Assembly (NCBI RefSeq): GCF_017744095.1
Contig: NZ_JAGHQX010000014.1
Span: 1-64,000, forward strand
DNA from: Shimia sp. R10_1
GTDB taxonomy: Bacteria; Pseudomonadota; Alphaproteobacteria; Rhodobacterales; Rhodobacteraceae
Length of the DNA: 64,000 nucleotides
Reading direction: 5' to 3'
The translations under genes and the position numbers were made by a program. Within the stretch, counting starts at the first letter, position 1. Each line of letters opens with the position of its first letter. The notes under the pieces were generated by a model. It searched no databases. It was not told the DNA's origin and saw only the letters and a list, made by a program, of their open reading frames with translations. This document shows, piece after piece, positions 1 through 64,000 of this stretch.

Positions 1-203
1 TGCCGAAGTTCGCAGAACCCGCACAGCGCTACTGCCCGGCCGGGGTTTATGAGGTGGTGGAAGAAGAGGGCAAAGACGCCCGCTTTGTGGTCAACTTCCA
101 GAACTGTGTGCACTGCAAAACCTGCGACATCAAAGACCCAAGCCAGAACATCACATGGGTCACCCCGCAAGGCGGCGACGGACCAAACTACCCGAACATG
201 TGA
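1..203 (+). CDS. Electron transfer flavoprotein-ubiquinone oxidoreductase, C-terminal fragment
   Basis: This is the 3' end of a gene that begins before the window; the reading frame starts at base 3 and stops with TGA at 201-203. The 66 visible residues carry CPAGVYEV and then [19 protein letters not shown], which together hold the four cysteines of the single 4Fe-4S cluster of ETF-QO, and the family's typical ending with [10 protein letters not shown]. The enzyme passes electrons from the electron transfer flavoprotein to membrane ubiquinone during fatty-acid and amino-acid oxidation. A strong terminator follows 33 bases after the stop, so it is the last gene of its transcript. The FAD domain lies outside the window. 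Confidence 0.93.
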
Positions 204-236
204 TTTTCCTTTTGGTGCAACATGGCATCAGCCAAT

Positions 237-266
237 CCCCGGTCTGCGCAAACAGGCCGGGGTTTT
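237..266 (+). terminator. Rho-independent terminator after ETF-QO
   Basis: A 10-bp stem (CCCCGGTCTG with CAGGCCGGGG, one G-T pair) closes a six-base loop and is followed by TTTT. It lies between the ETF-QO stop codon and the TPR gene. Confidence 0.85.
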
Positions 267-409
267 GCGTTTGGCTGGCTGATTTTTCCGGAACACGGGG
301 CTTCCCTCCAAAACTTGAACGGAATTGGGCGCATTATTGCCTGCCCGCCATTGCGTGTCCCAATGGGCACGACTACGTTCAAGGGACAGCCTATGCATGG
401 GAGTTTCAC

Positions 410-2116
410 GTGGCCAAAAAGCTTTTCAGATCAGTTGCCTTGTCAGCGGTTTTGGCCGCGCTGTCGATTCCAGCGTATGCAGACGGTCTTGCAGGGTCAT
501 ACCTCGCTGCACGCCAAGCCACTTATGAAGCGGACTACAGTGAAGCTGCGCGTTACTTCACGCAGGCGCTCACACGGGACCCTGGCAATCCACTGCTGCA
601 AGAAAATGCGGTTCTCGCCTTTCTCGCCCTTGGTCAAATTGATCGTGCCATGCCGATTGCCCGTCAAATGGTCGCGGATGGCAATGGCAGTCAACTTGCC
701 GAGATGGCCCTGACGACTGGACTGGTTGAAGACGGGAATTTTACGGAACTTCTTGAACGTTTGGCTGACGGCGGTGTCGGGCCTCTCGTTGATGGCCTGC
801 TGAAGGCTTGGGCTGAAATTGGTCGCGGAGAAATGTCTAAGGGTTTAGAGGCATTCAACGAGGTTTCCAAAGAACCTGGGCTTGGTGGGTTTGCCGCATA
901 CCACAAAGCGATGGCTTTGGCGTCCGTGGGCGATTTTGAGGGCGCGCTGAGCGTCTATGAGGCCGATGCGATGGATGGGCTACAGCTGACGCGCCGAGGC
1001 GTGATGAGTGAAGTTGAGGTTCTGTCGCAGCTTGAGCGCAATGAAGACGCTATCGCACGCATTGATTCTGCGTTCGGCAGTGATTTGGATCCCGCTCTGC
1101 GCGAGGTGCGCGATCGCTTGGTGGCTGGGGAAACTTTGCCCTTCACGCATGTAACCAGTGCCGCAGATGGCATTGCTGAGGTGTATCATTCGATCGCAAG
1201 CGCGTTGCGCAATGAAGCAAATGCCGACTACACGCTATTGTATGCGCGTGTGGCAGAATACCTGCGCCCAACCCACACAGAAGCGTTGTTGATGACAGCT
1301 GAGTTGCTCGAAACGCTTGGTCGGTATGAATTGGCCTCTCAGACATACCAAAAGGTCCCAGCTGAGGACCCCTCGTTTCATGCTGCTGAGCTCGGGAGAG
1401 CGGAGGCCTTGCGCGAGACTGGCAAAACGGAGGCCGCGCTTGAAGTTCTTGAGCAGCTGACACGCAGCCATGGTGATGTGCCTTACGTCTTTACAGCGTT
1501 GGGCGATCTGCGCCGCCAGGAGCGTGATTTTGCAGGTGCGATAGAGGCTTACGATGCGGCGATAGGGCTGTATGACACGCTTGAGCGCCGTCAGTGGTTC
1601 CTCTTGTATGCGCGTGGAATCAGCCACGAAAGGCTTGGTCAGTGGGAACAGGCTGAAGCAGATTTTCGCAAAGCACTGGAGCTTAATCCCGAGCAGCCAC
1701 AAGTGCTGAACTATCTTGGCTATTCACTTGTTGAAAAGCAGATCAAGCTTGATGAAGCGCTTGATATGATTGAGCGCGCTGTCGCGGTGCGCCCTGACAG
1801 CGGCTATATCGTGGACAGTCTTGGCTGGGTTCTTTTCCGTCTTGGACGGTATGAGGAAGCTGTTGAGCACATGGAGCGGGCCGTTGAATTGATGCCGGTT
1901 GACCCGGTTGTGACCGACCACTTGGGTGACGTTTACTGGGCCGTAGGGCGCAAGCTTGAAGCACAGTTTCAATGGCGTCGCGCATTGAGTTTTGTGGACG
2001 GTGACACGGTCGAGGAAGCCAACCCTGATCGTATTCGCCGCAAATTGGAAGATGGCCTCGATGTGGTCTTGGAAGAAGAGGGCGCTGCGCCGTTGACCGC
2101 AGAGAATCAGAACTGA
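410..2116 (+). CDS. Exported tetratricopeptide-repeat protein
   Basis: A 568-residue protein that begins at GTG 410. I chose this start because it is followed at once by a signal peptide (KK, then a hydrophobic stretch ending in IPAYA before DG); the open frame upstream runs through the preceding gene and terminator. The mature part is built of TPR helices. The clearest units are near the C-terminus: an AEADFRKALELNP repeat, an LGYSLVEKQIKLDEAL repeat, an LGWVLFRLGRYEEAVEHMERAVELMP repeat region, and a final HLGDVYWAVGRKLEA unit. Proteins of this type in Rhodobacterales are periplasmic or membrane-associated scaffolds with no defined reaction. The next gene, ispB, converges on it. Confidence 0.85.
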   Translation: MAKKLFRSVALSAVLAALSIPAYADGLAGSYLAARQATYEADYSEAARYFTQALTRDPGNPLLQENAVLAFLALGQIDRAMPIARQMVADGNGSQLAEMALTTGLVEDGNFTELLERLADGGVGPLVDGLLKAWAEIGRGEMSKGLEAFNEVSKEPGLGGFAAYHKAMALASVGDFEGALSVYEADAMDGLQLTRRGVMSEVEVLSQLERNEDAIARIDSAFGSDLDPALREVRDRLVAGETLPFTHVTSAADGIAEVYHSIASALRNEANADYTLLYARVAEYLRPTHTEALLMTAELLETLGRYELASQTYQKVPAEDPSFHAAELGRAEALRETGKTEAALEVLEQLTRSHGDVPYVFTALGDLRRQERDFAGAIEAYDAAIGLYDTLERRQWFLLYARGISHERLGQWEQAEADFRKALELNPEQPQVLNYLGYSLVEKQIKLDEALDMIERAVAVRPDSGYIVDSLGWVLFRLGRYEEAVEHMERAVELMPVDPVVTDHLGDVYWAVGRKLEAQFQWRRALSFVDGDTVEEANPDRIRRKLEDGLDVVLEEEGAAPLTAENQN

Positions 2117-2139
2117 GTTTTAAGCAGTTTTCGCTGTCT

Positions 2140-2175
2140 TAAGGCGCGCTTTGGTACGATCCGAGCGCACCTTTT
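2140..2175. terminator. Terminator between converging TPR gene and ispB
   Basis: AAGGCGCGCT pairs with AGCGCACCTT (one mismatch) around a 13-base loop and is followed by TTTTG on the plus strand. It sits 24 bases after the TPR stop, and ispB ends on the other strand just beyond it. Confidence 0.6.
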
Positions 2176-2181
2176 GTCTGT

Positions 2182-3183
2182 TCAGTTCAGGCGTTCAACC
2201 ACGTAATCCGCGATGCCAGTGAGCAAGTCTCGGATTTCATGCTCTGGCAGTTTCGCCATCGCGGCCTTGGCTTTTGCTGTCCAGGCATAGGCATCATCAC
2301 GTGTGGCTGAGAGTGTGCCGTATTTGTCCATCAATTCAAGCGCATGCTCAAGATCACCGTCCTCTTGGCGCCCTTTTTCTATGGTGCGTACCCAAAATTG
2401 GCGCTCTTCTTGTGTCGCCTGCGCAATGGCTTTGATGACCGGAAGTGTGAGTTTGCGTTCGCGGAAGTCGTCCCCGATGTTTTTGCCAGTTTGCGATGTT
2501 TCGCCCTGATAGTCCAAAAGATCGTCGGCAATTTGGAAGGCGATGCCAAGTGCATCTCCATAGTCAAAAAGAGCCTTCACGATTTCTGGATCTGCATCAG
2601 CAATCACACCGCCAACCTCGGTGGCGGCAGAAAAGAGCGCTGCGGTTTTGCCACGCACAACCTGCAGATAGATGTTCTCATCGGTACGCAGGTCGGTCGC
2701 CGCTGTGAGTTGGAGAACCTCGCCTTCGGCGATGGTGGCGGATGCGTTTGAGAGGATCCGTAGCACATCGAGTGACCCCGTTTCCGTCATCAGCTGAAAA
2801 CTGCGAGAAAAGAGGTAGTCGCCAACCAGAACCGAGCTTTTGTTGTCCCACAGCAGGTTTGCAGTGGGGCGCCCGCGGCGCTGCGCGCTTTCGTCAACGA
2901 CATCATCATGCAAAAGAGTGGCAGTGTGAATGAATTCGACGGTCGCAGCGAGGTGCACATGGTGTGGGCCATTGTATCCACACAGGCGCGCGGCAGCGAG
3001 TGTTAGCATGGGGCGCAAGCGTTTGCCCCCGGCGCCAACCAAATGGGCAGTGACTTCTGGTATGCGCGGCGCATGTTCTGATGCCATGCGCGCTTCGATA
3101 AGGCTGTTTACCGCCTCCATGTCGTCGCGCAACAGAGTGGCGAGGGCTTCATGTGGTTTGCTGGCAGCGTGATCGAGGCTCAT
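2182..3183 (-). CDS. ispB: Polyprenyl diphosphate synthase (octaprenyl/decaprenyl type)
   Basis: This 333-residue trans-isoprenyl diphosphate synthase extends farnesyl diphosphate with isopentenyl diphosphate to make the ubiquinone side chain. The first aspartate-rich motif is LLHDDVVDE (about residue 90) and the second is QIADDLLDYQ (about residue 220); GGKRLRP near residue 50 is the substrate-binding stretch. The frame is open a little further upstream, but the ATG at 3183 has AGGAAG nine bases before it and gives the usual family length. It diverges from the DUF2007 gene with 59 bases between starts. Chain length cannot be read reliably from the sequence, so octaprenyl versus decaprenyl is open. 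Confidence 0.92.
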   Translation of the reverse strand: MSLDHAASKPHEALATLLRDDMEAVNSLIEARMASEHAPRIPEVTAHLVGAGGKRLRPMLTLAAARLCGYNGPHHVHLAATVEFIHTATLLHDDVVDESAQRRGRPTANLLWDNKSSVLVGDYLFSRSFQLMTETGSLDVLRILSNASATIAEGEVLQLTAATDLRTDENIYLQVVRGKTAALFSAATEVGGVIADADPEIVKALFDYGDALGIAFQIADDLLDYQGETSQTGKNIGDDFRERKLTLPVIKAIAQATQEERQFWVRTIEKGRQEDGDLEHALELMDKYGTLSATRDDAYAWTAKAKAAMAKLPEHEIRDLLTGIADYVVERLN

Positions 3184-3242
3184 CTTAGACTTCCTGACGT
3201 GAGGGCTCGACAATCGTCGATCCCTGACTTTACATCCCCATT

Positions 3243-3461
3243 ATGAAAGAGCTTTTGCGTAGCACCGATCCAACCATCATCGCCTTTGCCACAGCCCTGC
3301 TTCAAGGGGAGGGTATAGACTGCTTTGAAATGGACGTAAATATGAGCATCTTAGAAGGAGGCATCGGAATTTTTCCACGTCGCCTTATGGTGCGGAGTGA
3401 AGACTTGCAGCGCGCTGAGCGCGTTATGCGTGACAATGAGATTGCGATGGGGCGTCCGTGA
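3243..3461 (+). CDS. DUF2007-family small protein
   Basis: A 72-residue protein with the DUF2007 pattern: an N-terminal strand with KELLRSTDPTIIAFATALL, then a helix, then IGIFPRRLMVRSEDLQRAERVM. The family is small, soluble and often annotated as a putative signal-transducing protein; its role is not known. Its TGA overlaps the ATG of the following methyltransferase by one base (TGATG), so the two are probably translationally coupled. Confidence 0.8.
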   Translation: MKELLRSTDPTIIAFATALLQGEGIDCFEMDVNMSILEGGIGIFPRRLMVRSEDLQRAERVMRDNEIAMGRP

Positions 3462-4213
3462 TGGAGCTTGAGGCGTCTCTAAACGAATTTTTGAACGGTC
3501 GTGTGCAACTTTGGCAGCCCACCAAAGGCTATCGTGCGGGGGTCGATCCAGTCATTCTGGCGGCGTCTGTTCCAGCCAAGACAGGCGATCAGGTGTTGGA
3601 GTTGGGGTGCGGCGTTGGTGCGGCCTTTCTGTGCTTGCACGCAAGAGTCGCAGGCGTGTGTTTTGACGCTGTGGAGATCCAGGCGGATTATGCAGCTTTG
3701 GCGCGAAAGAACGTCACAGAAAACGAGGCTGACGCTCGTATTTGGGACGCTGATTTAACAGCGCTTCCTAAGGCGCTGAAGCAGCGACAGTTTGATCACG
3801 TTTTGGCCAATCCCCCCTATTTTGATCGGTCTGCCAGCACGCGCGCAGAGGACATCGGGCGTGATGTTGCGATGGGAGAGATCTCTCCGCTTGCTGAGTG
3901 GGTGGCAGTGGCTGCAAAGCGGCTGAAGCCAAAGGGGACAGCGACGTTCATTCACCGCGCTGAAAAACTGCCTGAATTGCTGGAGGAGATGTCCGGAGTT
4001 TTGGGTGCGCTACAAGTGTTGCCTTTACAGGCCCGTGTCGGGCGAGATGCTGGTTTGGTTTTGGTGCGTGCCCAGAAAGGCGCGCGTGCGGCCTTTCGTT
4101 TGCATGCGCCAGTGGTGATGCACGAAGGCGCTGTGCATACACACGATGGTGAAAGTTATACGCAGCGAATGCGCGATGTTTTGCGCAACGGCGCTGCGCT
4201 GACATTCCCGTAG
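3461..4213 (+). CDS. tRNA1(Val) N6-adenine methyltransferase-like protein
   Basis: A 250-residue SAM-dependent methyltransferase. The SAM loop VLELGCGVGAA is at about residue 45 and the catalytic NPPY motif appears as VLANPPYFDRSAST at about residue 115; Asn-Pro-Pro-Tyr marks enzymes that methylate the exocyclic amine of adenine. The closest known group is TrmN6/YfiC, which modifies A37 of tRNA-Val. ATG 3461 overlaps the stop of the DUF2007 gene; a GTG one codon upstream is a possible alternative. The exact RNA substrate is inferred from the family. Confidence 0.85.
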   Translation: MELEASLNEFLNGRVQLWQPTKGYRAGVDPVILAASVPAKTGDQVLELGCGVGAAFLCLHARVAGVCFDAVEIQADYAALARKNVTENEADARIWDADLTALPKALKQRQFDHVLANPPYFDRSASTRAEDIGRDVAMGEISPLAEWVAVAAKRLKPKGTATFIHRAEKLPELLEEMSGVLGALQVLPLQARVGRDAGLVLVRAQKGARAAFRLHAPVVMHEGAVHTHDGESYTQRMRDVLRNGAALTFP

Positions 4214-4410
4214 GCGTCGTATCAGTCGGGTAGTCAGTGGAGGGCTGATTCGCCGCCCGTTTCAATGGTCACATGTCGCGCATATGACAGCGGAGCGTGG
4301 ATGTGGCGGAAATTCTCTTGTGTTTCGAATGTGACACAGTCGGTGCGTGACAGACGCTGGATTATGTGCTGCACTGTATGGGCTAAAGATCGTTTGGATA
4401 GGAGACCAAG

Positions 4411-4575
4411 ATGAGCGTAAGCGCACACCTGCAAGAGCTGAAACGCAAACATGAAGCCCTCTCTGATCAAGTCGAACAGGAACAACGTTCGCCAGGCAGC
4501 AGTGACCTCGCCATCGCCGACTTAAAGAAACAAAAGCTCCGACTTAAAGAAGAGATCAATAGGCTCTCGATTTAG
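4411..4575 (+). CDS. Small YdcH/DUF465-type coiled-coil protein
   Basis: A 54-residue protein too short for many gene finders. It starts at ATG 4411 with AGGAGA nine bases upstream. The pattern HLQELKRKHEALSDQVEQEQ, then LKKQKLRLKEEINRL, is the charged heptad-repeat helix pair of the YdcH (DUF465) family, which is common in alphaproteobacteria and has no assigned function. The last four bases overlap the stop codon of the converging transporter gene. The 197 bases upstream (4214-4410) hold no other gene that I can see. Confidence 0.82.
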   Translation: MSVSAHLQELKRKHEALSDQVEQEQRSPGSSDLAIADLKKQKLRLKEEINRLSI

Positions 4576-5444
4576 ACCTGAGCTGTTTTAAGGCTGGCGC
4601 GCGCAGCCAAAATTGCGCCGCCAGTGACAAGGAGTGTTGCAGCGCCCAAGTGTAGGCTGGGCTCCGCAAATCCGAATACGACCAGCGTCAATGTTGATAG
4701 AAGTGGCGCTGCGTATGAAGCGGTTCCAAGCAGTTGAATGTCACCGCGTTTGACACCGATATCCCAAACATAAAATGCCAGCCCGACAGGCCCCACTCCG
4801 AGCGCGAGAATGGCGCCCCATGCCACCGTCGTGTTTGGCCAGATGCTTTCTTCTAGCAGCAAGTGAAACCCTGCTGACAAAACGGCCGTTGCCAGGCAAA
4901 ACACCACAACTGAAACGGTAGGCACATCTCCCATGCGACGGGAGAGCACCGAATAGCTTGACCAGGTAAAGGCGCAGGCCAGCGCCAGTGCATAGCCCGG
5001 CAAATGTGCAGGATTAAATCCAACGTCACCACCGCCAATGATAAGTGCAGCCCCAGCAAAGCCCAGGAGCGCGCCAAGCAGGTGGCCGCCTTGCAGTCTT
5101 TCGCCGGGCAGAAGCCCTGAGAGCAATACGATCAGCAGAGGCCAAAGATAGGCGATCAAGCCAGCCTCTGCTGCGGGTGCGAGCCTAAGGGCGCTGAAAT
5201 AAAGCGCGTGGTAGCCAAACAAACCAAGTGTTCCGAACAGATATACCTTAAACGGCACTTTGGAGAGCGCACGCCACTCGCCCGTCATGAGAGCCCAAAT
5301 CACACCGATCATGCCCCCAACTGTAAAACACAGAGCGTTCAGCAGCAGCGGTGGAGTAGGGGCGCTGCCCACGGTGAAAAGCGCCAGCAGGGCCCAGAGC
5401 AAAACAGCTATGAACCCGACGGCTGTGGACTTAGTGCGCGTCAT
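4572..5444 (-). CDS. EamA-family (DMT) metabolite exporter
   Basis: A 290-residue inner-membrane protein with about ten hydrophobic segments arranged as two EamA repeats (roughly residues 8-135 and 150-285). Features such as PAAEAGLIAYLWPLLIVLLS and GTASYAAPLLSTL fit the drug/metabolite transporter superfamily. The nearest known relatives may be YddG-type exporters of aromatic amino acids, but the substrate cannot be read here. Its start overlaps the end of the upstream LysR gene by 14 bases, so both lie on one transcript and the regulator may control the exporter. Confidence 0.85.
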   Translation of the reverse strand: MTRTKSTAVGFIAVLLWALLALFTVGSAPTPPLLLNALCFTVGGMIGVIWALMTGEWRALSKVPFKVYLFGTLGLFGYHALYFSALRLAPAAEAGLIAYLWPLLIVLLSGLLPGERLQGGHLLGALLGFAGAALIIGGGDVGFNPAHLPGYALALACAFTWSSYSVLSRRMGDVPTVSVVVFCLATAVLSAGFHLLLEESIWPNTTVAWGAILALGVGPVGLAFYVWDIGVKRGDIQLLGTASYAAPLLSTLTLVVFGFAEPSLHLGAATLLVTGGAILAARASLKTAQV

Positions 5445-6390
5445 GTGGGGGAATCTCCTCGACCGGGGTGAGAGACAACGCTTGGGTCACAGCGGCAGTT
5501 TTTTCAATCTCTTTCATCATCCAGCTGTGCAAGGCGGCAATGTGGGGGCGGGTTTGCGTGCCCTCGCGGCATAAGAACCTGAAGCGTGCTTTGAGAGTGA
5601 TGGCGTGCCCATAGGGCGCAACGAGGCGTCCTTCATAGATGTCTTTCACCACCAGCGCTCGCCGACCCAAAGCGATCCCTGCGCCGGCGAGCGCCGCGTC
5701 GATGCTGTGGTCTGCGCCTGAAAACCGCGGGCCGTGATTTGTATCCACGTCAAGTTTCATCAACCGACACCAGGCCGCCCAGTCAGCGCGTGGACGCAGG
5801 AAATCAATTGACTCGTCGTGTATCAATGTTGCTTTTGACAGGCTCTCTGGCGTTGGGAAACGTTCTGCCATTTCCGGTACCATAACAGGGGTGACCCACT
5901 CTTGAGCCATGGGAAAAGACCACAAACCCGGCTCTTTGTGGTCTTCACCAAACCGAATTGCGACATCCACTTCATCCCGATTGAAATCCAAATTTCGCAA
6001 AGTTGCAGAAAATCGAAGATCGATGTCCGGGTGGGCGCGTGCAAATTCATAAAACCGGGGCGCCAGCCATTTCGCGGTGAATGCTGGACCGGCCGTGACC
6101 ATCAGTGTTGCGTCATCCGTCTGGCGCTGCGCTGATCGCCACGCAGCGGTTAGTGTCTGAAATCCCTCCTGAACGCCGGGTGCCAGACTGTTTCCAATCT
6201 CAGTTAAAGCAACGGCGCGATTGAGGCGGTGAAACAGCGGTGCGCCCAAATGCTCTTCGAGAGATTTTATCTGATACGACAAAGCCGCCGGTGTCACAAA
6301 AAGTTCCTCGGCCGCTTTTGCGAAAGACATGTGTCTTGCAGCAGCTTCAAAGGCGCGCAGAGCAGTTAGTGGAGGCAGGCGGTCAGGCAT
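5431..6390 (-). CDS. LysR-family transcriptional regulator (GcvA-like)
   Basis: A 319-residue regulator. The N-terminal winged helix-turn-helix is LTALRAFEAAARHMSFAKAAEELFVTPAALSYQIKSLEEHLG, which matches the GcvA branch; the rest is the two-lobed effector domain. I use ATG 6390; a GTG two codons upstream is also in frame and neither has a strong ribosome-binding site. The gene reads into the EamA exporter with a 14-base overlap. It diverges from a small gene at 6505, and the spacer holds a LysR-type palindrome, which suggests autoregulation. The effector is unknown. Confidence 0.88.
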   Translation of the reverse strand: MPDRLPPLTALRAFEAAARHMSFAKAAEELFVTPAALSYQIKSLEEHLGAPLFHRLNRAVALTEIGNSLAPGVQEGFQTLTAAWRSAQRQTDDATLMVTAGPAFTAKWLAPRFYEFARAHPDIDLRFSATLRNLDFNRDEVDVAIRFGEDHKEPGLWSFPMAQEWVTPVMVPEMAERFPTPESLSKATLIHDESIDFLRPRADWAAWCRLMKLDVDTNHGPRFSGADHSIDAALAGAGIALGRRALVVKDIYEGRLVAPYGHAITLKARFRFLCREGTQTRPHIAALHSWMMKEIEKTAAVTQALSLTPVEEIPPHDAH

Positions 6391-6396
6391 ATTCAC

Positions 6397-6411
6397 TTAA
6401 GTACAGCTTAA
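6397..6411. promoter_or_regulatory. Candidate LysR binding site
   Basis: TTAAG-N5-CTTAA contains the T-N11-A pattern typical of LysR-family operators. It lies 6 bases upstream of the LysR start codon, in the spacer shared with the divergent small gene. This is inference from pattern and position only. Confidence 0.45.
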
Positions 6412-6504
6412 CTGAAAGTATGAAAAGTCTCGTTTGTCAGGGGATATAGTTAAATCCATATTGGGTGCAGTTATTCAATACATTCAACTGCGAGTGAGAG
6501 AGCC

Positions 6505-6663
6505 ATGATTGAGACCGCGCACAACGCCCGTACCCGCCAAGCCTTTGAAGCAGCGCACGCAGAGCGTAGTCGAGTCTTTGTTGGCATCTTTCGAGCTTTG
6601 CTTGGCATTAAAAAGGTTCCGCTGCGCCAAATGGCACTTACGGAACCGTCCCGCTGCGCGTGA
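6505..6663 (+). CDS. Small hypothetical protein (52 aa)
   Basis: A 52-residue open frame that starts at ATG 6505 with GAGAGAG upstream and ends at 6663. The N-terminal half is helical and charged (ARTRQAFEAAHAERSRVF), followed by an amphipathic GIFRALLGIKKVPL and the ending LTEPSRCA. The layout recalls the short Arg-rich DUF1127-type proteins of alphaproteobacteria, but I do not see the DUF1127 signature and assign no function. It is divergent from the LysR gene and followed by a hairpin. Confidence 0.6.
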   Translation: MIETAHNARTRQAFEAAHAERSRVFVGIFRALLGIKKVPLRQMALTEPSRCA

Positions 6664-6698
6664 AAGCAGAACTTTCAAAGCACTTACGGGACAAACAG

Positions 6699-6728
6699 AG
6701 AGGGCCGGTTCATAATGACCGGCCCTCT
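6699..6728. terminator. Hairpin between small gene and phaB (bidirectional terminator)
   Basis: AGAGGGCCGGT pairs with ACCGGCCCTCT around an eight-base loop. It lies 36 bases after the small gene and 20 bases after the phaB stop on the other strand. Neither side has a long T run, so termination may be partial. Confidence 0.6.
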
Positions 6729-6748
6729 ACAGTTGGTGTTCTTACAGA

Positions 6749-7471
6749 TTAGACGAAGAATTGGCCGCCATTCGCGGAGATTGTCGAACCATTGATAAAA
6801 CCTGCATCTTCCGAGGCGAGGAAAGTCACGCAGCGTGCAATTTCTTCCGGTTCGCCCAGGCGTCCCGTTGGGATTTGGCCAATAATGGACTCACGCACTT
6901 TTTCAGGCACTGCCATGACCATTTCAGTCGCGATATACCCCGGGCAAATGGCGTTTGCTGTGATGCCAGCCCGTGCGCCTTCCTGCGCGAGGGATTTCAC
7001 GATGCCCAGGTCGCCTGCCTTTGTGGCAGCGTAGTTGACCTGTGCAAATTGGCCTTTCTGGCCATTAATTGAGCTGATTACGATGATGCGGCCAAATTTA
7101 CGCTCACGCATTCCTGGCCAGACTGGGTGAACGGTGTTGAACACACCTGTGAGGTTTGTATCAACAACCTCGTTCCACTGTTCAGGGGTCATTTTGTGGA
7201 AGGGCGCGTCGCGGGTGATGCCCGCGTTTGCCACGACGATGTCAATCGGGCCAAGATCTGCTTCAACCTGTGCGATACCCGCGGCGGAGGCTTCGTAGTC
7301 TGCCACATTCCACTTATAGGTCTTGATGCCGGTGGCTTCGGTGAAGGCTGCTGCCTTTTCATCGTTGCCAGCATATGTGGCGGCGACGTCATACCCTTCC
7401 GCCTTAAGTGCTTTAGAAATGGCTTCACCGATGCCTCTGCTACCGCCGGTGACGAGTGCTACTTTTGCCAT
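6749..7471 (-). CDS. phaB: Acetoacetyl-CoA reductase
   Basis: A 240-residue short-chain dehydrogenase that reduces acetoacetyl-CoA to (R)-3-hydroxybutyryl-CoA with NADPH, for polyhydroxybutyrate synthesis and entry into the EMC pathway. The nucleotide loop is VTGGSRGIGEAI, the catalytic Ser lies in IIVISSINGQKGQ and Tyr/Lys in VNYAATKAGDLG; VVANAGITRD is typical of PhaB. GGAGG sits six bases before the ATG at 7471. The gene follows phaA on the same strand but is separated by 195 bases that hold a terminator and a doubled palindrome, so it may have its own promoter. Confidence 0.95.
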   Translation of the reverse strand: MAKVALVTGGSRGIGEAISKALKAEGYDVAATYAGNDEKAAAFTEATGIKTYKWNVADYEASAAGIAQVEADLGPIDIVVANAGITRDAPFHKMTPEQWNEVVDTNLTGVFNTVHPVWPGMRERKFGRIIVISSINGQKGQFAQVNYAATKAGDLGIVKSLAQEGARAGITANAICPGYIATEMVMAVPEKVRESIIGQIPTGRLGEPEEIARCVTFLASEDAGFINGSTISANGGQFFV

Positions 7472-7526
7472 GTTGGTCCTCCAGTTCCAAATTCCCTTAG
7501 TAACTCTGTTACTTTTATTAAATTAT

Positions 7527-7547
7527 TTGCGCAAGAAAATTGCGCAA
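7527..7547. promoter_or_regulatory. Doubled TTGCGCAA palindrome upstream of phaB
   Basis: Two copies of the 8-bp palindrome TTGCGCAA at 7527-7534 and 7540-7547 are separated by GAAAA, giving a 13-base period. They lie 56-76 bases upstream of the phaB start in an AT-rich stretch, a position suited to an operator. A related element lies before mcl2. The regulator is not identified; PhaR-type and ScfR/RamB-type proteins recognise TGC/GCA-rich sites. Confidence 0.5.
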
Positions 7548-7610
7548 TGAAATGCCGCGATGCAGATATTTTTTCTGCTTGTGCGAAGATTGTCCTCCCT
7601 TGGGTGCAGA

Positions 7611-7640
7611 AAAAGAGGCGCCACATGGGCGCCCCTTTGC
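7611..7640 (-). terminator. Terminator or attenuator after phaA
   Basis: GGCGCC at 7617-7622 pairs with GGCGCC at 7628-7633 around a five-base loop, with flanking pairs. On the minus strand it is followed by TTTTTCTGC. It lies 34 bases after the phaA stop, so phaA transcripts may end or be attenuated before phaB. Confidence 0.65.
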
Positions 7641-7666
7641 TTTCTCAAACGAATTGGGGCGCAGAT

Positions 7667-8842
7667 TTAGGGACGCTCAAGGCACATAGCCACGCCCATG
7701 CCGCCGCCGATGCACAGCGTGGCGAGACCTTTTTTGGCGTCGCGACGTTTCATTTCAAACAGCAGTGTGTTGAGAATGCGTGCGCCAGATGCGCCAATCG
7801 GGTGCCCAATGGCGATGGCCCCGCCGTTCACGTTTACAATATCTGGGTTCCAGCCCATGTCTTTGTTCACGGCGCATGCTTGTGCTGCGAAGGCTTCGTT
7901 GGCTTCTACAAGATCAAGATCTTCCGCAGACCAGCCAGCTTTGTCCAATGCTTTGCGAGACGCATAGATCGGCCCAACACCCATGATGGATGGGTCAAGG
8001 CCAGCCGTGGCGTATGAGGCGATACGCGCGAGAGGCTCAATTCCGCGTTTTTCCGCTTCGTCTGCGCTCATCACGAGGGCGCCAGCAGCGCCGTCGTTCA
8101 GGCCAGAGGCGTTGGCGGCTGTGACTGTGCCATCTTTGGTGAACGCAGGGCGCATTTTGGCCATGGCTTCGAGTGTGGCCCCGTGACGGATGTACTCGTC
8201 CTTGTCCACAACGATGTCGCCCTTGCGGGTCTTTACGGTAAAGGGAACGATCTCATCGTCAAACTTACCGGCCTTCTGAGCGGCCTCAGCTTTGTTTTGC
8301 GACGCCAGTGCGAAGGCATCCTGCGCATCACGGCTGATTTGCCATTTTTCCGCGACGTTTTCAGCAGTTTGCCCCATATGATAGCCGTTGAAGGCATCCC
8401 ACAGTCCATCGCGGATCATGCTGTCAATGTACTTCACGTCGCCCATTTTCGTTCCGGCACGCAAATGTGCAACATGCGGGCTGAGCGTCATGTTTTCCTG
8501 TCCACCTGCGGCAACAATGTTCGCGTCGCCCAGTTGAATGTGTTGTGCCGCAAGCGCCACCGCGCGCAAGCCAGACCCACAAACTTGGTTGATGCCCCAA
8601 GCGGCGCTTTCAATAGGAAGGCCCGCATTGACATGGGCTTGACGCGCAGGGTTTTGACCTTGTCCACCTGTCAGGACTTGACCCAGAATGGTTTCCGAAA
8701 CGTCTGCTTTATCGATCCCCGCTCGGGCTACCAGCGCCTCAAGGACGGCTGCGCCAAGATCGTGTGCTGGGGTATTGGCGAATGATCCGCTGAAGCTTCC
8801 AACTGCGGTCCGGGCCGCGGAGGCGATCACTACGTTTGTCAT
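7667..8842 (-). CDS. phaA: Acetyl-CoA acetyltransferase (beta-ketothiolase)
   Basis: A 391-residue thiolase that condenses two acetyl-CoA to acetoacetyl-CoA. The acylated Cys is in [13 protein letters not shown] (about residue 88), the second catalytic set is [19 protein letters not shown] (His about residue 347) and the final Cys is in [11 protein letters not shown]. The length is standard for PhaA. AGAGGA precedes the ATG at 8842. The product feeds PhaB and, after reduction and dehydration, the crotonyl-CoA carboxylase/reductase encoded at 58 kb in this window. Confidence 0.95.
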
Positions 8843-8934
8843 GAAAAATTTCCTCTACCAAATTCCGGGTGGAACTTGGTTTTGGTCCTCCTCGACCACG
8901 CCTCCAAGCTCCCTCTCTGAGATGGATAGCGCAT

Positions 8935-8951
8935 TTGCCGCAGTGCGGCAA
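8935..8951. promoter_or_regulatory. TTGCCGCA/TGCGGCAA palindrome upstream of phaA
   Basis: A perfect palindrome with 8-base arms and a single central G, 93 bases upstream of the phaA start. It shares the TTGC...GCAA form with sites before phaB, mcl2 and ccr. The rest of the spacer between phaA and the EAL gene (8843-9037) shows nothing else that I can name. Confidence 0.45.
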
Positions 8952-9037
8952 CGGGCAGGGTGTCACACGGATCTGGATGTTGCTTCGCGCGCGGATCGGC
9001 GCCGATTTGATAGGCGCGTCAGCGTGTCTGTTTGCTT

Positions 9038-9880
9038 TTAGGCTGCGCTGGATCGCGCCTTGCGCGATTTCCATGGGGGCGAAATCGTCGGCGCGCCAAA
9101 CGCAAAGCCCTGCAAGCAATCAAATCCAAGGTCTGTCATCATCTGCGCGTCGGCTGGGCTTTCAATCCGGCTTGCGACTGAATGCATATCAAACCGCTCG
9201 CAGATTGCGGCTACGGCGCTTGCGAGCACCTGATTGGCGGCATCGTTTGCAATGTTTCTGCTGAATGAGCCGTCGAGTTTGATAATGTCGAAGTCGAAGT
9301 CGCGAAACACTGTCAGAGTGGTCAGTCCACTGGCATAGTCATCTAGGGCGAAAGACATGCCCTTAAGCTGCAGTTCTTCCATGAAACCCTTCACGATTTC
9401 AGGAACTTGGACAACAGACTTCTCCGAAATCTCGAAAATGAGCCGTTCTGGAATGGTTGCAGTACGTGACAAGCCGCGCTGCAAGCACTCCATCCATGGG
9501 GCATAGCCGATCGAACGTGCCGACATGTTCACAGAAAGGCGCAGGTTGGGTTGTTCCGCTAACGCCTGAAGGCCCAATTCGAGCGAAAGGACATCTAACT
9601 GGCGACCCAGCTCGCTGTCCTCGACCGATGACATAAAGTCTTTCGCCGGGATGATACGGCCAGTTTCATCAAGAACACGCACCAATGCCTCATAAAAGGC
9701 AGGTCGCTTGGTGTTTGCGGCTTGCACAACGGGTTGGTACGCAAGCAAAACTTGCTTGTGAGCAATGGCGTCTCGCACCATATCCAAGACGGAAGAGTCA
9801 CGCGTTTCAACAGCGTAGGCAAGCGGGCTGCGGTGCTCGCGTGATGGTTTGGCGGATTTTATTTTGGGCGTGCGACCCAT
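9038..9880 (-). CDS. EAL-domain protein with an altered active-site motif
   Basis: A 280-residue stand-alone EAL domain. Start 9880 is preferred because GAGAGG lies seven bases upstream; further ATGs at 9916 and 9943 lack one. EAL domains hydrolyse cyclic di-GMP. Seen in order: YEALVRVLD, LSVNMSAR (Asn), FEISEKS (Glu), FALDDYASG (Asp-Asp) and DIIKLDGSF (Lys). The motif that is usually AEGVET reads ASRIES, so the first Glu, the general base in characterised phosphodiesterases, is Ser. GFDCLQGFAFG keeps the late Gln. I infer reduced or no catalysis and perhaps a c-di-GMP receptor role. No GGDEF or sensor domain is present. Confidence 0.85.
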   Translation of the reverse strand: MGRTPKIKSAKPSREHRSPLAYAVETRDSSVLDMVRDAIAHKQVLLAYQPVVQAANTKRPAFYEALVRVLDETGRIIPAKDFMSSVEDSELGRQLDVLSLELGLQALAEQPNLRLSVNMSARSIGYAPWMECLQRGLSRTATIPERLIFEISEKSVVQVPEIVKGFMEELQLKGMSFALDDYASGLTTLTVFRDFDFDIIKLDGSFSRNIANDAANQVLASAVAAICERFDMHSVASRIESPADAQMMTDLGFDCLQGFAFGAPTISPPWKSRKARSSAA

Positions 9881-10077
9881 AGCTGCCTCTCGACTTTCTA
9901 ACGATGCGCTATGCATTTTAGGTGCAGACAAGTGAAACAACACTTAAACAGCCTATCGCGGGAGCGTTTGCCAGACGGTAAATCTGCTTATTTTTAGATA
10001 ACTTGGAAGCTTGAGATGGGCCGCGTATTCCAAAGCTGGAACGCAAAGCCAATGCGCAACCGCGGGTATGTGTCTGA

Positions 10078-10704
10078 TTAGTCAGACTTGTGCACAAGTC
10101 TGCATCCGTGATTGGAAGGGGTCGCGACGATTGGACGTAGAAGTTTTGGCGTTTTGCGCATGAGTTTGCGCGCCGATTTTGAACAACGCTTTAGCGCCTC
10201 TTGTTCGGCCTCTTTCCATGACGCCTCAGCCCAAGAGAAGCCAAATGCACCGTTGTTTGAGGCGGCAAAAGCCCCGAACCGCTTGCGATCTTGCAGGCGG
10301 AGATATTCTTTGAATTCGATATTCGCTTCGCGTGAAAGCGTTTGCGTGTTTTTCGTGGGTTTGTACTTCCTAGGTTTGACACGAGCATAGAGCACACAAT
10401 TCCGCGGTCTCTTGGACTTCGCTTGGCAAGCCGCGCGCGCATAGTAGTCTGCGAGCTCAACGGAATTGGTGTTTTGAAAGCTTCCCGCCACGCGCTCTGG
10501 GCGATTTACATAGATGCTGCCGAAGTACTCTGACTTACGGCGAAACTCTTTGAATTCAGATCTGGCTTCACCCTTCAAAGAAAAGTCTTTGATCTGCTCC
10601 AGTTTGCTTCGATTGCTTTGAATTGCAACAGACTGCGCTGCCAGCATTTCTGCTGACAGCAAGACGCCCAAAGGCAGCATTATGAGGCACAACAGACGGG
10701 TCAT
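10078..10704 (-). CDS. Exported basic protein with an internal duplication
   Basis: A 208-residue protein with a signal peptide (MTRLLCLIMLPLGVLLSAEMLAA). The mature part holds two related halves. Each begins with an EF-K-E(F/Y) helix (GEARSEFKEFRRKSEYFG and REANIEFKEYLRLQDRKRFG), then GSF/GAFGFS, a helix ending in AACQAK or ALKRCSK, and a second Cys (RNCVLYARV, HGCRLVHKSD). The pattern of an Ala-rich helix with Cys, then a Cys before a strand, recalls DUF4189-like exported domains. The lysine and arginine content is high. Function unknown; it lies between the EAL gene and a TlpA-like gene on the same strand. Confidence 0.7.
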   Translation of the reverse strand: MTRLLCLIMLPLGVLLSAEMLAAQSVAIQSNRSKLEQIKDFSLKGEARSEFKEFRRKSEYFGSIYVNRPERVAGSFQNTNSVELADYYARAACQAKSKRPRNCVLYARVKPRKYKPTKNTQTLSREANIEFKEYLRLQDRKRFGAFAASNNGAFGFSWAEASWKEAEQEALKRCSKSARKLMRKTPKLLRPIVATPSNHGCRLVHKSD

Positions 10705-10759
10705 TACAGCGGCACCTTATCGTTTTGGTGTTAATAAAGCTCCGCTAAATTCGATACTA

Positions 10760-11359
10760 TTATTGTGTAATTTCAATCACACTCGACAGAACTGCGCGCG
10801 CGGTTTCACTCGACCAATCCGCATCACCATGCAGACGCGCAATTTCCCGACCTTCTCGATCCAGCAGGACTGTCGCAGGCAGCCCGAGTACAGACATCTC
10901 GCGCGCGACCGTGCTTTTGGGGTCACGGTGTAGAGGTAGATTGGATACGTTTATTTCTTCAAAGAACTTTTCCATCGCCGGGACCATGTTGCGTCCCGTC
11001 GCAAGTGTCACCACTTCGAAATCGTCACCAGAGAGCTGTGTTTGCAACTCTGAAAGCATGGGCATTTCATGGCGACACGGTGCGCACCAAGTTGCCCAAA
11101 AGTTCAGTAGCACCACTTTGCCTTTGTAGTCCTGCAGCGTCGCTTCACCGCCATCGCCCTTGATGAACGGGCTTTCCGAGATTTGTTTTGCTGCTGGGTG
11201 GAAAATCAGCTTTCGCATGTCACCATCACGCAGCTCTTTGGCTGCTGTGTAGTCGACATCTGCAGCCTGCGCAGGCGCGCTGACTGTGACAAAGGAGAAG
11301 GCAGCAATTGCGCAAGCTGCCAAGCCTGTATAAACCATCGCGGACCAATTTCGTTTCAT
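10760..11359 (-). CDS. TlpA-family thiol-disulfide oxidoreductase
   Basis: A 199-residue periplasmic thioredoxin-fold protein. The start at 11359 gives an N-terminal signal anchor ([12 protein letters not shown], then a hydrophobic run ending in APAQAA). The active site is [14 protein letters not shown], the CxxC of the TlpA/ResA group, followed by [13 protein letters not shown] with the cis-proline. Such proteins reduce disulfides in periplasmic partners, often during cytochrome maturation. The start lies only 22 bases from the divergent argH start. A frame-extended version up to 11467 would overlap argH and is not supported. Confidence 0.88.
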
Positions 11360-11381
11360 TTTCGCTCCAAAAGGGCTGCTC

Positions 11382-12773
11382 ATGACCAAAGATACCTCGA
11401 ACCAGATGTGGGGCGGCCGTTTTGCCGCTGGACCAGACGCCATAATGGAAGCGATTAACGCCTCCATCGGGTTCGATCAGCGAATGGCAGCACAGGACAT
11501 TGCTGGTTCTCGGGCCCATGCGGCGATGCTCGCCAAGACAGGCATCCTGACAGATACCGATGCGGAAGCTATTCGGGAAGGGCTGCTCACGGTCTTGTCA
11601 GAGATTGAAAGCGGAAGCTTTGAATTCTCGACCGCGCTCGAAGACATTCACATGAATGTAGAGGCGCGTCTTAAGGATCTTATTGGAGAGCCTGCAGGGC
11701 GTTTGCACACTGGACGGAGCCGGAATGACCAAGTGGCGACCGATTTTAAGCTTTGGGTACGCGATCAAATTGATGCGGCGATTTCTGGTATCGAAGCTCT
11801 CATTCGCGCCTTTGTGGCGCAGGCAGAGGTCGGTGCGGACTGGGTGATGCCGGGCTTTACCCACCTGCAAACAGCGCAGCCTGTGACGTGGGGACATCAC
11901 ATGATGGCCTATGTCGAAATGTTCGGTCGTGACCTCAGCCGTTTCAAAGATGCGCGTGTGCGGATGAACGAATCGCCTTTGGGTGCAGCCGCATTGGCCG
12001 GGACCTCTTTTCCAATTGATCGGGAGATGACGGCGGCGGCATTGGGTTTTGACCGTCCGGCAGCAAATTCCCTCGATGCGGTTGCGGATCGTGACTTTGC
12101 GCTGGAATTCCTGTCTGCAGCGAGCATCTGCGCGATGCACCTGAGCCGTTTTGCCGAAGAGCTGGTGATCTGGTCATCCGCGCAGTTCCGGTTCGTGACG
12201 CTGTCAGATCGGTTCTCTACCGGCAGTTCCATCATGCCGCAGAAGAAAAACCCGGATGCAGCTGAATTGATCCGTGCGAAGATTGGTCGGATTTTTGGTG
12301 CCAACACCGCTTTGCTGATGGTGATGAAGGGGCTACCGTTGACCTATTCCAAAGATATGCAGGAAGACAAAGAGCAGGTCTTTGATGCAGCGGACAACCT
12401 GATGCTGGCGCTGGCGGCGATGGAGGGCATGGTCAAAGACATGACCGCCAACCGTGAAAGTCTGGAGGCGGCAGCGGGAAGCGGGTTCTCAACTGCGACT
12501 GATCTGGCTGATTGGTTGGTGCGTGCGCTTAATATGCCCTTCCGCGATGCGCACCACGTGACGGGCTCTTTGGTCGCAATGGCGGAGAGCAAGAACTGCG
12601 ATCTTCCAGACCTGACACTGGAAGACATGCAAAGCGTTCACGCCGAAATCACGGATGATGTATTCGGCGTGCTGGGCGTGCATAATTCTGTGTCTTCGCG
12701 CATGTCCTATGGTGGTACGGCACCGCAGAGAGTGCGCGAACAGATCACCGCGTGGCGTGAAAAACTGAGCTAA
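11382..12773 (+). CDS. argH: Argininosuccinate lyase
   Basis: A 463-residue enzyme for the last step of arginine synthesis, splitting argininosuccinate into arginine and fumarate. The fumarase/aspartase-superfamily signature [12 protein letters not shown] is at about residue 285; [15 protein letters not shown] and the catalytic-His region [15 protein letters not shown] are intact. It begins with MWGGRF after a short leader. It diverges from the tlpA-like gene with 22 bases between start codons, so each promoter must reach into the other's coding region. A strong terminator follows. Confidence 0.96.
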
Positions 12774-12794
12774 ATTCAACAGATGTGTATTGGG

Positions 12795-12826
12795 TGTGCC
12801 CCGACTTTTTCGGGGCACTTTGCTTT
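12795..12826 (+). terminator. Rho-independent terminator of argH
   Basis: GTGCCCCGA pairs perfectly with TCGGGGCAC around a CTTTT loop and is followed by TTTGCTTTT. Confidence 0.88.
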
Positions 12827-12904
12827 TGGTCGAGTGGCCAATAGTTTTGCCTCTGGGGGCGCAATGCGTTAAGTCTGCAAGTGTATTTTGGGGAGAATGA
12901 TCCG

Positions 12905-13102
12905 ATGCTGCGAGTCGTTTTTGTTGTGTTGAGCCTTCTGGCGGTTGCCGCCTGCGGTGCGGATGGAGAACCCTTTAAGCCACGGGCCAATGCAAACATA
13001 GGCATTGGATCTGATGGCGTTCACACCTCGGGTAGCGTTGGTCTGAGCAATGGGACTGTCAGTGTCTCAATCGGCGGTGGATGCCGCTGGTATGGTTGCT
13101 GA
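12905..13102 (+). CDS. Small glycine-rich lipoprotein
   Basis: A 65-residue protein with a lipoprotein signal: a hydrophobic stretch VVFVVLSLLAVAAC with the lipobox ending at Cys, followed by GADGEP. The mature part is short and rich in Gly and Ser (NIGIGSDGVHTSGSVGLSNGT) and ends with GGGCRWYGC, which holds two more cysteines. GGGGAGA precedes ATG 12905. It is probably lipid-anchored in the envelope; no function can be assigned. It lies between argH and lysA. Confidence 0.75.
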   Translation: MLRVVFVVLSLLAVAACGADGEPFKPRANANIGIGSDGVHTSGSVGLSNGTVSVSIGGGCRWYGC

Positions 13103-13220
13103 GTGACGCATCCAGTTTGGCTGCTTCAGAACGGTTTGATATCCCTATCATTTTGATCTGAGCGCAGTCGATTTGCGTAACATCTGCAAACACATTTCCG
13201 CGTGTGAGCAAGGGGGTGCT

Positions 13221-13538
13221 ATGACCATAATTCGTTGGATTTACCTTGGCTTGGCCATCTGGGGTGCCATTATGCCGATGCGCTATTTTGGTCCATGGAT
13301 CGTTGAAAATGGCTTCGATCTTCCGGCATTGGTCGCCTTATGGAAGGCCAACCCAGCGGTGACTGGGATCTACTGGGATCTGGTGATTTCAGCGATCGTG
13401 CTGACCGTTTGGGTGATTTACGAGACTGTGACCCGACGCAACTGGATGGGGCTGTTGGCGATCCCCGCAACTTGGATGGTTGGTGTGAGTTTCGGCCTAC
13501 CTCTGTTCCTCTTTTTGCGCTCAGCGCCAAGGAATTGA
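13221..13538 (+). CDS. DUF2834-like small membrane protein
   Basis: A 105-residue protein with three hydrophobic helices: IIRWIYLGLAIWGAIMPM, IYWDLVISAIVLTVWVIYE and MGLLAIPATWMVGVSFGLPLFLFL. The PMRYF motif and the WDLVISA...VWVI pattern fit DUF2834 membrane proteins, which have no known role. ATG 13221 follows AGGGGGTG; the upstream in-frame start at 13173 has no such site. Confidence 0.7.
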   Translation: MTIIRWIYLGLAIWGAIMPMRYFGPWIVENGFDLPALVALWKANPAVTGIYWDLVISAIVLTVWVIYETVTRRNWMGLLAIPATWMVGVSFGLPLFLFLRSAPRN

Positions 13539-13638
13539 TGTCTTTCTGCTGAAAGAATGGCTGGCAGGATTGAACGGATCATGTCTGCCGCGTAAGAGGG
13601 ATTGAAAGCGGCGCACGGGACTTCAGGAGAGCACGGCC

Positions 13639-14904
13639 ATGGATCATTTTCTTTATCGCGATGGTGTTTTGCATGCTGAAGACGTGCCTGTCTCAGAGAT
13701 AGCTGCCGAAGTTGGTACGCCTTTTTATTGCTACTCTACTGCGACCTTGGAACGGCACTTTCGCCTTTTTGACGAAGCGTTAGAAGGCACTGACCACCTT
13801 GTGTGCTATGCCATGAAGGCGGCGTCGAACCAGGCCATCCTAAAAACGCTTGCCGCGCTTGGGGCTGGCATGGATGTGGTGTCGGGCGGCGAATATGCGC
13901 GTGCCAGAGCAGCAGGTGTCCCTGGTGACAAAATCGTGTTTTCCGGAGTTGGCAAAACGGAAGAAGAGATTGAGGCTGCTCTGACGGGTGGCATTCGTCA
14001 GTTCAACGTCGAAAGTGAGCCTGAAATGGCTGTGATCAGCGCTGTTGCCACGCGACTGCGTGTCGAGGCGCCTATCACCATCCGTGTGAACCCGGATGTG
14101 GATGCAAAAACTCATGCCAAGATCGCAACCGGGAAGTCAGAGAACAAATTTGGGATTCCAATCAGCCGTGCACGGGAAGTTTATGCGCTCGCTGCATCTT
14201 TGCCCGGACTGAAGGTTGTTGGCATAGATGTACACATCGGCAGCCAGCTCACGCAATTAGAGCCTTTTGCGGCGGCGTATCGTAAGGTGGCGGAGCTGAC
14301 TGAAACACTTCGCGCAGATGGCCACGACATCAAACGATTGGATCTGGGCGGTGGTCTTGGAATTCCCTATGAGCGCTCAAATACAGCGCCGCCACTGCCC
14401 GTTGAATACGGTGAAATGGTCAAGCGGGAGCTCGGCCATTTGGGGTGTGAAATCGAGATTGAGCCAGGCCGGCTTATCGCTGGAAACGCCGGAATTATGG
14501 TCAGCAAGGTGATTTATGTGAAATCCGGTGAGGATCGCGAGTTTCTGATCGTTGATGGCGCGATGAATGATCTGATCCGTCCCGCGATGTATGAAGCACA
14601 CCATGATATCGTGCCAGTGCAAGAAGCCGCCGCAGGCCAAGAGCCTGCACAATATGATATTGTTGGCCCTGTCTGTGAAACCGGCGATACTTTTGCGAAA
14701 GAGCGTGAAATGGCGCCAATGGCGGCAGGTGATCTGGTCGCATTTCGAAGCGCGGGCGCATACGGGGCCGTGATGTCGAGCGAATACAACACGCGTCCTC
14801 TGATACCAGAGGTGTTGGTGCACGGCGATCAATTTGCGGTTATCCGCCGACGCCCAAGCTATGAAGAGATGATAAATCGCGATAGCATTCCAGAATGGTT
14901 GTAG
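13639..14904 (+). CDS. lysA: Diaminopimelate decarboxylase
   Basis: A 421-residue PLP enzyme that decarboxylates meso-diaminopimelate to lysine. The PLP lysine is in VCYAMKAASNQ (about residue 60), the phosphate loop in GGGLGIPY, the HIGSQ motif at about 200, EPGRLIAGNAG at about 280, and the substrate cysteine in GPVCETGDTFAKE at about 345. All key residues are present and the length is normal. CAGGAGAG precedes the ATG. The DUF4175 gene starts 36 bases after its stop and may be cotranscribed. Confidence 0.96.
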   Translation: MDHFLYRDGVLHAEDVPVSEIAAEVGTPFYCYSTATLERHFRLFDEALEGTDHLVCYAMKAASNQAILKTLAALGAGMDVVSGGEYARARAAGVPGDKIVFSGVGKTEEEIEAALTGGIRQFNVESEPEMAVISAVATRLRVEAPITIRVNPDVDAKTHAKIATGKSENKFGIPISRAREVYALAASLPGLKVVGIDVHIGSQLTQLEPFAAAYRKVAELTETLRADGHDIKRLDLGGGLGIPYERSNTAPPLPVEYGEMVKRELGHLGCEIEIEPGRLIAGNAGIMVSKVIYVKSGEDREFLIVDGAMNDLIRPAMYEAHHDIVPVQEAAAGQEPAQYDIVGPVCETGDTFAKEREMAPMAAGDLVAFRSAGAYGAVMSSEYNTRPLIPEVLVHGDQFAVIRRRPSYEEMINRDSIPEWL

Positions 14905-14940
14905 GGCCTGGCGGCCCATTGCGATGCGGATGGGAGTGAA

Positions 14941-17508
14941 GTGGTCAATAAAAACGGGTCTCAAGTTGCGCTAAAACGACTTGGCAGAGTGATTGCTCTG
15001 ACTCGTTTGGGCCTTTTTGCAGAATCGCTTACCCGTGCGTTCTGGCCCGTCTGGACCATTCTTATCGTTGTGCTTGCGGCGCTCATGACCGGACTGCACG
15101 AGGTTTTGCCGTTAGAAGTCACTTGGGTTGGTGGCGTTTTGGCGGTTGTGAGCCTAACCTGCACAGCGGTTATCGGCGCGCGGCGTTTTGTTTTCCCGAC
15201 TCAGGAGATCGCAGAGGCACGGCTGGATGCGACTCTTCCTGGCCGTCCAATTCAAGCGCTGCGCGATACTCCCGCTGTTGGAAGGGGCGACGCCGCTTCC
15301 GAGGCGCTTTGGCAGGCACATCAGGGGCGCATGGCGACGCGCACCGAAGGCGCCAAGGTCGTTCAGCCGAACCTGCAGATTTCCTATCTTGATCCATTTG
15401 GTTTGCGCCATATTGCGATGCTGTTTTTCATGGTCGCGCTGGTTTTTGGTTCGGCCGCAAATCTCACGACCATCCAAGATCTCGGCACGCCACGGGGGAG
15501 TGCGCTGGCGAGTGGTCCGACATGGGAAGGCTGGATTGAGCCTCCGTCCTACACCGGAAAGCCGGCACTCTATTTGAACGACTTGCCGGAAGGGGCGTTG
15601 GAGCTCCCCGAGGGCAGTCATGTGCTTTTGAGGCTTTATGGGGAAGTCGGCGCTTTAACGGTTGCAGAAACAATTTCTGGACGCACTGGGCCTGTCGAAA
15701 GCGCTGCGGATGCCGAACAGAGCTTTGAGGTTACGCAATCTGGAATGCTTGATATTGCGGGGCCGGGCGGCGCGCGCTGGGACATCGCTTTGCTGCCAGA
15801 TGGCGCCCCAACAGTGATGGCGCTTGCGCAACCCGAGACATCTGGCCGCGGTGAAATGACTTTGCCGTTTGAAGCGACTGATGACTATAGCGTTGTTGGT
15901 GGCAGTGCCACTGTGCGCTTGGATCTCGACGCAATCGAACGCAAATATGGCCTGCGCGTTCCACCAGAGGCAAGACCTGACGTGGACGTCCCGCTGCCAC
16001 TCCCGATCTCAGGGGATCGCGCGTATTTCCAAGAAGTTCTCATTGAAGATTTCTCAAAGCATCCCTGGGCGCATTTGCCGGTCGAGGTGACACTTACGGT
16101 GAAAGACGACGCAGGGCTTACGGGTACGACAGGGCCTATGCGGTTTGATCTGCCGGCCCGACGGTTTTTTGATCCTCTGGCGGCAGCGATCATAGAATTG
16201 CGGCGCGATCTTCTTTGGTCAAAGGACAATGGCACGCGTGTTGCGCAGCTGATGCGCGCGATTTCGCACCGGCCGGAGGAAGGAGTCTTCAAGCAGGAAA
16301 CCGATTACCTTCGGTTTCGCACAATACTGACGCGGCTTGAAACAAACCTAACGCATGGTTTGAGCAGCGAGAAGCGTGATGAATTCGCAGAAGCGCTGTG
16401 GGCGCTGGCTCTGGATCTGGAAGAAGGTGCGCTTGGCGACGCGGCTGAACGGCTTCGGCAAGCGCAAGAGCGACTCTCCGAGGCGATGAAGAACGGCGCA
16501 AGTGAGTCCGAGATCGCACGTTTGATGCAGGAGCTTCGAGAGGCCACCGATGATTACCTGCGAGAGTTGGCCCGTCGTGAGCCGCAGCAGGGGGACGGTC
16601 AGGAAAATCAAGAGACTGCACAGAACCGTATGCAGCTCAATCAAAATGACCTTCAGCGTATGATGGATCGCATTCAAGAGCTGATGGAACAAGGCCGGAT
16701 GGCGGAAGCGCAGCAAGCGTTGGAAGAGCTTCAGCGCATGATGGAGAATATGCGTGTCACCCAAGGTCAGGGCCAACAGGGCGAGGGGGAGCAGGCTATG
16801 GAGGGGCTCGCTGATACTTTGCGAGAACAACAAGGTCTGTCTGACGAAGCGTTCCGAGAGTTGCAGGAGCAATTTAACCCGGGTGCACAAAGTGGCCAAT
16901 CAAGCGAAAATCAGGGTTTTAATGGCGGCGAAGGACGTGGTCAGTCTCATGATGGCACCGGCGGTGAAGGACGGGGTGAGGGCGAAGGTCAGCAGGGTCA
17001 GTCTGATGGGGCGCAGCCGGGGCAATCCGAGGCACTCGAAGATCGCCAGCGCGCTTTACGTCAAGAATTGAACAGGCAGCTTGGTAATCTGCCGGGACAG
17101 GGGACGCCCGAAGGCGACGCTGCCCGTGAGGCGCTTGATCAGGCCGAAGGCGCTATGCAGGGCGCCGAAGACGCGTTGCGCCAAGATGATTTAGCGACCG
17201 CAATAGACCGGCAGGCCGAAGCCATGGATGCCCTGCGCGAAGGGCTGCGCAACCTGGGTGAGGCAATGGCTCAGCAGCAGCAAGACGGCCAGCAAGGCAC
17301 TGCAGAGGCGCAAGGCAACGCGCAGGATCCGCTTGGGCGCAGCCAAGGCAATCGCGGCGCTGCAGGAACGCAGGAAGGATTGCTGCAAGGCGAAGATGTG
17401 TATCGCCAAGCGCGCCGCTTGCTTGATGAGATTCGACGCCGTGCTGGAGAGGCCGAGCGCCCTGAAATTGAACGCAATTATCTGGAGCGTTTGCTCGATC
17501 GGTTCTAG
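14941..17508 (+). CDS. DUF4175/TIGR02302-family membrane protein with low-complexity C-terminus
   Basis: An 855-residue protein starting at GTG 14941 after a GGGAG site. The N-terminus has two closely spaced membrane helices (FWPVWTILIVVLAALMTGL and LPLEVTWVGGVLAVVSLT) and a third near residue 155 (IAMLFFMVALVFGSA). A beta-rich extracytoplasmic domain follows, then long charged helices from about 460. The C-terminal third is rich in Gln, Glu and Gly (MMDRIQELMEQGRMAEAQQ, then GQ/GEG repeats), ending in a conserved-looking YRQARRLLDEIRRRAGE block. This layout matches a family confined largely to alphaproteobacteria, with no proven role. It follows lysA directly. Confidence 0.85.
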   Translation: MVNKNGSQVALKRLGRVIALTRLGLFAESLTRAFWPVWTILIVVLAALMTGLHEVLPLEVTWVGGVLAVVSLTCTAVIGARRFVFPTQEIAEARLDATLPGRPIQALRDTPAVGRGDAASEALWQAHQGRMATRTEGAKVVQPNLQISYLDPFGLRHIAMLFFMVALVFGSAANLTTIQDLGTPRGSALASGPTWEGWIEPPSYTGKPALYLNDLPEGALELPEGSHVLLRLYGEVGALTVAETISGRTGPVESAADAEQSFEVTQSGMLDIAGPGGARWDIALLPDGAPTVMALAQPETSGRGEMTLPFEATDDYSVVGGSATVRLDLDAIERKYGLRVPPEARPDVDVPLPLPISGDRAYFQEVLIEDFSKHPWAHLPVEVTLTVKDDAGLTGTTGPMRFDLPARRFFDPLAAAIIELRRDLLWSKDNGTRVAQLMRAISHRPEEGVFKQETDYLRFRTILTRLETNLTHGLSSEKRDEFAEALWALALDLEEGALGDAAERLRQAQERLSEAMKNGASESEIARLMQELREATDDYLRELARREPQQGDGQENQETAQNRMQLNQNDLQRMMDRIQELMEQGRMAEAQQALEELQRMMENMRVTQGQGQQGEGEQAMEGLADTLREQQGLSDEAFRELQEQFNPGAQSGQSSENQGFNGGEGRGQSHDGTGGEGRGEGEGQQGQSDGAQPGQSEALEDRQRALRQELNRQLGNLPGQGTPEGDAAREALDQAEGAMQGAEDALRQDDLATAIDRQAEAMDALREGLRNLGEAMAQQQQDGQQGTAEAQGNAQDPLGRSQGNRGAAGTQEGLLQGEDVYRQARRLLDEIRRRAGEAERPEIERNYLERLLDRF

Positions 17509-17549
17509 GCCTATCGCGTTGGGGTCAAACGGAACAGTCAGGCTGTATA

Positions 17550-18614
17550 CTAGCCGGTCATTTCGTCTAATTTCAAAAACAACAGCGTCATTTTTTCATC
17601 TAGCCAGATACGTGCCTGGTTCGAGGACGTCATGAAACTCTCTATGTAGGGTGCAGCTACGGGATATTGTGCACTCAGCCGATCATGCGAGCTATACACA
17701 AAAATCGCAGTGGCGGCGATCAGCAGAACAGCAACAAATCCAAGGCGGAAACCTCGGCTGCGCCGTGCGCCTGCCTCTTCTGCTTTGCGCGGATCTGCTT
17801 TGCGTTTTGGTTTGTCCGAAGCGCTTCGCAAAGTCGAATTAATCTCTTCAATGTCTGGCAACAGATCACGACGTGTCGAGCGAATATCCGTAAGGGATGC
17901 CGCGTTGGCGCGTTTTTCATCTTGTCCCCGGAGACGGTCCAAGCGCTCTTCTACCGGATCATAGGCTGAGGTCTCTACCTCAGGCAGAGCAAATTCTGCT
18001 TGTGTTTCCAGACCTTGAGACTCTTCGGCGGCACGGGCCTGAGATTCAAACGCCGCCTCTTCGCGCAATATATCCGCGACAGAGTCATCAAGCCCTCGGC
18101 GCCGAGGGCCATTGGTGTGATCAGAGGACACCGTGTCGTCGCTACCACCAGTGGTCTGCGCAATGGTACCCGGCGCAGCTGCAGGTGTGTCGCTCAGCTC
18201 TTCTTCTTCATAAATTTCATTTGTCGCAGCAGTGTCGCGATGCGCAGGCATCCATGGGTCTTCTGTTTCAAGATCCCAGTCGGTACCACCTAGATCTACG
18301 TCATCCGAATCTTGCTCTGATGCGTCTTCGCGATCTGCCGTGTCTTCCGCGATGGTCAGTTCCGGAGGCTCGACTTCTATGAAATCGTCTGTCGCGGCCA
18401 CTTCTTCAGGCTGTGGCTCGGCCGCGCGCTCCTCTTGCAGGGCAGGGCTTTCGTTTGTTGGTTCTTCAGGCTCGTGCAGTTCAGATGAAAGATCGGCTGG
18501 CAACTGAAACCATGTGTTGCCACAGTTTGAGCATTGCACATCACGACCATCTGTAGGGATGACATCGTCAGGCACTTCATATTGCGCCCCGCAATTTGGG
18601 CAAGTCAGCCGCAT
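17550..18614 (-). CDS. MJ0042-type zinc-ribbon protein with single membrane helix
   Basis: A 354-residue protein. The first 36 residues form a zinc ribbon with two CxxC knuckles (MRLTCPNCGAQYEVP and QCSNCGNTWF), as in the MJ0042 zinc-finger family. A long acidic, probably disordered region follows (many Glu/Asp, residues about 45-260), then a basic stretch KPKRKADPRKAEEAGARRSRG and one membrane helix FRLGFVAVLLIAATAIFVYSS, with a short C-terminal tail outside. Such proteins occur next to ftsEX in Rhodobacterales, and here it diverges from ftsE. A role at the cell envelope is plausible but unproven. Confidence 0.82.
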   Translation of the reverse strand: MRLTCPNCGAQYEVPDDVIPTDGRDVQCSNCGNTWFQLPADLSSELHEPEEPTNESPALQEERAAEPQPEEVAATDDFIEVEPPELTIAEDTADREDASEQDSDDVDLGGTDWDLETEDPWMPAHRDTAATNEIYEEEELSDTPAAAPGTIAQTTGGSDDTVSSDHTNGPRRRGLDDSVADILREEAAFESQARAAEESQGLETQAEFALPEVETSAYDPVEERLDRLRGQDEKRANAASLTDIRSTRRDLLPDIEEINSTLRSASDKPKRKADPRKAEEAGARRSRGFRLGFVAVLLIAATAIFVYSSHDRLSAQYPVAAPYIESFMTSSNQARIWLDEKMTLLFLKLDEMTG

Positions 18615-18746
18615 AGTCTTCCCCTGCGCTCTAGCTTCTTATCTTTGTCTCTGGACCATATTCTGTAACGAAGTATAGCGAAAGTGCAAAGCAGGCGTAG
18701 AACGGATTGCAACCGAGCCGATGCTCGTGCACAACAGCCCGGATAC

Positions 18747-19436
18747 ATGAGGCCCGCAGTGATTGAACTTGAAAAAATAGCCTATAGCTACGGCGGCGGT
18801 GAGCTGTTGAATGATGTTTCCCTCAAATTGGCCCCGGGATCCTTTCATTTTCTGACTGGTCCGTCCGGGTCTGGGAAAACGACTTTTCTGAAGCTCTGCT
18901 ATGGTGCGTTGATCCCGACGGCGGGGCAGGTGCAGCTTTTCGGTAAAGATGTACGGACCATGACTCGTGATGATCATGCGATGACTCGTCGCCAAATTGG
19001 TGTGGTGCATCAGGATTGCCAGTTCTTGGATCACTTGCCATTGCGAGAAAACGTGGCATTGCCGTTAACCGTTTCGGGGCGGGACTCGTTAGAGCAGCAT
19101 TCAAACTTAAAGGAACTATTGAGTTGGGTCGGTCTCGGTCATCGTGCGGATGCGTTGCCACCGGAACTCTCCGGCGGTGAGCGGCAGAGGGCGGCACTGG
19201 CGCGTGCGGTCATTATGTCGCCTGATGTTGTCCTTGCTGACGAGCCAACTGGAAATGTGGATTGGGAAATGTCCCAAAGGTTGCTGCAGCTTTTGGTGGA
19301 GCTCAACAAGATGGGCAAAACCATTCTGATTGCCACGCATGATCTTAATCTGATCCGCTCCGCAAAGCATCATGTGCAAGCGCGTGTCTTGCGCATATCC
19401 GGTCGAAAATTGCAGCTGGCGGGGGCGGATCTGTGA
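18747..19436 (+). CDS. ftsE: Cell-division ABC transporter ATP-binding protein FtsE
   Basis: A 229-residue ABC ATPase. Walker A is GPSGSGKTTF, the signature LSGGERQRAALARA and Walker B VLADEPTGNVDW; IGVVHQDCQFLDHLPLRENVA is the Q-loop region typical of FtsE. I use ATG 18747 (MRPAVIELEKIAYSY) as the normal family start. It works with FtsX at the septum to control cell-wall hydrolases during division. FtsX overlaps its stop by four bases (GTGA). The 132 bases between ftsE and the divergent zinc-ribbon gene hold both promoters. Confidence 0.93.
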   Translation: MRPAVIELEKIAYSYGGGELLNDVSLKLAPGSFHFLTGPSGSGKTTFLKLCYGALIPTAGQVQLFGKDVRTMTRDDHAMTRRQIGVVHQDCQFLDHLPLRENVALPLTVSGRDSLEQHSNLKELLSWVGLGHRADALPPELSGGERQRAALARAVIMSPDVVLADEPTGNVDWEMSQRLLQLLVELNKMGKTILIATHDLNLIRSAKHHVQARVLRISGRKLQLAGADL

Positions 19437-20335
19437 GTAAAGCACGTCGTCTCTCGTCTTTGGTTGTTGGTGATGTGCAAGCTGATCGTGTGGTGCCGCC
19501 CACCGGCTTTACTGCGCAGCTCACGCTTTTTGCTGCCGGTGCGATGGCATTCCTTGCGGTTTTTGCACTTGCGCTTTCTCTTGCGAGCGGGCGGCTGGCT
19601 GCGCGCTGGGGGGCAGAGCTTGCCCAAAGCGCAACGCTACGTATCTCTGCACCCACTGAACAAGTGGATGCGCAGACGGCTGTTGCGCTGTCATTGCTTG
19701 AAAGCACTCCGGGGGTCGCATCGGCAAGGGCGTTGAGTGCGGCTGAGCAGCGTGAACTGCTTGCGCCCTGGTTTGGGCCCGATCTGCCAATAGACACGCT
19801 GCCAATCCCACAATTGATCGAGATTGTGGAAACAGACGAAGGCTATGACGCCGCGGGTCTGCGCTTGCGTTTGCAAGCAGAAGTTCCCGGCGCTGTGCTT
19901 GATGATCATACACGGTGGCGGCGCCCCTTGGAAAAGGCTGCAACGCGCTTACGATTGCTTGGTTGGGTCTCGATTGTCCTGATTGGTGCTGCGATGGCCG
20001 CGATGATTACTCTTGCGGCGAATGCGGCCTTGGCCGCCAATGCACAGGTTATTTCCGTGCTTCGCCTCATTGGTGCGCAAGATGACTACATCGCTTCCGC
20101 TTTTGTGCGAAGATTTGCGTTGCGGGCGCTCAGCGGGTCTGTGGTTGGAACGCTTGTGGGGGCTTTGGCAATCCTCTTATTGCCTTCCTCACAAGAAGAG
20201 GCCGGGTTTTTGACTGGTCTTGGCTTTGAGGGCGTGGGTTGGTTTTTCTTAGCGCTGATACCCTTTGTCGCCGTTGGGGTGGCCTATTTAGCAACGGGTG
20301 CTGCGGCGCGCAAAACACTGTCGGAGTTGAGCTGA
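19433..20335 (+). CDS. ftsX: Cell-division protein FtsX
   Basis: A 300-residue membrane partner of FtsE, starting at GTG 19433 within the ftsE stop. One helix near the N-terminus (LTLFAAGAMAFLAVFALALSL) is followed by an extracytoplasmic domain, then three helices in the FtsX/MacB permease region (VSIVLIGAAMAAMITLAANAAL, SGSVVGTLVGALAILLL and VGWFFLALIPFVAVGVAYL). QVISVLRLIGAQDDYIASAFVRRF is the conserved cytoplasmic coupling stretch. It overlaps plsC by one base. Confidence 0.9.
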   Translation: MSKARRLSSLVVGDVQADRVVPPTGFTAQLTLFAAGAMAFLAVFALALSLASGRLAARWGAELAQSATLRISAPTEQVDAQTAVALSLLESTPGVASARALSAAEQRELLAPWFGPDLPIDTLPIPQLIEIVETDEGYDAAGLRLRLQAEVPGAVLDDHTRWRRPLEKAATRLRLLGWVSIVLIGAAMAAMITLAANAALAANAQVISVLRLIGAQDDYIASAFVRRFALRALSGSVVGTLVGALAILLLPSSQEEAGFLTGLGFEGVGWFFLALIPFVAVGVAYLATGAAARKTLSELS

Positions 20336-21078
20336 TGCGGCTGGCAATACAATGGGTCTTGTCGATCATCTATGTCATCCAGAATGCGGTTATGATGCTG
20401 TTGATGGGGATCTTGTTTTTCCCTTGGGCACTGTTTTCGCCAAAGGGCGCAACAGCTGCATGTCGCACCTACGCGACTTGGGCAATTTGGACGGCGCGCT
20501 GGCTTGTTGGTATTCGATCTGAAGTGCGTGGACAGGTGCCCAGCGGGGCTGTTCTGGTACCCGCAAAACACCAGTCATTTCTTGATATCATGATGATTTT
20601 CAAGGTGTTGCCTCAACCCAGATTCATCATGAAATACGAACTGCTGTTTACACCAATCATTGGGGTATATGCATGGCGTCTCGGCTGTGTACCCGTTAGG
20701 CGCGGAAAACGCGGCGCGGCGATCAAGGCGATGCTGGCGGATGTCGAAAGTGGTCGGGTGCCTCCCGGTCAGCTGGCAATATACCCTCAGGGAACCCGTG
20801 TGCCTGTCGGGGAGTATGTGCCTTATAAAGTTGGCCCTTACGCTCTTTATAAAGAAACAGGACAGACCGCTGTGCCAGTGGCGACAAACTGTGGCATGTT
20901 CTGGCCCAAGGGCACCATGCTGCGCAAACCGGGCCTTGCTGTGGTAGAATTTTTAGCGCCCATTGAGCCGGGTTTGAGCCAAAAAGAATTCATGACGCAG
21001 CTGGAAGCGGTCATTGAGGATCGCTCCAACGCGTTGATGCAAGAAGCTGGGTTTGATCTAGATACAGTACGTCGCTGA
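20335..21078 (+). CDS. plsC: 1-acyl-sn-glycerol-3-phosphate acyltransferase
   Basis: A 247-residue membrane-bound acyltransferase that converts lysophosphatidic to phosphatidic acid. The HX4D motif is KHQSFLDIM (about residue 75), followed by FIMKYELLFTPIIG, and the IYPQGTRVPVGEYVPYK block holds the glycerophosphate-binding EGTR-type motif, here QGTR. One or two N-terminal hydrophobic helices anchor it. The ATG overlaps the ftsX stop (TGATG), placing phospholipid synthesis in the ftsEX operon. A bidirectional terminator separates it from lpd. Confidence 0.9.
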   Translation: MRLAIQWVLSIIYVIQNAVMMLLMGILFFPWALFSPKGATAACRTYATWAIWTARWLVGIRSEVRGQVPSGAVLVPAKHQSFLDIMMIFKVLPQPRFIMKYELLFTPIIGVYAWRLGCVPVRRGKRGAAIKAMLADVESGRVPPGQLAIYPQGTRVPVGEYVPYKVGPYALYKETGQTAVPVATNCGMFWPKGTMLRKPGLAVVEFLAPIEPGLSQKEFMTQLEAVIEDRSNALMQEAGFDLDTVRR

Positions 21079-21200
21079 TATCTCAGAGTTTGAGGCGCTT
21101 TAGGGCGCGCGGTGTTTTGAATATTTGAACAAAGTCGCGCGTCATAGGACGAGGCTTGGGCACCACGCGCCGCAAAAGCTATGAAGTAAAGCGCTAAAAG

Positions 21201-21226
21201 AAAAGGCGCCCTAAGGCGCCTTTTTT
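21201..21226. terminator. Bidirectional terminator between plsC and lpd
   Basis: AAAAGGCGCC pairs perfectly with GGCGCCTTTT around CTAA. Six T residues on the plus side and four T residues preceded by a G-rich stem on the minus side allow it to serve both converging genes. Confidence 0.9.
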
Positions 21227-21243
21227 GTCTCTCTAACAAGATC

Positions 21244-22641
21244 TTAGCTGTGGATTGCACCGTCGCCGCAAGCCAGCGCGGCTTCGCGTACGGCTTCGGA
21301 GTAAGTCGGGTGCGCGTGGCAGGTCAGGGCGATGTCCTGTGCGGATGCACCGAATTCCATCGCGACACAGATCTCATGGATCATGTCACCCGCTGCAGGG
21401 CCGATAATCGCAGCGCCAAGCACGCGGTCGGTTTCGGCATCTGCAATGAGTTTCACAAAGCCATCGGCCTGATGCACGGCTTTGGCGCGGCCATTGCCCA
21501 TGAAGTTGAACTTGCCAACTTTGATCTTACGGCCTTCGGCTTTCAACGCGGCTTCGGTGGCACCGACGGTGGCAACCTCAGGGGTGGTGTAAACCACGCC
21601 GGGGATCACGCCGTAGTTCACATGCCCATGTTTGCCTGCAATCACCTCGGCGACCGCCATGCCTTCGTCTTCTGCTTTGTGCGCCAGCATCGGGCCTTCG
21701 ATCACGTCACCAATTGCGTAGACGCCGGGCACGTTTGTCGCCCAGTGGGCGTTGGTGGCGATTTGGCCGCGTTCGGTCAGTTTGACGCCGATTTTGTCCA
21801 GTCCTAGGCCTTCAGAGTAAGGCTTACGGCCAGTGGCAACCAGAACCACATCTGCGTCTAGTGTTTCTTCTGTATCTGGAGATTTCTTCAGCGCGTATTT
21901 GACCTTAGCTTTGGACTTGGCTGCATCCACGCCGGACACGGCTGCGCCCATGATGAACTTGAGGCCCTGCTTTTCCAAGATGCGTTTGAAGGTGCGCTGC
22001 ACGTCGGCGTCCATGCCGGGGCAGACGGCATCCATGTATTCAACCACAGTGACTTCCGAGCCAAGGCGCGCGTAAACGGAGCCGAGTTCCAGACCAATCA
22101 CACCTGCGCCGATCACCGTCATTTTCTTTGGGATCTTTGGCAAATCCAGTGCGCCGGTGCTGTCCACGACGACGCCTTTGTCGTTGTCGACTTCAACACC
22201 TGGCAGGGAAGATGGAACTGAGCCGGAGGCGATCACGATGTTTTTGGTTTCGTGAACGTCATCACCAACTTTGACTTTGCCGGCCTCAGGGATCGAGGCC
22301 CAGCCTTTGAGCCAGTCGATCTTGTTCTTCTTCATGAGGAACTCGACACCACCGGTGTTCTGGCCAACCACTTCAGATTTATAGGTTTTCATCTGATCCC
22401 AGTCGACCTTCACGGCGCCGGTTTTCAGACCCATGCCAGCGAAGTTGTGTTCTGCCTCGTGCAGTTCATGCGTTGCGTGTAGCAGGGCTTTGGAAGGGAT
22501 ACAGCCAACGTTCAGGCAGGTGCCGCCGAGGGTTTCGCGACCTTCTACGATGGCGGTTTTCAGGCCCAGCTGTGCGCAGCGGATCGCAGAAACATAGCCG
22601 CCGGGGCCAGCGCCGATGATGATGACGTCATAGTTTGCCAT
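21244..22641 (-). CDS. lpd: Dihydrolipoamide dehydrogenase (E3)
   Basis: A 465-residue flavoprotein that reoxidises lipoamide in 2-oxoacid dehydrogenase complexes with NAD. FAD binding is [21 protein letters not shown], the redox-active disulfide is [16 protein letters not shown], the NAD loop is [19 protein letters not shown] and the catalytic His-Glu pair lies in [22 protein letters not shown] at 22641 is the start; the open frame extends upstream without support. It is downstream of sucAB but separated from them by a MAPEG gene and an 11-bp repeat cluster. Confidence 0.95.
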
Positions 22642-22719
22642 GTACGGGGTCCTTTTTAGGTTTGAGGGAACCGAGGGGGCTTTTTTGTCCAAGGTTCAAA
22701 GATTTTTGTTTCGTATCAG

Positions 22720-23109
22720 TTAGATAAGTGCCGCTATGAGCAGTGCCATGGTGGCAAAAAAGCCAGCCATCCAGATGACCGTGCGCCAAGGTTGCCAGCC
22801 AAGCGCATAGGCGGGAACATAAAGCAGGCGCGCGGCCAGGTATATGGTGGCACAAGTGGCCGTAACGTTGGTGGATTGTTCGGAGATCGTGACAACGAGC
22901 GCGGCGATTGCGAAAAGCACAAGGCCCTCGGTGTGGTTGCTCAAGGCGCGGTGCATCCGACCGGACGCGCCGGGGCGTTTGCCTTCTTCATCGCGTGGTC
23001 CCATGGCCCAGTCGAGATCCATTTTTCCGTGGCTCACCGCAAGGTAAGCAAAGAACTGTAGGCCCCAGAGCAGTGCTGCATAGGTCAGAATGGTCAGTTC
23101 ATAGGTCAT
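22720..23109 (-). CDS. MAPEG-family membrane protein
   Basis: A 129-residue protein with four hydrophobic helices (LTILTYAALLWGLQFFAYLA; TEGLVLFAIAALVVTIS; ATCATIYLAARLLYVPAYALG; TVIWMAGFFATMALLIAAL). The GRMHRALSNHTEGLVLFA stretch with RxxxNxxE is the MAPEG signature (membrane-associated proteins in eicosanoid and glutathione metabolism). The bacterial members have no clear substrate. It is placed between sucB and lpd on the same strand, 78 bases before lpd. Confidence 0.82.
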   Translation of the reverse strand: MTYELTILTYAALLWGLQFFAYLAVSHGKMDLDWAMGPRDEEGKRPGASGRMHRALSNHTEGLVLFAIAALVVTISEQSTNVTATCATIYLAARLLYVPAYALGWQPWRTVIWMAGFFATMALLIAALI

Positions 23110-23163
23110 GGAATAGCGTCTTGTGAGGGAAAGGGGGTAGCGTGGTTTTGGGGCAAAACACAC

Positions 23164-23215
23164 GTCGGTATTGCATCGGTATCGCGTCTGTATCGCATCG
23201 GTAATGCGGGGGTGC
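23164..23215. repeat. Four-unit 11-bp tandem repeat, copy 1
   Basis: Four adjacent 11-base units: GTCGGTATTGC, ATCGGTATCGC, GTCTGTATCGC and ATCGGTAATGC, followed by GGGGGTGC. A three-unit version with the same first unit, the same AATGC last unit and a GGAGGTGC tail occurs at 46683-46723. It lies 55 bases upstream of the MAPEG start and downstream of sucB. The remaining bases between 23216 and 23405 hold no gene that I can support. Confidence 0.8.
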
Positions 23216-23405
23216 TATATCGGTGCATTGCAACGGCCCTGATTTGGGCACAGCGCTGGCTTGGCTGCATCTGGGATGCGCTTGTCTGGAAGTCTTCAGA
23301 GCTAGAAAAAGAGGCGCGCTCTTTCTCGAAGATCATCGGTTTTACCTCCTGCAAGACTTAAAGCGTTTGAATGCGCGTTTTAGCTTTGTACCAGTGGTCG
23401 AAGCT

Positions 23406-23435
23406 TGCGAGGCTGGAGTTTTCTCCAGCCTCGCA
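23406..23435. terminator. Strong hairpin directly after sucB
   Basis: A perfect 13-bp stem (TGCGAGGCTGGAG with its complement) closes a TTTT loop, six bases after the sucB stop. There is no T run on the minus strand, so it may stabilise the 3' end of the suc transcript as much as terminate it. Confidence 0.65.
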
Positions 23436-23441
23436 TGTGTT

Positions 23442-24932
23442 TTACAGATCCATCAGCAAACGGCGTGGATCTTCCAGTGCTTCTTTGACGCGCACGAGGA
23501 AGGTCACGGCGCCTTTGCCGTCGACGATGCGGTGGTCATAGCTGAGCGCCAGATACATCATCGGGCGGATCACCACTTGGCCGTTGATTGCCATTGGACG
23601 GTCCTGAATTTTGTGCATGCCGAGGATACCGGACTGCGGTGGGTTCAGGATCGGGGAAGACATCAGGGAGCCGTATACACCACCGTTGGAGATGGTGAAG
23701 GTGCCGCCCTGCATTTCCGCCATCGACAGTTTGCCGTCACGCGCACGCTTGCCTTTTTCGGAAATCGCTTTTTCGATTTCAGCAAAGGACATGCTGTCCG
23801 CATCGCGGATCACAGGCACAACCAGACCTGTTGGAGTACCCGCTGCAACGCCCATGTGTACGAAGTTCTTGTACACGATGTCGGTGCCGTCGATTTCCGC
23901 ATTCACTTCTGGCACTTCTTTCAGAGCGTGGCAGCACGCTTTGGTAAAGAAGGACATGAAGCCAAGACGCACGCCATGCTTCTTTTCGAACTGGTCTTTG
24001 TACTGGCTGCGCAGTGCCATCACCTCGGTCATGTCCACCTCGTTGTAGGTGGTCAGCATGGCGGCGGTGTTCTGGCTGTCTTTCAGACGCTTTGCGATGG
24101 TCTGACGCAGACGTGTCATTTTCACGCGCTCTTCGCGAGAGGCATCTTCTGCCGCAACAGGTGCGCGCGGTGCAGCAGCCGCGGCGGGAGCCGGAGCGGC
24201 AGCAGGGGCAAGCGCAGCTTTCATGACATCTTCTTTCATGATGCGGCCATCGCGGCCAGTGCCGGTGACAGCGGCTGGGTCAATGCCTTTTTCCGCCATC
24301 AGTTTGTTGGCAGAGGGGGCGTTCTCCACGTCAGAAGAGGCGGCAGGCGCCGCAGCTGGAGCGGCCGCAGGTGCGGCTGCCGCTGCGCCAGATGCGCCAC
24401 CGATGACGGCGAGCTTGGCGGTGGCATCAACGGTGGTGCCTTCAGGCGCGAGGATTTCGCTCAGCACGCCTGCGGCTGGGGCTGGCACTTCGACAGAAAC
24501 CTTGTCGGTTTCCAGCTCACAAAGCATTTCGTCTTGAGCAACGGTGTCACCCACGGCTTTGAACCATGTGGACACGGTGGCTTCGGTGACGGACTCGCCA
24601 AGGGTTGGAACCATGACATCCACGGCTTCCGCGCCAGATGCTGCAGGAGCGGTCGCTGCAGGTGCCGCTGCTGCGGCAGGCGCTGGAGCAGCGCCTTCGC
24701 CAGCATTGATTGTGGCCAGCAGTGCGTCAACGCCAACGGTTTCGCCTTCGCCAGCAACGATTTCGCCCAGCACACCAGCGGCTGGCGCTGGAACTTCGAC
24801 GGTGACTTTGTCGGTTTCCAGCTCACACAGCATCTCATCCACCGCGACTGCATCACCCGGCTTTTTGAACCAGGTCGCGACAGTTGCCTCGGTGACGCTC
24901 TCGCCTAGGGTGGGGACTCGGACTTCGGTCAT
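23442..24932 (-). CDS. sucB: 2-oxoglutarate dehydrogenase E2 (dihydrolipoamide succinyltransferase), two lipoyl domains
   Basis: A 496-residue E2. Two lipoyl domains are visible at about residues 2-77 and 102-178, each with the lipoylation site ETDKV(T/S)VEVPAPAAG. Ala/Pro-rich linkers separate them from a peripheral subunit-binding domain ([28 protein letters not shown], about 205) and the catalytic domain ending with [15 protein letters not shown]. Most succinyltransferases, for example that of E. coli, have one lipoyl domain. It transfers succinyl groups to CoA. It starts three bases after the sucA stop, and its ribosome-binding site overlaps that stop. Confidence 0.95.
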
Positions 24933-24935
24933 GGA

Positions 24936-27896
24936 TTAGTTTCCTTCCATGGTAAGCGCGGCATCGACCAGCGCTGCTTGTTGTGACTTGTGTTGGCTTG
25001 CCAGACCGGTGGCGGGCGACGCGGAAGCTGCGCGGCCTGCGTAAGTCGGGCGGGTGTGTTTTGCTTTGATGCGGGTCAGTACCCATTCGATGTTGGGCTC
25101 AATGAAGCTCCAAGCACCTTGGTTCTTTGGCTCTTCCTGACACCAGACCATTTCAGCGTCTTTGAAACGCTCAAGCTCCTTGGTCAGCGAATGCGCCGGG
25201 AATGGGTAATATTGTTCGATCCGCATCAGATAGACATCATCAATGCCGCGTGCATCACGCTCTTCCAGAAGATCGTAGTAGACCTTACCGGAGCACATCA
25301 CGACGCGTTTGATGTCTTTGTCTTTCTTCAGCTGGGTGTCGGAGTTGCCCTTTTCGGCGTCATCCCACAGCACGCGGTGGAAAGAGGAGCCGTTGGTGAA
25401 CTCTTCCGCTTCGGAAATGCAGAGCTTGTGACGCAGCAGCGATTTTGGCGTCATCAGGATCAGCGGCTTGCGGAAAGTCCGGTGCAGCTGGCGACGCAGA
25501 ATGTGGAAGTAGTTCGCTGGGGTCGAGCAGTTGGCCACGATCCAGTTGTCCCCGCCACACATCTGCAGGAAGCGTTCCAGACGCGCGGAGCTGTGCTCTG
25601 GGCCTTGGCCTTCAAAACCGTGGGGCAGAAGGACTGTCAGGCCGGACATGCGCAGCCATTTGCTTTCGCCGGAGCTGATGAACTGGTCGAACATGATCTG
25701 TGCGCCGTTGGCGAAATCACCGAACTGTGCTTCCCAAAGGGTCAGCGCATTTGGTTCTGCCAGCGAGTAGCCATATTCAAAGCCAAGCACCGCATATTCA
25801 GAAAGCGCGGAATCGATCACTTCGTATTGGCTTTGGCCGGCACGGATGTTGTTGAGCGGGTAGTAACGCTCTTCCGTTTCCTGGTTCACAATGCCGGAAT
25901 GGCGCTGAGAGAAGGTGCCGCGGGTGGCGTCCTGACCGGCCAGACGAACCGGGTAGCCTTCTGTCATCAGAGAGCCGAAGGCCAGCGCTTCTGCGGTTGC
26001 CCAGTCAAAGCCTTTGCCGCTTTCAAACATTTTGCCGCGTGTGTCGAGCAGTCGGCCCACGGTTTTGTGCAGGGGGAAGCCTTCTGGCACGGAAGTCAAC
26101 GCTTTGCCGATTTCCGCAAGGGTTTCTTCCTTGATCGAGGTTTGGCCCCGCTCGTAGTTTTCACCGCGTTTGTCGAGGTGGGACCAGCGGCCGTCCAGCC
26201 AGTCTGCTTTGTTGGGTTTGTAGTCTTTGCCGACTTCAAACTCTTCGTTCAGATGGGCCTGGAAGGCGGCCTTCATGTCTTCGATCTCGCCCTCTGGGAT
26301 GAGGCCGTCTTTCACCAGACGTTCGGTGTAGAGCGTGAGCGTGGTTTTCTGCTTCTTAATGCGCTTGTACATCACCGGGTTGGTGAACATGGGCTCGTCG
26401 CCCTCGTTGTGACCAAAGCGGCGGTAGCAGAAGATGTCGAGCACGACGTCTTTCTGGAACTTCTGACGGAACTCGGTGGCCACTTTCGCCGCGTGGACCA
26501 CAGCTTCTGGATCGTCGCCGTTCACGTGGAAGATTGGCGCCTCAACCACCAGCGCGTTGTCTGTTGGGTAAGGCGAAGACCGAGAGAAGTGCGGTGCGGT
26601 GGTGAAGCCGATCTGGTTGTTCACCACGATGTGCATGGTGCCACCGGTTTTGTGGCCGCGCAGGCCGGAGAGGGCGAAACACTCGGCCACAACACCCTGA
26701 CCTGCAAAGGCCGCATCGCCGTGCAGCAATACAGGCATCACAGCGGTACGTTGCGTATCGTTCAGCTGATCCTGTTTTGCGCGGACCTTGCCAAGCACAA
26801 CGGGGTTCACCGCCTCAAGGTGAGAGGGGTTTGCCGTCAGGGACAGGTGGACGGTGTTGCCGTCAAATTCACGGTCAGAGGAGGCGCCGAGGTGGTATTT
26901 CACGTCGCCGGAGCCATCCACATCATCAGGTTTGAAGCTGCCGCCCTGGAATTCGTTGAAAATGGCGCGGTAAGGCTTGCGCATCACGTTGGCCAGAACA
27001 GACAGGCGGCCGCGGTGGGGCATGCCGATCACGATTTCTTTCAGGCCGAGGTTGCCGCCGCGTTTGATCACCTGCTCCATGGCGGGAATGAGGCTTTCGC
27101 CGCCGTCCAGACCAAAGCGCTTGGTGCCCATGTATTTCACGTGCAGGAATTTCTCAAAACCTTCCGCTTCCACCATTTTGTTCAGGATGGCTTTGCGGCC
27201 TTCACGGGTGAAGGTGATTTCTTTGTCGTAGCCTTCAATACGCTCTTTCAGCCAGCCCGCTTCTTCGGGGTTGGAGATGTGCATGTATTGCAGCGCGAAG
27301 GTGCCACAGTAGGTGCGCTTCACGATTGCCATGATCTGGCGCATGGTGGCGATGTCGAGCCCCAGCACCTTGTCGATGAAGATAGGGCGATCCAGATCTG
27401 CGTCTGTGAAGCCGTAGGATTTGGGATCAAGTTCTGGATGCGGCGTCTGATCCCGCATGCCCAGTGGGTCGATGTCAGCGATCAGGTGGCCGCGAATACG
27501 GTAGGCGCGGATCAGCATGAGGGCGCGGATCGAATCCAGCACCGCGCGTTTGACCGCCTCGTCTGAGACCTCAACGCCTTTTTCGGCTGCCTTGGCCTTG
27601 ATTTTGTCGCCTGCCGCTTTCGCTTCGGCGGGTTCTGCCCATTCGCCGGTCAGCGAAGATGTCAGATCATCACTGGGTTGTTGTGGCCAATCGGTGCGCT
27701 GCCAGCTTGGGCCCTGGGCCTCAGCTTTGACGTCAAGCTCCGCATCGCCGAGCTGGCGGAAGAATTCCTGCCAGGTCGCATCGACCGCATTGGGGTCGGC
27801 GGCGTAGCGGGCATACATCTGTTCGAGGTATTCCGCATTGTGCCCCTGCATAAAGGAAGAGGCATGGAAGATATCGTTAGGCGACTGTTCGGTCAT
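24936..27896 (-). CDS. sucA: 2-oxoglutarate dehydrogenase E1
   Basis: A 986-residue thiamine-diphosphate enzyme that decarboxylates 2-oxoglutarate and succinylates lipoyl-E2. The N-terminus (SSFMQGHNAEYLEQMYARYAADP) is the E2-binding region; GMPHRGRLSVLANVM at about 320, HLGASSDRE, and GDAAFAGQGVVAE with NNQIGFTT form the ThDP and active-site core; GYSLAEPNALTLWEAQFGDFANGAQ marks the C-terminal pyrimidine domain. GAGGTG precedes the ATG. It lies between sucD and sucB on one strand, so sucCDAB forms a likely operon. Confidence 0.96.
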   Translation of the reverse strand: MTEQSPNDIFHASSFMQGHNAEYLEQMYARYAADPNAVDATWQEFFRQLGDAELDVKAEAQGPSWQRTDWPQQPSDDLTSSLTGEWAEPAEAKAAGDKIKAKAAEKGVEVSDEAVKRAVLDSIRALMLIRAYRIRGHLIADIDPLGMRDQTPHPELDPKSYGFTDADLDRPIFIDKVLGLDIATMRQIMAIVKRTYCGTFALQYMHISNPEEAGWLKERIEGYDKEITFTREGRKAILNKMVEAEGFEKFLHVKYMGTKRFGLDGGESLIPAMEQVIKRGGNLGLKEIVIGMPHRGRLSVLANVMRKPYRAIFNEFQGGSFKPDDVDGSGDVKYHLGASSDREFDGNTVHLSLTANPSHLEAVNPVVLGKVRAKQDQLNDTQRTAVMPVLLHGDAAFAGQGVVAECFALSGLRGHKTGGTMHIVVNNQIGFTTAPHFSRSSPYPTDNALVVEAPIFHVNGDDPEAVVHAAKVATEFRQKFQKDVVLDIFCYRRFGHNEGDEPMFTNPVMYKRIKKQKTTLTLYTERLVKDGLIPEGEIEDMKAAFQAHLNEEFEVGKDYKPNKADWLDGRWSHLDKRGENYERGQTSIKEETLAEIGKALTSVPEGFPLHKTVGRLLDTRGKMFESGKGFDWATAEALAFGSLMTEGYPVRLAGQDATRGTFSQRHSGIVNQETEERYYPLNNIRAGQSQYEVIDSALSEYAVLGFEYGYSLAEPNALTLWEAQFGDFANGAQIMFDQFISSGESKWLRMSGLTVLLPHGFEGQGPEHSSARLERFLQMCGGDNWIVANCSTPANYFHILRRQLHRTFRKPLILMTPKSLLRHKLCISEAEEFTNGSSFHRVLWDDAEKGNSDTQLKKDKDIKRVVMCSGKVYYDLLEERDARGIDDVYLMRIEQYYPFPAHSLTKELERFKDAEMVWCQEEPKNQGAWSFIEPNIEWVLTRIKAKHTRPTYAGRAASASPATGLASQHKSQQAALVDAALTMEGN

Positions 27897-27975
27897 GATG
27901 GCACCTCATGGAGACTGGGACCGGTTTTGATTTTGGCCCCAAATAGGGCATGTCGGGGTAGATGAACGCGGGAAC

Positions 27976-28009
27976 GTTTCAAAACACTTAGCGCGGTTCG
28001 CTTTGAAAC
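27976..28009. promoter_or_regulatory. Inverted repeat in the sucD-sucA spacer
   Basis: GTTTCAAA at 27976-27983 and TTTGAAAC at 28002-28009 are perfect 8-base arms 18 bases apart, in the 227-base gap between sucD and sucA. It could be an internal operator or an mRNA hairpin. No other element is evident in this gap. Confidence 0.35.
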
Positions 28010-28123
28010 ACAGAAATTCGCGTTCAACTCTCAGTTATCTGCGCGACGCTTATGCGGGACAGCGCCCGAACCTATGAGGCTCGGACGCTGAACATTTGCA
28101 TATGTGCCGTGCGAGCGGACAAT

Positions 28124-29011
28124 TTAGCCCAGCTCGATTGCTTTGAGCACAGCTTCGCCGAGGCCGGCTGGGCTGTCGGCAACGATGATGCCTGCTTCTT
28201 GCATTGCGGCGATCTTGTCTTCTGCGCCACCTTTGCCACCAGCAACAATCGCACCGGCGTGGCCCATGCGGCGGCCGGGAGGCGCTGTGCGGCCAGCGAT
28301 GAAGCCTGCGGTTGGCTTCCAGCGGCCTTTTTTGCGCTCGTTTGCGAGGAAGTCAGCGGCTTCTTCTTCTGCAGAACCACCGATTTCACCGATCATGATG
28401 ATGGACTGGGTCTCGTCGTCAGACAGGAACATGTCCAGCACGTCGATGTGCTCGGTGCCTTTGATCGGGTCGCCGCCGATGCCCACAGCGGTGGACTGGC
28501 CCAGACCGATGTCTGCGGTCTGTTTCACCGCTTCATAAGTCAGAGTGCCGGAACGGGACACAACGCCCACGGAGCCACGCTTGTGGATGTGGCCAGGCAT
28601 GATGCCGATTTTGCAGGCGTCAGGTGTGATAACACCTGGGCAGTTTGGGCCGATCAGGCGGGAGGAAGAGTTTTCCAGCGCGCGCTGCACTTTCATCATG
28701 TCCAGCACAGGAATGCCTTCGGTGATGCAGATGATCAGTTCCATTTCCGCGTCAATCGCTTCGAGGATCGAGTCTGCCGCGAAGGGGGGCGGCACATAGA
28801 TCACGGAAGCATTGGCTTCGGTTTTTGCTTTCGCATCATGTACGGAGTCAAAGACCGGCAGGCCCAGATGCTCCATGCCACCTTTGCCCGGGGTCACGCC
28901 GCCGACCATTTTGGTGCCATATGCGATGGCTTGTTCAGAGTGGAAGGTGCCCTGAGAGCCGGTGAAGCCCTGACAGATGACCTTGGTGTTTTCGTCTACG
29001 AGGATTGCCAT
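28124..29011 (-). CDS. sucD: Succinyl-CoA synthetase alpha subunit
   Basis: A 295-residue subunit that carries the phosphorylated histidine. [23 protein letters not shown] is the CoA-binding region, GGVTPGKGG follows, [10 protein letters not shown] is conserved, and [11 protein letters not shown] contains the active-site His. With SucC it converts succinyl-CoA to succinate with formation of ATP or GTP. Its AAAGGA ribosome-binding site overlaps the sucC stop codon, five bases before the ATG. Confidence 0.96.
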
Positions 29012-29016
29012 GGGTG

Positions 29017-30210
29017 TTATCCTTTCACCGCTTTGACGATTTTCTCTGCGCCGTCAGACAGGTTGTCCGCGGCGATCACGTTCAGGCCGGAGGTGTTGAT
29101 GATCTCCTTGCCCTGCTCCACGTTGGTGCCTTCCAGGCGCACAACCAGCGGAACTTCGAGGCCAACCTCTTTCACTGCGGCCACAACGCCCTCTGCGATC
29201 ACGTCGCAGCGCATGATGCCGCCGAAGATGTTCACCAGGATGCCTTTGACGTTTTTGTCAGAGGTGATGATCTTGAACGCTTCGGTCACTTTCTCTTTGG
29301 TCGCACCGCCGCCTACGTCGAGGAAGTTGGCTGGCTCTGCGCCGTAGAGTTTGATGATGTCCATGGTGGCCATTGCGAGGCCCGCGCCGTTCACCATGCA
29401 GCCGATTTCACCGTCCAGAGCGATGTAGTTCAGATCGTACTTGGACGCCTCAAGCTCTTTGGGGTCTTCTTCGGTTTCGTCGCGCAGCTCGGCCACGTCT
29501 GGGTGGCGGTACACGGCGTTGCCGTCAAAGCCAACTTTGGCGTCGAGCACTTTGAGTTTGCCGCCTGGCATGACGATCAGCGGGTTGATCTCCAGCTGCT
29601 CCATGTCTTTTTCCATGAAGGCTTTGTAGAGAATGCCCATCAGCTTCACGCATTCTTTGACCTGTGCGCCTTCGAGGCCCAGAGCAAAGGCAACGCGGCG
29701 GCCGTGGTAAGCTTGGTAGCCGGTGGCTGGGTCAACGGAGAAGGAGAGGATTTTCTCAGGAGTTGCGGCTGCAACTTCTTCGATGTCCATGCCACCCTCG
29801 GTGGAGCAAACGAAAGACACGCGGGATGTCTGGCGATCCACGAGCAGGGCGAGATAGAGTTCGCGCTCGATGTCGGAGCCGTCTTCGATGTAGATGCGGT
29901 TGACCTGTTTGCCTGCTGGGCCGGTCTGGTGGGTCACAAGGGTGCGGCCCAGCATCTTTTTGGCTTCTTCGGCGGCTTCTTCCACCGATTTGGCAAGGCG
30001 CACACCGCCTTTTTCGCCTGCATCAGCTTCTTCAAAGGTGCCTTTGCCGCGACCACCTGCGTGGATCTGTGCTTTGACAACCCAGAGTGGGCCGTCAAGT
30101 TCACCAGCGGCGGTTTTGGCGTCTTCTGCTTTCAGAACAACGCGGCCTTCGGACACCGGAGCGCCGTAGGAGCGAAGCAGGGCTTTCGCCTGATATTCAT
30201 GGATGTTCAT
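29017..30210 (-). CDS. sucC: Succinyl-CoA synthetase beta subunit
   Basis: A 397-residue ATP-grasp subunit starting with [19 protein letters not shown] at 30210; the frame is open further upstream but this is the conserved start. [15 protein letters not shown] binds the nucleotide, [10 protein letters not shown] and EINPLIV are ATP-grasp motifs, and [15 protein letters not shown] is the conserved CoA-site region. First gene of sucCDAB, preceded by a pair of TGTGATCACA sites 94-130 bases upstream. Confidence 0.96.
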
Positions 30211-30303
30211 AGAACTGGTCCCATCTTGCTGCGATTGGCGGCGTTTTGACACACTCCAAAGCAGTCGATAAGCAAATTCGAACAAGAAGGTGGATTTTTC
30301 GTT

Positions 30304-30340
30304 ATTTGTGATCACAGTTAGAAAAGCTGTGATCACAAAT
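30304..30340. promoter_or_regulatory. Paired TGTGATCACA operator upstream of sucC
   Basis: ATTTGTGATCACAG (30304-30317) and CTGTGATCACAAAT (30327-30340) are perfect inverted arms with a nine-base spacer. Each arm contains the 10-bp palindrome TGTGATCACA; the two copies are 21 bases apart, about two helical turns. The same pair occurs before sdhC. The remaining sequence up to the lipoprotein stop (30341-30489) shows no other feature. Confidence 0.7.
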
Positions 30341-30489
30341 GTGGTTTGGCCAATTCTACCGAAAACAATTTTGTTAAATTGTCAGTGAAATAAGGGGTTG
30401 GAGCAACGACTCGTATTGCAGTGCAGCGTTAACGATAACGGGGCGAAGTCTTTAGATCATGTTTTATACAAAGCGATCGGACGCGAAAC

Positions 30490-30918
30490 TCACTGGCCAG
30501 ACGAAGGTGCCGGGCTCACAGTGATTGTCAGGTCACCGTCGGTATATGCGACAGGCTGGCCGGTCTGCGCCGCTTGCGCTTGCAAGGTTTCAAACAAAGC
30601 GGGGTCGAGGGCTGGCGTGTCCCCAACGATAAAATTTGTTGCGTTCGTTCGTGTGCAAGACGTCGCACCCGAGGATGTGCGGATCAGAGTTTCGCCAGAT
30701 CGGCAGCCCTTAGAAACGTTTGCGCCGGTTAAAGGCGCAGATCTCTGACGAGATGTGTTGTCGTTTGGTCCAGGGGTGGTTGGCGCTTGTGTCTGTGGCC
30801 CGCTGCGGATGTTGTGGTCAGCGGTGTCACCTGGCTGGTTGCGCAGGGCGGCGGACGTGCAGCCTGCAAGGGTGATCAGTGCGCCCAGTGTTAAGCTTTT
30901 TGCGAGCGAGGTTGTCAT
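30490..30918 (-). CDS. Hypothetical lipoprotein
   Basis: A 142-residue protein with a lipoprotein signal (TTSLAKSLTLGALITLAGC, cleavage before Cys about residue 20). A Pro/Thr/Gln-rich linker follows and then a small domain with two cysteines (VSKGCRSGETLIRT and GATSCTRTNATNF) and a predicted C-terminal strand GDLTITVSP. GGAGG precedes ATG 30918. It sits between mdh and sucC on the same strand but has no evident metabolic link. Function unknown. Confidence 0.72.
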   Translation of the reverse strand: MTTSLAKSLTLGALITLAGCTSAALRNQPGDTADHNIRSGPQTQAPTTPGPNDNTSRQRSAPLTGANVSKGCRSGETLIRTSSGATSCTRTNATNFIVGDTPALDPALFETLQAQAAQTGQPVAYTDGDLTITVSPAPSSGQ

Positions 30919-31033
30919 CGTGCCTCCATGTATATGAATTCGATAGGAATATGGCACGTTTGTCAGGCGCCGTTGGAGGCGAGTTAACCCGTGTTTGAGC
31001 AAGAAGATCAATGATCTGTTGTGTACAGGCATA

Positions 31034-31068
31034 GAAAATGGGCCTGCGAAACATGTCACAGGCCCTTT
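31034..31068 (-). terminator. Terminator of mdh
   Basis: GGGCCTG and CAGGCCC pair around a 12-base loop. On the minus strand ATTTTCTAT follows. It lies 20 bases after the mdh stop. Confidence 0.7.
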
Positions 31069-31084
31069 AAGTTTATCGTCCGGC

Positions 31085-32488
<1,404 letters not shown>

Positions 32489-32560
32489 TCTTTTGTATGC
32501 AAAAGTATGCTGTCAGCGTCACGTTTTGATTTTTTGGCGCTGACAGAGTGAGCGATTCCC

Positions 32561-33301
32561 TTGATTGATTCTCTCTTATTTGTGGTGGTTGCTCCGATAG
32601 CCGTGATGTTTGCGGGTATCTCCAAAGCCGGATTTGGATCGGGTGCTGCTTTTGCAAGCGCGGTGTTGCTTGCGTTGATTCTGCCGCCCGCGCAGGCCTT
32701 GGGCCTGATGTTACCGCTCTTGATGTTGGTGGATTTGATGACGCTGCGGCCTTACTGGGGGCGGTGGAGTTGGCTGGATGCAAAGGTACTGATTTTGGGG
32801 GCACTGCCTGGAGTGGTCTCAGGCGTTGCGCTGTTCCGCGTTGCAAACGATGACGTGCTGCGCCTGCTGATCGGTGCCGTTTCACTTGCATTCGTTGCTT
32901 GGCAGCTTTGGCCGCGCAAAGCCATCGCTGCGCAATTGCCGGTGGGGGCTGGCGTGATTGCAGGGGGCGTAGCCGGTTTTACAAGTTTTGTGAGCCATGC
33001 AGGTGGACCACCGGCCGCTGTCTACTTGTTGTCGCGTGGTTTGAATAAAACCAGCTATCAGGCAACCACTGTGCTGGTGTTTTGGGCGATCAATATCGCT
33101 AAGTTTGTACCCTATGCGTTTCTCGGTGTGTTCACATTGGAAACAGTCAAAGCGGGCATTTTGCTTGCACCATTTGCGTGCCTTGGTGCCTACATAGGTG
33201 TGAAAGCGCATCACGCCGTTTCAGAGCGGGTCTTCTTTATGGTGACATATGTTTTGCTGTCAGTGACCGGCGTGAAGCTGATATATGATGCGCTTGTGTG
33301 A
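32561..33301 (+). CDS. TauE/SafE-family permease
   Basis: A 246-residue membrane protein with about eight hydrophobic helices. The N-terminal APIAVMFAGISKAGFGSGAAF and the mid-protein GGVAGFTSFVSHAGGPPAAVYLLSRGL are the two repeat motifs of the TauE/SafE (DUF81) family, which move sulfite, sulfoacetate and similar organic anions. The start is probably TTG 32561, because no better in-frame start lies before the first helix. The substrate is unknown; no sulfur genes are adjacent. Confidence 0.83.
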   Translation: MIDSLLFVVVAPIAVMFAGISKAGFGSGAAFASAVLLALILPPAQALGLMLPLLMLVDLMTLRPYWGRWSWLDAKVLILGALPGVVSGVALFRVANDDVLRLLIGAVSLAFVAWQLWPRKAIAAQLPVGAGVIAGGVAGFTSFVSHAGGPPAAVYLLSRGLNKTSYQATTVLVFWAINIAKFVPYAFLGVFTLETVKAGILLAPFACLGAYIGVKAHHAVSERVFFMVTYVLLSVTGVKLIYDALV

Positions 33302-33311
33302 GACGCCTGAT

Positions 33312-33629
33312 TTAGGCGTCGTCACCTTTCGTTGGGAGAACTTCCGCCAGCTTTTCAAAGGCTTGGCCCGTTGCCATCAAGCAGGTTGCGCCATTTGGCA
33401 TGGTGACCGTTATGGTCCAGCTGCCAGAGTCCTCTGAGGCAAAGATTTCCACCATGGCACCTTGGGCTCCGAGGCCAAGCGCTTGGCGGGACTCTCCGTA
33501 TTTGTCGGCCAGACGTTCGACCACCTTGTCGCGTTCTGCGCAATTGCGAGAGGCTTGCGCCTCGGTCAGCGTTGCAGAGAGCGCCAATAAAGAAAGACCA
33601 GAAGTTAGGGTCAGAAGCATGGATTTCAT
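33312..33629 (-). CDS. Hypothetical exported protein
   Basis: A 105-residue protein with a signal peptide (MKSMLLTLTSGLSLLALSATLTEAQA). The mature part has RNCAERDKVVERLADKYGESRQALGLGA, then a strand SWTITVTMPNGATCLMATGQAF. Two cysteines may form a disulfide. Small exported proteins of this pattern are common in Rhodobacterales; none has a function that I know of. It converges on the TauE-like gene with ten bases between stops. Confidence 0.75.
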   Translation of the reverse strand: MKSMLLTLTSGLSLLALSATLTEAQASRNCAERDKVVERLADKYGESRQALGLGAQGAMVEIFASEDSGSWTITVTMPNGATCLMATGQAFEKLAEVLPTKGDDA

Positions 33630-33913
33630 GTGGTTTCCTTTCAGGAAATTCTTGTCACGCAGTGGGCTTTTCCCGTTGTGCGCGCCATATGTGTCTAGTT
33701 GCTTCGCCTCTTATTGTTTGTGTTGCAGCCCGTTCTGTCTGCATTCGCTCCTCCCCAGGAAGCGATGGAAACAATGTGCATCTAAACTGGTAAGCAATAA
33801 GTTAACGCCTAGGGTGAAAAGTCTTAACGGATGGGGCGGCGCCAGGTGACGGGGCGTTTTTTCTGCGCTGCGGCAAGATTGCTCTTGAAGTTTTCTGAGA
33901 AAAATGCACCTGA

Positions 33914-33930
33914 TTGCGCAACAAAATTAC
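33914..33930. promoter_or_regulatory. TTGCGCAA site upstream of mcl2
   Basis: TTGCGCAA followed by CAAAATTAC; 15 of 17 positions equal the first part of the doubled palindrome before phaB. It lies 32 bases upstream of the mcl2 start. The rest of the 323-base spacer (33630-33952) holds no gene. Single copies of the 8-mer also occur inside genes, so this site alone is weak. Confidence 0.4.
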
Positions 33931-33952
33931 TGTTCCAATTTGGAGTCTGGCT

Positions 33953-34807
33953 ATGGATCAGCGCGCGCGCCCTTATCGTTCGGTTTTGTATATTCCCGGA
34001 TCTAAAGATCGGGCTTTGGACAAGGCGCGTGGCTTGCCAGTCGATGCGATCATCTTTGATCTTGAAGATGCGGTTGCCCCTAACGAGAAAGAAAACGCCC
34101 GTGCCACGCTTTCTGCTGCGCTTGATCAAGGCGGGTATGGCAACCGGATGCGCATTGTGAGGATCAATGGGCTTGACACGCAATGGGGCGAGGTAGACGC
34201 GAAAGCAGCGGCGACAATGGACTGTGACGCGGTGCTGTTGCCGAAGGTTGAAAGCCCTGCGCAATTGGATGCACTGGCTTCCTTGATTGGGGATAAGCCG
34301 ATTTGGGCGATGATGGAAACGCCACGGGGCATGCTGAATGCCGCCGCTCTTGCTGCGCATCCGCAGCTGAGCGGTTTTGTGATGGGCACCAATGACTTGG
34401 CGAAAGAGTTGCAGACCCGTTTCCGCCCTGACCGTCTGCCGATGATGGCGGGGCTTGGCCTCTGCCTTTTGGCGGCAAAGGCAGAGGGTATCGTGATTGT
34501 TGATGGGGTTTACAACGCTTTCAAAGACGCCGAAGGGCTAAAGGCCGAGTGTGATCAGGGACGTGATATGGGGTTTGACGGAAAGACCCTAATCCACCCT
34601 GCACAGATTGACGTTGCCAATGCGGCTTTCGCACCTTCGGAGGCTGAGATCGATCTGGCAAAGCGGCAGATCGCAGCCTTTGAGGACACAGAAGCCAGCG
34701 GGCAGGGCGTGGCCGTTGTAGATGGCAAAATCGTGGAAAATTTGCACGTGGTGACGGCGCGAGAAATCCTCGCGAAGGCGGATGCAATCGCTGAGCTGGA
34801 AGGGTAA
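33953..34807 (+). CDS. mcl2: (3S)-malyl-CoA thioesterase (CitE-like family)
   Basis: A 284-residue HpcH/HpaI/CitE-like TIM-barrel protein. RSVLYIPGSKDRALDKARGLPVDAIIFDLEDAV is the family N-terminus, with the metal-binding Glu in LEDAV; MRIVRINGLDTQWG and LLPKVESPAQLD are conserved; DGKTLIHPAQI closes the barrel. In Rhodobacter sphaeroides the Mcl2 protein of this length and N-terminus hydrolyses (3S)-malyl-CoA to malate at the end of the EMC pathway, while the lyase Mcl1 is longer. Its place in one operon with mch supports this call over citrate lyase beta. A GGAG site fixes ATG 33953. Confidence 0.82.
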   Translation: MDQRARPYRSVLYIPGSKDRALDKARGLPVDAIIFDLEDAVAPNEKENARATLSAALDQGGYGNRMRIVRINGLDTQWGEVDAKAAATMDCDAVLLPKVESPAQLDALASLIGDKPIWAMMETPRGMLNAAALAAHPQLSGFVMGTNDLAKELQTRFRPDRLPMMAGLGLCLLAAKAEGIVIVDGVYNAFKDAEGLKAECDQGRDMGFDGKTLIHPAQIDVANAAFAPSEAEIDLAKRQIAAFEDTEASGQGVAVVDGKIVENLHVVTAREILAKADAIAELEG

Positions 34808-34845
34808 CCTTTCTCCTGACAACCAACAATCCAGCGGAGAGCGAG

Positions 34846-35397
34846 ATGACATTATTGGTTCTTGGGGTTTTGCTTTGGGCAGCAGCCCATTTTTTCAAGC
34901 GGGCGCTGCCTAGCGTAAGGGGGCCGATGGGCGACAAAGGGAAGGGCTTGGTTGCACTGACGCTTGTTGTGTCGATTGTGCTTATGGTGCTCGGTTACCG
35001 CGCAGCAGAGATTGAAGATGTGCTGTGGATTGCGCCAAGCTTTGTTTTTCATATCAACAATTTGTTGGTGCTGATTGCGATTTTCCTGATGAGCCCAGCA
35101 CCGCGTAAGGGCAAGCTGTTCAACAATATGCGTCATCCGATGTTGATCGGGTTTTCGCTCTGGGCTGTGGCGCATATCTTGGTGAACGGCGACGCGCCGT
35201 CGATTGTTTTGTTTGGCGGTTTGCTGGCCTGGGCGCTTGCGGAGATTGTTGTGCTCAACCGCGTTGAAGGCCCCTGGCAACCAACCGAACGTGGAACCAT
35301 CGCAAAGGATGGCATGTTCTTTGTTGCTTCTGTAATCCTCATGGGTGTGATCGGCGCTATACACGGCCTGATCGGACCATCCCCATTTGGAGGCTAA
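34846..35397 (+). CDS. NnrU-family membrane protein
   Basis: A 183-residue protein with about five membrane helices. The start LLVLGVLLWAAAHFFKRALPSVR and RHPMLIGFSLWAVAHILVNGD are the NnrU motifs, with conserved His residues next to helices. NnrU was named for a link to nitrite and nitric oxide reduction, but no such genes are nearby; here it lies between mcl2 and mch. A GGAGAG site precedes the ATG. Confidence 0.85.
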   Translation: MTLLVLGVLLWAAAHFFKRALPSVRGPMGDKGKGLVALTLVVSIVLMVLGYRAAEIEDVLWIAPSFVFHINNLLVLIAIFLMSPAPRKGKLFNNMRHPMLIGFSLWAVAHILVNGDAPSIVLFGGLLAWALAEIVVLNRVEGPWQPTERGTIAKDGMFFVASVILMGVIGAIHGLIGPSPFGG

Positions 35398-35401
35398 GAG
35401 C

Positions 35402-35605
35402 ATGAAACTTTATCGTTTTCTATCTGAAGAAGACACATCCGCGTTTTGTCACAAAGTGACGGATGCGCTTAACAAGGGGTGGGAGCTTCATGGCTCTCCG
35501 ACACAGACTTTCTGTCAGGCCACAGGTGTTATGCGCTGTGGTCAGGCCGTCGTGAAAGAGGTTGAAGGCACCTACACCCCGGAGACAAAACTGGGAGAAC
35601 ACTAA
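35402..35605 (+). CDS. DUF1737-family small protein
   Basis: A 67-residue protein, start ATG 35402 four bases after the nnrU stop. The pattern YRFLSEEDTSAFCHKVTDALNKGWELHGSPTQTF matches DUF1737, a small alpha/beta fold often encoded beside MaoC-type hydratases. Its function is unknown. The mch ATG follows its stop codon with no spacer. Confidence 0.78.
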   Translation: MKLYRFLSEEDTSAFCHKVTDALNKGWELHGSPTQTFCQATGVMRCGQAVVKEVEGTYTPETKLGEH

Positions 35606-36637
35606 ATGGCCAAGACCAATCCGGGCCGGTTTTTTGAAGACTACACGCTGGGGCAGGTGATTGAACACGCTGTCCCGCGCACTGTGGGATCAGGCGAGCG
35701 TGCACTGTATCACGCGCTTTATCCTGCGCGTCATGCGCTTTACTCCAGTGACGAATTTGCGCGCGCTTCTGGCCTGCCGCACTCTCCGCTGGACGATCTG
35801 GCGGCGTTTCACGTGGTCTTTGGAAAGACGGTTCCGGATGTGTCGCTGAATGCCGTGGCAAACCTTGGCTATGCCGAGGGACGCTGGCTGAAACAGGTCT
35901 ATGCAGGTGATACGCTGCGCTCCACATCCGAAGTGATTGGCCTGAAGCAGAACTCCAACGGAAAAACCGGGGTGGTTTACGTGCGCACGCGCGGCATGAA
36001 CCAGCGCGATGAGGTTGTCATGGAATATGTGCGCTGGGTGATGGTGCGCAAGCGTGATGCAGAGACACCCGCACCTGAGACCGTGGTTCCCCAGTTGTCG
36101 AAGGTGATTGACCCAGCGGATTTGGTGATCCCGGAGGGGCTGGACTTTAGCGGCTATGATTTTACGCAAGCTGGCGAAAGCCACCGCTGGGGTGACTATG
36201 CGGTTGGCGAAACCATTGACCATGTCGATGGCGTGACGCTGGAAGAGGCGGAGCATATGATGGCGACGCGTCTGTGGCAGAACACCGCCAAGGTGCATTT
36301 TGATGCGACGTTTCGGCCAGATGGGCAGCGTCTGATCTATGGTGGGCATATCATCTCCTTGGCGCGGGCGCTGAGCTTCAATGGGCTCGCCAATGCGCAG
36401 ATGATTGTGGGCCTGAATGGGGGCGCACATGCCAATCCTGCGTTCTCGGGTCTGACGGTGAAGGCCTGGTCGGAAGTGCTTGATAAAGCGGAGACATCTG
36501 CCCCCGGTGTCGGCGCTATCCGTTTGCGCCTTGTGGCAACCAAAGGCGGCACCCCTTTTGCTCTGAAAGGGGAAGATGGTAAGTATCTGCCGGATGTGCT
36601 TTTGGATCTCGATTATTGGGCGCTTATGCCAACTTAG
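35606..36637 (+). CDS. mch: Mesaconyl-CoA hydratase (beta-methylmalyl-CoA dehydratase)
   Basis: A 343-residue double MaoC-domain hydratase that adds water to mesaconyl-C1-CoA to form (2R,3S)-beta-methylmalyl-CoA in the EMC pathway. The N-terminus KTNPGRFFEDYTLGQVIEHAVPRTV is characteristic of Mch; the two hot-dog halves cover about residues 10-150 and 185-340, with hydratase-type motifs YALYPARHAL-like (ALYHALYPARHALYSS) and NTAKVHFDATF. The length equals that of the R. sphaeroides enzyme. It follows DUF1737 with no gap and is in the same operon as mcl2. Confidence 0.9.
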   Translation: MAKTNPGRFFEDYTLGQVIEHAVPRTVGSGERALYHALYPARHALYSSDEFARASGLPHSPLDDLAAFHVVFGKTVPDVSLNAVANLGYAEGRWLKQVYAGDTLRSTSEVIGLKQNSNGKTGVVYVRTRGMNQRDEVVMEYVRWVMVRKRDAETPAPETVVPQLSKVIDPADLVIPEGLDFSGYDFTQAGESHRWGDYAVGETIDHVDGVTLEEAEHMMATRLWQNTAKVHFDATFRPDGQRLIYGGHIISLARALSFNGLANAQMIVGLNGGAHANPAFSGLTVKAWSEVLDKAETSAPGVGAIRLRLVATKGGTPFALKGEDGKYLPDVLLDLDYWALMPT

Positions 36638-36643
36638 GGAGAC

Positions 36644-37228
36644 ATGATGCCCCGCGCGATTTATCTGACACATCCGGAAGTGAATGTTGATCTGAATGTC
36701 GCTGTGCCTGACTGGGGATTGAATGACATTGGCCAGGCGCGCGTGGCTGCCTTGGTTGCGCGTGTTTCTGGTGGAGGTTGGCAGGTTGCCTCTAGCACGG
36801 AGCGCAAAGCGCTGGAGATGGCCTGGCCGTTGGCCGCCTGTTTAGGACAGGCGCCGGTTTCCATCCGTCACGACCTCGGCGAAAATGATCGCTCCAGCAC
36901 AGGGTTTTTGAAAGAGAGCGCCTTTCAGACGGCGGCAAACGCATTCTTCGGCGCCCCTGACGTGTCTTACAAAGGCTGGGAGCGCGCGGTGGATGCACAG
37001 GCCCGAATTGTTGGGGCCGTGCAAGACCTTACTTCGGATTGCCCAAACGACAACCTTGTGGTCTGCGGACATGGAGGTGTCGGAACGCTGCTGTATTGTG
37101 CTTTGGTTGGTGTGCCGATGGACCGCCAGTGGGATCAGAAAGGTGGCGGGCACTGGTTTGCATTTGATACCCGAACGCTTACGCCGGAAAACCATTGGCA
37201 GCCAATGGAAACTTTGGTCTTGAATTAG
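36644..37228 (+). CDS. Histidine-phosphatase-like protein with altered RHG motif
   Basis: A 194-residue phosphoglycerate-mutase-fold protein. The first motif, usually RHG, reads IYLTHPEVNVD, so the catalytic His is kept but the preceding Arg is Thr and the following Gly is Pro. The second His motif is intact (NLVVCGHGGVGTLLYCAL), and DWGLNDIGQARVAAL is the usual helix. This variant may change substrate or activity. It starts six bases after mch, with GGGAGAC before the ATG, and is the last clearly coupled gene of the mcl2 operon. Confidence 0.8.
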   Translation: MMPRAIYLTHPEVNVDLNVAVPDWGLNDIGQARVAALVARVSGGGWQVASSTERKALEMAWPLAACLGQAPVSIRHDLGENDRSSTGFLKESAFQTAANAFFGAPDVSYKGWERAVDAQARIVGAVQDLTSDCPNDNLVVCGHGGVGTLLYCALVGVPMDRQWDQKGGGHWFAFDTRTLTPENHWQPMETLVLN

Positions 37229-37254
37229 GTGGTGTGTTGTCTTTTTCTGCGGAA

Positions 37255-38007
37255 ATGAAACACCTACTCCTACCCTTTACTTTATGTGCAGCTGCGAGCG
37301 TTTCTGAGGCCGAAGTGGATTTGAGCCACACCTCAGAGGAGACGCTTGCCTTTGTTGAAAGCAATCTGCTCGGCATCTTTTATCACGAGCTGGGGCATGC
37401 GTTGATCGACGTTCTGGAGCTGCCGATCTTTGGCCAAGAAGAAGACGCCGCGGATGTTCTTTCGATTTTCCTGATTGATGCGTTTTATGAAGAAGAAGCT
37501 GCTGTACAGCTGGCGTATGATGCGGCTTTTGGTTTTTTGGGCGAAGCCGAGGCCAATGAAGAGATTGCGTTCTGGGATGTGCATGGCCCTGATCTGCAAA
37601 GATACTATAACACGGTCTGTCTATTCTACGGTGCGAACCCGGACGAACGCGCCGATTTGGCGGAAGACTTGGGGCTTCCTGAGGACCGTGCAGACTATTG
37701 TCCTGATGAGTACTCTCAGGCAGCGGGCAGTTGGGGCGGCGCATTGGATGAGATCTCTCATGAGGGCGGTGGCAACACGCTTATCATTGGTGGTGTCGAT
37801 GCCGAGACAGATGGAGGGATTCTGACCGAAAGGGTTCTTCGGGCGGAGGTCGAAGCCCTTAATGGTGACTTCCGATTGCCGGAGACACTCACGATTTCGA
37901 TCCAGTCATGTGGTGAAGCGAACGCGTTTTATGATCCTGAGTATGTCGAGATCACGATGTGCACCGAATTTGCTGATGCCCTCGTAGAAATGGCGCCTGA
38001 TCTCTGA
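37255..38007 (+). CDS. DUF4344-family exported metallopeptidase-like protein
   Basis: A 250-residue exported protein (signal MKHLLLPFTLCAAASVSEA). The zinc motif HELGH lies in GIFYHELGHALIDVLELP, and the downstream EEDAADVLSIFLI helix supplies the third-ligand Glu/Asp typical of the DUF4344 gluzincin group. Four cysteines in the second half (VCLFYG, DYCPDEYS, QSCGEANA, TMCTEFA) may form two disulfides, consistent with periplasmic location. Substrate unknown. The ribosome-binding site at GCGGAA is weak. Confidence 0.8.
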   Translation: MKHLLLPFTLCAAASVSEAEVDLSHTSEETLAFVESNLLGIFYHELGHALIDVLELPIFGQEEDAADVLSIFLIDAFYEEEAAVQLAYDAAFGFLGEAEANEEIAFWDVHGPDLQRYYNTVCLFYGANPDERADLAEDLGLPEDRADYCPDEYSQAAGSWGGALDEISHEGGGNTLIIGGVDAETDGGILTERVLRAEVEALNGDFRLPETLTISIQSCGEANAFYDPEYVEITMCTEFADALVEMAPDL

Positions 38008-38059
38008 AACACACGCGGAGTTGATGGCGCGTGTTTTGGCAACCGGTTAGGCTTTTGTC

Positions 38060-38755
38060 ATGCGGTTTCTCAATGTCATAGCGGCAGGGCTTTTGTGTTT
38101 TCCGGCGTCAGCAAAGGCCTGCGAGCTGGCGCTTTTGCTGACAGTGGATGTCTCTGGCAGCATTGATGCAGAAGAGTATCGCGTTCAGATGGATGGGCTG
38201 GCTGCGGCGCTGCGTGACGGGATTGTGGTCGAGGCGCTGGTCGCGCAAGAGGCTGCGGTTGCCTTGATGCAGTGGACCGGTGAAGGGCGCCAGCATGTGA
38301 GTGTCCCTTGGAGCAGGATCACGTCGGCGCAAGATGCGGAAGATCTGGCGGTTAGAGTGGGGCAAATGCGCCGTCAGTGGAGCCGATATTCGACAGCGAT
38401 TGGTGATGCGCTTTTGGCATCCGCTGCGCTGATGGAAGCCGCGCCTTCCTGTGAGCGCAAGGTTGTAGATGTGTCCGGGGACGGACCGTCAAACGAAGGC
38501 CCGCTGGTTGAATACGGCCGGAAGCGGTTGGCGGAACTTGGGGTAACGATCAATGCGGTGGTGATTGAAACCGATGCATCTGACCTGACAGCCTACTTCT
38601 GGGAAAATGTGATCACGGGGCCCGGTGCGTTTGTCGTCACCGCGCAAGGTTTTGAGGACTATCCAAGACGGATCAGGCAAAAGTTGATCCGCGAAGTCGC
38701 AAAGCAGGTTTCAAATACGTCTGTTTCTTTCGTAGAAACGACCGGAAAAATGTGA
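38060..38755 (+). CDS. DUF1194 von Willebrand A-like exported protein
   Basis: A 231-residue protein with a signal peptide (MRFLNVIAAGLLCFPASAKA). The metal-ion-dependent adhesion site reads LTVDVSGSID, followed by YSTAIGDALL and VVDVSGDGPSNEG, which supply the other MIDAS residues. This is the DUF1194 family of periplasmic VWA-like proteins, function unknown. It lies between the metallopeptidase gene and the sdh operon. Confidence 0.85.
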   Translation: MRFLNVIAAGLLCFPASAKACELALLLTVDVSGSIDAEEYRVQMDGLAAALRDGIVVEALVAQEAAVALMQWTGEGRQHVSVPWSRITSAQDAEDLAVRVGQMRRQWSRYSTAIGDALLASAALMEAAPSCERKVVDVSGDGPSNEGPLVEYGRKRLAELGVTINAVVIETDASDLTAYFWENVITGPGAFVVTAQGFEDYPRRIRQKLIREVAKQVSNTSVSFVETTGKM

Positions 38756-38841
38756 GCGCCAACATCGGTTGGCCGTTCGGATGCAGAGGCGGAGCGAGAT
38801 TCCTTCGCTCACTATCCTGACAAAAATACTATAAATATGAA

Positions 38842-38873
38842 TTGTGATCACGAATAAAAACGTGTGATCACAA
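38842..38873. promoter_or_regulatory. Paired TGTGATCAC operator upstream of sdhC
   Basis: TTGTGATCACG (38842-38852) and TGTGATCACAA (38863-38873) are spaced by 20 bases start to start, 115-146 bases before the sdhC ATG. The core matches the pair before sucC. The rest of 38756-38987 is AT-rich and contains the sdh promoter, which I could not place exactly. Confidence 0.7.
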
Positions 38874-38987
38874 AAGTGAAAAAATCGATATGATTGGCGA
38901 AAAAAACAGCGAGAATTAAGTCTTCGCCAAGGTGACAGCGTGCAAAAATGCGCTAGAAGATCCGCAGAGACCTTGAAAGGATTCATT

Positions 38988-39371
38988 ATGGCTGATGTGA
39001 AAAGGATTGAGCGCCCGCTCTCCCCCCACTTGCAGATCTACCGACCTCAGATGACCTCTGTGTCTTCTATTTTTGTGCGGATCACCGGCATTGCGTTGAT
39101 CCCGATTGCTGCGGTCGTTGTTTGGTGGCTCCTCGCTGCGGCAACATCAGAAAGCGCGTTTGCGTTCATTGATGGATTGCTGCGCAGCTTCCTTGGCGAC
39201 GTGTTCCTTTTCCTGTCCGCGTGGGCGGTGTTCTATCACATGCTGGGGCGTCTTCGTCACGTGATCTGGGACTTCGGCTACTGCCTGGATATCGAAACTG
39301 CGGTTAAGCTCGGCAAAGGCATGTTTGTAGGGGCAACCGTGCTTTCCATTGCGACCGCGCTGATTGTGTAA
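38988..39371 (+). CDS. sdhC: Succinate dehydrogenase cytochrome b556 subunit
   Basis: A 127-residue membrane anchor with three helices. The N-terminal RPLSPHLQIYRPQMTSVSSIFVRITG is the SdhC signature with the conserved Ser/Arg near the quinone site, and FYHMLGRLRHVIWD carries the haem-ligand His region. It anchors SdhAB to the inner membrane and passes electrons to ubiquinone. First gene of the sdh operon; MADVKR at 38988 follows an AAAGGA site. Confidence 0.94.
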   Translation: MADVKRIERPLSPHLQIYRPQMTSVSSIFVRITGIALIPIAAVVVWWLLAAATSESAFAFIDGLLRSFLGDVFLFLSAWAVFYHMLGRLRHVIWDFGYCLDIETAVKLGKGMFVGATVLSIATALIV

Positions 39372-39383
39372 GGAGTAGATGAG

Positions 39384-39755
39384 ATGAATTTTCTAACCGA
39401 CCGCAAACGCGCGCAAGGCACCGGGGCATCTGGTAAAGGCACCGAGCACCACTGGCACATGATGATCAACTCGTCGCTCCTGGTGGTCTTGGTCCCGCTG
39501 TTTGTGATTACCTTTGGTATGGGCATTGGCGGCACTTACGAAGAGGTTCTGGCCTATTTTGGTAAGCCGTTCCCTGCGATCATCACCGCGCTCACGCTGA
39601 TCGTTGGTGTGAACCACATCAAAAGCGAAGCTCAGGACGCAATCGAAGACTATATGCACGGCGTTGCGGAAAAGCTGACTTATATTGCCGCAGGTGCAAT
39701 CTGTTACACGATTATCATCGTAGGATTGTTTGCGCTGATTAAACTCGCCCTCTGA
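39384..39755 (+). CDS. sdhD: Succinate dehydrogenase membrane anchor subunit
   Basis: A 123-residue subunit with three hydrophobic helices (NSSLLVVLVPLFVITFGMG; FPAIITALTLIVGVNHIKS; KLTYIAAGAICYTIIIVGLFALI). The NHIKSEAQDAIEDYMHG stretch corresponds to the haem-ligand and quinone-site region of SdhD. It begins 12 bases after sdhC with GGAGTAGATGAG upstream. Confidence 0.92.
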   Translation: MNFLTDRKRAQGTGASGKGTEHHWHMMINSSLLVVLVPLFVITFGMGIGGTYEEVLAYFGKPFPAIITALTLIVGVNHIKSEAQDAIEDYMHGVAEKLTYIAAGAICYTIIIVGLFALIKLAL

Positions 39756-39839
39756 CGCCGGAGCGCCCGACCGAGGTTGTGGCGCACGCGTAACACTGTG
39801 AACTGAACGCCCTGTATAGCGGCGGCAAGGATTAGACCG

Positions 39840-41654
39840 ATGACAGCAGCATACGAATACGAAACACATGAATATGACGTGGTCGTGGTAGGCGCCGGTG
39901 GCGCTGGTTTGCGCGCCACTCTAGGTATGGCCGAGCAGGGCTTGCGCACTGCCTGTGTGACCAAAGTTTTCCCGACCCGCTCGCACACAGTTGCGGCACA
40001 GGGCGGTATTGCCGCCTCACTTTCCAACATGGGCCCCGACAACTGGCAGTGGCACATGTATGACACCGTGAAGGGGTCTGATTGGCTTGGCGATACTGAC
40101 GCGATGGAGTATCTCGCACGCGAAGCGCCCAAGGCTGTTTATGAGCTGGATCACTATGGTGTGCCGTTCTCGCGCACCGAGGAAGGCAAGATTTATCAGC
40201 GTCCGTTTGGGGGGCACACCACAGAGTTTGGCGAAGGGCCTGCCGTGCAGCGGACCTGTGCGGCCGCAGACCGGACGGGCCACGCCATCCTGCACACGCT
40301 GTATGGCCAATCGGTCAAGAACAACGCGGAATTCTACATTGAGTATTTCGCAATCGACCTGCTGATGTCCGAAGACGGCCAATGTCAGGGTGTGGTTTGC
40401 TGGAAGCTTGACGACGGCACGTTCCACGTGTTCCACGCCAAAATGGTTGTGCTGGCAACTGGCGGTTATGGCCGTGCGTATTTCTCTGCAACCTCTGCAC
40501 ACACCTGTACGGGCGATGGTGGCGGCATGGTGATGCGCGCTGGCCTGCCGATGCAGGACTTGGAGTTCGTTCAGTTCCACCCAACCGGGATCTACGGCTC
40601 CGGCTGTCTGATCACCGAGGGCGCCCGCGGCGAAGGCGGCTATCTGACCAACTCCGAAGGTGAGCGCTTTATGGAGCGCTATGCGCCACAGTACAAAGAC
40701 CTTGCACCACGCGACTACGTCTCGCGCTCCATGACTATGGAGATCCGTGAAGGTCGTGGCGTCGGTGCAGAAGGTGACCACATTCACCTGAACCTGAGCC
40801 ACCTGCCGGCGGAAGCGCTTGCAGAGCGCCTGCCAGGGATTTCTGAGAGCGCGAAGATCTTTGCAGGTGTGGACGTAACCAAAGAGCCAATCCCAGTATT
40901 GCCGACTGTGCACTACAACATGGGCGGTATTCCCACCAACTACTGGGGTGAAGTGCTGAACCCAACCGAAGAAGATCCCACAGCTGTTGTGCCGGGCCTG
41001 ATGGCGGTTGGTGAAGCGGGCTGTGCTTCGGTGCATGGAGCAAACCGTCTGGGGTCCAACTCTTTGATCGACCTTGTTGTGTTTGGCCGCGCGGCAGCGA
41101 TCCGTGCAGGCAAAGTCGTGGATCGTGACGCGCCCGTGCCAACCCCACCTCAGGTCGAGATCGACAAGTGCTTCGCGCGCTTTGATAGCTTGCGCCACGC
41201 CAAAGGTGCCATTCCGACGGCAGAGCTGCGTCTGGATATGCAAAAAACCATGCAGCGTGACGCGGCCGTGTTCCGGACAGCCAAAACCATGAAAGAGGGT
41301 GTCGAGGCCATGACCGAGATTGCAGGGCGCATGAATGACCTGCACGTGACCGACACATCTCTTGTCTGGAATTCCGACCTGATGGAGACGCTTGAGCTCA
41401 CCAACCTGATGCCGTCTGCAATCTCCACCATCGTGTCCGCAGAGGCGCGTCAGGAAAGCCGCGGCGCGCACGCGCATGAGGACTTCCCGACACGTGATGA
41501 CGAAAACTGGCGTGTGCATACGGTGAGCCGTGTGAACGAAGATGGCACGAAAGTTGATCTATCTTATCGCCCAGTGATTGTTGACCCGCTGACCAAAGAA
41601 GAGGAGGGTGGGATCGAACTTAAAAAGATTGCACCTAAAGCGAGAACCTTCTGA
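39840..41654 (+). CDS. sdhA: Succinate dehydrogenase flavoprotein subunit
   Basis: A 604-residue flavoprotein that oxidises succinate to fumarate. The FAD loop is [36 protein letters not shown] carries the His that holds FAD covalently; [23 protein letters not shown] and RDYVSRSM supply substrate-site residues; [21 protein letters not shown] is the family C-terminal motif. Its TGA overlaps the ATG of an unrelated exported-protein gene by one base. Confidence 0.97.
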
Positions 41655-42211
41655 TGAAATTTGGATTTGCTGGATTATTGATTGGAATGACTTTGGCGAC
41701 ACAAGCTGTTGCTGAGGAAAAAGCTACTCCAATAGTTATTCAGCAAATTCAGCAGTGTATCTCTGATACGCGGGCGCCTGGAAAATATAAGGTGACGGCA
41801 TACGAAAATGTACCAGTTGTGGTTTCTGATGCGGGCGGAACAGATATCGGTGCAAGTAATGTGAATGATTGCCTACAGGATACCTACGGTGTCCAGTATG
41901 AAACCAACGCGTTTGCGAGTGTGTCAGACAAGACAAGCTTTGAACTTGCTGAGCAGCAGTGCCGCAACACGATGGTTGGCGGCGCAATTCTTGGCGTTGT
42001 CGCTGGAGCTGCGGTTTGGCACTGGGCTGGTTACTCTGCGGCGGAGGGTGCTGCGATTGCAATTCTCGGCACCCCGATTTCCTTGTCGGGCTTCATGGAT
42101 CGCTGTCTCAGAGACAAAGGGTTCTCCAAGTCTCAAGGCCTGGAATTCGCTTCTGGCTGCTCGCGCAAGTCGGATGTGCTCCATGGTGGCTCTCAGTATT
42201 GCCGCCGATAG
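41654..42211 (+). CDS. Hypothetical exported protein inserted between sdhA and sdhB
   Basis: A 185-residue protein coupled to sdhA (TGATG overlap). It has a signal peptide ([20 protein letters not shown]), six cysteines in the mature part (QQCISD, NDCLQD, QQCRNT, DRCLRD, SGCSRK, YCRR) and a Gly/Ala-rich helix of glycine-zipper type (GGAILGVVAGAAVWHWAGY). By hand count the first 100 bases are about 38 percent GC, far below sdhA and sdhB. A location in the periplasm or outer membrane is likely. No link to succinate dehydrogenase is known to me, though its tight coupling suggests coexpression. Confidence 0.8.
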   Translation: MKFGFAGLLIGMTLATQAVAEEKATPIVIQQIQQCISDTRAPGKYKVTAYENVPVVVSDAGGTDIGASNVNDCLQDTYGVQYETNAFASVSDKTSFELAEQQCRNTMVGGAILGVVAGAAVWHWAGYSAAEGAAIAILGTPISLSGFMDRCLRDKGFSKSQGLEFASGCSRKSDVLHGGSQYCRR

Positions 42212-42352
42212 AATATGTATTGCGTGGAAGACTCCCGGGTCCTGCGCATTGTGAATAGAAAGCGCTTGTCGTTCGGAAGAATGCTGAGGCAGCGCAGGAA
42301 CAGGAACGAAGGTAAGCGCAGGTTGCGCGCCCACGTGTAGGAAGGAAAGACG

Positions 42353-43132
42353 ATGGTCGAATTTGCCCTCCCCAAGAACTCCCGGATTATGACCGGCAAA
42401 ACCTGGCCCAAGCCGGCTGGCGCGACCAATGTGCGCAAGTTCCAGATCTATCGCTGGAACCCGGACGACGGCAAAAACCCACAGGTGGATACCTATTTTC
42501 TGGACATGGACAAATGCGGTCCAATGGTTCTGGATGCGCTGATCAAGATCAAGAATGAGGTCGACCCTACGCTGACCTTCCGCCGCTCGTGTCGTGAAGG
42601 CATCTGTGGGTCCTGTGCGATGAACATCGACGGGATCAACACGCTCGCCTGTATCTACGGTCTCGATGAGATCAAAGGTGATGTGAAGATTTATCCGCTG
42701 CCGCATATGCCAGTGGTGAAAGACCTGATCCCAGATCTGACTCACTTCTACGCGCAGCACGCATCCATCATGCCGTGGCTGGAAACCAAGACCAATCGCC
42801 CCGCGAAAGAGTGGCGTCAGTCCATTGAGGACCGTAAGAAGCTTGACGGTCTTTATGAATGTGTGATGTGCGCATCCTGCTCTACGTCTTGCCCAAGCTA
42901 CTGGTGGAACGGCGATAAATACCTGGGTCCAGCGGCACTCTTGCACGCTTACCGTTGGATCATCGACAGCCGTGATGAGGCGACAGGCGAGCGTCTGGAC
43001 GAGTTGGAAGATCCGTTCAAGCTCTACCGCTGCCACACCATCATGAACTGTGCAAAGACCTGCCCGAAGGGTTTGAACCCGGCAAAGGCGATTGCAGAGA
43101 TCAAGAAGATGCTGGTCGAACGCCACGTCTGA
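42353..43132 (+). CDS. sdhB: Succinate dehydrogenase iron-sulfur subunit
   Basis: A 259-residue subunit that links SdhA flavin to the membrane quinone. [14 protein letters not shown] with a later Cys binds the 2Fe-2S cluster; [16 protein letters not shown] and [17 protein letters not shown] bind the 4Fe-4S and 3Fe-4S clusters. GAAGGAAAG precedes the ATG. It is separated from the inserted gene by 141 bases that show no clear feature, and a terminator follows. Confidence 0.97.
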
Positions 43133-43155
43133 TTGTGGATGAAAAGATTTTCGAC

Positions 43156-43178
43156 AAGGGCCCTTGCGGGCCCTTTTT
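43156..43178 (+). terminator. Terminator of the sdh operon
   Basis: AAGGGCCC pairs with GGGCCCTT around TTGC and is followed by a T run; it lies 24 bases after the sdhB stop. Confidence 0.9.
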
Positions 43179-43298
43179 CGTTTCTTTCTGTGCATAGATT
43201 GCATGGCGCCTTTGCCAACTGAGCAGTTCTTTGGCTGTGCTGCGTTGGCTATATACTCAAGCAGGGAAGGAGATCAGTTGTGAATACGGAGACTGCCG

Positions 43299-43457
43299 AT
43301 GTCCGCCCTAGAGACAAACACACCAGAAGACTTCGCCGCGCGTGCCTTGGAAGTGCTTGAGCAAGCCTACGCCTACTACTCAGAGCCACCACGCGTTTCG
43401 GTTTTGTCGCAGGACAGCGATCAAGAAACATATTTTGAGTATGTAAAAGCAGCCTGA
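43299..43457 (+). CDS. Small acidic hypothetical protein (52 aa)
   Basis: A 52-residue frame between two terminators, start ATG 43299 with GGAG seven bases upstream. It has a helical, Ala/Glu-rich first half (EDFAARALEVLEQAYAYYSE) and ends DQETYFEYVKAA. Its own ribosome-binding site and terminator argue that it is expressed. Similar short Tyr-rich proteins occur in Rhodobacterales; I assign no function. Confidence 0.65.
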   Translation: MSALETNTPEDFAARALEVLEQAYAYYSEPPRVSVLSQDSDQETYFEYVKAA

Positions 43458-43479
43458 ACTTGCTGGTATTGCTGATATG

Positions 43480-43505
43480 AAGCGCTCCTTGCTGGGGCGC
43501 TTTTT
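43480..43505 (+). terminator. Terminator of the small acidic protein gene
   Basis: AGCGCTCC pairs with GGGGCGCT (one G-T) around a five-base loop, followed by TTTTG. Confidence 0.82.
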
Positions 43506-43604
43506 GCGTTTCTCGGTTTGAGAGTGACGCGCTTTCCTGACGTAAGGTTGGTCTTGGTCCACAGGCGACTGCCCGTTAGCCTCTAGAAAACGGGAGGAGG
43601 CAAC

Positions 43605-45245
43605 ATGGTCGATGTGATCATCGTAGGCGGCGGCCTGGCTGGGTTGGTGGCTGCACGTGAAGCTGCGCTTCGGGGGCGTCAGGTTGTCGTGTTGGATCAG
43701 GAAGGCACGCAGAGCCTTGGCGGCCAAGCTTTTTGGAGCCTTGGCGGTTTGTTTATGGTGGATACGCCTGAACAGCGGCGTATGGGGGTGAAGGACAGCG
43801 CAGAACTTGCTTATGCGGATTGGATGGGATCTGCGCAGTTCGATAGGCCCGAGGATGAAAACCCGCGCCGCGTGGCCGAAGCCTATCTAGAATTTGCCAG
43901 CGGTGAGATGCGCAGTTGGCTGCGAGAGATCGGTATGCGGTGGTTCCCGGTGGTGGGGTGGGCCGAGCGTGGCGGCGCGTTGGCGCATGGTCACGGAAAT
44001 TCTGTCCCACGTTTTCACATCACTTGGGGAACAGGCCCCGGAGTGGTCGCACCGTTTGAGCGGGACGTCCGACAACTGACAGGCGACGGTAAAATCGACT
44101 TGCAGTTTCGCCGAAAAGTCACTGAGTTGATTGTCGAAAACAGCGTTGTCAAAGGAGTGCGCGGGGCAATCTTAGCGGACGATGGCGCTGAGAGGGGGCG
44201 CTCTACATCGCGTGACATTGTCGGCGATTTTGAACTGAGGGCAGAGTCCGTGGTTTTGACCACTGGCGGCATTGGCGGCGACCATGAGATGGTGAGGCGG
44301 TATTGGCCCCAAGATCGGCTGGGTGCCGCACCCAAACGCATGGTGGCCGGGGTCCCAGACTACGTTGATGGGCAGATGCAGCGGCAAGCTGAAGCGGCAG
44401 GGGCGGCGGTCATCAATGGCGATCGCATGTGGCACTATACCGAAGGGTTGGCCAACTGGGATCCGATCTGGCCAAACCATGGTATTCGTGTCCTCCCTGG
44501 GCCAAGCTCCATGTGGTTTGACGCTTTGGGAGATCGGATGGAGGCGCCCTATCTGCCGGGATTTGACAGTTTAGGCACCTTAAAGCGGATCCTGTCTACA
44601 GGGCATGCTCACAGCTGGTTCATTTTGACGCAAAAGATCATTGAAAAAGAATTCGCCCTATCCGGATCTGAGCAGAACCCTGACTTGTCTTCAGGCAAGT
44701 TCATTGAGGTGCTCAAGGGGCGTTTGCTCTCCAAAGGCGCACCGGCACCGGTGGAGGCATTCAAGCGTCATGGGGAAGATTTTGTTGTTGCAGATGAGCT
44801 GGACACTCTTGTGGCTGGCATGAATGCAGTCACGCCAGAAGTGCCTGTCTCGCTTGACAAAATCCGCTCTCAGATCGTCGCACGCGATGCACAGATCGAC
44901 AACCCATTTAGCAAGGATGCGCAAGTTACCGCGATCAGAGGCGCGCGTGCATTTCTGGGGGATCGCCTGATCCGTACAGCCAAGCCACATCGCATTCTGG
45001 ATCCAGTCAACGGCCCGTTGATTGCCGTGCGCCTTAACATTCTGACGCGGAAATCGCTGGGTGGGTTGCATACTGATATCGCTGGACAGGTTCTCAAGCC
45101 GGATGGCAATGCATTTGAGGGTCTGTTTGCGGCTGGAGAAGTCGCAGGCTTTGGTGGTGGTGGCTATCACGGCTACAATGCGTTGGAGGGGACTTTCCTT
45201 GGCGGCTGCATCTTCTCAGGGCGGGCCGTGGGGCGTGCAGTATAA
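43605..45245 (+). CDS. FAD-binding dehydrogenase (fumarate reductase/KstD-like)
   Basis: A 546-residue flavoprotein. The dinucleotide loop is VIIVGGGLAGLVAAREAALRG; SLGGQAFWSLGGLFMV and TTGGIGGDHEMVRRYWP follow; GGLHTDIAGQVLKPDG...GLFAAGEVAGFGGGGYHGYNALEG is the C-terminal FAD motif of the fumarate reductase/3-ketosteroid dehydrogenase group. It corresponds to the predicted oxidoreductases annotated as FAD-binding dehydrogenase. Substrate unknown. CGGGAGGAGG before the ATG is a strong ribosome-binding site. Confidence 0.85.
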   Translation: MVDVIIVGGGLAGLVAAREAALRGRQVVVLDQEGTQSLGGQAFWSLGGLFMVDTPEQRRMGVKDSAELAYADWMGSAQFDRPEDENPRRVAEAYLEFASGEMRSWLREIGMRWFPVVGWAERGGALAHGHGNSVPRFHITWGTGPGVVAPFERDVRQLTGDGKIDLQFRRKVTELIVENSVVKGVRGAILADDGAERGRSTSRDIVGDFELRAESVVLTTGGIGGDHEMVRRYWPQDRLGAAPKRMVAGVPDYVDGQMQRQAEAAGAAVINGDRMWHYTEGLANWDPIWPNHGIRVLPGPSSMWFDALGDRMEAPYLPGFDSLGTLKRILSTGHAHSWFILTQKIIEKEFALSGSEQNPDLSSGKFIEVLKGRLLSKGAPAPVEAFKRHGEDFVVADELDTLVAGMNAVTPEVPVSLDKIRSQIVARDAQIDNPFSKDAQVTAIRGARAFLGDRLIRTAKPHRILDPVNGPLIAVRLNILTRKSLGGLHTDIAGQVLKPDGNAFEGLFAAGEVAGFGGGGYHGYNALEGTFLGGCIFSGRAVGRAV

Positions 45246-45311
45246 GATTTAGATTTGTGGTCTGAGCCGTGCTAACCTCCCCATATTTTAAAGAGTATTG
45301 GGAGGACTACC

Positions 45312-45746
45312 ATGAAACATCTGTTTGCGGCAGCTCTGATTGCTATTGCTTCTCAAGGGGTTGCAGGTGGTGCGCCCTCGCCTGAGGGGGCGGAGGTGTA
45401 CTTTGTCAATCTGTCTGATGGAGACACTGTGCAGTCCCCGGTTTTGGTGCAGTTTGGACTTTCTGGGATGGGGGTTGCGCCTGCTGGGACGGAGGTTGAG
45501 AACACGGGACATCACCATATTTTCATCAACCGGCCACCGCTTGGAGAAGGGGCTGAGGATGCTGATCTGCTTGAAAATGGAGTGCCAACGGATGACAACC
45601 ATCGTCATTTTGGCGGCGGTCAGACGGAAGTGACGCTGGAGCTGCCAGCGGGGACCCATACATTGCAGCTGGTGCTGGGGGATGAATTCCATGTGCCACA
45701 CACCCCACCGGTTGTCTCTGAGGTGATTACGATCACTGTCAATTAA
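45312..45746 (+). CDS. DUF4399-family exported protein
   Basis: A 144-residue protein with a signal peptide (MKHLFAAALIAIASQGVAG). The mature part is a beta-rich DUF4399 domain: VYFVNLSDGDTVQSPVLVQFGLSGMGVAPAG, NTGHHHIFINRPPL with three adjacent histidines, HRHFGGGQTEVTLELPAGTHTLQLVLGD and HVPH. The many histidines suggest metal binding; the role is unknown. GGGAGGAC precedes the ATG. Confidence 0.83.
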   Translation: MKHLFAAALIAIASQGVAGGAPSPEGAEVYFVNLSDGDTVQSPVLVQFGLSGMGVAPAGTEVENTGHHHIFINRPPLGEGAEDADLLENGVPTDDNHRHFGGGQTEVTLELPAGTHTLQLVLGDEFHVPHTPPVVSEVITITVN

Positions 45747-45807
45747 GTGATGGCTGCGGTGCGGATAGCCATTGCAACCCGTTAACACTTGGGGGCAGGA
45801 TCGCGCC

Positions 45808-46668
45808 ATGACTGAGACCATCCTGCCCCCCGCTGACGCCGAAGACCGCCGTGCCATCCAGCCGGTGATTTGCTATCCGAACACCACTCTGCCGACCCCA
45901 CCACTGGCGCTTTATCAAGCGGCGAGAAAAGACGCGACCAAGGTGGACGAGGTGCTGATCCCCGCGCGGGATGCGCGCTGTTTTGAAGTGCCTGCGGGAC
46001 ATTTCTTTCGCATCACATCGGTGGAAGGCCCGCAGGTGGGGGATCTCAATCTGTGGAATGCGCATGATCTGAATGAGCGGTTTTTCTCTGGAAAAACAAG
46101 AGCTTTGCACGGCATGCACATCACGACCGGAGAACGAATGTGGTCGAGCCTGCCCAATCTGCGGCCGATGGCGACCATCGTGACAGATACGTTGGGCTGG
46201 TACGGGATCGATGCCTACGGTGGCTCCGTGCATGATGTGATTGGCACGCGCTGTGACCCCTATACGGGCAACCTGTTGAGTGGCGATCAGTATCATTATT
46301 GCTGCCATTCCAATCTGACCCGTGCTTTGGCGGCGCATAGGGGAATGCGTTTGGAAGACGCGGAGCCGCATGTGCATGATGTTCTTAACGTTTTCATGTG
46401 CACAGGCTTCACGCGAGACACGGGGCAATACTTTATGAAAGCCAGTCCAGTGCGCCCCGGCGACTATCTGGAAGCCTTTGCGGAGATCGATTTGCTGGGC
46501 GCATTGAGCGCTTGTCCGGGGGGCGATTGCTCGGCTGAACACAGCAGTGATGCAGCCGCGTGTTACCCGCTTCTGGTGGAGGTCTTGGCGCCGAAAGAGG
46601 GCGCGCTGGAAGGGTGGGAAAGCCCCGCGATCAATGGGTATGATCGCAGCCATGGCGTGACGCGTTAA
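45808..46668 (+). CDS. Urea carboxylase-associated-type protein (DUF1989)
   Basis: A 286-residue DUF1989 protein. Features: VLIPARDARCFEVPAGHFFRITSVEGPQVGDLNLWNAHD, which is the family N-terminus, RTGERMW-like (ITTGERMWSSLPNLRPM), YHYCCHSNLTRAL with paired Cys and His that may bind metal, and DVLNVFMCTGFTRDTGQYF. Members accompany urea or amine catabolism genes but none is adjacent here, so the role is open. ATG 45808 follows GGGGGCAGGA; the upstream open frame is not supported. Confidence 0.8.
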   Translation: MTETILPPADAEDRRAIQPVICYPNTTLPTPPLALYQAARKDATKVDEVLIPARDARCFEVPAGHFFRITSVEGPQVGDLNLWNAHDLNERFFSGKTRALHGMHITTGERMWSSLPNLRPMATIVTDTLGWYGIDAYGGSVHDVIGTRCDPYTGNLLSGDQYHYCCHSNLTRALAAHRGMRLEDAEPHVHDVLNVFMCTGFTRDTGQYFMKASPVRPGDYLEAFAEIDLLGALSACPGGDCSAEHSSDAAACYPLLVEVLAPKEGALEGWESPAINGYDRSHGVTR

Positions 46669-46682
46669 CCATAAAATTTGAT

Positions 46683-46723
46683 GTCGGTATTGCGTCTGTA
46701 TCGCGGCTGTAATGCGGAGGTGC
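46683..46723. repeat. Three-unit 11-bp tandem repeat, copy 2
   Basis: Units GTCGGTATTGC, GTCTGTATCGC and GGCTGTAATGC, then GGAGGTGC. The order matches units 1, 3 and 4 and the tail of copy 1 at 23164-23215. It starts 14 bases after the DUF1989 stop. The following bases to about 46900 hold no gene that I can support. Confidence 0.8.
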
Positions 46724-46908
46724 AAATTTACGGCTGCCTCAAAAGGTAAACGCCGCGCGCGGGTGGTGCGGTTTTAATGGATCGTATTGCCAGCGTGCGG
46801 TGGTGCTTGTGGGAAGGTAGGTTTGGCATCGCAAGCGAATTTCCAGGGTGTCGAGCGAGCAGGGGCTTGCGGCTAGAGGTGCAATGTTGGATCGGCTATC
46901 CGGACACC

Positions 46909-46980
46909 GTGCAGCGAAGGTAGGCAGTGAGCCCGATTTGACCGATGCAGCGCTCCGCACCAATGACAGCAATGCGCAGA
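46909..46980. repeat. Left degenerate flank of the ECF41 cassette
   Basis: It contains TGAGCCC-N3-TTGACCG, then 20 bases and TGAC-N1-GC-N2-TG. The same anchors at identical spacing occur in reverse complement at about 48940-48985, after the cassette. The sequence up to 47070 continues with similar non-coding modules (CGGACAAAGCACC, GATGGCCGC). No intact frame was found. Confidence 0.5.
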
Positions 46981-47072
46981 AAGCGAGCTTTGCAAAGTTC
47001 AGTTTTCATTGGCAGCTGTGCGGACAAAGCACCGTTTCGCTGCGGCTGCTCCGATGGCCGCTTTTTGAGGTT

Positions 47073-47099
47073 CGTCACAAACTCTCGTTCTGGATCGTC
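47073..47099 (+). promoter_or_regulatory. Predicted ECF41 sigma-factor promoter
   Basis: CGTCACA, 16 bases, then CGTC. The ECF41 consensus known from studied members is TGTCACA-N16-CGTC, so this differs at one base and has exact spacing. It lies 32 bases before the first gene of the cassette, which suggests that the sigma factor activates its own operon. Confidence 0.75.
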
Positions 47100-47130
47100 T
47101 TATCTCTGAAACCTCAATTTTGGAGATATG

Positions 47131-47517
47131 ATGCGAAATTTAGTTTTAATCGGGGTCGGAGGGATTTCAGTTCTGACTGCGGTCTATATGTGGACGGCCA
47201 CGCAGCATTGGTATCACACGGTACCGGGGGTCGCACTCACGGGGCCAATGAACTTTCACTTTGCCAAGGATGTCGCCCTTGCCTATCTGTCAAGCGGGGC
47301 GGCCCTGATCTGGGCTGGAGTCAAACATGACAAAACAGCCGGAATCTTCGGTGCGTCCTGGCTCGTCCTGCATGCGCTTTTTCATATTTGGATCTGGCTT
47401 CATCGCGGCACGCCGGCCGATCTGATTGCCCTCACCAACCTGATAGGTATCCAGATTCCCGCTTTTGCAGGGTTCATTTCCGCGGCCCGTTTGAAGTCAG
47501 AAGGGAGGACATCATGA
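47131..47517 (+). CDS. Four-helix membrane protein of the ECF41 cassette
   Basis: A 128-residue protein with four hydrophobic helices (NLVLIGVGGISVLTAVYMW; FAKDVALAYLSSGAALIWAG; IFGASWLVLHALFHIWIWL; LTNLIGIQIPAFAGFISAARL). His and Trp residues lie close to the helices. I prefer ATG 47131 because GGAG is five bases before it; the ATG at 47128 is too close. Family not identified; its stop overlaps the next start (ATGA), so it is coexpressed with the CMD-like protein and the sigma factor. Confidence 0.78.
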   Translation: MRNLVLIGVGGISVLTAVYMWTATQHWYHTVPGVALTGPMNFHFAKDVALAYLSSGAALIWAGVKHDKTAGIFGASWLVLHALFHIWIWLHRGTPADLIALTNLIGIQIPAFAGFISAARLKSEGRTS

Positions 47518-48056
47518 TCCGTGCGCTTCTTAAAACTGGTTTTCAGCGGTTCGGGTCGCGATACAATTACGATACAAGCTATATGAGCCATGTTGCTGAT
47601 ACCTCGGCAAAGGCAGCGCTGCGGATGTCAATCCTGCCATTTTACAGCCAATTTCGCGGTCCCAAGGACGCTCAGAACGTCTGGGCAGGTGCAATGCTTG
47701 GATCAACGCTGGACGGTGACTGCGGACCATGTGTGCAACTGATCGTTGACATGGCGCTTGAGGCTGGGGTTCCGGCAGACCAGCTCGTGCTTTGCCTTCA
47801 AGGCGATGTAAAGGCAGCGGGTGATGTTGGCCTTGGGTTTCGGTTCTCCCAGGCGGCAATTGCGAACGCTCCCGAACTCGACAGCCGACGGCAAGAAATT
47901 GAAGCGCGTTTTGGTGCGGCGGCAGTCACTGCGGCCTCTTTTGCAGCCTCAAGCGGGCGAATATACCCTGTCCTGAAACGCGGCCTTGGCTTCGGGCAAA
48001 CCTGTAGCCGTGTGACAATCGCGGACGAAACCACAAAAGTACGGTATCCATCATGA
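47514..48056 (+). CDS. Carboxymuconolactone decarboxylase/AhpD-like protein
   Basis: A 180-residue helical protein. The central motif is STLDGDCGPCVQLIVDMALEAGV, with CxxC on a helix as in AhpD-like and carboxymuconolactone-decarboxylase-like proteins, although the following His of AhpD is absent. The C-terminus has further helices rich in Ala. ECF41 sigma genes are typically next to a carboxymuconolactone decarboxylase, oxidoreductase or epimerase gene (COE), and this protein fills that place. It overlaps both neighbours by four bases. Reaction unknown. Confidence 0.72.
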   Translation: MIRALLKTGFQRFGSRYNYDTSYMSHVADTSAKAALRMSILPFYSQFRGPKDAQNVWAGAMLGSTLDGDCGPCVQLIVDMALEAGVPADQLVLCLQGDVKAAGDVGLGFRFSQAAIANAPELDSRRQEIEARFGAAAVTAASFAASSGRIYPVLKRGLGFGQTCSRVTIADETTKVRYPS

Positions 48057-48928
48057 ACATGGTCGCGGACATATTTGAGGCAGAACGCCCAAAACTGATA
48101 TCACTGTGCTATCGCATGTTGGGTGAACGTGCAGGTGCGGAAGACGCTGTACAAGACACATGGCTGAAATGGTCAGCAGTCGACGCGGCCCAGATTGACA
48201 ACCCGGCGGCTTGGCTGCGCCGGGTTGCCACGAATGTTGCCATCGACACGTTGCGTACCGCCCATCGACAGCGCGAAGTCTATGTCGGCCCCTGGCTGCC
48301 CGAGCCCCTTATTCAGGGTGAAACACAAGAACCTGTGCATCAGTTTGAGCTTGCGCAGGAATGCGAGCTGGCATTGCTGTGGGCGATGGAGCGGCTCACG
48401 GAACGAGAGCGCGCGGCGTTCATTCTGCGAGAGGCCTTCGACGCCAGCTATTCGGACATTGCAAAAACGCTTGGCGCAACCGAAGCCGCTTGTCGCCAAC
48501 TTGTCAGCCGTTCGCAAAAGAAATTGCAGGACTCTGGTCCCCGTTTCGACGCCACTCCGGAAGAAGTCGCAGACTTGAGCCAGCGCTTTTTCATGGCGAT
48601 CATGGCGGAAGACTTCGATGCGGCTCTGTCGTTACTGACACCCAAGTCCGTTGCACTGTCTGATGGCGGGGCGAAAAGGCGTGCCGCGCGGCGTCCATTG
48701 ATCGGTGGCAGCGAGATTCTACAAGTGTTCCGAGCTTTGTATGAAAAAACACGCCATGAACCCGGCTGGACAACCCGGATTGCATTGGTGAATACCAAAC
48801 CCGCCTTTTTGCGATATCAATTCGAGCAATTGGACTCCGTCACGACGCTTGCTCCCGATCAAAGTGGAAAAATCGCGTGGCTGTATACCATGAGAAATCC
48901 AGACAAACTTGGGGTGATCGAACAGTAG
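48053..48928 (+). CDS. ECF41-type RNA polymerase sigma factor with C-terminal SnoaL-like domain
   Basis: A 291-residue sigma factor. Region 2 is ISLCYRMLGERAGAEDAVQDTWLKW and region 4 is ERERAAFILREAFDASYSDIAKTLGATEAACRQLVSRSQKK. The linker motif YVGPWLPEPLI and the C-terminal motifs SDGGAKRRAA and LVNTKPAFLRY, then YTMRNPDKL, match the WLPEP, DGGGK and NGxPA motifs of ECF41 (SigJ-like) factors, whose fused SnoaL-like domain modulates activity without a separate anti-sigma factor. DGGA and NTKPA are slight variants. It closes a three-gene operon with ATGA overlaps. Confidence 0.9.
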   Translation: MNMVADIFEAERPKLISLCYRMLGERAGAEDAVQDTWLKWSAVDAAQIDNPAAWLRRVATNVAIDTLRTAHRQREVYVGPWLPEPLIQGETQEPVHQFELAQECELALLWAMERLTERERAAFILREAFDASYSDIAKTLGATEAACRQLVSRSQKKLQDSGPRFDATPEEVADLSQRFFMAIMAEDFDAALSLLTPKSVALSDGGAKRRAARRPLIGGSEILQVFRALYEKTRHEPGWTTRIALVNTKPAFLRYQFEQLDSVTTLAPDQSGKIAWLYTMRNPDKLGVIEQ

Positions 48929-48930
48929 TG

Positions 48931-49050
48931 AAATCGGCAAAGCAGTCACTTGCTGCGCCGCAGAAGCCGGTCAATATGGGCTCAAAGTGAAGTTTCACGG
49001 CGGTCTGCACCAAAGGCCGCTTCGGGCTGACAGCGGTCATTGAAAGCTTA
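48931..49050. repeat. Right degenerate flank of the ECF41 cassette (inverted relative to left)
   Basis: Read in reverse complement it holds TGAGCCC-N3-TTGACCG, 20 bases, TGAC-N1-GC-N2-TG, matching the left flank in order and spacing. It follows the sigma-factor stop by two bases. The identity is partial and decayed, and no frame is preserved. Confidence 0.5.
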
Positions 49051-49132
49051 AACACGTACTTAAAATCTGAAACGCACGGTCCCCACCAACGCGCAGGCGA
49101 CGCAGCCGACCAGCCTCACCCCATCTCTACGG

Positions 49133-49178
49133 GCCCTCCCCCAAGGGAGGGGGCTTAACCCCCACCCAGGGTCGGGGG
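49133..49178. repeat. Two adjacent GC-rich stem-loops
   Basis: CCCTCCC pairs with GGGAGGG around CCAA, and a few bases later CCCCC pairs with GGGGG enclosing ACCC and GGGT. They lie in the 352-base gap between the sigma gene and the HNH gene, which otherwise shows only the right flank repeat. They may act as terminators or a REP-like element. Confidence 0.5.
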
Positions 49179-49280
49179 CTGGTCTATGTGATCTGTGACG
49201 ATCATTGCAGATATTTTGGGGGATGATCTGGCAGCCAAATAGAATGCCGCGACCACCTTTGCGCGGGCTACTCCTCCCAA

Positions 49281-49865
49281 TCACGCCTGCAGTTCGGCGT
49301 CCCAATACAGATAGTCCATCCAGCTGTCGTGCAGGAAGTTGGGGGGGAATTTGCGGCCGACATTGCGGAGTTCTTCAGAGCCGGGTTGGCGCGGCGGTTT
49401 GCGCAGGCTCATGCGGGCCTGGCGCAGGCTTTTGGAGCCTTTTCTGAGATTGCAGGGCGAGCAGGCGGCGACGACGTTTTCCCAGCTGGTCACACCTCCG
49501 GCGGCGCGGGGGATGACGTGATCGAAGGTCAGATCTCCTCGGGCGCCGCAGTATTGGCACTGAAATTCATCGCGCAGAAATAAATTAAAGCGCGTGAAGG
49601 CCACGCGCTTTTGCAATTGAACATAATCTTTGAGGACAACAACCGAAGGGATGCGTATTTCGGTGGAGGGGCTGCGGACCACATGGTCGTATTCAGCCAC
49701 GATGTCGACGCGATCCATATAGGCGGCTTTGATGGCGTCTTGCCAAGGCCATAAAGAGAGCGGGTAGTAGGAGAGGGGGCGGTAGTCGGCGTTCAATACG
49801 AGGGCAGGGTGGTGTTTCAACCCGCCGGGACTTCGTGTGAATTCTGTCCTAAAATCTCCGTCCAT
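49281..49865 (-). CDS. HNH endonuclease
   Basis: A 194-residue protein with a DUF-type N-terminus (HHPALVLNADYRPLSYYPLSLWPWQDAI) and a central HNH domain: CQYCGARGDLTFDHVIPRAAGG (His in DHV), then SWENVVAACSPCNLRKGSKS, giving two CxxC zinc knuckles and the second half of the nuclease motif. This is the common chromosomal family found across Rhodobacterales, probably a housekeeping nuclease of unknown target. It is not linked to an intron, phage or restriction gene here. Confidence 0.9.
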   Translation of the reverse strand: MDGDFRTEFTRSPGGLKHHPALVLNADYRPLSYYPLSLWPWQDAIKAAYMDRVDIVAEYDHVVRSPSTEIRIPSVVVLKDYVQLQKRVAFTRFNLFLRDEFQCQYCGARGDLTFDHVIPRAAGGVTSWENVVAACSPCNLRKGSKSLRQARMSLRKPPRQPGSEELRNVGRKFPPNFLHDSWMDYLYWDAELQA

Positions 49866-50050
49866 CTTCGATCTCCCTTTGCGCCCATCTTGCGACGTTT
49901 GGCTGTCTGGGCTGCCCGCTTGTAACTACTATATCTCGTGTCTTTGATCTGACAAGCCTCACGATATGCGAAAGTGTCGCAGGGGATGAGGCAGGTGCAG
50001 AGTGTCAGCAGTGCGTGACGCTTTCATGACGGGCCTGTGGATAAAATGAA

Positions 50051-50081
50051 AGCGCCGCGCTCAAATATCAAGCGCGGCGTT
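50051..50081 (-). terminator. Terminator of the outer-membrane barrel gene
   Basis: CGCCGCGCT pairs with AGCGCGGCG around a nine-base loop, followed on the minus strand by TTTCATTTT. It is 26 bases after the barrel gene stop. The region 49866-50050 contains the HNH promoter and no further gene. Confidence 0.82.
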
Positions 50082-50106
50082 AACAGAATTGACCTGTTGG
50101 CCGGTG

Positions 50107-51762
50107 TCAGTAGAACTTCAAGCCGTTGAGATCGAAGGTTTTAGACAGAGTGAGGGCAAAGCGTGTGTCGTCTTGCGCAACCATGCTGCCGATGCCCTGA
50201 CGCCCGATGGCGTTGGTGGCTTGGGCGTCTATGCTAAAGCCGGATTGGCCCAAGTGGTAGCGTGCGCCGGCGGCCCAGGTTGTTTCGTCCCCATCGCGCC
50301 CCACAGGGGTGACCTCCGCGATCAGTTCCAAACCGTTGCCAAAGCCATAGTTCACGCCCATGCCAAAGCCGACCAACTCATTGTTGCCAAAGGCGCCGAT
50401 TTTTGGGCTGGCGGTCAGAGAGAAGCCGTTTCTGGTTTTATAGTTGGCGATCAGATCGGTGTAGAAGACGCCAACTTTGGTGGGATCAGAGTTGATTTGG
50501 CGCCCATAGAGCATGCGCCCGGTCAAAGAGAACAGATTGCCGTTGTTCTGATCCATAAAGCGCAGTTTGGGGCCAATCATGTAGCGCACGCTGGTGGTGG
50601 GCACGAGATCGGGGTCTGCGGTTGGGTTGTCGGAGTACTGTTCGAAAATCACCTGAATCTCGCCGTCGCGATCGGGGCTGAAACTCAGGGCAACGCCTTT
50701 GTTGTTGTCGCTGCCGCCCCAGATATCTGTGCGCAGCATGCCGGGTTCAAGCGTATCGGCGGCACCGAGGGTGAAGCCGTCTTGTTGCAAATGGACCTGA
50801 CGGGTGGTGGGCGGCAAGGAGAGATCTCGGTAGCTGAGCGGGCGGTTTGCACCGGGTGTGTAGATCAGACGTGCGCCCGCGAGCACATCGTCGCCGTCGG
50901 GCCAGAAGGTCATGACACTGGTTGCAGGCGAGTTGCCCCAGCCATTCGTGAGATATCCCTCAAGACCAAGTCGCGGGGTGACATTGTAGCGTCCGCCCAC
51001 CGTCCAGACAGGCACAGCTTCAAAATTCCCATCGCTGTTGATTGTGTTTTCGCCAGACAGGGCTGTTTCCACGGTGCCAAACATCAACACTCGGTTGGAA
51101 GCGCGGTAGCTGACGCCAGCGCCGAGGCTGACGATCGTGCCATAAAACTCATCTCCGGCCACATCATCGGGTGCCAGTGTCACGCCTGGGGTCAGGTGAA
51201 ACTGGAGTTTTGGCGACACTGTGTAGGTGATCGGCGCTTTGATTGCCCCGATGAACACACCATCTTGATTGGTGTCAAAACCGCCCCAAAAATCAGACTT
51301 CAGGGACGCGAAATTCTCAACTGAACCTAGAGCTGCGATGCTGACGCGGCCATTGTTGTAGAGTTGGTATTTGCCCCAGAGCGCGACTTGCGTGGTTTCG
51401 ATCTGTGGGATCGTTGGGAAGCCAGCGACGGGGCCACCGATTGGGTCAACATAGTTCTGTACGTCGATGCCCATGGTGAAGCGGTCTGTGAACGCATAAG
51501 AGCCGCCGCCATTGTAGACTTGGTTGCCTGTGCCGGTCGGTGTGCTTGGCGAGTTTTGACGCGCACCGATGTTGAGTTCCACAGTACCCGCATGGTTCAT
51601 GTTGGCGGTTTCAAAGCCCACAATCCGTGTGGGTGGGCCTTCAACAACGGATGGGCTGGTTGCCTGTGCTGTTGCCAAGCTCGGGATTGCGGTTGCAGTG
51701 GCCAAACTCACGGTCAGCACCAGAGGAGAAAAAGCACGCGCCTCAGAATTGTGATGGCTCAC
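50107..51762 (-). CDS. Outer-membrane beta-barrel protein
   Basis: A 551-residue protein. I start at GTG 51762 because GGAG lies seven bases upstream and a signal-like stretch (FSPLVLTVSLATATAIPSLATAQA) follows; the frame is open further. The mature protein alternates polar and hydrophobic residues in strands with Gly/Asn turns (GGSYAFTDRFTMGIDVQNY, VALWGKYQLYNNGRVSIAAL, KLQFHLTPGVTLAP, FSLTASPKIGAFG), and it ends with an aromatic residue (LNGLKFY), typical of outer-membrane insertion. It is not one of the classic trimeric porins that I recognise. Substrate unknown. Confidence 0.8.
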   Translation of the reverse strand: MSHHNSEARAFSPLVLTVSLATATAIPSLATAQATSPSVVEGPPTRIVGFETANMNHAGTVELNIGARQNSPSTPTGTGNQVYNGGGSYAFTDRFTMGIDVQNYVDPIGGPVAGFPTIPQIETTQVALWGKYQLYNNGRVSIAALGSVENFASLKSDFWGGFDTNQDGVFIGAIKAPITYTVSPKLQFHLTPGVTLAPDDVAGDEFYGTIVSLGAGVSYRASNRVLMFGTVETALSGENTINSDGNFEAVPVWTVGGRYNVTPRLGLEGYLTNGWGNSPATSVMTFWPDGDDVLAGARLIYTPGANRPLSYRDLSLPPTTRQVHLQQDGFTLGAADTLEPGMLRTDIWGGSDNNKGVALSFSPDRDGEIQVIFEQYSDNPTADPDLVPTTSVRYMIGPKLRFMDQNNGNLFSLTGRMLYGRQINSDPTKVGVFYTDLIANYKTRNGFSLTASPKIGAFGNNELVGFGMGVNYGFGNGLELIAEVTPVGRDGDETTWAAGARYHLGQSGFSIDAQATNAIGRQGIGSMVAQDDTRFALTLSKTFDLNGLKFY

Positions 51763-52020
51763 GGTGGGCTCCAGTAAAATAAAGATGTAGCGATTTACGC
51801 TGTTTCCGAGGCGTTTGGGCATCTCTCACAAAAAGAGAGCGCGAAATTGCCCGCCGTATGCTTCATGAAAACGCAAAGAGCTTTAGTACGAGTGGATAGT
51901 ATATTGGGCGGAGATTGGACCCAAGGGATTTTGCTGTGATAATGAGTTTTTTGTTAGAGTTTTTTTAAGGCGTGGCTCTGGCGCATCGCAGATTGATTTA
52001 GGGTGTCGCCCAAAAGGTAT

Positions 52021-52048
52021 TTTGCGAGCGGCATGAACCGCCCGCAAA
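52021..52048 (-). terminator. Terminator of the esterase gene
   Basis: TTTGCGAGCGG pairs with CCGCCCGCAAA (one mismatch) around a six-base loop; on the minus strand AAATACCTTTTG follows. It lies 33 bases after the esterase stop. The rest of the gap 51763-52080 holds the barrel gene promoter and no gene. Confidence 0.7.
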
Positions 52049-52080
52049 GATCAAAAAGAGTCCGAAGGGCGCTGTTGAAA

Positions 52081-52746
52081 TTACAGCCCAAGCTTATCGC
52101 GCATGAAGGCCAATGCGACGCCAAGACCATCTGGTGCAATGCCGTGTGCCGTGCCTTTCATGATATGGGCATAGACATCTGTAAAGCCGGCTTCTTGTAG
52201 TGCTTCGGCGGCTTCAGGCAGTGACTGAGGGGGAACCACATCGTCCTGATCACCGTGAATCAGCAGGATTGGTGGCTTGCTGACCGCTTCGTCTTTCAGC
52301 AGGTCCGGCTGCAGCAGGCGACCAGAGAAGGCCACAACACCTGCGACGGGATCTTCGCGTCGTGGGGCGACGTGCAGGCTCATCATTGTGCCTTGCGAAA
52401 AGCCCAACAGCACAACCTGTTCAGGCAGCAGATCTTCGTCGACCATGACCGCATCCAAAAACGCGTTCAGATCATCCACCGCCGCCATCATGCCGCGTTC
52501 GCTTTCTTCCTCTGAGGATCCATCAATCCACGGAATAGGGAACCATTGGCGCCCCATGGGCATGCCGGGAATTTCTTCAGGGGCGTCAGGGGACAAGAAA
52601 AGCGTGTCTGGCAAATGTTCTGCCAGCGGGTCTGCGAGGCCCATGAGATCTGCGCCATTGGCGCCATAGCCATGCAGGAAGATGACCGCGGAACGGGTTT
52701 CGCCCGAAGCGGGTTCTTTGCGGAGGGTTTGCAATACGCGCGTCAT
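52081..52746 (-). CDS. Alpha/beta-hydrolase (carboxylesterase/phospholipase family)
   Basis: A 221-residue serine hydrolase of the YpfH/Abhydrolase_2 group. The nucleophile is in LLGFSQGTMMSLH, the acid in HGDQDDVVPPQS and the base in GTAHGIAPDG; FLHGYGANGADLMG forms the oxyanion hole. It probably cleaves carboxylic or phospholipid esters in the cytoplasm. It is downstream of deoD on the same strand with 105 bases between them. Confidence 0.88.
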   Translation of the reverse strand: MTRVLQTLRKEPASGETRSAVIFLHGYGANGADLMGLADPLAEHLPDTLFLSPDAPEEIPGMPMGRQWFPIPWIDGSSEEESERGMMAAVDDLNAFLDAVMVDEDLLPEQVVLLGFSQGTMMSLHVAPRREDPVAGVVAFSGRLLQPDLLKDEAVSKPPILLIHGDQDDVVPPQSLPEAAEALQEAGFTDVYAHIMKGTAHGIAPDGLGVALAFMRDKLGL

Positions 52747-52851
52747 GTCACGGCCCTATGTGATCTCAGTTCAGAGACGTGTGTGGCATGACAGCGCGCG
52801 GGTCGCAAGACAGTAGCGGGGGCAGGTGCCCGCCGCCGTAAAGTCTGACGC

Positions 52852-53559
52852 TTACGATTTGAAAGCAGCCTCAAGCGCGATTTCGACCATATCGCCGAAG
52901 CTTTTTTCGCGATCTTCGGAGGGAAGCGCTTCGCCTGTGAGCAGATGATCGGAAACCGTGAGCACCGCCAATGCACGGCGGCCATGGCGCGCGGCAAGAT
53001 TGTAGAGTTCTGCCGCTTCCATCTCTACACCCAAGATGCCATGGCGTGTCATTTGCTCGTTTAAGTCCGGTCGTTCGTCATAAAATACATCGGAACTGTA
53101 GATGCCGCCCACGTGGGTTGGCGTACCTTTTGCCGCTGCGGCGTCTGCGGCGGCGCGCAGCAGGCCGTAGTCTGCACATGGGGCAAAGTTGATTTCTTTG
53201 AAGATTCCGCGTGAGGGCGTGGACAGTGATGTTGCCGTCATGGCGATGATTACGTCGCGAACATTGACGCTTTCTTGCATGCCGCCGCAAGATCCAATGC
53301 GGATCAGAGTTTGCGCGCCATAGTCTTTCATCAACTCGTTTGCGTAAATTGAAAGCGATGGCATGCCCATTCCTGAGCCATGTATTGTGACGCGATTGCC
53401 TTTCCACATGCCGGTAAAGCCAAGCATTCCGCGCACTTCATTGACGAGTTTCACGTCTGTCAGAAAACTCTCCGCCGCCCATTTTGCGCGATAAGGGTCA
53501 CCGGGCAGCAATACTGTTTCAGCAATATCGCCGGGCTGAGCGCCGATATGAACGGTCAT
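52852..53559 (-). CDS. deoD: Purine-nucleoside phosphorylase (DeoD type)
   Basis: A 235-residue enzyme that splits purine nucleosides with phosphate to base and (deoxy)ribose-1-phosphate. [23 protein letters not shown] is the N-terminal phosphate region, [16 protein letters not shown] and LIRIGSCGG bind phosphate, [13 protein letters not shown] binds ribose, and [10 protein letters not shown] with the nearby Arg supplies the catalytic Asp/Arg. The length equals the E. coli enzyme. Confidence 0.95.
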
Positions 53560-53673
53560 GGAAGTATCCTTTCAAGCATCAATTAGACGCGTGGCATGTC
53601 GCCAGGCTAGACCAGCTTAAATGCGCAAATAGGTGCAAAACATCAAGCCAGATTTCGGTGATAGTGATAGCTC

Positions 53674-53712
53674 AAAAACAATAAAGCCGGGCGACCTTTC
53701 AGATCAACCGGC
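53674..53712 (-). terminator. Terminator of the H-NS gene
   Basis: GCCGG and CCGGC close a larger loop, followed on the minus strand by TTTATTGTTTTTG. It lies in the 231-base gap between the H-NS stop and deoD, about 80 bases after the H-NS stop; nothing else stands out in this gap. Confidence 0.6.
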
Positions 53713-53790
53713 GTGCATTCTATCATCAGCTCTGTGGCTGGTGGGAGCCTGTTCCAGTAAGATCAGGCCCCATATTCGGGTCTCGTCTTG

Positions 53791-54105
53791 TTAGACTTCC
53801 ATTTCTTCGGGAGAAATGCCTGCGGCAAGTGCATTATCAAACCATTTCGGTTTGCGGCCTTTGCCAGTCCAGGTTTGGGTTTTGTCTTCTGGGTGAGCGT
53901 ATTTTGGCACGCCTTTCATGAAGCCATTCTTTTTCTTGCCCGTTGCGTTGGCCAGCTCTTCCAGGGAGAAGCCATATTTTTCGGCAGCCTCTTCAACAGC
54001 TTTAAGCGCGTCTGTCTTGCGTTTGGCTTCGCGCTTTTCCAGCTGGATATCGATTTGCGCGCGCAAATCGACAAGAGCCTCGCGGGACATTTCTTCCAAG
54101 TTCAT
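53791..54105 (-). CDS. H-NS-family nucleoid protein (HvrA-like)
   Basis: A 104-residue DNA-binding protein. The N-terminal helix (MNLEEMSREALVDLRAQIDIQLEKREAKRK) serves dimerisation, a Lys-rich linker follows, and the C-terminal motif KYAHPEDKTQTWTGKGRKPKW is the H-NS DNA-binding core that reads the minor groove of AT-rich DNA. In Rhodobacter the related HvrA/Spb proteins modulate photosynthesis and nitrogen genes. It silences transcription at AT-rich or foreign sequences and could act on the low-GC stretches seen elsewhere in this window, but that is inference. Confidence 0.92.
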   Translation of the reverse strand: MNLEEMSREALVDLRAQIDIQLEKREAKRKTDALKAVEEAAEKYGFSLEELANATGKKKNGFMKGVPKYAHPEDKTQTWTGKGRKPKWFDNALAAGISPEEMEV

Positions 54106-54216
54106 TTAGTAGTCTCTATTTATTTGGTGGTGGCGGTATTTCGCCGATGCGAGGGGGATTGCGCAAGAGATATCTGTGTATTGCTCACAGATTTGTGTGT
54201 TTAAACATGGATGAAT

Positions 54217-54242
54217 TGCGGGAAAAATATGATTTTCCCGCA
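54217..54242. terminator. Perfect hairpin between ecm and H-NS gene
   Basis: TGCGGGAAAA pairs perfectly with TTTTCCCGCA around ATATGA. It lies 39 bases after the ecm stop (minus strand). It lacks a long T tail but its stem is A/T-rich at the loop side, so it may end ecm transcripts. Confidence 0.55.
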
Positions 54243-54280
54243 TTGGTAATGCATCCCTGTGCTGTTGTTTATATGCGTTT

Positions 54281-56257
54281 TCAGGCCGCTTCTGTCTCTG
54301 GAGCAGCGAGGGTCACAATGTCGCGCATGATGGTGTTCAATTCGAAGTCCTTGGGCGTGTAGACACGAGAGACCCCCATATCGCGCAGCCGCTCGGCGTC
54401 GTCATCGGGGATGATCCCCCCAACAATAACCGGTGTGTTTGCGAGGCCTGCAGCCTCCATGCGGGCCATAAGATCTTCAACGAGTGGAATGTGAGAGCCT
54501 GAGAGAATGGACAGCCCGACCACATGGGCTTTGTCTTCTAGCGCTTTGGTAACGATTTCTTCGGGTGTTAAACGAATGCCGTCATAGGTGATGTCCATGC
54601 CGCAGTCCCGCGCCCGGAAGGCGATTTGTTCGGCGCCATTTGAGTGACCGTCAAGTCCCGGTTTTCCAATCACAAATTTGAGGCGCCTGCCCAGTCGATC
54701 AGAGGCGGCGTTGACCTCTTCACGTATCTCATCAAGGCCCTCAGTCTTGTTGGACCGTGCGCCGGATACACCGGTGGGGCCGCGGTATTCGCCGTGAACG
54801 ATGCGCATCTGTGCGGCCCATTCACCGGTTGTGACGCCAACTTTTGCGGCGGCGATGGAGGCGGGCATGACATTTGCCCCGCTGGCGGCGGCGTCACGCA
54901 GATCTTTGAGCGCTTTCTCGACCGCGGCGCTGTCACGTTCAGAACGCCAAGACTTCAGCCGGCCAATTTGATCCTGTTCCACAGCGGGGTCGACCACCAT
55001 GATGCCGCCATCGCCGGTCATCAGAGGGCTGGGTTCTCCCTTTTGGAACTTGTTGACACCCACGACCACGGTCTCCCCCGCCTCGATGCGGTTGAGCCGC
55101 TCGGCGTTGCTGTCCACGAGGCGAGATTTCATATAATCAATTGCACCAATTGCGCCGCCCATACTTTCCAAATTGGCCAATTCAGAGCGCGCGCCTTCTT
55201 TTAAGAGTTCGACTTTCTTATCGACAGCTGGATTTCCGTCAAATAGATCGTCGTATTCCAATAGGTCCGTTTCAAAAGCCATGATCTGCTGCATGCGCAT
55301 TGACCATTGCTGATCCCATGGGCGGGGCAGGCCGAGGGCTTCGTTCCAGGCGGGAAGCTGCACCGCGCGGGCACGGGCTTTTTTGGACAGTGTCACCGCG
55401 AGCATCTCGATTAGGATGCGATAGACGTTGTTTTCCGGTTGCTGTTCTGTGAGACCCAGTGAGTTTACTTGCACCCCGTAACGGAAGCGGCGGGATTTTG
55501 GGTCTTCTATACCGTAGCGCTCCACGAGGATTTCGTCCCACAGATCCACAAAGGCGCGCATTTTGCACATCTCGGTGACAAAGCGGATACCTGCATTCAC
55601 AAAAAATGAAATGCGACCGCACAGGCGTGGGAAGTCTTCTGGGGCGACGCGAGGTTTGAGTGCGTCCAGCACAGCGATGGCGGTGGCAAGCGCGAAGGCG
55701 AGTTCTTGTTCTGGCGTCGCGCCGGCTTCTTGCAGGTGGTAGGAACACACGTTCATCGGGTTCCATTTAGGCACGTTGGTGTAGCAGTACTCTGCGACAT
55801 CCGTGATCATTTTGAGGCTCGGCTCTGGGGGGCAGATGTAAGTGCCGCGTGAGAGATATTCCTTGATCAGGTCGTTTTGCACGGTGCCTTGCAGCTTGGT
55901 GACGTCAGCGCCCTGTTCTTCTGCTACGGCGATGTAGAGCGCCAACAGCCATGGGGCAGTGGCGTTGATCGTCATTGAGGTGTTCATCTGCTCAAGCGGG
56001 ATCTGATCAAACAGGGTCCGCATGTCGCCCAAATGACATACCGGCACGCCCACTTTGCCCACTTCGCCGCGCGACAGGATGTGATCGCTGTCATAGCCGG
56101 TTTGTGTCGGCAGATCGAAGGCCACCGACAGTCCGGTTTGTCCCTTTTCCAGATTGGCACGGTAGAGCGCGTTTGAGGCTTTGGCAGTTGAATGGCCTGC
56201 GTAAGTTCGAATCAACCATGGGCGGTCTTTTGTCGGCTTTTGCTGCGTCTGCGACAT
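54281..56257 (-). CDS. ecm: (2R)-Ethylmalonyl-CoA mutase
   Basis: A 658-residue B12-dependent mutase that rearranges ethylmalonyl-CoA to methylsuccinyl-CoA in the EMC pathway. The N-terminus DRPWLIRTYAGHSTAKASNALYRANLEKGQTGLSVAFDLPTQTGYDSD is characteristic of the MeaA/Ecm group. The catalytic barrel is followed by the cobalamin domain with the His ligand motif KPGLDGHSNGAEQIA (DxHxxG), then GLSILSGSH. The length fits Ecm rather than methylmalonyl-CoA mutase, which is longer. It diverges from the acyltransferase-ccr block. The ATG at 56257 has GGGAC upstream. Confidence 0.93.
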   Translation of the reverse strand: MSQTQQKPTKDRPWLIRTYAGHSTAKASNALYRANLEKGQTGLSVAFDLPTQTGYDSDHILSRGEVGKVGVPVCHLGDMRTLFDQIPLEQMNTSMTINATAPWLLALYIAVAEEQGADVTKLQGTVQNDLIKEYLSRGTYICPPEPSLKMITDVAEYCYTNVPKWNPMNVCSYHLQEAGATPEQELAFALATAIAVLDALKPRVAPEDFPRLCGRISFFVNAGIRFVTEMCKMRAFVDLWDEILVERYGIEDPKSRRFRYGVQVNSLGLTEQQPENNVYRILIEMLAVTLSKKARARAVQLPAWNEALGLPRPWDQQWSMRMQQIMAFETDLLEYDDLFDGNPAVDKKVELLKEGARSELANLESMGGAIGAIDYMKSRLVDSNAERLNRIEAGETVVVGVNKFQKGEPSPLMTGDGGIMVVDPAVEQDQIGRLKSWRSERDSAAVEKALKDLRDAAASGANVMPASIAAAKVGVTTGEWAAQMRIVHGEYRGPTGVSGARSNKTEGLDEIREEVNAASDRLGRRLKFVIGKPGLDGHSNGAEQIAFRARDCGMDITYDGIRLTPEEIVTKALEDKAHVVGLSILSGSHIPLVEDLMARMEAAGLANTPVIVGGIIPDDDAERLRDMGVSRVYTPKDFELNTIMRDIVTLAAPETEAA

Positions 56258-56449
56258 TGGGGGTCCCTCTGTTCGATGGCCCAGCGAGGGCTTGGCAATA
56301 ATGTTGCGTCAGAGCGTAATTTGGAGAAATATCATTTGCAAGAGAATTCGCTGCGCTGCGGCGAATACGTCCCGTCACGTTATCGGCGACGGACTGTCAA
56401 GCAGAGATACATGTTTACCTTGGGGAGCGCAGTTGCCAGAGTCCGCGCC

Positions 56450-57820
56450 ATGACTTCGACTGTAGAACTTCCCGTTTGGCTGTTTGGCCTGATCTTGTTG
56501 TTTGCGATTGTAACGGCCGCAAGCCACTTGCTTTTCCCCTCTGTGCGTTGGTTTTTTCGCCGTCGTATGGAGCGGGCTGTCTCGCATCTGAACGAGCGTC
56601 TTCAGCGGCCAATCGAGCCTTTCAAGCTGGCACAGCGCCATGATATGATACAGCGCCTGATTTATCAGCCCGATGTGACGCGTGCGGTTGCTGAACATGC
56701 CCGTGCCAAAGGGATCCCCGACGCGGTGGCGTTTGAGGAAGCCAAACGCTACGCGCGCGAAATTGTGCCGTCCTTTTCTGCGTTCATGTATTTTGGTGTG
56801 GCGATCAGGCTCACCCGGTTCTTCAGCCGCGCGTTGTACCATGTGCGCGTGGGGTTTGTGGATGAAGCGGCAATTGATGCGCTGCCACAAGATGCCACGG
56901 TGGTTTACGTGATGAACCATCGCAGCAACATGGATTATGTGCTGGTGACCTATCTGGCTGCGCGGCGCTCTGCCTTGACATATGCGGTTGGCGAATGGGC
57001 GCGTGTCTGGCCGCTAAGCCGCCTGATCAGGGCGCTTGGTGCCTATTTTATAAGGCGCAGATCGCATAGCGAACTCTATCGCAAGGTGTTGGCCGCATAT
57101 GTGCGGCTGGCCACAGAGGCCGGTGTCACGCAGGCGATGTTCCCTGAGGGCCGCCTGAGTCTTGATGGTGCGCCTCAGGAGCCGAAACGTGGCCTGCTCA
57201 AGTATATCACAGATGCCTATGATCCCGAGGCGCGGGACGTTGTGTTTGTGCCTGTTGCGCTGAACTATGATCGAATTTTGGAGGATCGCATCCTGTTGGA
57301 GGCCAAGGCGCGTGGTGGCAAAGGGTTTCGTGCGCGCATCAGCGTGATCTTGGGTTTCTTCCTGAAGCAGATCTGGTTGCGCTGTTTGGGGAAGTATCGA
57401 AAATTTGGCACCGCAGAGGTACGTTTTGGGCATCCGTTGTCTTTGGCGGAATTTGTAAAACATCACCCCACAAGTGCCGGGGAGGATCTGGCGGAGCCGT
57501 TGTCGCTTGAACTTATGGGACGGATCAATGCGGTGGTTCCCGTGCTGTCCGTGCCGCTGGTGGCGGCGATTTTAGAAGACGCAGCGGTCCCTATGACGCT
57601 TGAGGAGATCAAGGCCGCCTATGTCACCCATATGGATCACCTTGGGGAAACTGCGCAGCAGGCGCAAGATTGTGTCGCTGGGGACGCAACGGAAACTGGA
57701 CTGCGCATTCTGGTTGGTCGGCGCATGATCGGTGAAGATGACAATCGATATTTTAAGAAAGAAAATCAAAGAGATGAGCTGGCATTTTACGCCAATTCCA
57801 TTCGTCACTTGTTGGAATGA
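56450..57820 (+). CDS. PlsB/PlsC-type glycerophosphate acyltransferase-like protein
   Basis: A 456-residue membrane protein. ATG 56450 (MTSTVELPVWLFG) or ATG 56411 are possible starts; neither has a strong ribosome-binding site. An N-terminal helix (LFGLILLFAIVTAASHLLF) is followed by the acyltransferase domain: VVYVMNHRSNMDYVL (HX4D at about residue 160), AYFIRRRS, and MFPEGRLSLDGAP (EGR), with VPVALNYDRI. The layout resembles bacterial glycerol-3-phosphate acyltransferases of the PlsB type more than short PlsC. It lies between ecm and ccr; the reason for this placement is unknown. Confidence 0.82.
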   Translation: MTSTVELPVWLFGLILLFAIVTAASHLLFPSVRWFFRRRMERAVSHLNERLQRPIEPFKLAQRHDMIQRLIYQPDVTRAVAEHARAKGIPDAVAFEEAKRYAREIVPSFSAFMYFGVAIRLTRFFSRALYHVRVGFVDEAAIDALPQDATVVYVMNHRSNMDYVLVTYLAARRSALTYAVGEWARVWPLSRLIRALGAYFIRRRSHSELYRKVLAAYVRLATEAGVTQAMFPEGRLSLDGAPQEPKRGLLKYITDAYDPEARDVVFVPVALNYDRILEDRILLEAKARGGKGFRARISVILGFFLKQIWLRCLGKYRKFGTAEVRFGHPLSLAEFVKHHPTSAGEDLAEPLSLELMGRINAVVPVLSVPLVAAILEDAAVPMTLEEIKAAYVTHMDHLGETAQQAQDCVAGDATETGLRILVGRRMIGEDDNRYFKKENQRDELAFYANSIRHLLE

Positions 57821-57821
57821 T

Positions 57822-57856
57822 TTCGCAATTGCAGCATAAATTGCTGCGATTGCAAG
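57822..57856. promoter_or_regulatory. Near-perfect inverted repeat upstream of ccr
   Basis: TTCGCAATTGCAGCA and TGCTGCGATTGCAAG match at 12 of 15 positions across a five-base spacer. The site lies 115 bases before the ccr start and 1 base after the acyltransferase stop. It shares TTGC/GCAA half-sites with the phaA, phaB and mcl2 upstream regions. Confidence 0.5.
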
Positions 57857-57970
57857 GTCATAAAATTACAAAATGAAGGCACCTAAGGTTGCAATGTTTC
57901 TCTGTCGTCGGTATCTCGGTGGTAGAAACGCGATTCTGCATCGCGGCAAAACGACCAACAGGAGGCGAAG

Positions 57971-59257
57971 ATGGCTCTGGATACCGAAAGCGCAATCTCA
58001 ACTTACGACGCGCCGCAAAAGGATCTTTATGAAGTGGGCGAAATGCCCCCAATGGGTTATGTCCCAAAGCAAATGTACGCTTGGGCGATCCGGCGTGAGC
58101 GCCAGGGTGAACCCAACAAGGCGATGCTTCAGGAAGTTGTAGATGTCCCCACATTGGACAGCCACGAAGTGCTGGTTCTGGTGATGGCAGCAGGTGTGAA
58201 CTATAACGGTGTCTGGGCAGGCCTTGGTGTGCCGATTTCCATGTTTGACGTGCACAAGCAGCCCTATCACATTGCTGGGTCGGATGCGTCTGGCATCGTT
58301 TGGGCCGTGGGGGATAAGGTAAAGCGCTGGAAGGTTGGCGATGAGGTGGTGATCCATTGCAACCAAGATGACGGTGATGATGAGCACTGCAACGGCGGCG
58401 ATCCAATGTATTCGGACAGCCAGCGTATTTGGGGCTATGAGACCCCGGATGGCTCTTTCTCCCAGTTCACCCGCGTTCAAGCGCAGCAATTGATGCCACG
58501 TCCCAAGCACCTGACATGGGAAGAGAGCGCGTGTTACACGCTGACACTGGCAACTGCGTACCGCATGTTGTTTGGCCATGAGCCTCATGATCTGAAACCT
58601 GGCCAGAATGTGCTGGTTTGGGGGGCATCCGGCGGGTTGGGATCCTATGCGATCCAGTTGATCAACACCGCAGGTGCCAACGCGATAGGCGTGATTTCAG
58701 ACGAAACCAAACGCGACTTTGTCATGAGTCTTGGGGCTAAGGGTGTTCTGAACCGCAAAGACTTCAATTGCTGGGGACAGTTGCCCACCGTGAACACGCC
58801 CGAATATGCGGAGTGGTTCAAAGAGGCGCGCAAGTTCGGCAAAGCCATTTGGGACATCACCGGCAAAGGCAACAATGTGGACATGGTGTTTGAACACCCA
58901 GGTGAAAGCACGTTCCCGGTGTCGACCTTTGTTGTGAAAAAGGGTGGTATGGTTGTGATCTGCGCGGGCACATCCGGGTTCAACTGTACGTTTGACGTGC
59001 GCTACATGTGGATGCATCAGAAGCGTTTGCAGGGCTCTCACTTTGCCCATCTGAAGCAGGCCGCCGCCGCGAACCAATTGATGGTGGAGCGTCGCCTGGA
59101 CCCATGTATGTCAGAAGTGTTCCCTTGGGCGGAGCTGCCAGAAGCGCATATGAAAATGCTGCGCAATGAACACAAGCCCGGCAATATGTCGGTGCTGGTG
59201 CAGGCTCCAAAGACAGGGCTGCGCACGCTGGAAGACGTGCTTGAGGCCGGCAAGTAA
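57971..59257 (+). CDS. ccr: Crotonyl-CoA carboxylase/reductase
   Basis: A 428-residue MDR-superfamily enzyme that reductively carboxylates crotonyl-CoA with NADPH and CO2 to (2S)-ethylmalonyl-CoA, the key step of the EMC pathway. KDLYEVGEMPPMGYVPKQMYAWAIR is the typical N-terminus; VMAAGVNYNGVWAGLG, HIAGSDASGIVWAVG, and NVLVWGASGGLGSYAIQL (NADPH loop) follow; MVFEHPGESTFPVSTFVVKKGGMVVICAGTSG is specific to Ccr rather than to plain enoyl reductases. AGGAGGCGAAG precedes the ATG at 57971. Confidence 0.96.
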   Translation: MALDTESAISTYDAPQKDLYEVGEMPPMGYVPKQMYAWAIRRERQGEPNKAMLQEVVDVPTLDSHEVLVLVMAAGVNYNGVWAGLGVPISMFDVHKQPYHIAGSDASGIVWAVGDKVKRWKVGDEVVIHCNQDDGDDEHCNGGDPMYSDSQRIWGYETPDGSFSQFTRVQAQQLMPRPKHLTWEESACYTLTLATAYRMLFGHEPHDLKPGQNVLVWGASGGLGSYAIQLINTAGANAIGVISDETKRDFVMSLGAKGVLNRKDFNCWGQLPTVNTPEYAEWFKEARKFGKAIWDITGKGNNVDMVFEHPGESTFPVSTFVVKKGGMVVICAGTSGFNCTFDVRYMWMHQKRLQGSHFAHLKQAAAANQLMVERRLDPCMSEVFPWAELPEAHMKMLRNEHKPGNMSVLVQAPKTGLRTLEDVLEAGK

Positions 59258-59287
59258 AAGGCCAGTTTCGCAGGCTGATTGAGCACC

Positions 59288-59330
59288 AAAAGCACCCCGC
59301 AGGTTTGCCAGCCTGTGGGGTGTTTTATTG
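59288..59330 (+). terminator. Terminator of ccr
   Basis: CACCCCGCAGG pairs with CCTGTGGGGTG (one wobble) around an eight-base loop, followed by TTTTATTG. The remaining bases to 59477 carry the promoter of the next gene and nothing else that I can identify. Confidence 0.88.
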
Positions 59331-59477
59331 TGTTCTCAAGGCGAAATGTGTTGGGCTCTAGGAAAGTTTAATTCTCCTTAAAGCAGATTGTTGCGACGGT
59401 GAGTTTCTTCGATCTCTTTGCCAATTTTTAAGGAGACCCTCTTAGGGCCTTCTTTGAAAAATGAAGTGGAGAAATAA

Positions 59478-60173
59478 ATGAAAATCAAAAGCTTGATGGC
59501 AGCGGTTGCTCTGAGTTTTACCGGTGCTATGGCCATGGCCGAGACTGTTAAGATGGCTGTTGGAGAATGGGCGCCTTATGTTGGTGCAGAGCTGCCGGAG
59601 CAAGGTGTGCACGCGCAAAAGGTGCGAGAGGTTATGGCGGCTGCGGGCTATGAAGTGGCGCTTGATTTTCTGCCTTGGAAGCGCTCCTACGAGCTGACCA
59701 AAAAAGGGGAGTATCCAGCCACATTCTCTTGGTCCAAGACGGACGATCGTCTGGCGGATTTTTACTATCCAGAAGTGTTTTTGGAAGACCAGGTTGACGT
59801 GATTTATTACAGCCGCGCCAAGTATCCCGATGGGCTGAATGTGAGCTCAATTGAGGATATCCATGCGCAAGGTCTGAAGCTGGTCGGCTATTCTGGCTAT
59901 TGGTATGAGAAGGCCCTCGCAGATCTGGGGTCTGAGATGCATGATGTGTTTTCCGAAGAGAGTGCGTGGAAACTGTTGCAGTCAGGCCGCGTGGATTTGC
60001 TGATCGAAAATGAAGTGGCGGGCGATCTTTCGCTGAAGTCTGTGCTTGGCGCCGAGATGGGCGACATCGCGAAAGGCTCTGTGGTACGATCGGTTCCGGT
60101 GTATGTTCTGTTTTCCCGGGCGCATCCGCAAGGTGAAGCCTTGAAAGATGCATGGGACGCGCATGCGAAGTAA
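59478..60173 (+). CDS. Periplasmic solute-binding protein (family 3 type)
   Basis: A 231-residue exported protein with a signal peptide (MKIKSLMAAVALSFTGAMAMA). The mature part has the type-II binding-protein fold: VKMAVGEWAPYVGAELPEQGVHAQKVREVMAAAG, LPWKRSYELTKKGEYPATFSWSKTDDRLADFYYPEVF, and GLKLVGYSGYWYEKAL. This is the SBP_bac_3-like group seen without adjacent permease genes; the ligand is unknown. No permease or ATPase is next to it, so it may serve a distant transporter or act as a sensor. Confidence 0.82.
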   Translation: MKIKSLMAAVALSFTGAMAMAETVKMAVGEWAPYVGAELPEQGVHAQKVREVMAAAGYEVALDFLPWKRSYELTKKGEYPATFSWSKTDDRLADFYYPEVFLEDQVDVIYYSRAKYPDGLNVSSIEDIHAQGLKLVGYSGYWYEKALADLGSEMHDVFSEESAWKLLQSGRVDLLIENEVAGDLSLKSVLGAEMGDIAKGSVVRSVPVYVLFSRAHPQGEALKDAWDAHAK

Positions 60174-60196
60174 GGCGCCAGACAGCGCTTGAACTT

Positions 60197-60232
60197 ACCC
60201 CCGTGGCCAGCGATGGTTGCGGGGGTTTTGTT
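60197..60232 (+). terminator. Terminator of the solute-binding protein gene
   Basis: ACCCCCG pairs with CGGGGGT around a 16-base loop and is followed by a TTTTGTTT run. Confidence 0.8.
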
Positions 60233-60324
60233 TGGGCGCGAGGGCGCGCGCGTCTGGGGCGATTTTGGACATTGGCTTGCGAAACCCGCTGGCCCCTAAT
60301 CGCTGCCCACTATAGGGTCGCGCC

Positions 60325-61857
60325 ATGAGCAGCACGTCCATCACATTCAGCCATGATCAGGCCGAGGCCTTTGACAATATTTCCCTCCTTCTCAAGGGGC
60401 TGGGGGTGGATTTGGAGCAAAGTCTTCTGACCCCACCCACAGAGGGCAAACAGGCGATTGCCGCGGTGACAGGCAAGGCTGGGTCTGGCAAGACCATGCT
60501 GTTGTCAGAGCTTGTGAAAGCGCTTGAAGAGGTGGGTGTTGAAATCGTTTCTGGCGATTATGAGGGCAAGAAAAAGAAAGATCAGCGCACGCTGGCCATT
60601 CTGGCACCGACGAATAAGGCGGCGAGTGTGCTGCGGATGCGGGGCGTGCCCGCGACCACGATCCACCGGATCATTTACACGCCGGTCTATGACCCGGAAT
60701 ATGAAAAGATCGCCGAATGGCTGGCCGACAATGGCGAGCGGCCCGAGATTGAAGGGCTGACGGATGAGGCGCTGGACCGGGCGCTGGAGTTTTACAAACT
60801 GCACAAATCCATCCCCGGCGCATTGGCGGCTGCGGGGCTGCGGGGCAGTGATTTTATCACCGGATGGAAGCGGCGGGATGATCCGCTGGACATCGGCTTT
60901 ATTGATGAAAGCTCGATGCTGGATGACAAGCAGTTTGACGATCTGAAGGATATTTTCAGCACGCTTGTGCTGTTTGGCGATCCTGCGCAGTTGGCACCGG
61001 TGAACCAGTCCGGCGCGATGGTTTTTGACAAGTTGCCCGCGCCTGCGGTGTACAATCTGGAGCGCATTCACCGCCAGGAGGCGGACAACCCGATCCTGGA
61101 TCTGGCCCATGCGCTGGCCGATCCGCAGCTGGGGTTTCAGGATTTCGAACGCATGGTGGAAGAGACCGCCCGCCGCGATGATCGGGTGCAGTTTGCCCAG
61201 CGGGTAGAAGTGGATCTGATGGCGCGTTCGCCCGTTCTGGTTTGGCGCAATGCAACGCGGATCCGGCTGATCCATGCGTTTCGCCATGTGCATGGCGCGC
61301 CAGAAGATGAACTTTTGGAAGGCGAACCCTTAATTTGTGACGGGATCGAATTGCCCGCAAAGCATCGCAAAAAGCGGCTGGATCTGGAGGCGAGGGGGCT
61401 GATCAAAGGCGCGCAGGTGATATACCTCGGCCCCGGTCGCAAGCCGGGCTTTTCGCGGCTGCATGTGATGGGGGCGGAAGATCCGCGTGTGTCTGCGGCC
61501 TCGATCGTGAAGATCGAAGCGCCTGAGGAAGAAGAGCCTTTCATTCCCTTTGCCGCACGCATGGGGGCAACGTTTCTGCATGGGGCGGCGGTGACCATTC
61601 ACAAGGCACAGGGCAGCCAGTGGGAGAACGTGCAGGTGTTTGCGCCGGATCTGTTTGTGGCGGCGCGGATGAACCGGATGGAGGCGGGGCAGCCCCTGTG
61701 GAAGCGGCTGGCCTATGTGGCGATCACGCGGGCCAGTGAGCGGCTTTATTGGGTGGTGCGCAATCGGCTGGCAAAGCCAACAGATGGATTGCGTGTAGAC
61801 GACCTAATCTCGGCACCCGCGCCACTCACGTTACAGGCGCAGGAGGAAAGCGCATGA
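60325..61857 (+). CDS. RecD-like superfamily 1 helicase
   Basis: A 510-residue ATPase. Walker A is AVTGKAGSGKTMLLSEL (about residue 50), motif Ia LAPTNKAASVLRMRG, Walker B FIDESSMLDD, motif III VLFGDPAQLAPVNQSG, motif IV-like LERIHRQ, and the C-terminal UvrD-type motifs AVTIHKAQGSQWENV and YVAITRASERLYWVV. The order matches RecD/TraA-type 5'-3' helicases (COG0507), without RecB or RecC partners nearby. It probably acts in DNA repair or processing. The stop overlaps the next start (ATGA). Confidence 0.9.
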   Translation: MSSTSITFSHDQAEAFDNISLLLKGLGVDLEQSLLTPPTEGKQAIAAVTGKAGSGKTMLLSELVKALEEVGVEIVSGDYEGKKKKDQRTLAILAPTNKAASVLRMRGVPATTIHRIIYTPVYDPEYEKIAEWLADNGERPEIEGLTDEALDRALEFYKLHKSIPGALAAAGLRGSDFITGWKRRDDPLDIGFIDESSMLDDKQFDDLKDIFSTLVLFGDPAQLAPVNQSGAMVFDKLPAPAVYNLERIHRQEADNPILDLAHALADPQLGFQDFERMVEETARRDDRVQFAQRVEVDLMARSPVLVWRNATRIRLIHAFRHVHGAPEDELLEGEPLICDGIELPAKHRKKRLDLEARGLIKGAQVIYLGPGRKPGFSRLHVMGAEDPRVSAASIVKIEAPEEEEPFIPFAARMGATFLHGAAVTIHKAQGSQWENVQVFAPDLFVAARMNRMEAGQPLWKRLAYVAITRASERLYWVVRNRLAKPTDGLRVDDLISAPAPLTLQAQEESA

Positions 61858-62582
61858 AAAGCATCATTGTCACCGGGGCCAGTCAGGGCATCGGCCGCGC
61901 CACCGCAGAGGCTTTCTTGAATGCAGGCTGGCGTGTGGGGGTGCTGGCGCGCAGCGAAGAAAAGCTGCAGGAGCTTGCGAGCGCTTATGAATTTGCGGTG
62001 CCGCTGGTGGCGGATGTCACCGATGCGGCTGCCCTGGAAGGCGCTTTTGCACGGTTTGTCGCCCGCAGTGAGCGTTTGGATGCGCTGTTTAACAATGCGG
62101 GGATGTTTGGGCCGACAGGTCCGATTGATGAAGTGGATCTGGGTGGGTTTGATCAGGTGCTGAATGTGAATGTGCGCGGCATGTTCATTGCGGCCAAACT
62201 GGCCTTTGCCCAGATGCGGCGTCAAAGCCCGCAGGGGGGACGTATCATCAACAATGGATCTCTGGCTGCGCATGTGCCACGCGAGGGCTCGGTCTGCTAC
62301 ACCCTGACCAAACACGCGATCACGGGTCTGACCCGGAGCCTGTCACTGGATGGACGCCCGTTTGATGTGGCCTGCGGACAGATTGATATTGGCAATGCAG
62401 CGACAGACATGGTGGCAGGCATCAATGCGCGATTGGTGGCAGAGGGCAAAGAGCCCAATCCGGCCATGGATGTGGACGATGCGGCCAAATCCGTGTTGCA
62501 CATGGCGGAATTGCCGCTGAACGCGAACGTGCAGTTCATGACCGTGATGGCGACGAAAATGCCCTACATCGGACGGGGATAG
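61854..62582 (+). CDS. Short-chain dehydrogenase/reductase
   Basis: A 242-residue SDR, start ATG 61854 within the helicase stop. The NAD(P) loop is IIVTGASQGIGRATAEAFLNAG, NNAG is in LDALFNNAGMFGPTG, the catalytic Ser in IINNGSLAAHVPREGS, and Tyr/Lys in YTLTKHAITGL. All catalytic residues are present. The substrate is unknown. Coupling to a helicase has no obvious metabolic logic. Confidence 0.88.
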   Translation: MKSIIVTGASQGIGRATAEAFLNAGWRVGVLARSEEKLQELASAYEFAVPLVADVTDAAALEGAFARFVARSERLDALFNNAGMFGPTGPIDEVDLGGFDQVLNVNVRGMFIAAKLAFAQMRRQSPQGGRIINNGSLAAHVPREGSVCYTLTKHAITGLTRSLSLDGRPFDVACGQIDIGNAATDMVAGINARLVAEGKEPNPAMDVDDAAKSVLHMAELPLNANVQFMTVMATKMPYIGRG

Positions 62583-62599
62583 CGCGCCGCCGGGCTTTT

Positions 62600-62640
62600 C
62601 CAAAATGGAAAGCCCCCGATCTTTGGGGAGATCGAGGGCC
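62600..62640 (-). terminator. Terminator of the PhoX-type gene
   Basis: CCCCCGATCT pairs with AGATCGAGGG (one mismatch) around a TTGGGG loop; on the minus strand TTTCCATTTTGG follows. It lies 50 bases after the stop at 62690 and may also end the SDR transcript. Confidence 0.7.
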
Positions 62641-62689
62641 AAAGGCTACGTCATAAAAAGGAATTGTGTAGTCAGAATGTGCGTCGTCG

Positions 62690-64000
62690 TTATCCAATCA
62701 GGCCGCCGTCGGTGCGACGGACGGCAAAGACACCAGAGCGCGGCACAGAAGTGCCTCCGTCTGGGAAGTGAGAGTCGCCGCGTTCGCCGGGATGCTGAAT
62801 GCCGACAAACATGGTGCGCCGATCTGGGGACCAGCACACGCCGGTGACTTCGCACTCTTTTGGCCCCACCAGGAAGCGGCGGATTTCGCCGGTTACGGTG
62901 TCGCCTGCGAGCATTTGGTTGTTGCCCATGCCCGCAAAGTCTTCGGCATTAGAATAATTGCCGTCTGTCTGGATCCACAACAGACCGGTGCTGTCAAACG
63001 CCATGCCATCAGGCGAGTTGAACATATTTCCAGCATTGATGTTTTGACTGCCTGCATATGCATCACTGTGTACATCCGGGTTGCCCGCGAGGGCAAAAAG
63101 GTTCCAGCTGAACCCCGGGGCGGTGTGATCGGCGTCATCGGCCATCCAGCGGGCGATCTGACCATAGTGGTTTTCGACGCGCGGGTTGGGGCCGTTTGCA
63201 GAGGTGTCATCGCCACCCGCATTGGGTTTCACGCCACGGTTTTTGTTGTTGGTGAGCGCCACATAGGCCTCTGCCTTGGTGGGGTTCACGGCAACCCATT
63301 CCGGGCGGTCCATGGTGGTGGCACCCACTTTTGAAGCCGCCTGGCGGGTATGAATGCGGATTTCCGCCTCGGTCATGCCTGTGGTTTCCGGTGTCAGCGC
63401 CAGCCATTCACCGCGCATGTCATCGTGGAATTTGGCCACGTAGAGATCGCCGCTTTCCAGAAGATCCGAGTTGTCGCCCACGCCGGAATAGGTGCCCTCA
63501 GAGACAAATTTATAGAGGAATTCGCCGCGTTCATCATCGCCCATATAGACGACAACCTTACCGTTGGTGGCAACAACCACGGCGGCGTTTTCATGTTTGA
63601 AACGGCCGAGTGCGGTTCGTTTCTTCGGGGTGGAGGTGGGATCAAACGGGTCGATTTCCACCACATAGCCCGCGCGGTTGGGTTCATTGGGATCTTTGGC
63701 AACGTCAAAGCGCGGATCCACTTTGGCCCAGCCATAGCCCCAGTCTTTGGAAGAAACACCGTAGCGCTTGAGCTCGGCGCTGACCTCATGAGCCTCATCT
63801 TCGGCAGAGAAGTAACCGTTGAAGTTTTCTTCGCAGGCCAGATAGGTGCCCCAAGGGGTTTCGCCGTTACCGCAGTTGTTCCAAGTGCCTTTGCAGGTGG
63901 TGCCGGTTGGGTCGGCGGTGGTTTTCATGAGGTCATGGCCTGCGGCCGGGCCGGTGATCTCCATATCGGTTTGTGGTGTGATGCGGCGGTTCAGGTCGCT
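62690..64000 (-). CDS. phoX: PhoX-family phosphatase (DUF839), C-terminal part
   Basis: The frame runs off the right edge; 436 residues of the C-terminal part are visible. CKGTWNNCGNGETPWGTYLACEENFNGYF with GETPWGTYLACEEN is the PhoX signature, with residues that bind the iron-calcium centre; WGYGWAKVDPRFDVAKDPNEPNRAGYVVEIDP, GRFKHENAAVV, VYMGDDERGEFLYKFVSEG and RPEWVAVNP continue the beta-propeller-like fold. Family members are Tat-exported alkaline phosphatases or related phosphodiesterases that release phosphate outside the cell. The Tat signal lies beyond the window. Confidence 0.88.
   Translation of the reverse strand, partial: SDLNRRITPQTDMEITGPAAGHDLMKTTADPTGTTCKGTWNNCGNGETPWGTYLACEENFNGYFSAEDEAHEVSAELKRYGVSSKDWGYGWAKVDPRFDVAKDPNEPNRAGYVVEIDPFDPTSTPKKRTALGRFKHENAAVVVATNGKVVVYMGDDERGEFLYKFVSEGTYSGVGDNSDLLESGDLYVAKFHDDMRGEWLALTPETTGMTEAEIRIHTRQAASKVGATTMDRPEWVAVNPTKAEAYVALTNNKNRGVKPNAGGDDTSANGPNPRVENHYGQIARWMADDADHTAPGFSWNLFALAGNPDVHSDAYAGSQNINAGNMFNSPDGMAFDSTGLLWIQTDGNYSNAEDFAGMGNNQMLAGDTVTGEIRRFLVGPKECEVTGVCWSPDRRTMFVGIQHPGERGDSHFPDGGTSVPRSGVFAVRRTDGGLIG

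Follow-up and report, generated by a model that had tools for sequence, protein, structure and literature searches.

The sucCDAB and sdhCDAB operons of Shimia sp. R10_1 are each preceded by two copies of a short palindrome set 20 or 21 bp apart. We consider it highly probable, from comparison of sequences across the family, that these pairs are double operators of the regulator AkgR, at which two dimers would activate suc and sdh from upstream, and that one dimer would repress akgR at its own gene. The window, as used here, is the whole stretch of DNA that we analyzed, 64,000 nucleotides of contig NZ_JAGHQX010000014.1.

Paired palindromes precede the suc and sdh operons

In the window, sucC-sucD-sucA-sucB occupies 23442 to 30210 on the minus strand (sucC, 29017 to 30210; sucD, 28124 to 29011; sucA, 24936 to 27896; sucB, 23442 to 24932), with the sucC ATG at 30210. 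On the plus strand, sdhC-sdhD-sdhA-(ORF)-sdhB occupies 38988 to 43132 (sdhC, 38988 to 39371; sdhD, 39384 to 39755; sdhA, 39840 to 41654; ORF, 41654 to 42211; sdhB, 42353 to 43132), with the sdhC ATG at 38988. Both operons were assigned by NCBIfam matches over the cutoff. Inside the sdh operon, the 185-amino-acid ORF starts on the final base of sdhA and lies ahead of sdhB, and no Pfam match to it was found.

Upstream of sucC, TGTGATCACA occurs twice with a spacing of 21 bp on the minus strand, as a promoter-distal copy at 30328 to 30337 and a promoter-proximal copy at 30307 to 30316. The copies lie within inverted arms, ATTTGTGATCACAG (30304 to 30317) and CTGTGATCACAAAT (30327 to 30340), that are perfect over 14 bases, exactly as the original prediction had given them in position and arm length. 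That prediction also described a matching pair before sdhC. A pair with a spacing of 20 bp is indeed present there on the plus strand, with a promoter-proximal TGTGATCACA at 38863 to 38872, but the match is imperfect: the promoter-distal copy, TGTGATCACG at 38843 to 38852, ends in G and so differs at one end base. The mdh gene, as proposed, has no such site, the nearest upstream copy with at most one mismatch being about 1 kb away (33127 to 33136) inside another gene's frame. A third TGTGATCACG is present at 38608 to 38617 (plus strand), 235 bp before the sdh pair and within the DUF1194 gene upstream of sdhC, and the distance of 235 bp is the same in a genus mate; this copy is possibly an auxiliary site or a coding coincidence.

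The pairs are rare in the genome and conserved in the family

Exact TGTGATCACA occurs eight times in the 4.37-Mb genome: three copies are at suc and sdh, one is just before an AkgR-like gene, and four are within open frames. The suc and sdh sites were the only matches in the whole genome to TGTGATCACN-N{9,14}-TGTGATCACN, and the pattern GTGATCAC-N{3,32}-GTGATCAC gave two matches only. The genome scan for paired cores returned suc and sdh alone, with no scatter of pairs unlinked to central metabolism. The window contains five GTGATCAC cores; its 200 dinucleotide-shuffled versions average 0.9 cores, and none of them contained a pair. About 0.002 pairs at 20 to 21 bp are expected per genome from the shuffles, versus about 0.04 from the real density of cores in relatives. 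We took the chance expectation from the shuffles and the local density in place of a reversed-pattern control, which gave no match in any of 292 genomes except G097 (one match) and was not relied on because it contains CTAG, a word that is scarce in bacteria.

The GTGATCAC-N{3,32}-GTGATCAC pattern was found in 287 of the 292 Rhodobacterales genomes checked (all one family; 108 of 112 genera). There were two matches in 227 genomes, one in 19, three or more in 41, and none in 5, and the extra matches in multimatch genomes include pairs at other spacings. Among the matches listed from a scan at 11 to 40 bp, 67 of 75 pairs were spaced by 20 or 21 bp. For close reading, we used regions from 58 relatives, all picked from genome lists having a pair; 36 of the 58 came from a list scanned at 18 to 23 bp only, and the fetched DNA was then searched at 11 to 40 bp. 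With the window included, a pair preceded sucC in 59 of these 59 pair-selected genomes, 96 to 137 bp before the gene, and preceded sdhC in 56 of 59, at 107 to 204 bp. The three without a counted sdhC pair were G246, where the region stops short of sdhC, and G008 and G087, which have a single exact pair; among the sdh leaders inspected, those of G008 and G011 lack an exact pair, and the pair of G035 has one mismatch. All 115 sucC and sdhC pairs are spaced by 20 bp (17 pairs) or 21 bp (98 pairs), and the spacer sequence varies among pairs while the spacing stays fixed.

The two suc copies could base-pair over arms of 14 bases, which would suit an RNA hairpin or terminator in place of an operator, and palindromes can also arise by chance. 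We regard either origin as extremely improbable given the recurrence of the pair in nearly all genomes at a fixed spacing with a changing spacer, its position upstream of the predicted promoters described below, and the absence of any pair from the 200 shuffles.

Additional cores were seen in some leaders. In 11 of 56 sdh leaders (window included; e.g., L163 at 8584), a third GTGATCAC lies no more than 400 bp ahead of the sdh pair, where about 1.5 would be expected from local density, and no helical phase of the third sites upstream of sdh was apparent by eye. No third core was found within that distance before the suc pair in 59 sequences. In a Gemmobacter nectariphilus MAG (L255, 20188 to 20263), four GTGATCAC cores precede sucC at spacings of 21, 21, and 26 bp, and in Pseudotabrizicola sediminis (L270, 19894 to 19943), three precede it at 21 and 21 bp.

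Among 189 genomes from the rest of the class, beyond this family, 11 had any match, two of them at 20 to 21 bp and one at 22 bp. In family f13 (G417 and G303), GTGATCAC pairs occur at 21 and 22 bp (L122, 992 to 1020; L120, 2009 to 2038). The L122 pair is before a GntR gene, and both pairs are before a divergent gene that looks TonB-dependent receptor-like by eye. The paired layout may serve other FCD regulators outside the family.

AkgR as the probable regulator of both pairs

The regulator of both pairs is very probably AkgR, a GntR/FCD activator. We take AkgR to be RSP_0981 of R. sphaeroides, a species now placed in Cereibacter. In the excerpted text of PMC4344238, the R. sphaeroides network predicts sucCD, sucAB, and sdh as targets of RSP_0981, a GntR protein, its predicted targets being succinyl-CoA synthetase, 2-oxoglutarate dehydrogenase, and succinate dehydrogenase; this agrees with the 2-oxoglutarate-to-fumarate scope that the original prediction had assigned to a common regulator. 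The excerpted PMC6365646, citing Imam 2015, reports GTGATCAC among AkgR binding sites and calls AkgR an activator. Three features of this regulon are present in Shimia sp. R10_1, which has a GntR plus FCD regulator in its genome, GTGATCAC at the target promoters, and sucCD, sucAB, and sdh operons.

The AkgR-like gene, P0001, is located away from the window on contig C22 (261226 to 261876, minus strand). Its product has a GntR wHTH domain (PF00392; E = 3e-12) and an FCD domain (PF07729; E = 6e-19), by sequence its closest relative of known structure is McbR (4p9f), and an exact TGTGATCACA lies shortly before the ATG. P0001 is a putative orthologue of RSP_0981, a relationship that the co-occurrence of pair and homologue described below supports. 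The RSP_0981 locus number is 5 after sdh. In Cereibacter ovatus, neither suc nor sdh shares a contig with the AkgR homologue, no such homologue was seen in the 79 kb around sdh, and no match was obtained between the RSP numbering and the gene order. Among 80 named-organism loci, akgR is within 10 kb of sdh in 4, and there is a SucA match within 10 kb of akgR in 23 and a SucB match in 31.

A P0001 homologue with a best E value of at most 1e-70, a cut for strong AkgR homologues that was chosen after the data were seen, is present in 287 of 292 genomes. Pair and homologue occur together in 286 genomes, four have neither (G110, G227, G141, and G232), G231 has the homologue only, and G023 has the pair only (Fisher p = 8e-8 across 292 genomes, a statistic that ignores kinship). 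The suc pair of G231 has one mismatch and a spacing of 21 bp, and no AkgR match at an E value of at most 1e-20 was found in G023. The match between gene and site is strong but imperfect. In G110 and G227, both of genus g56 (L107 and L108), a 48 to 51% homologue retains TTGAC-N13-GTGATCAC in its own promoter and no pair was found in the suc and sdh leaders; loss or rewiring of the regulon is possible in these two genomes. The common suc and sdh regulator that had been predicted is supported, and the protein, earlier guessed to be GntR-like and left unnamed, can be given with good confidence as AkgR.

The half-sites read TGTGA and TCACA, a resemblance that could suggest a CRP/FNR-type regulator. 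CRP requires TGTGA-N6-TCACA, and we rejected a CRP/FNR site because the half-sites abut without a spacer at both suc and sdh. The distribution of the sites also follows the GntR gene, and we think it very unlikely that a regulator of the CRP/FNR type binds the pairs.

The operators could also belong to another GntR/FCD paralogue that merely has the core motif in common with AkgR. There are 16 FCD matches in the genome, and one FCD gene besides P0001 (L018) carries an exact GTGATCAC some 600 bp ahead of its FCD domain. A second homologue, with about 36 to 39% identity where read, is present in many relatives, and in another family a GTGATCAC pair precedes the gene of a homologue with 30% identity (L119/L122). 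According to the excerpted PMC6365646, PS417_07240, a GntR protein of the Pseudomonas simiae deoxyribonate cluster, is an AkgR relative proposed to use the same GTGATCAC palindrome, but it is 32% identical to AkgR, acts in deoxyribonate oxidation, and has one site near the gene start. However, P0001 alone among the 16 has the GTGATCAC core at its gene start, as do P0001 homologues at 79 of 122 loci, whereas none of six loci of the 36 to 39% paralogue has the core, and the presence of the pair tracks strong P0001 homologues. On this evidence we judge a paralogue to be quite unlikely and retain AkgR as the regulator. A further R. sphaeroides regulator, CceR (RSP_1663), is also predicted for sdh, and for mdh, in the excerpts of PMC4344238, but it belongs to the LacI family, and those excerpts do not tie it to the TGTGATCACA palindrome.

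The sdh pair and its predicted promoter are in helical phase

Unanchored Gibbs sampling of 20 sdh leaders, including that of the window, returned a motif downstream of the sdh pair consisting of CGTGACW and a TAnnAn-like -10, with GTGACW in 18 of the 20. In the window, the predicted sdh -35 is GTGACA (38932 to 38937, plus strand) and the predicted -10 is TAGAAG (38954 to 38959, plus strand). Of 56 sdh leaders, 53 have GTGACW, which in 40 of these 53 starts 57 to 60 bp after the pair. The other 13 offsets, which come from 13 genera, are 47, 47, 48, 50, 69 (five leaders), 70, 71, 71, and 80 bp, and all are within 2 bp of whole 10.5-bp turns counted from 58.5. None of 100,000 draws from a uniform null, the range of which was fixed after the data were seen, reached this phase concentration, and on the 7 distinct values p was 0.0013 with kinship ignored. 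The set leaves out the three leaders without GTGACW (L058, L075, and L154), and for leaders with two copies we took whichever copy was close to the cluster or had a -10-like partner (L067, 59 not 90; L069, 69 not 15; L158, 60 not 37). Seven of seven further sdh leaders with an exact pair, from named-organism genomes whose genera may overlap those of the first set, have the motif at 58 to 59 bp; Szabonella alba (L231) has no exact pair and was left out of this count. Within the main sdh cluster, the -35 is about 1 bp farther away with 20-bp pairs (n = 6) than with 21-bp pairs (n = 34; one-sided p = 0.004), so that its distance from the distal dyad is unchanged (79.3 versus 79.4). As read from these leaders, the distance between the sdh pair and its predicted promoter differs only by multiples of roughly one helical turn. 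The idea that two dimers would occupy one DNA face gains support from these one-turn steps and from the 20- or 21-bp spacing of all 115 pairs.

Our assignment of the suc promoter is weak. When 59 suc sequences were anchored on the pair, T was found at columns 48, 49, and 50 after it in 84, 77, and 64%, respectively, and this TTT, placed about one turn nearer the pair than the sdh -35, suggests a possible -35 region at 30255 to 30261 (minus strand) in the window. An unanchored Gibbs search of the suc leaders gave noise only and did not recover the candidate -35. For R. sphaeroides, transcription start site data are announced in PMC7471390. The pairs are upstream of the predicted promoters of both suc and sdh, without overlap.

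A single site overlaps the predicted akgR promoter

In this genome and in many relatives, akgR has one copy of the site at a fixed 13 bp after a TTGAC -35. A GTGATCAC core was found from 150 bp before to 20 bp after the akgR start, as set by homology, at 79 of 122 loci (28 of 30, 8 of 12, and 43 of 80 for the three sets separately), and TTGAC-N13-GTGATCAC was found at 67 of 122, with two or more copies at one locus. Given a TTGACN -35 and a 17-bp spacer, the predicted -10 would lie within the site's right half, and polymerase should therefore be blocked by a bound dimer. The core is missing before akgR at 37 of the 80 named-organism loci, one of which (L196) has under 60 bp of upstream DNA, and self-regulation is therefore not universal; Tabrizicola, Rhodobacter ruber, and Cereibacter ovatus are among the named loci without the site. 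In G147, a GTGATCAC pair 13 bp apart (C1:3357949-3357969) is located beside the akgR homologue, where a single site is usual.

Many GntR proteins are repressors, and paired, phased operators also suit looping, so the suc and sdh pairs might themselves be repressor sites that act by looping or as a roadblock. The pairs, though, end about 47 to 60 bp upstream of the predicted -35 and do not overlap the promoter, the overlapping layout occurs at akgR instead, and AkgR is termed an activator in the excerpted PMC6365646. Repression through the pairs appears unlikely to us, and we favor reading them as activator sites.

Discussion

At suc and sdh the sites are double and lie upstream, in phase with the predicted promoter at sdh, and akgR has a single, overlapping one, a difference that points to activation of the former two and self-repression of akgR. 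We propose that two AkgR dimers sit side by side on one DNA face at each pair and contact RNA polymerase from upstream, which would activate suc and sdh, and that a single dimer at akgR would block polymerase and so limit AkgR itself. The input, which the FCD domain would sense, is likely a TCA-cycle metabolite or related acid. Class I activators such as CRP bind upstream and work only at particular helical phases; AkgR is unrelated to these proteins, and here the activator site is doubled at 20 to 21 bp. A more specific version, for which we see an even chance, is that AkgR would act as an obligate dimer pair. With double sites two turns apart and the distal dyad in register with the -35, it would be a class-I-like activator of suc and sdh, cooperative and specific to one face, and at the single akgR site it would be a self-repressor, so that operator number and phase, not sequence, would set the sign of control.

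The regulator, its targets, and the core motif are already published, and the suc and sdh pairs are very probably members of the AkgR regulon. The primary paper on the AkgR regulon of Rhodobacter sphaeroides is reportedly that of Imam, Noguera and Donohue (2015, mBio 6:e02461-14). The literature that we searched did not include it, and we found there no account of how the pairs are spaced, of their phasing, or of the contrast with akgR. The architecture of the pairs may be new, Imam 2015 may show some of it, and we make no firm claim of priority. Judged by listings, nothing relevant was found on paired or phased GntR operators or on suc and sdh regulators of the family, and a search for literal TGTGATCACA gave nothing on TCA-cycle regulation by titles and abstract starts. 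As excerpted in PMC4344238 and PMC6365646, the R. sphaeroides system is like that described here in its GntR regulator, its sucCD, sucAB, and sdh targets, its GTGATCAC core, and its activator role; the paired layout, the phasing, and the single overlapping akgR site are not mentioned in those excerpts.

These results name a likely regulator for the TCA-cycle steps from 2-oxoglutarate to fumarate in Shimia sp. R10_1, and they suggest that one doubled, strictly spaced operator wires the suc and sdh operons together in the surveyed family. A few promoter variants would suffice to test the spacing and phasing rules, given their precision. If the model is correct, over 100 genera of a single family have retained the paired half of the AkgR design, and AkgR would provide a simple case in which one site type makes a protein an activator or a self-repressor by layout alone.
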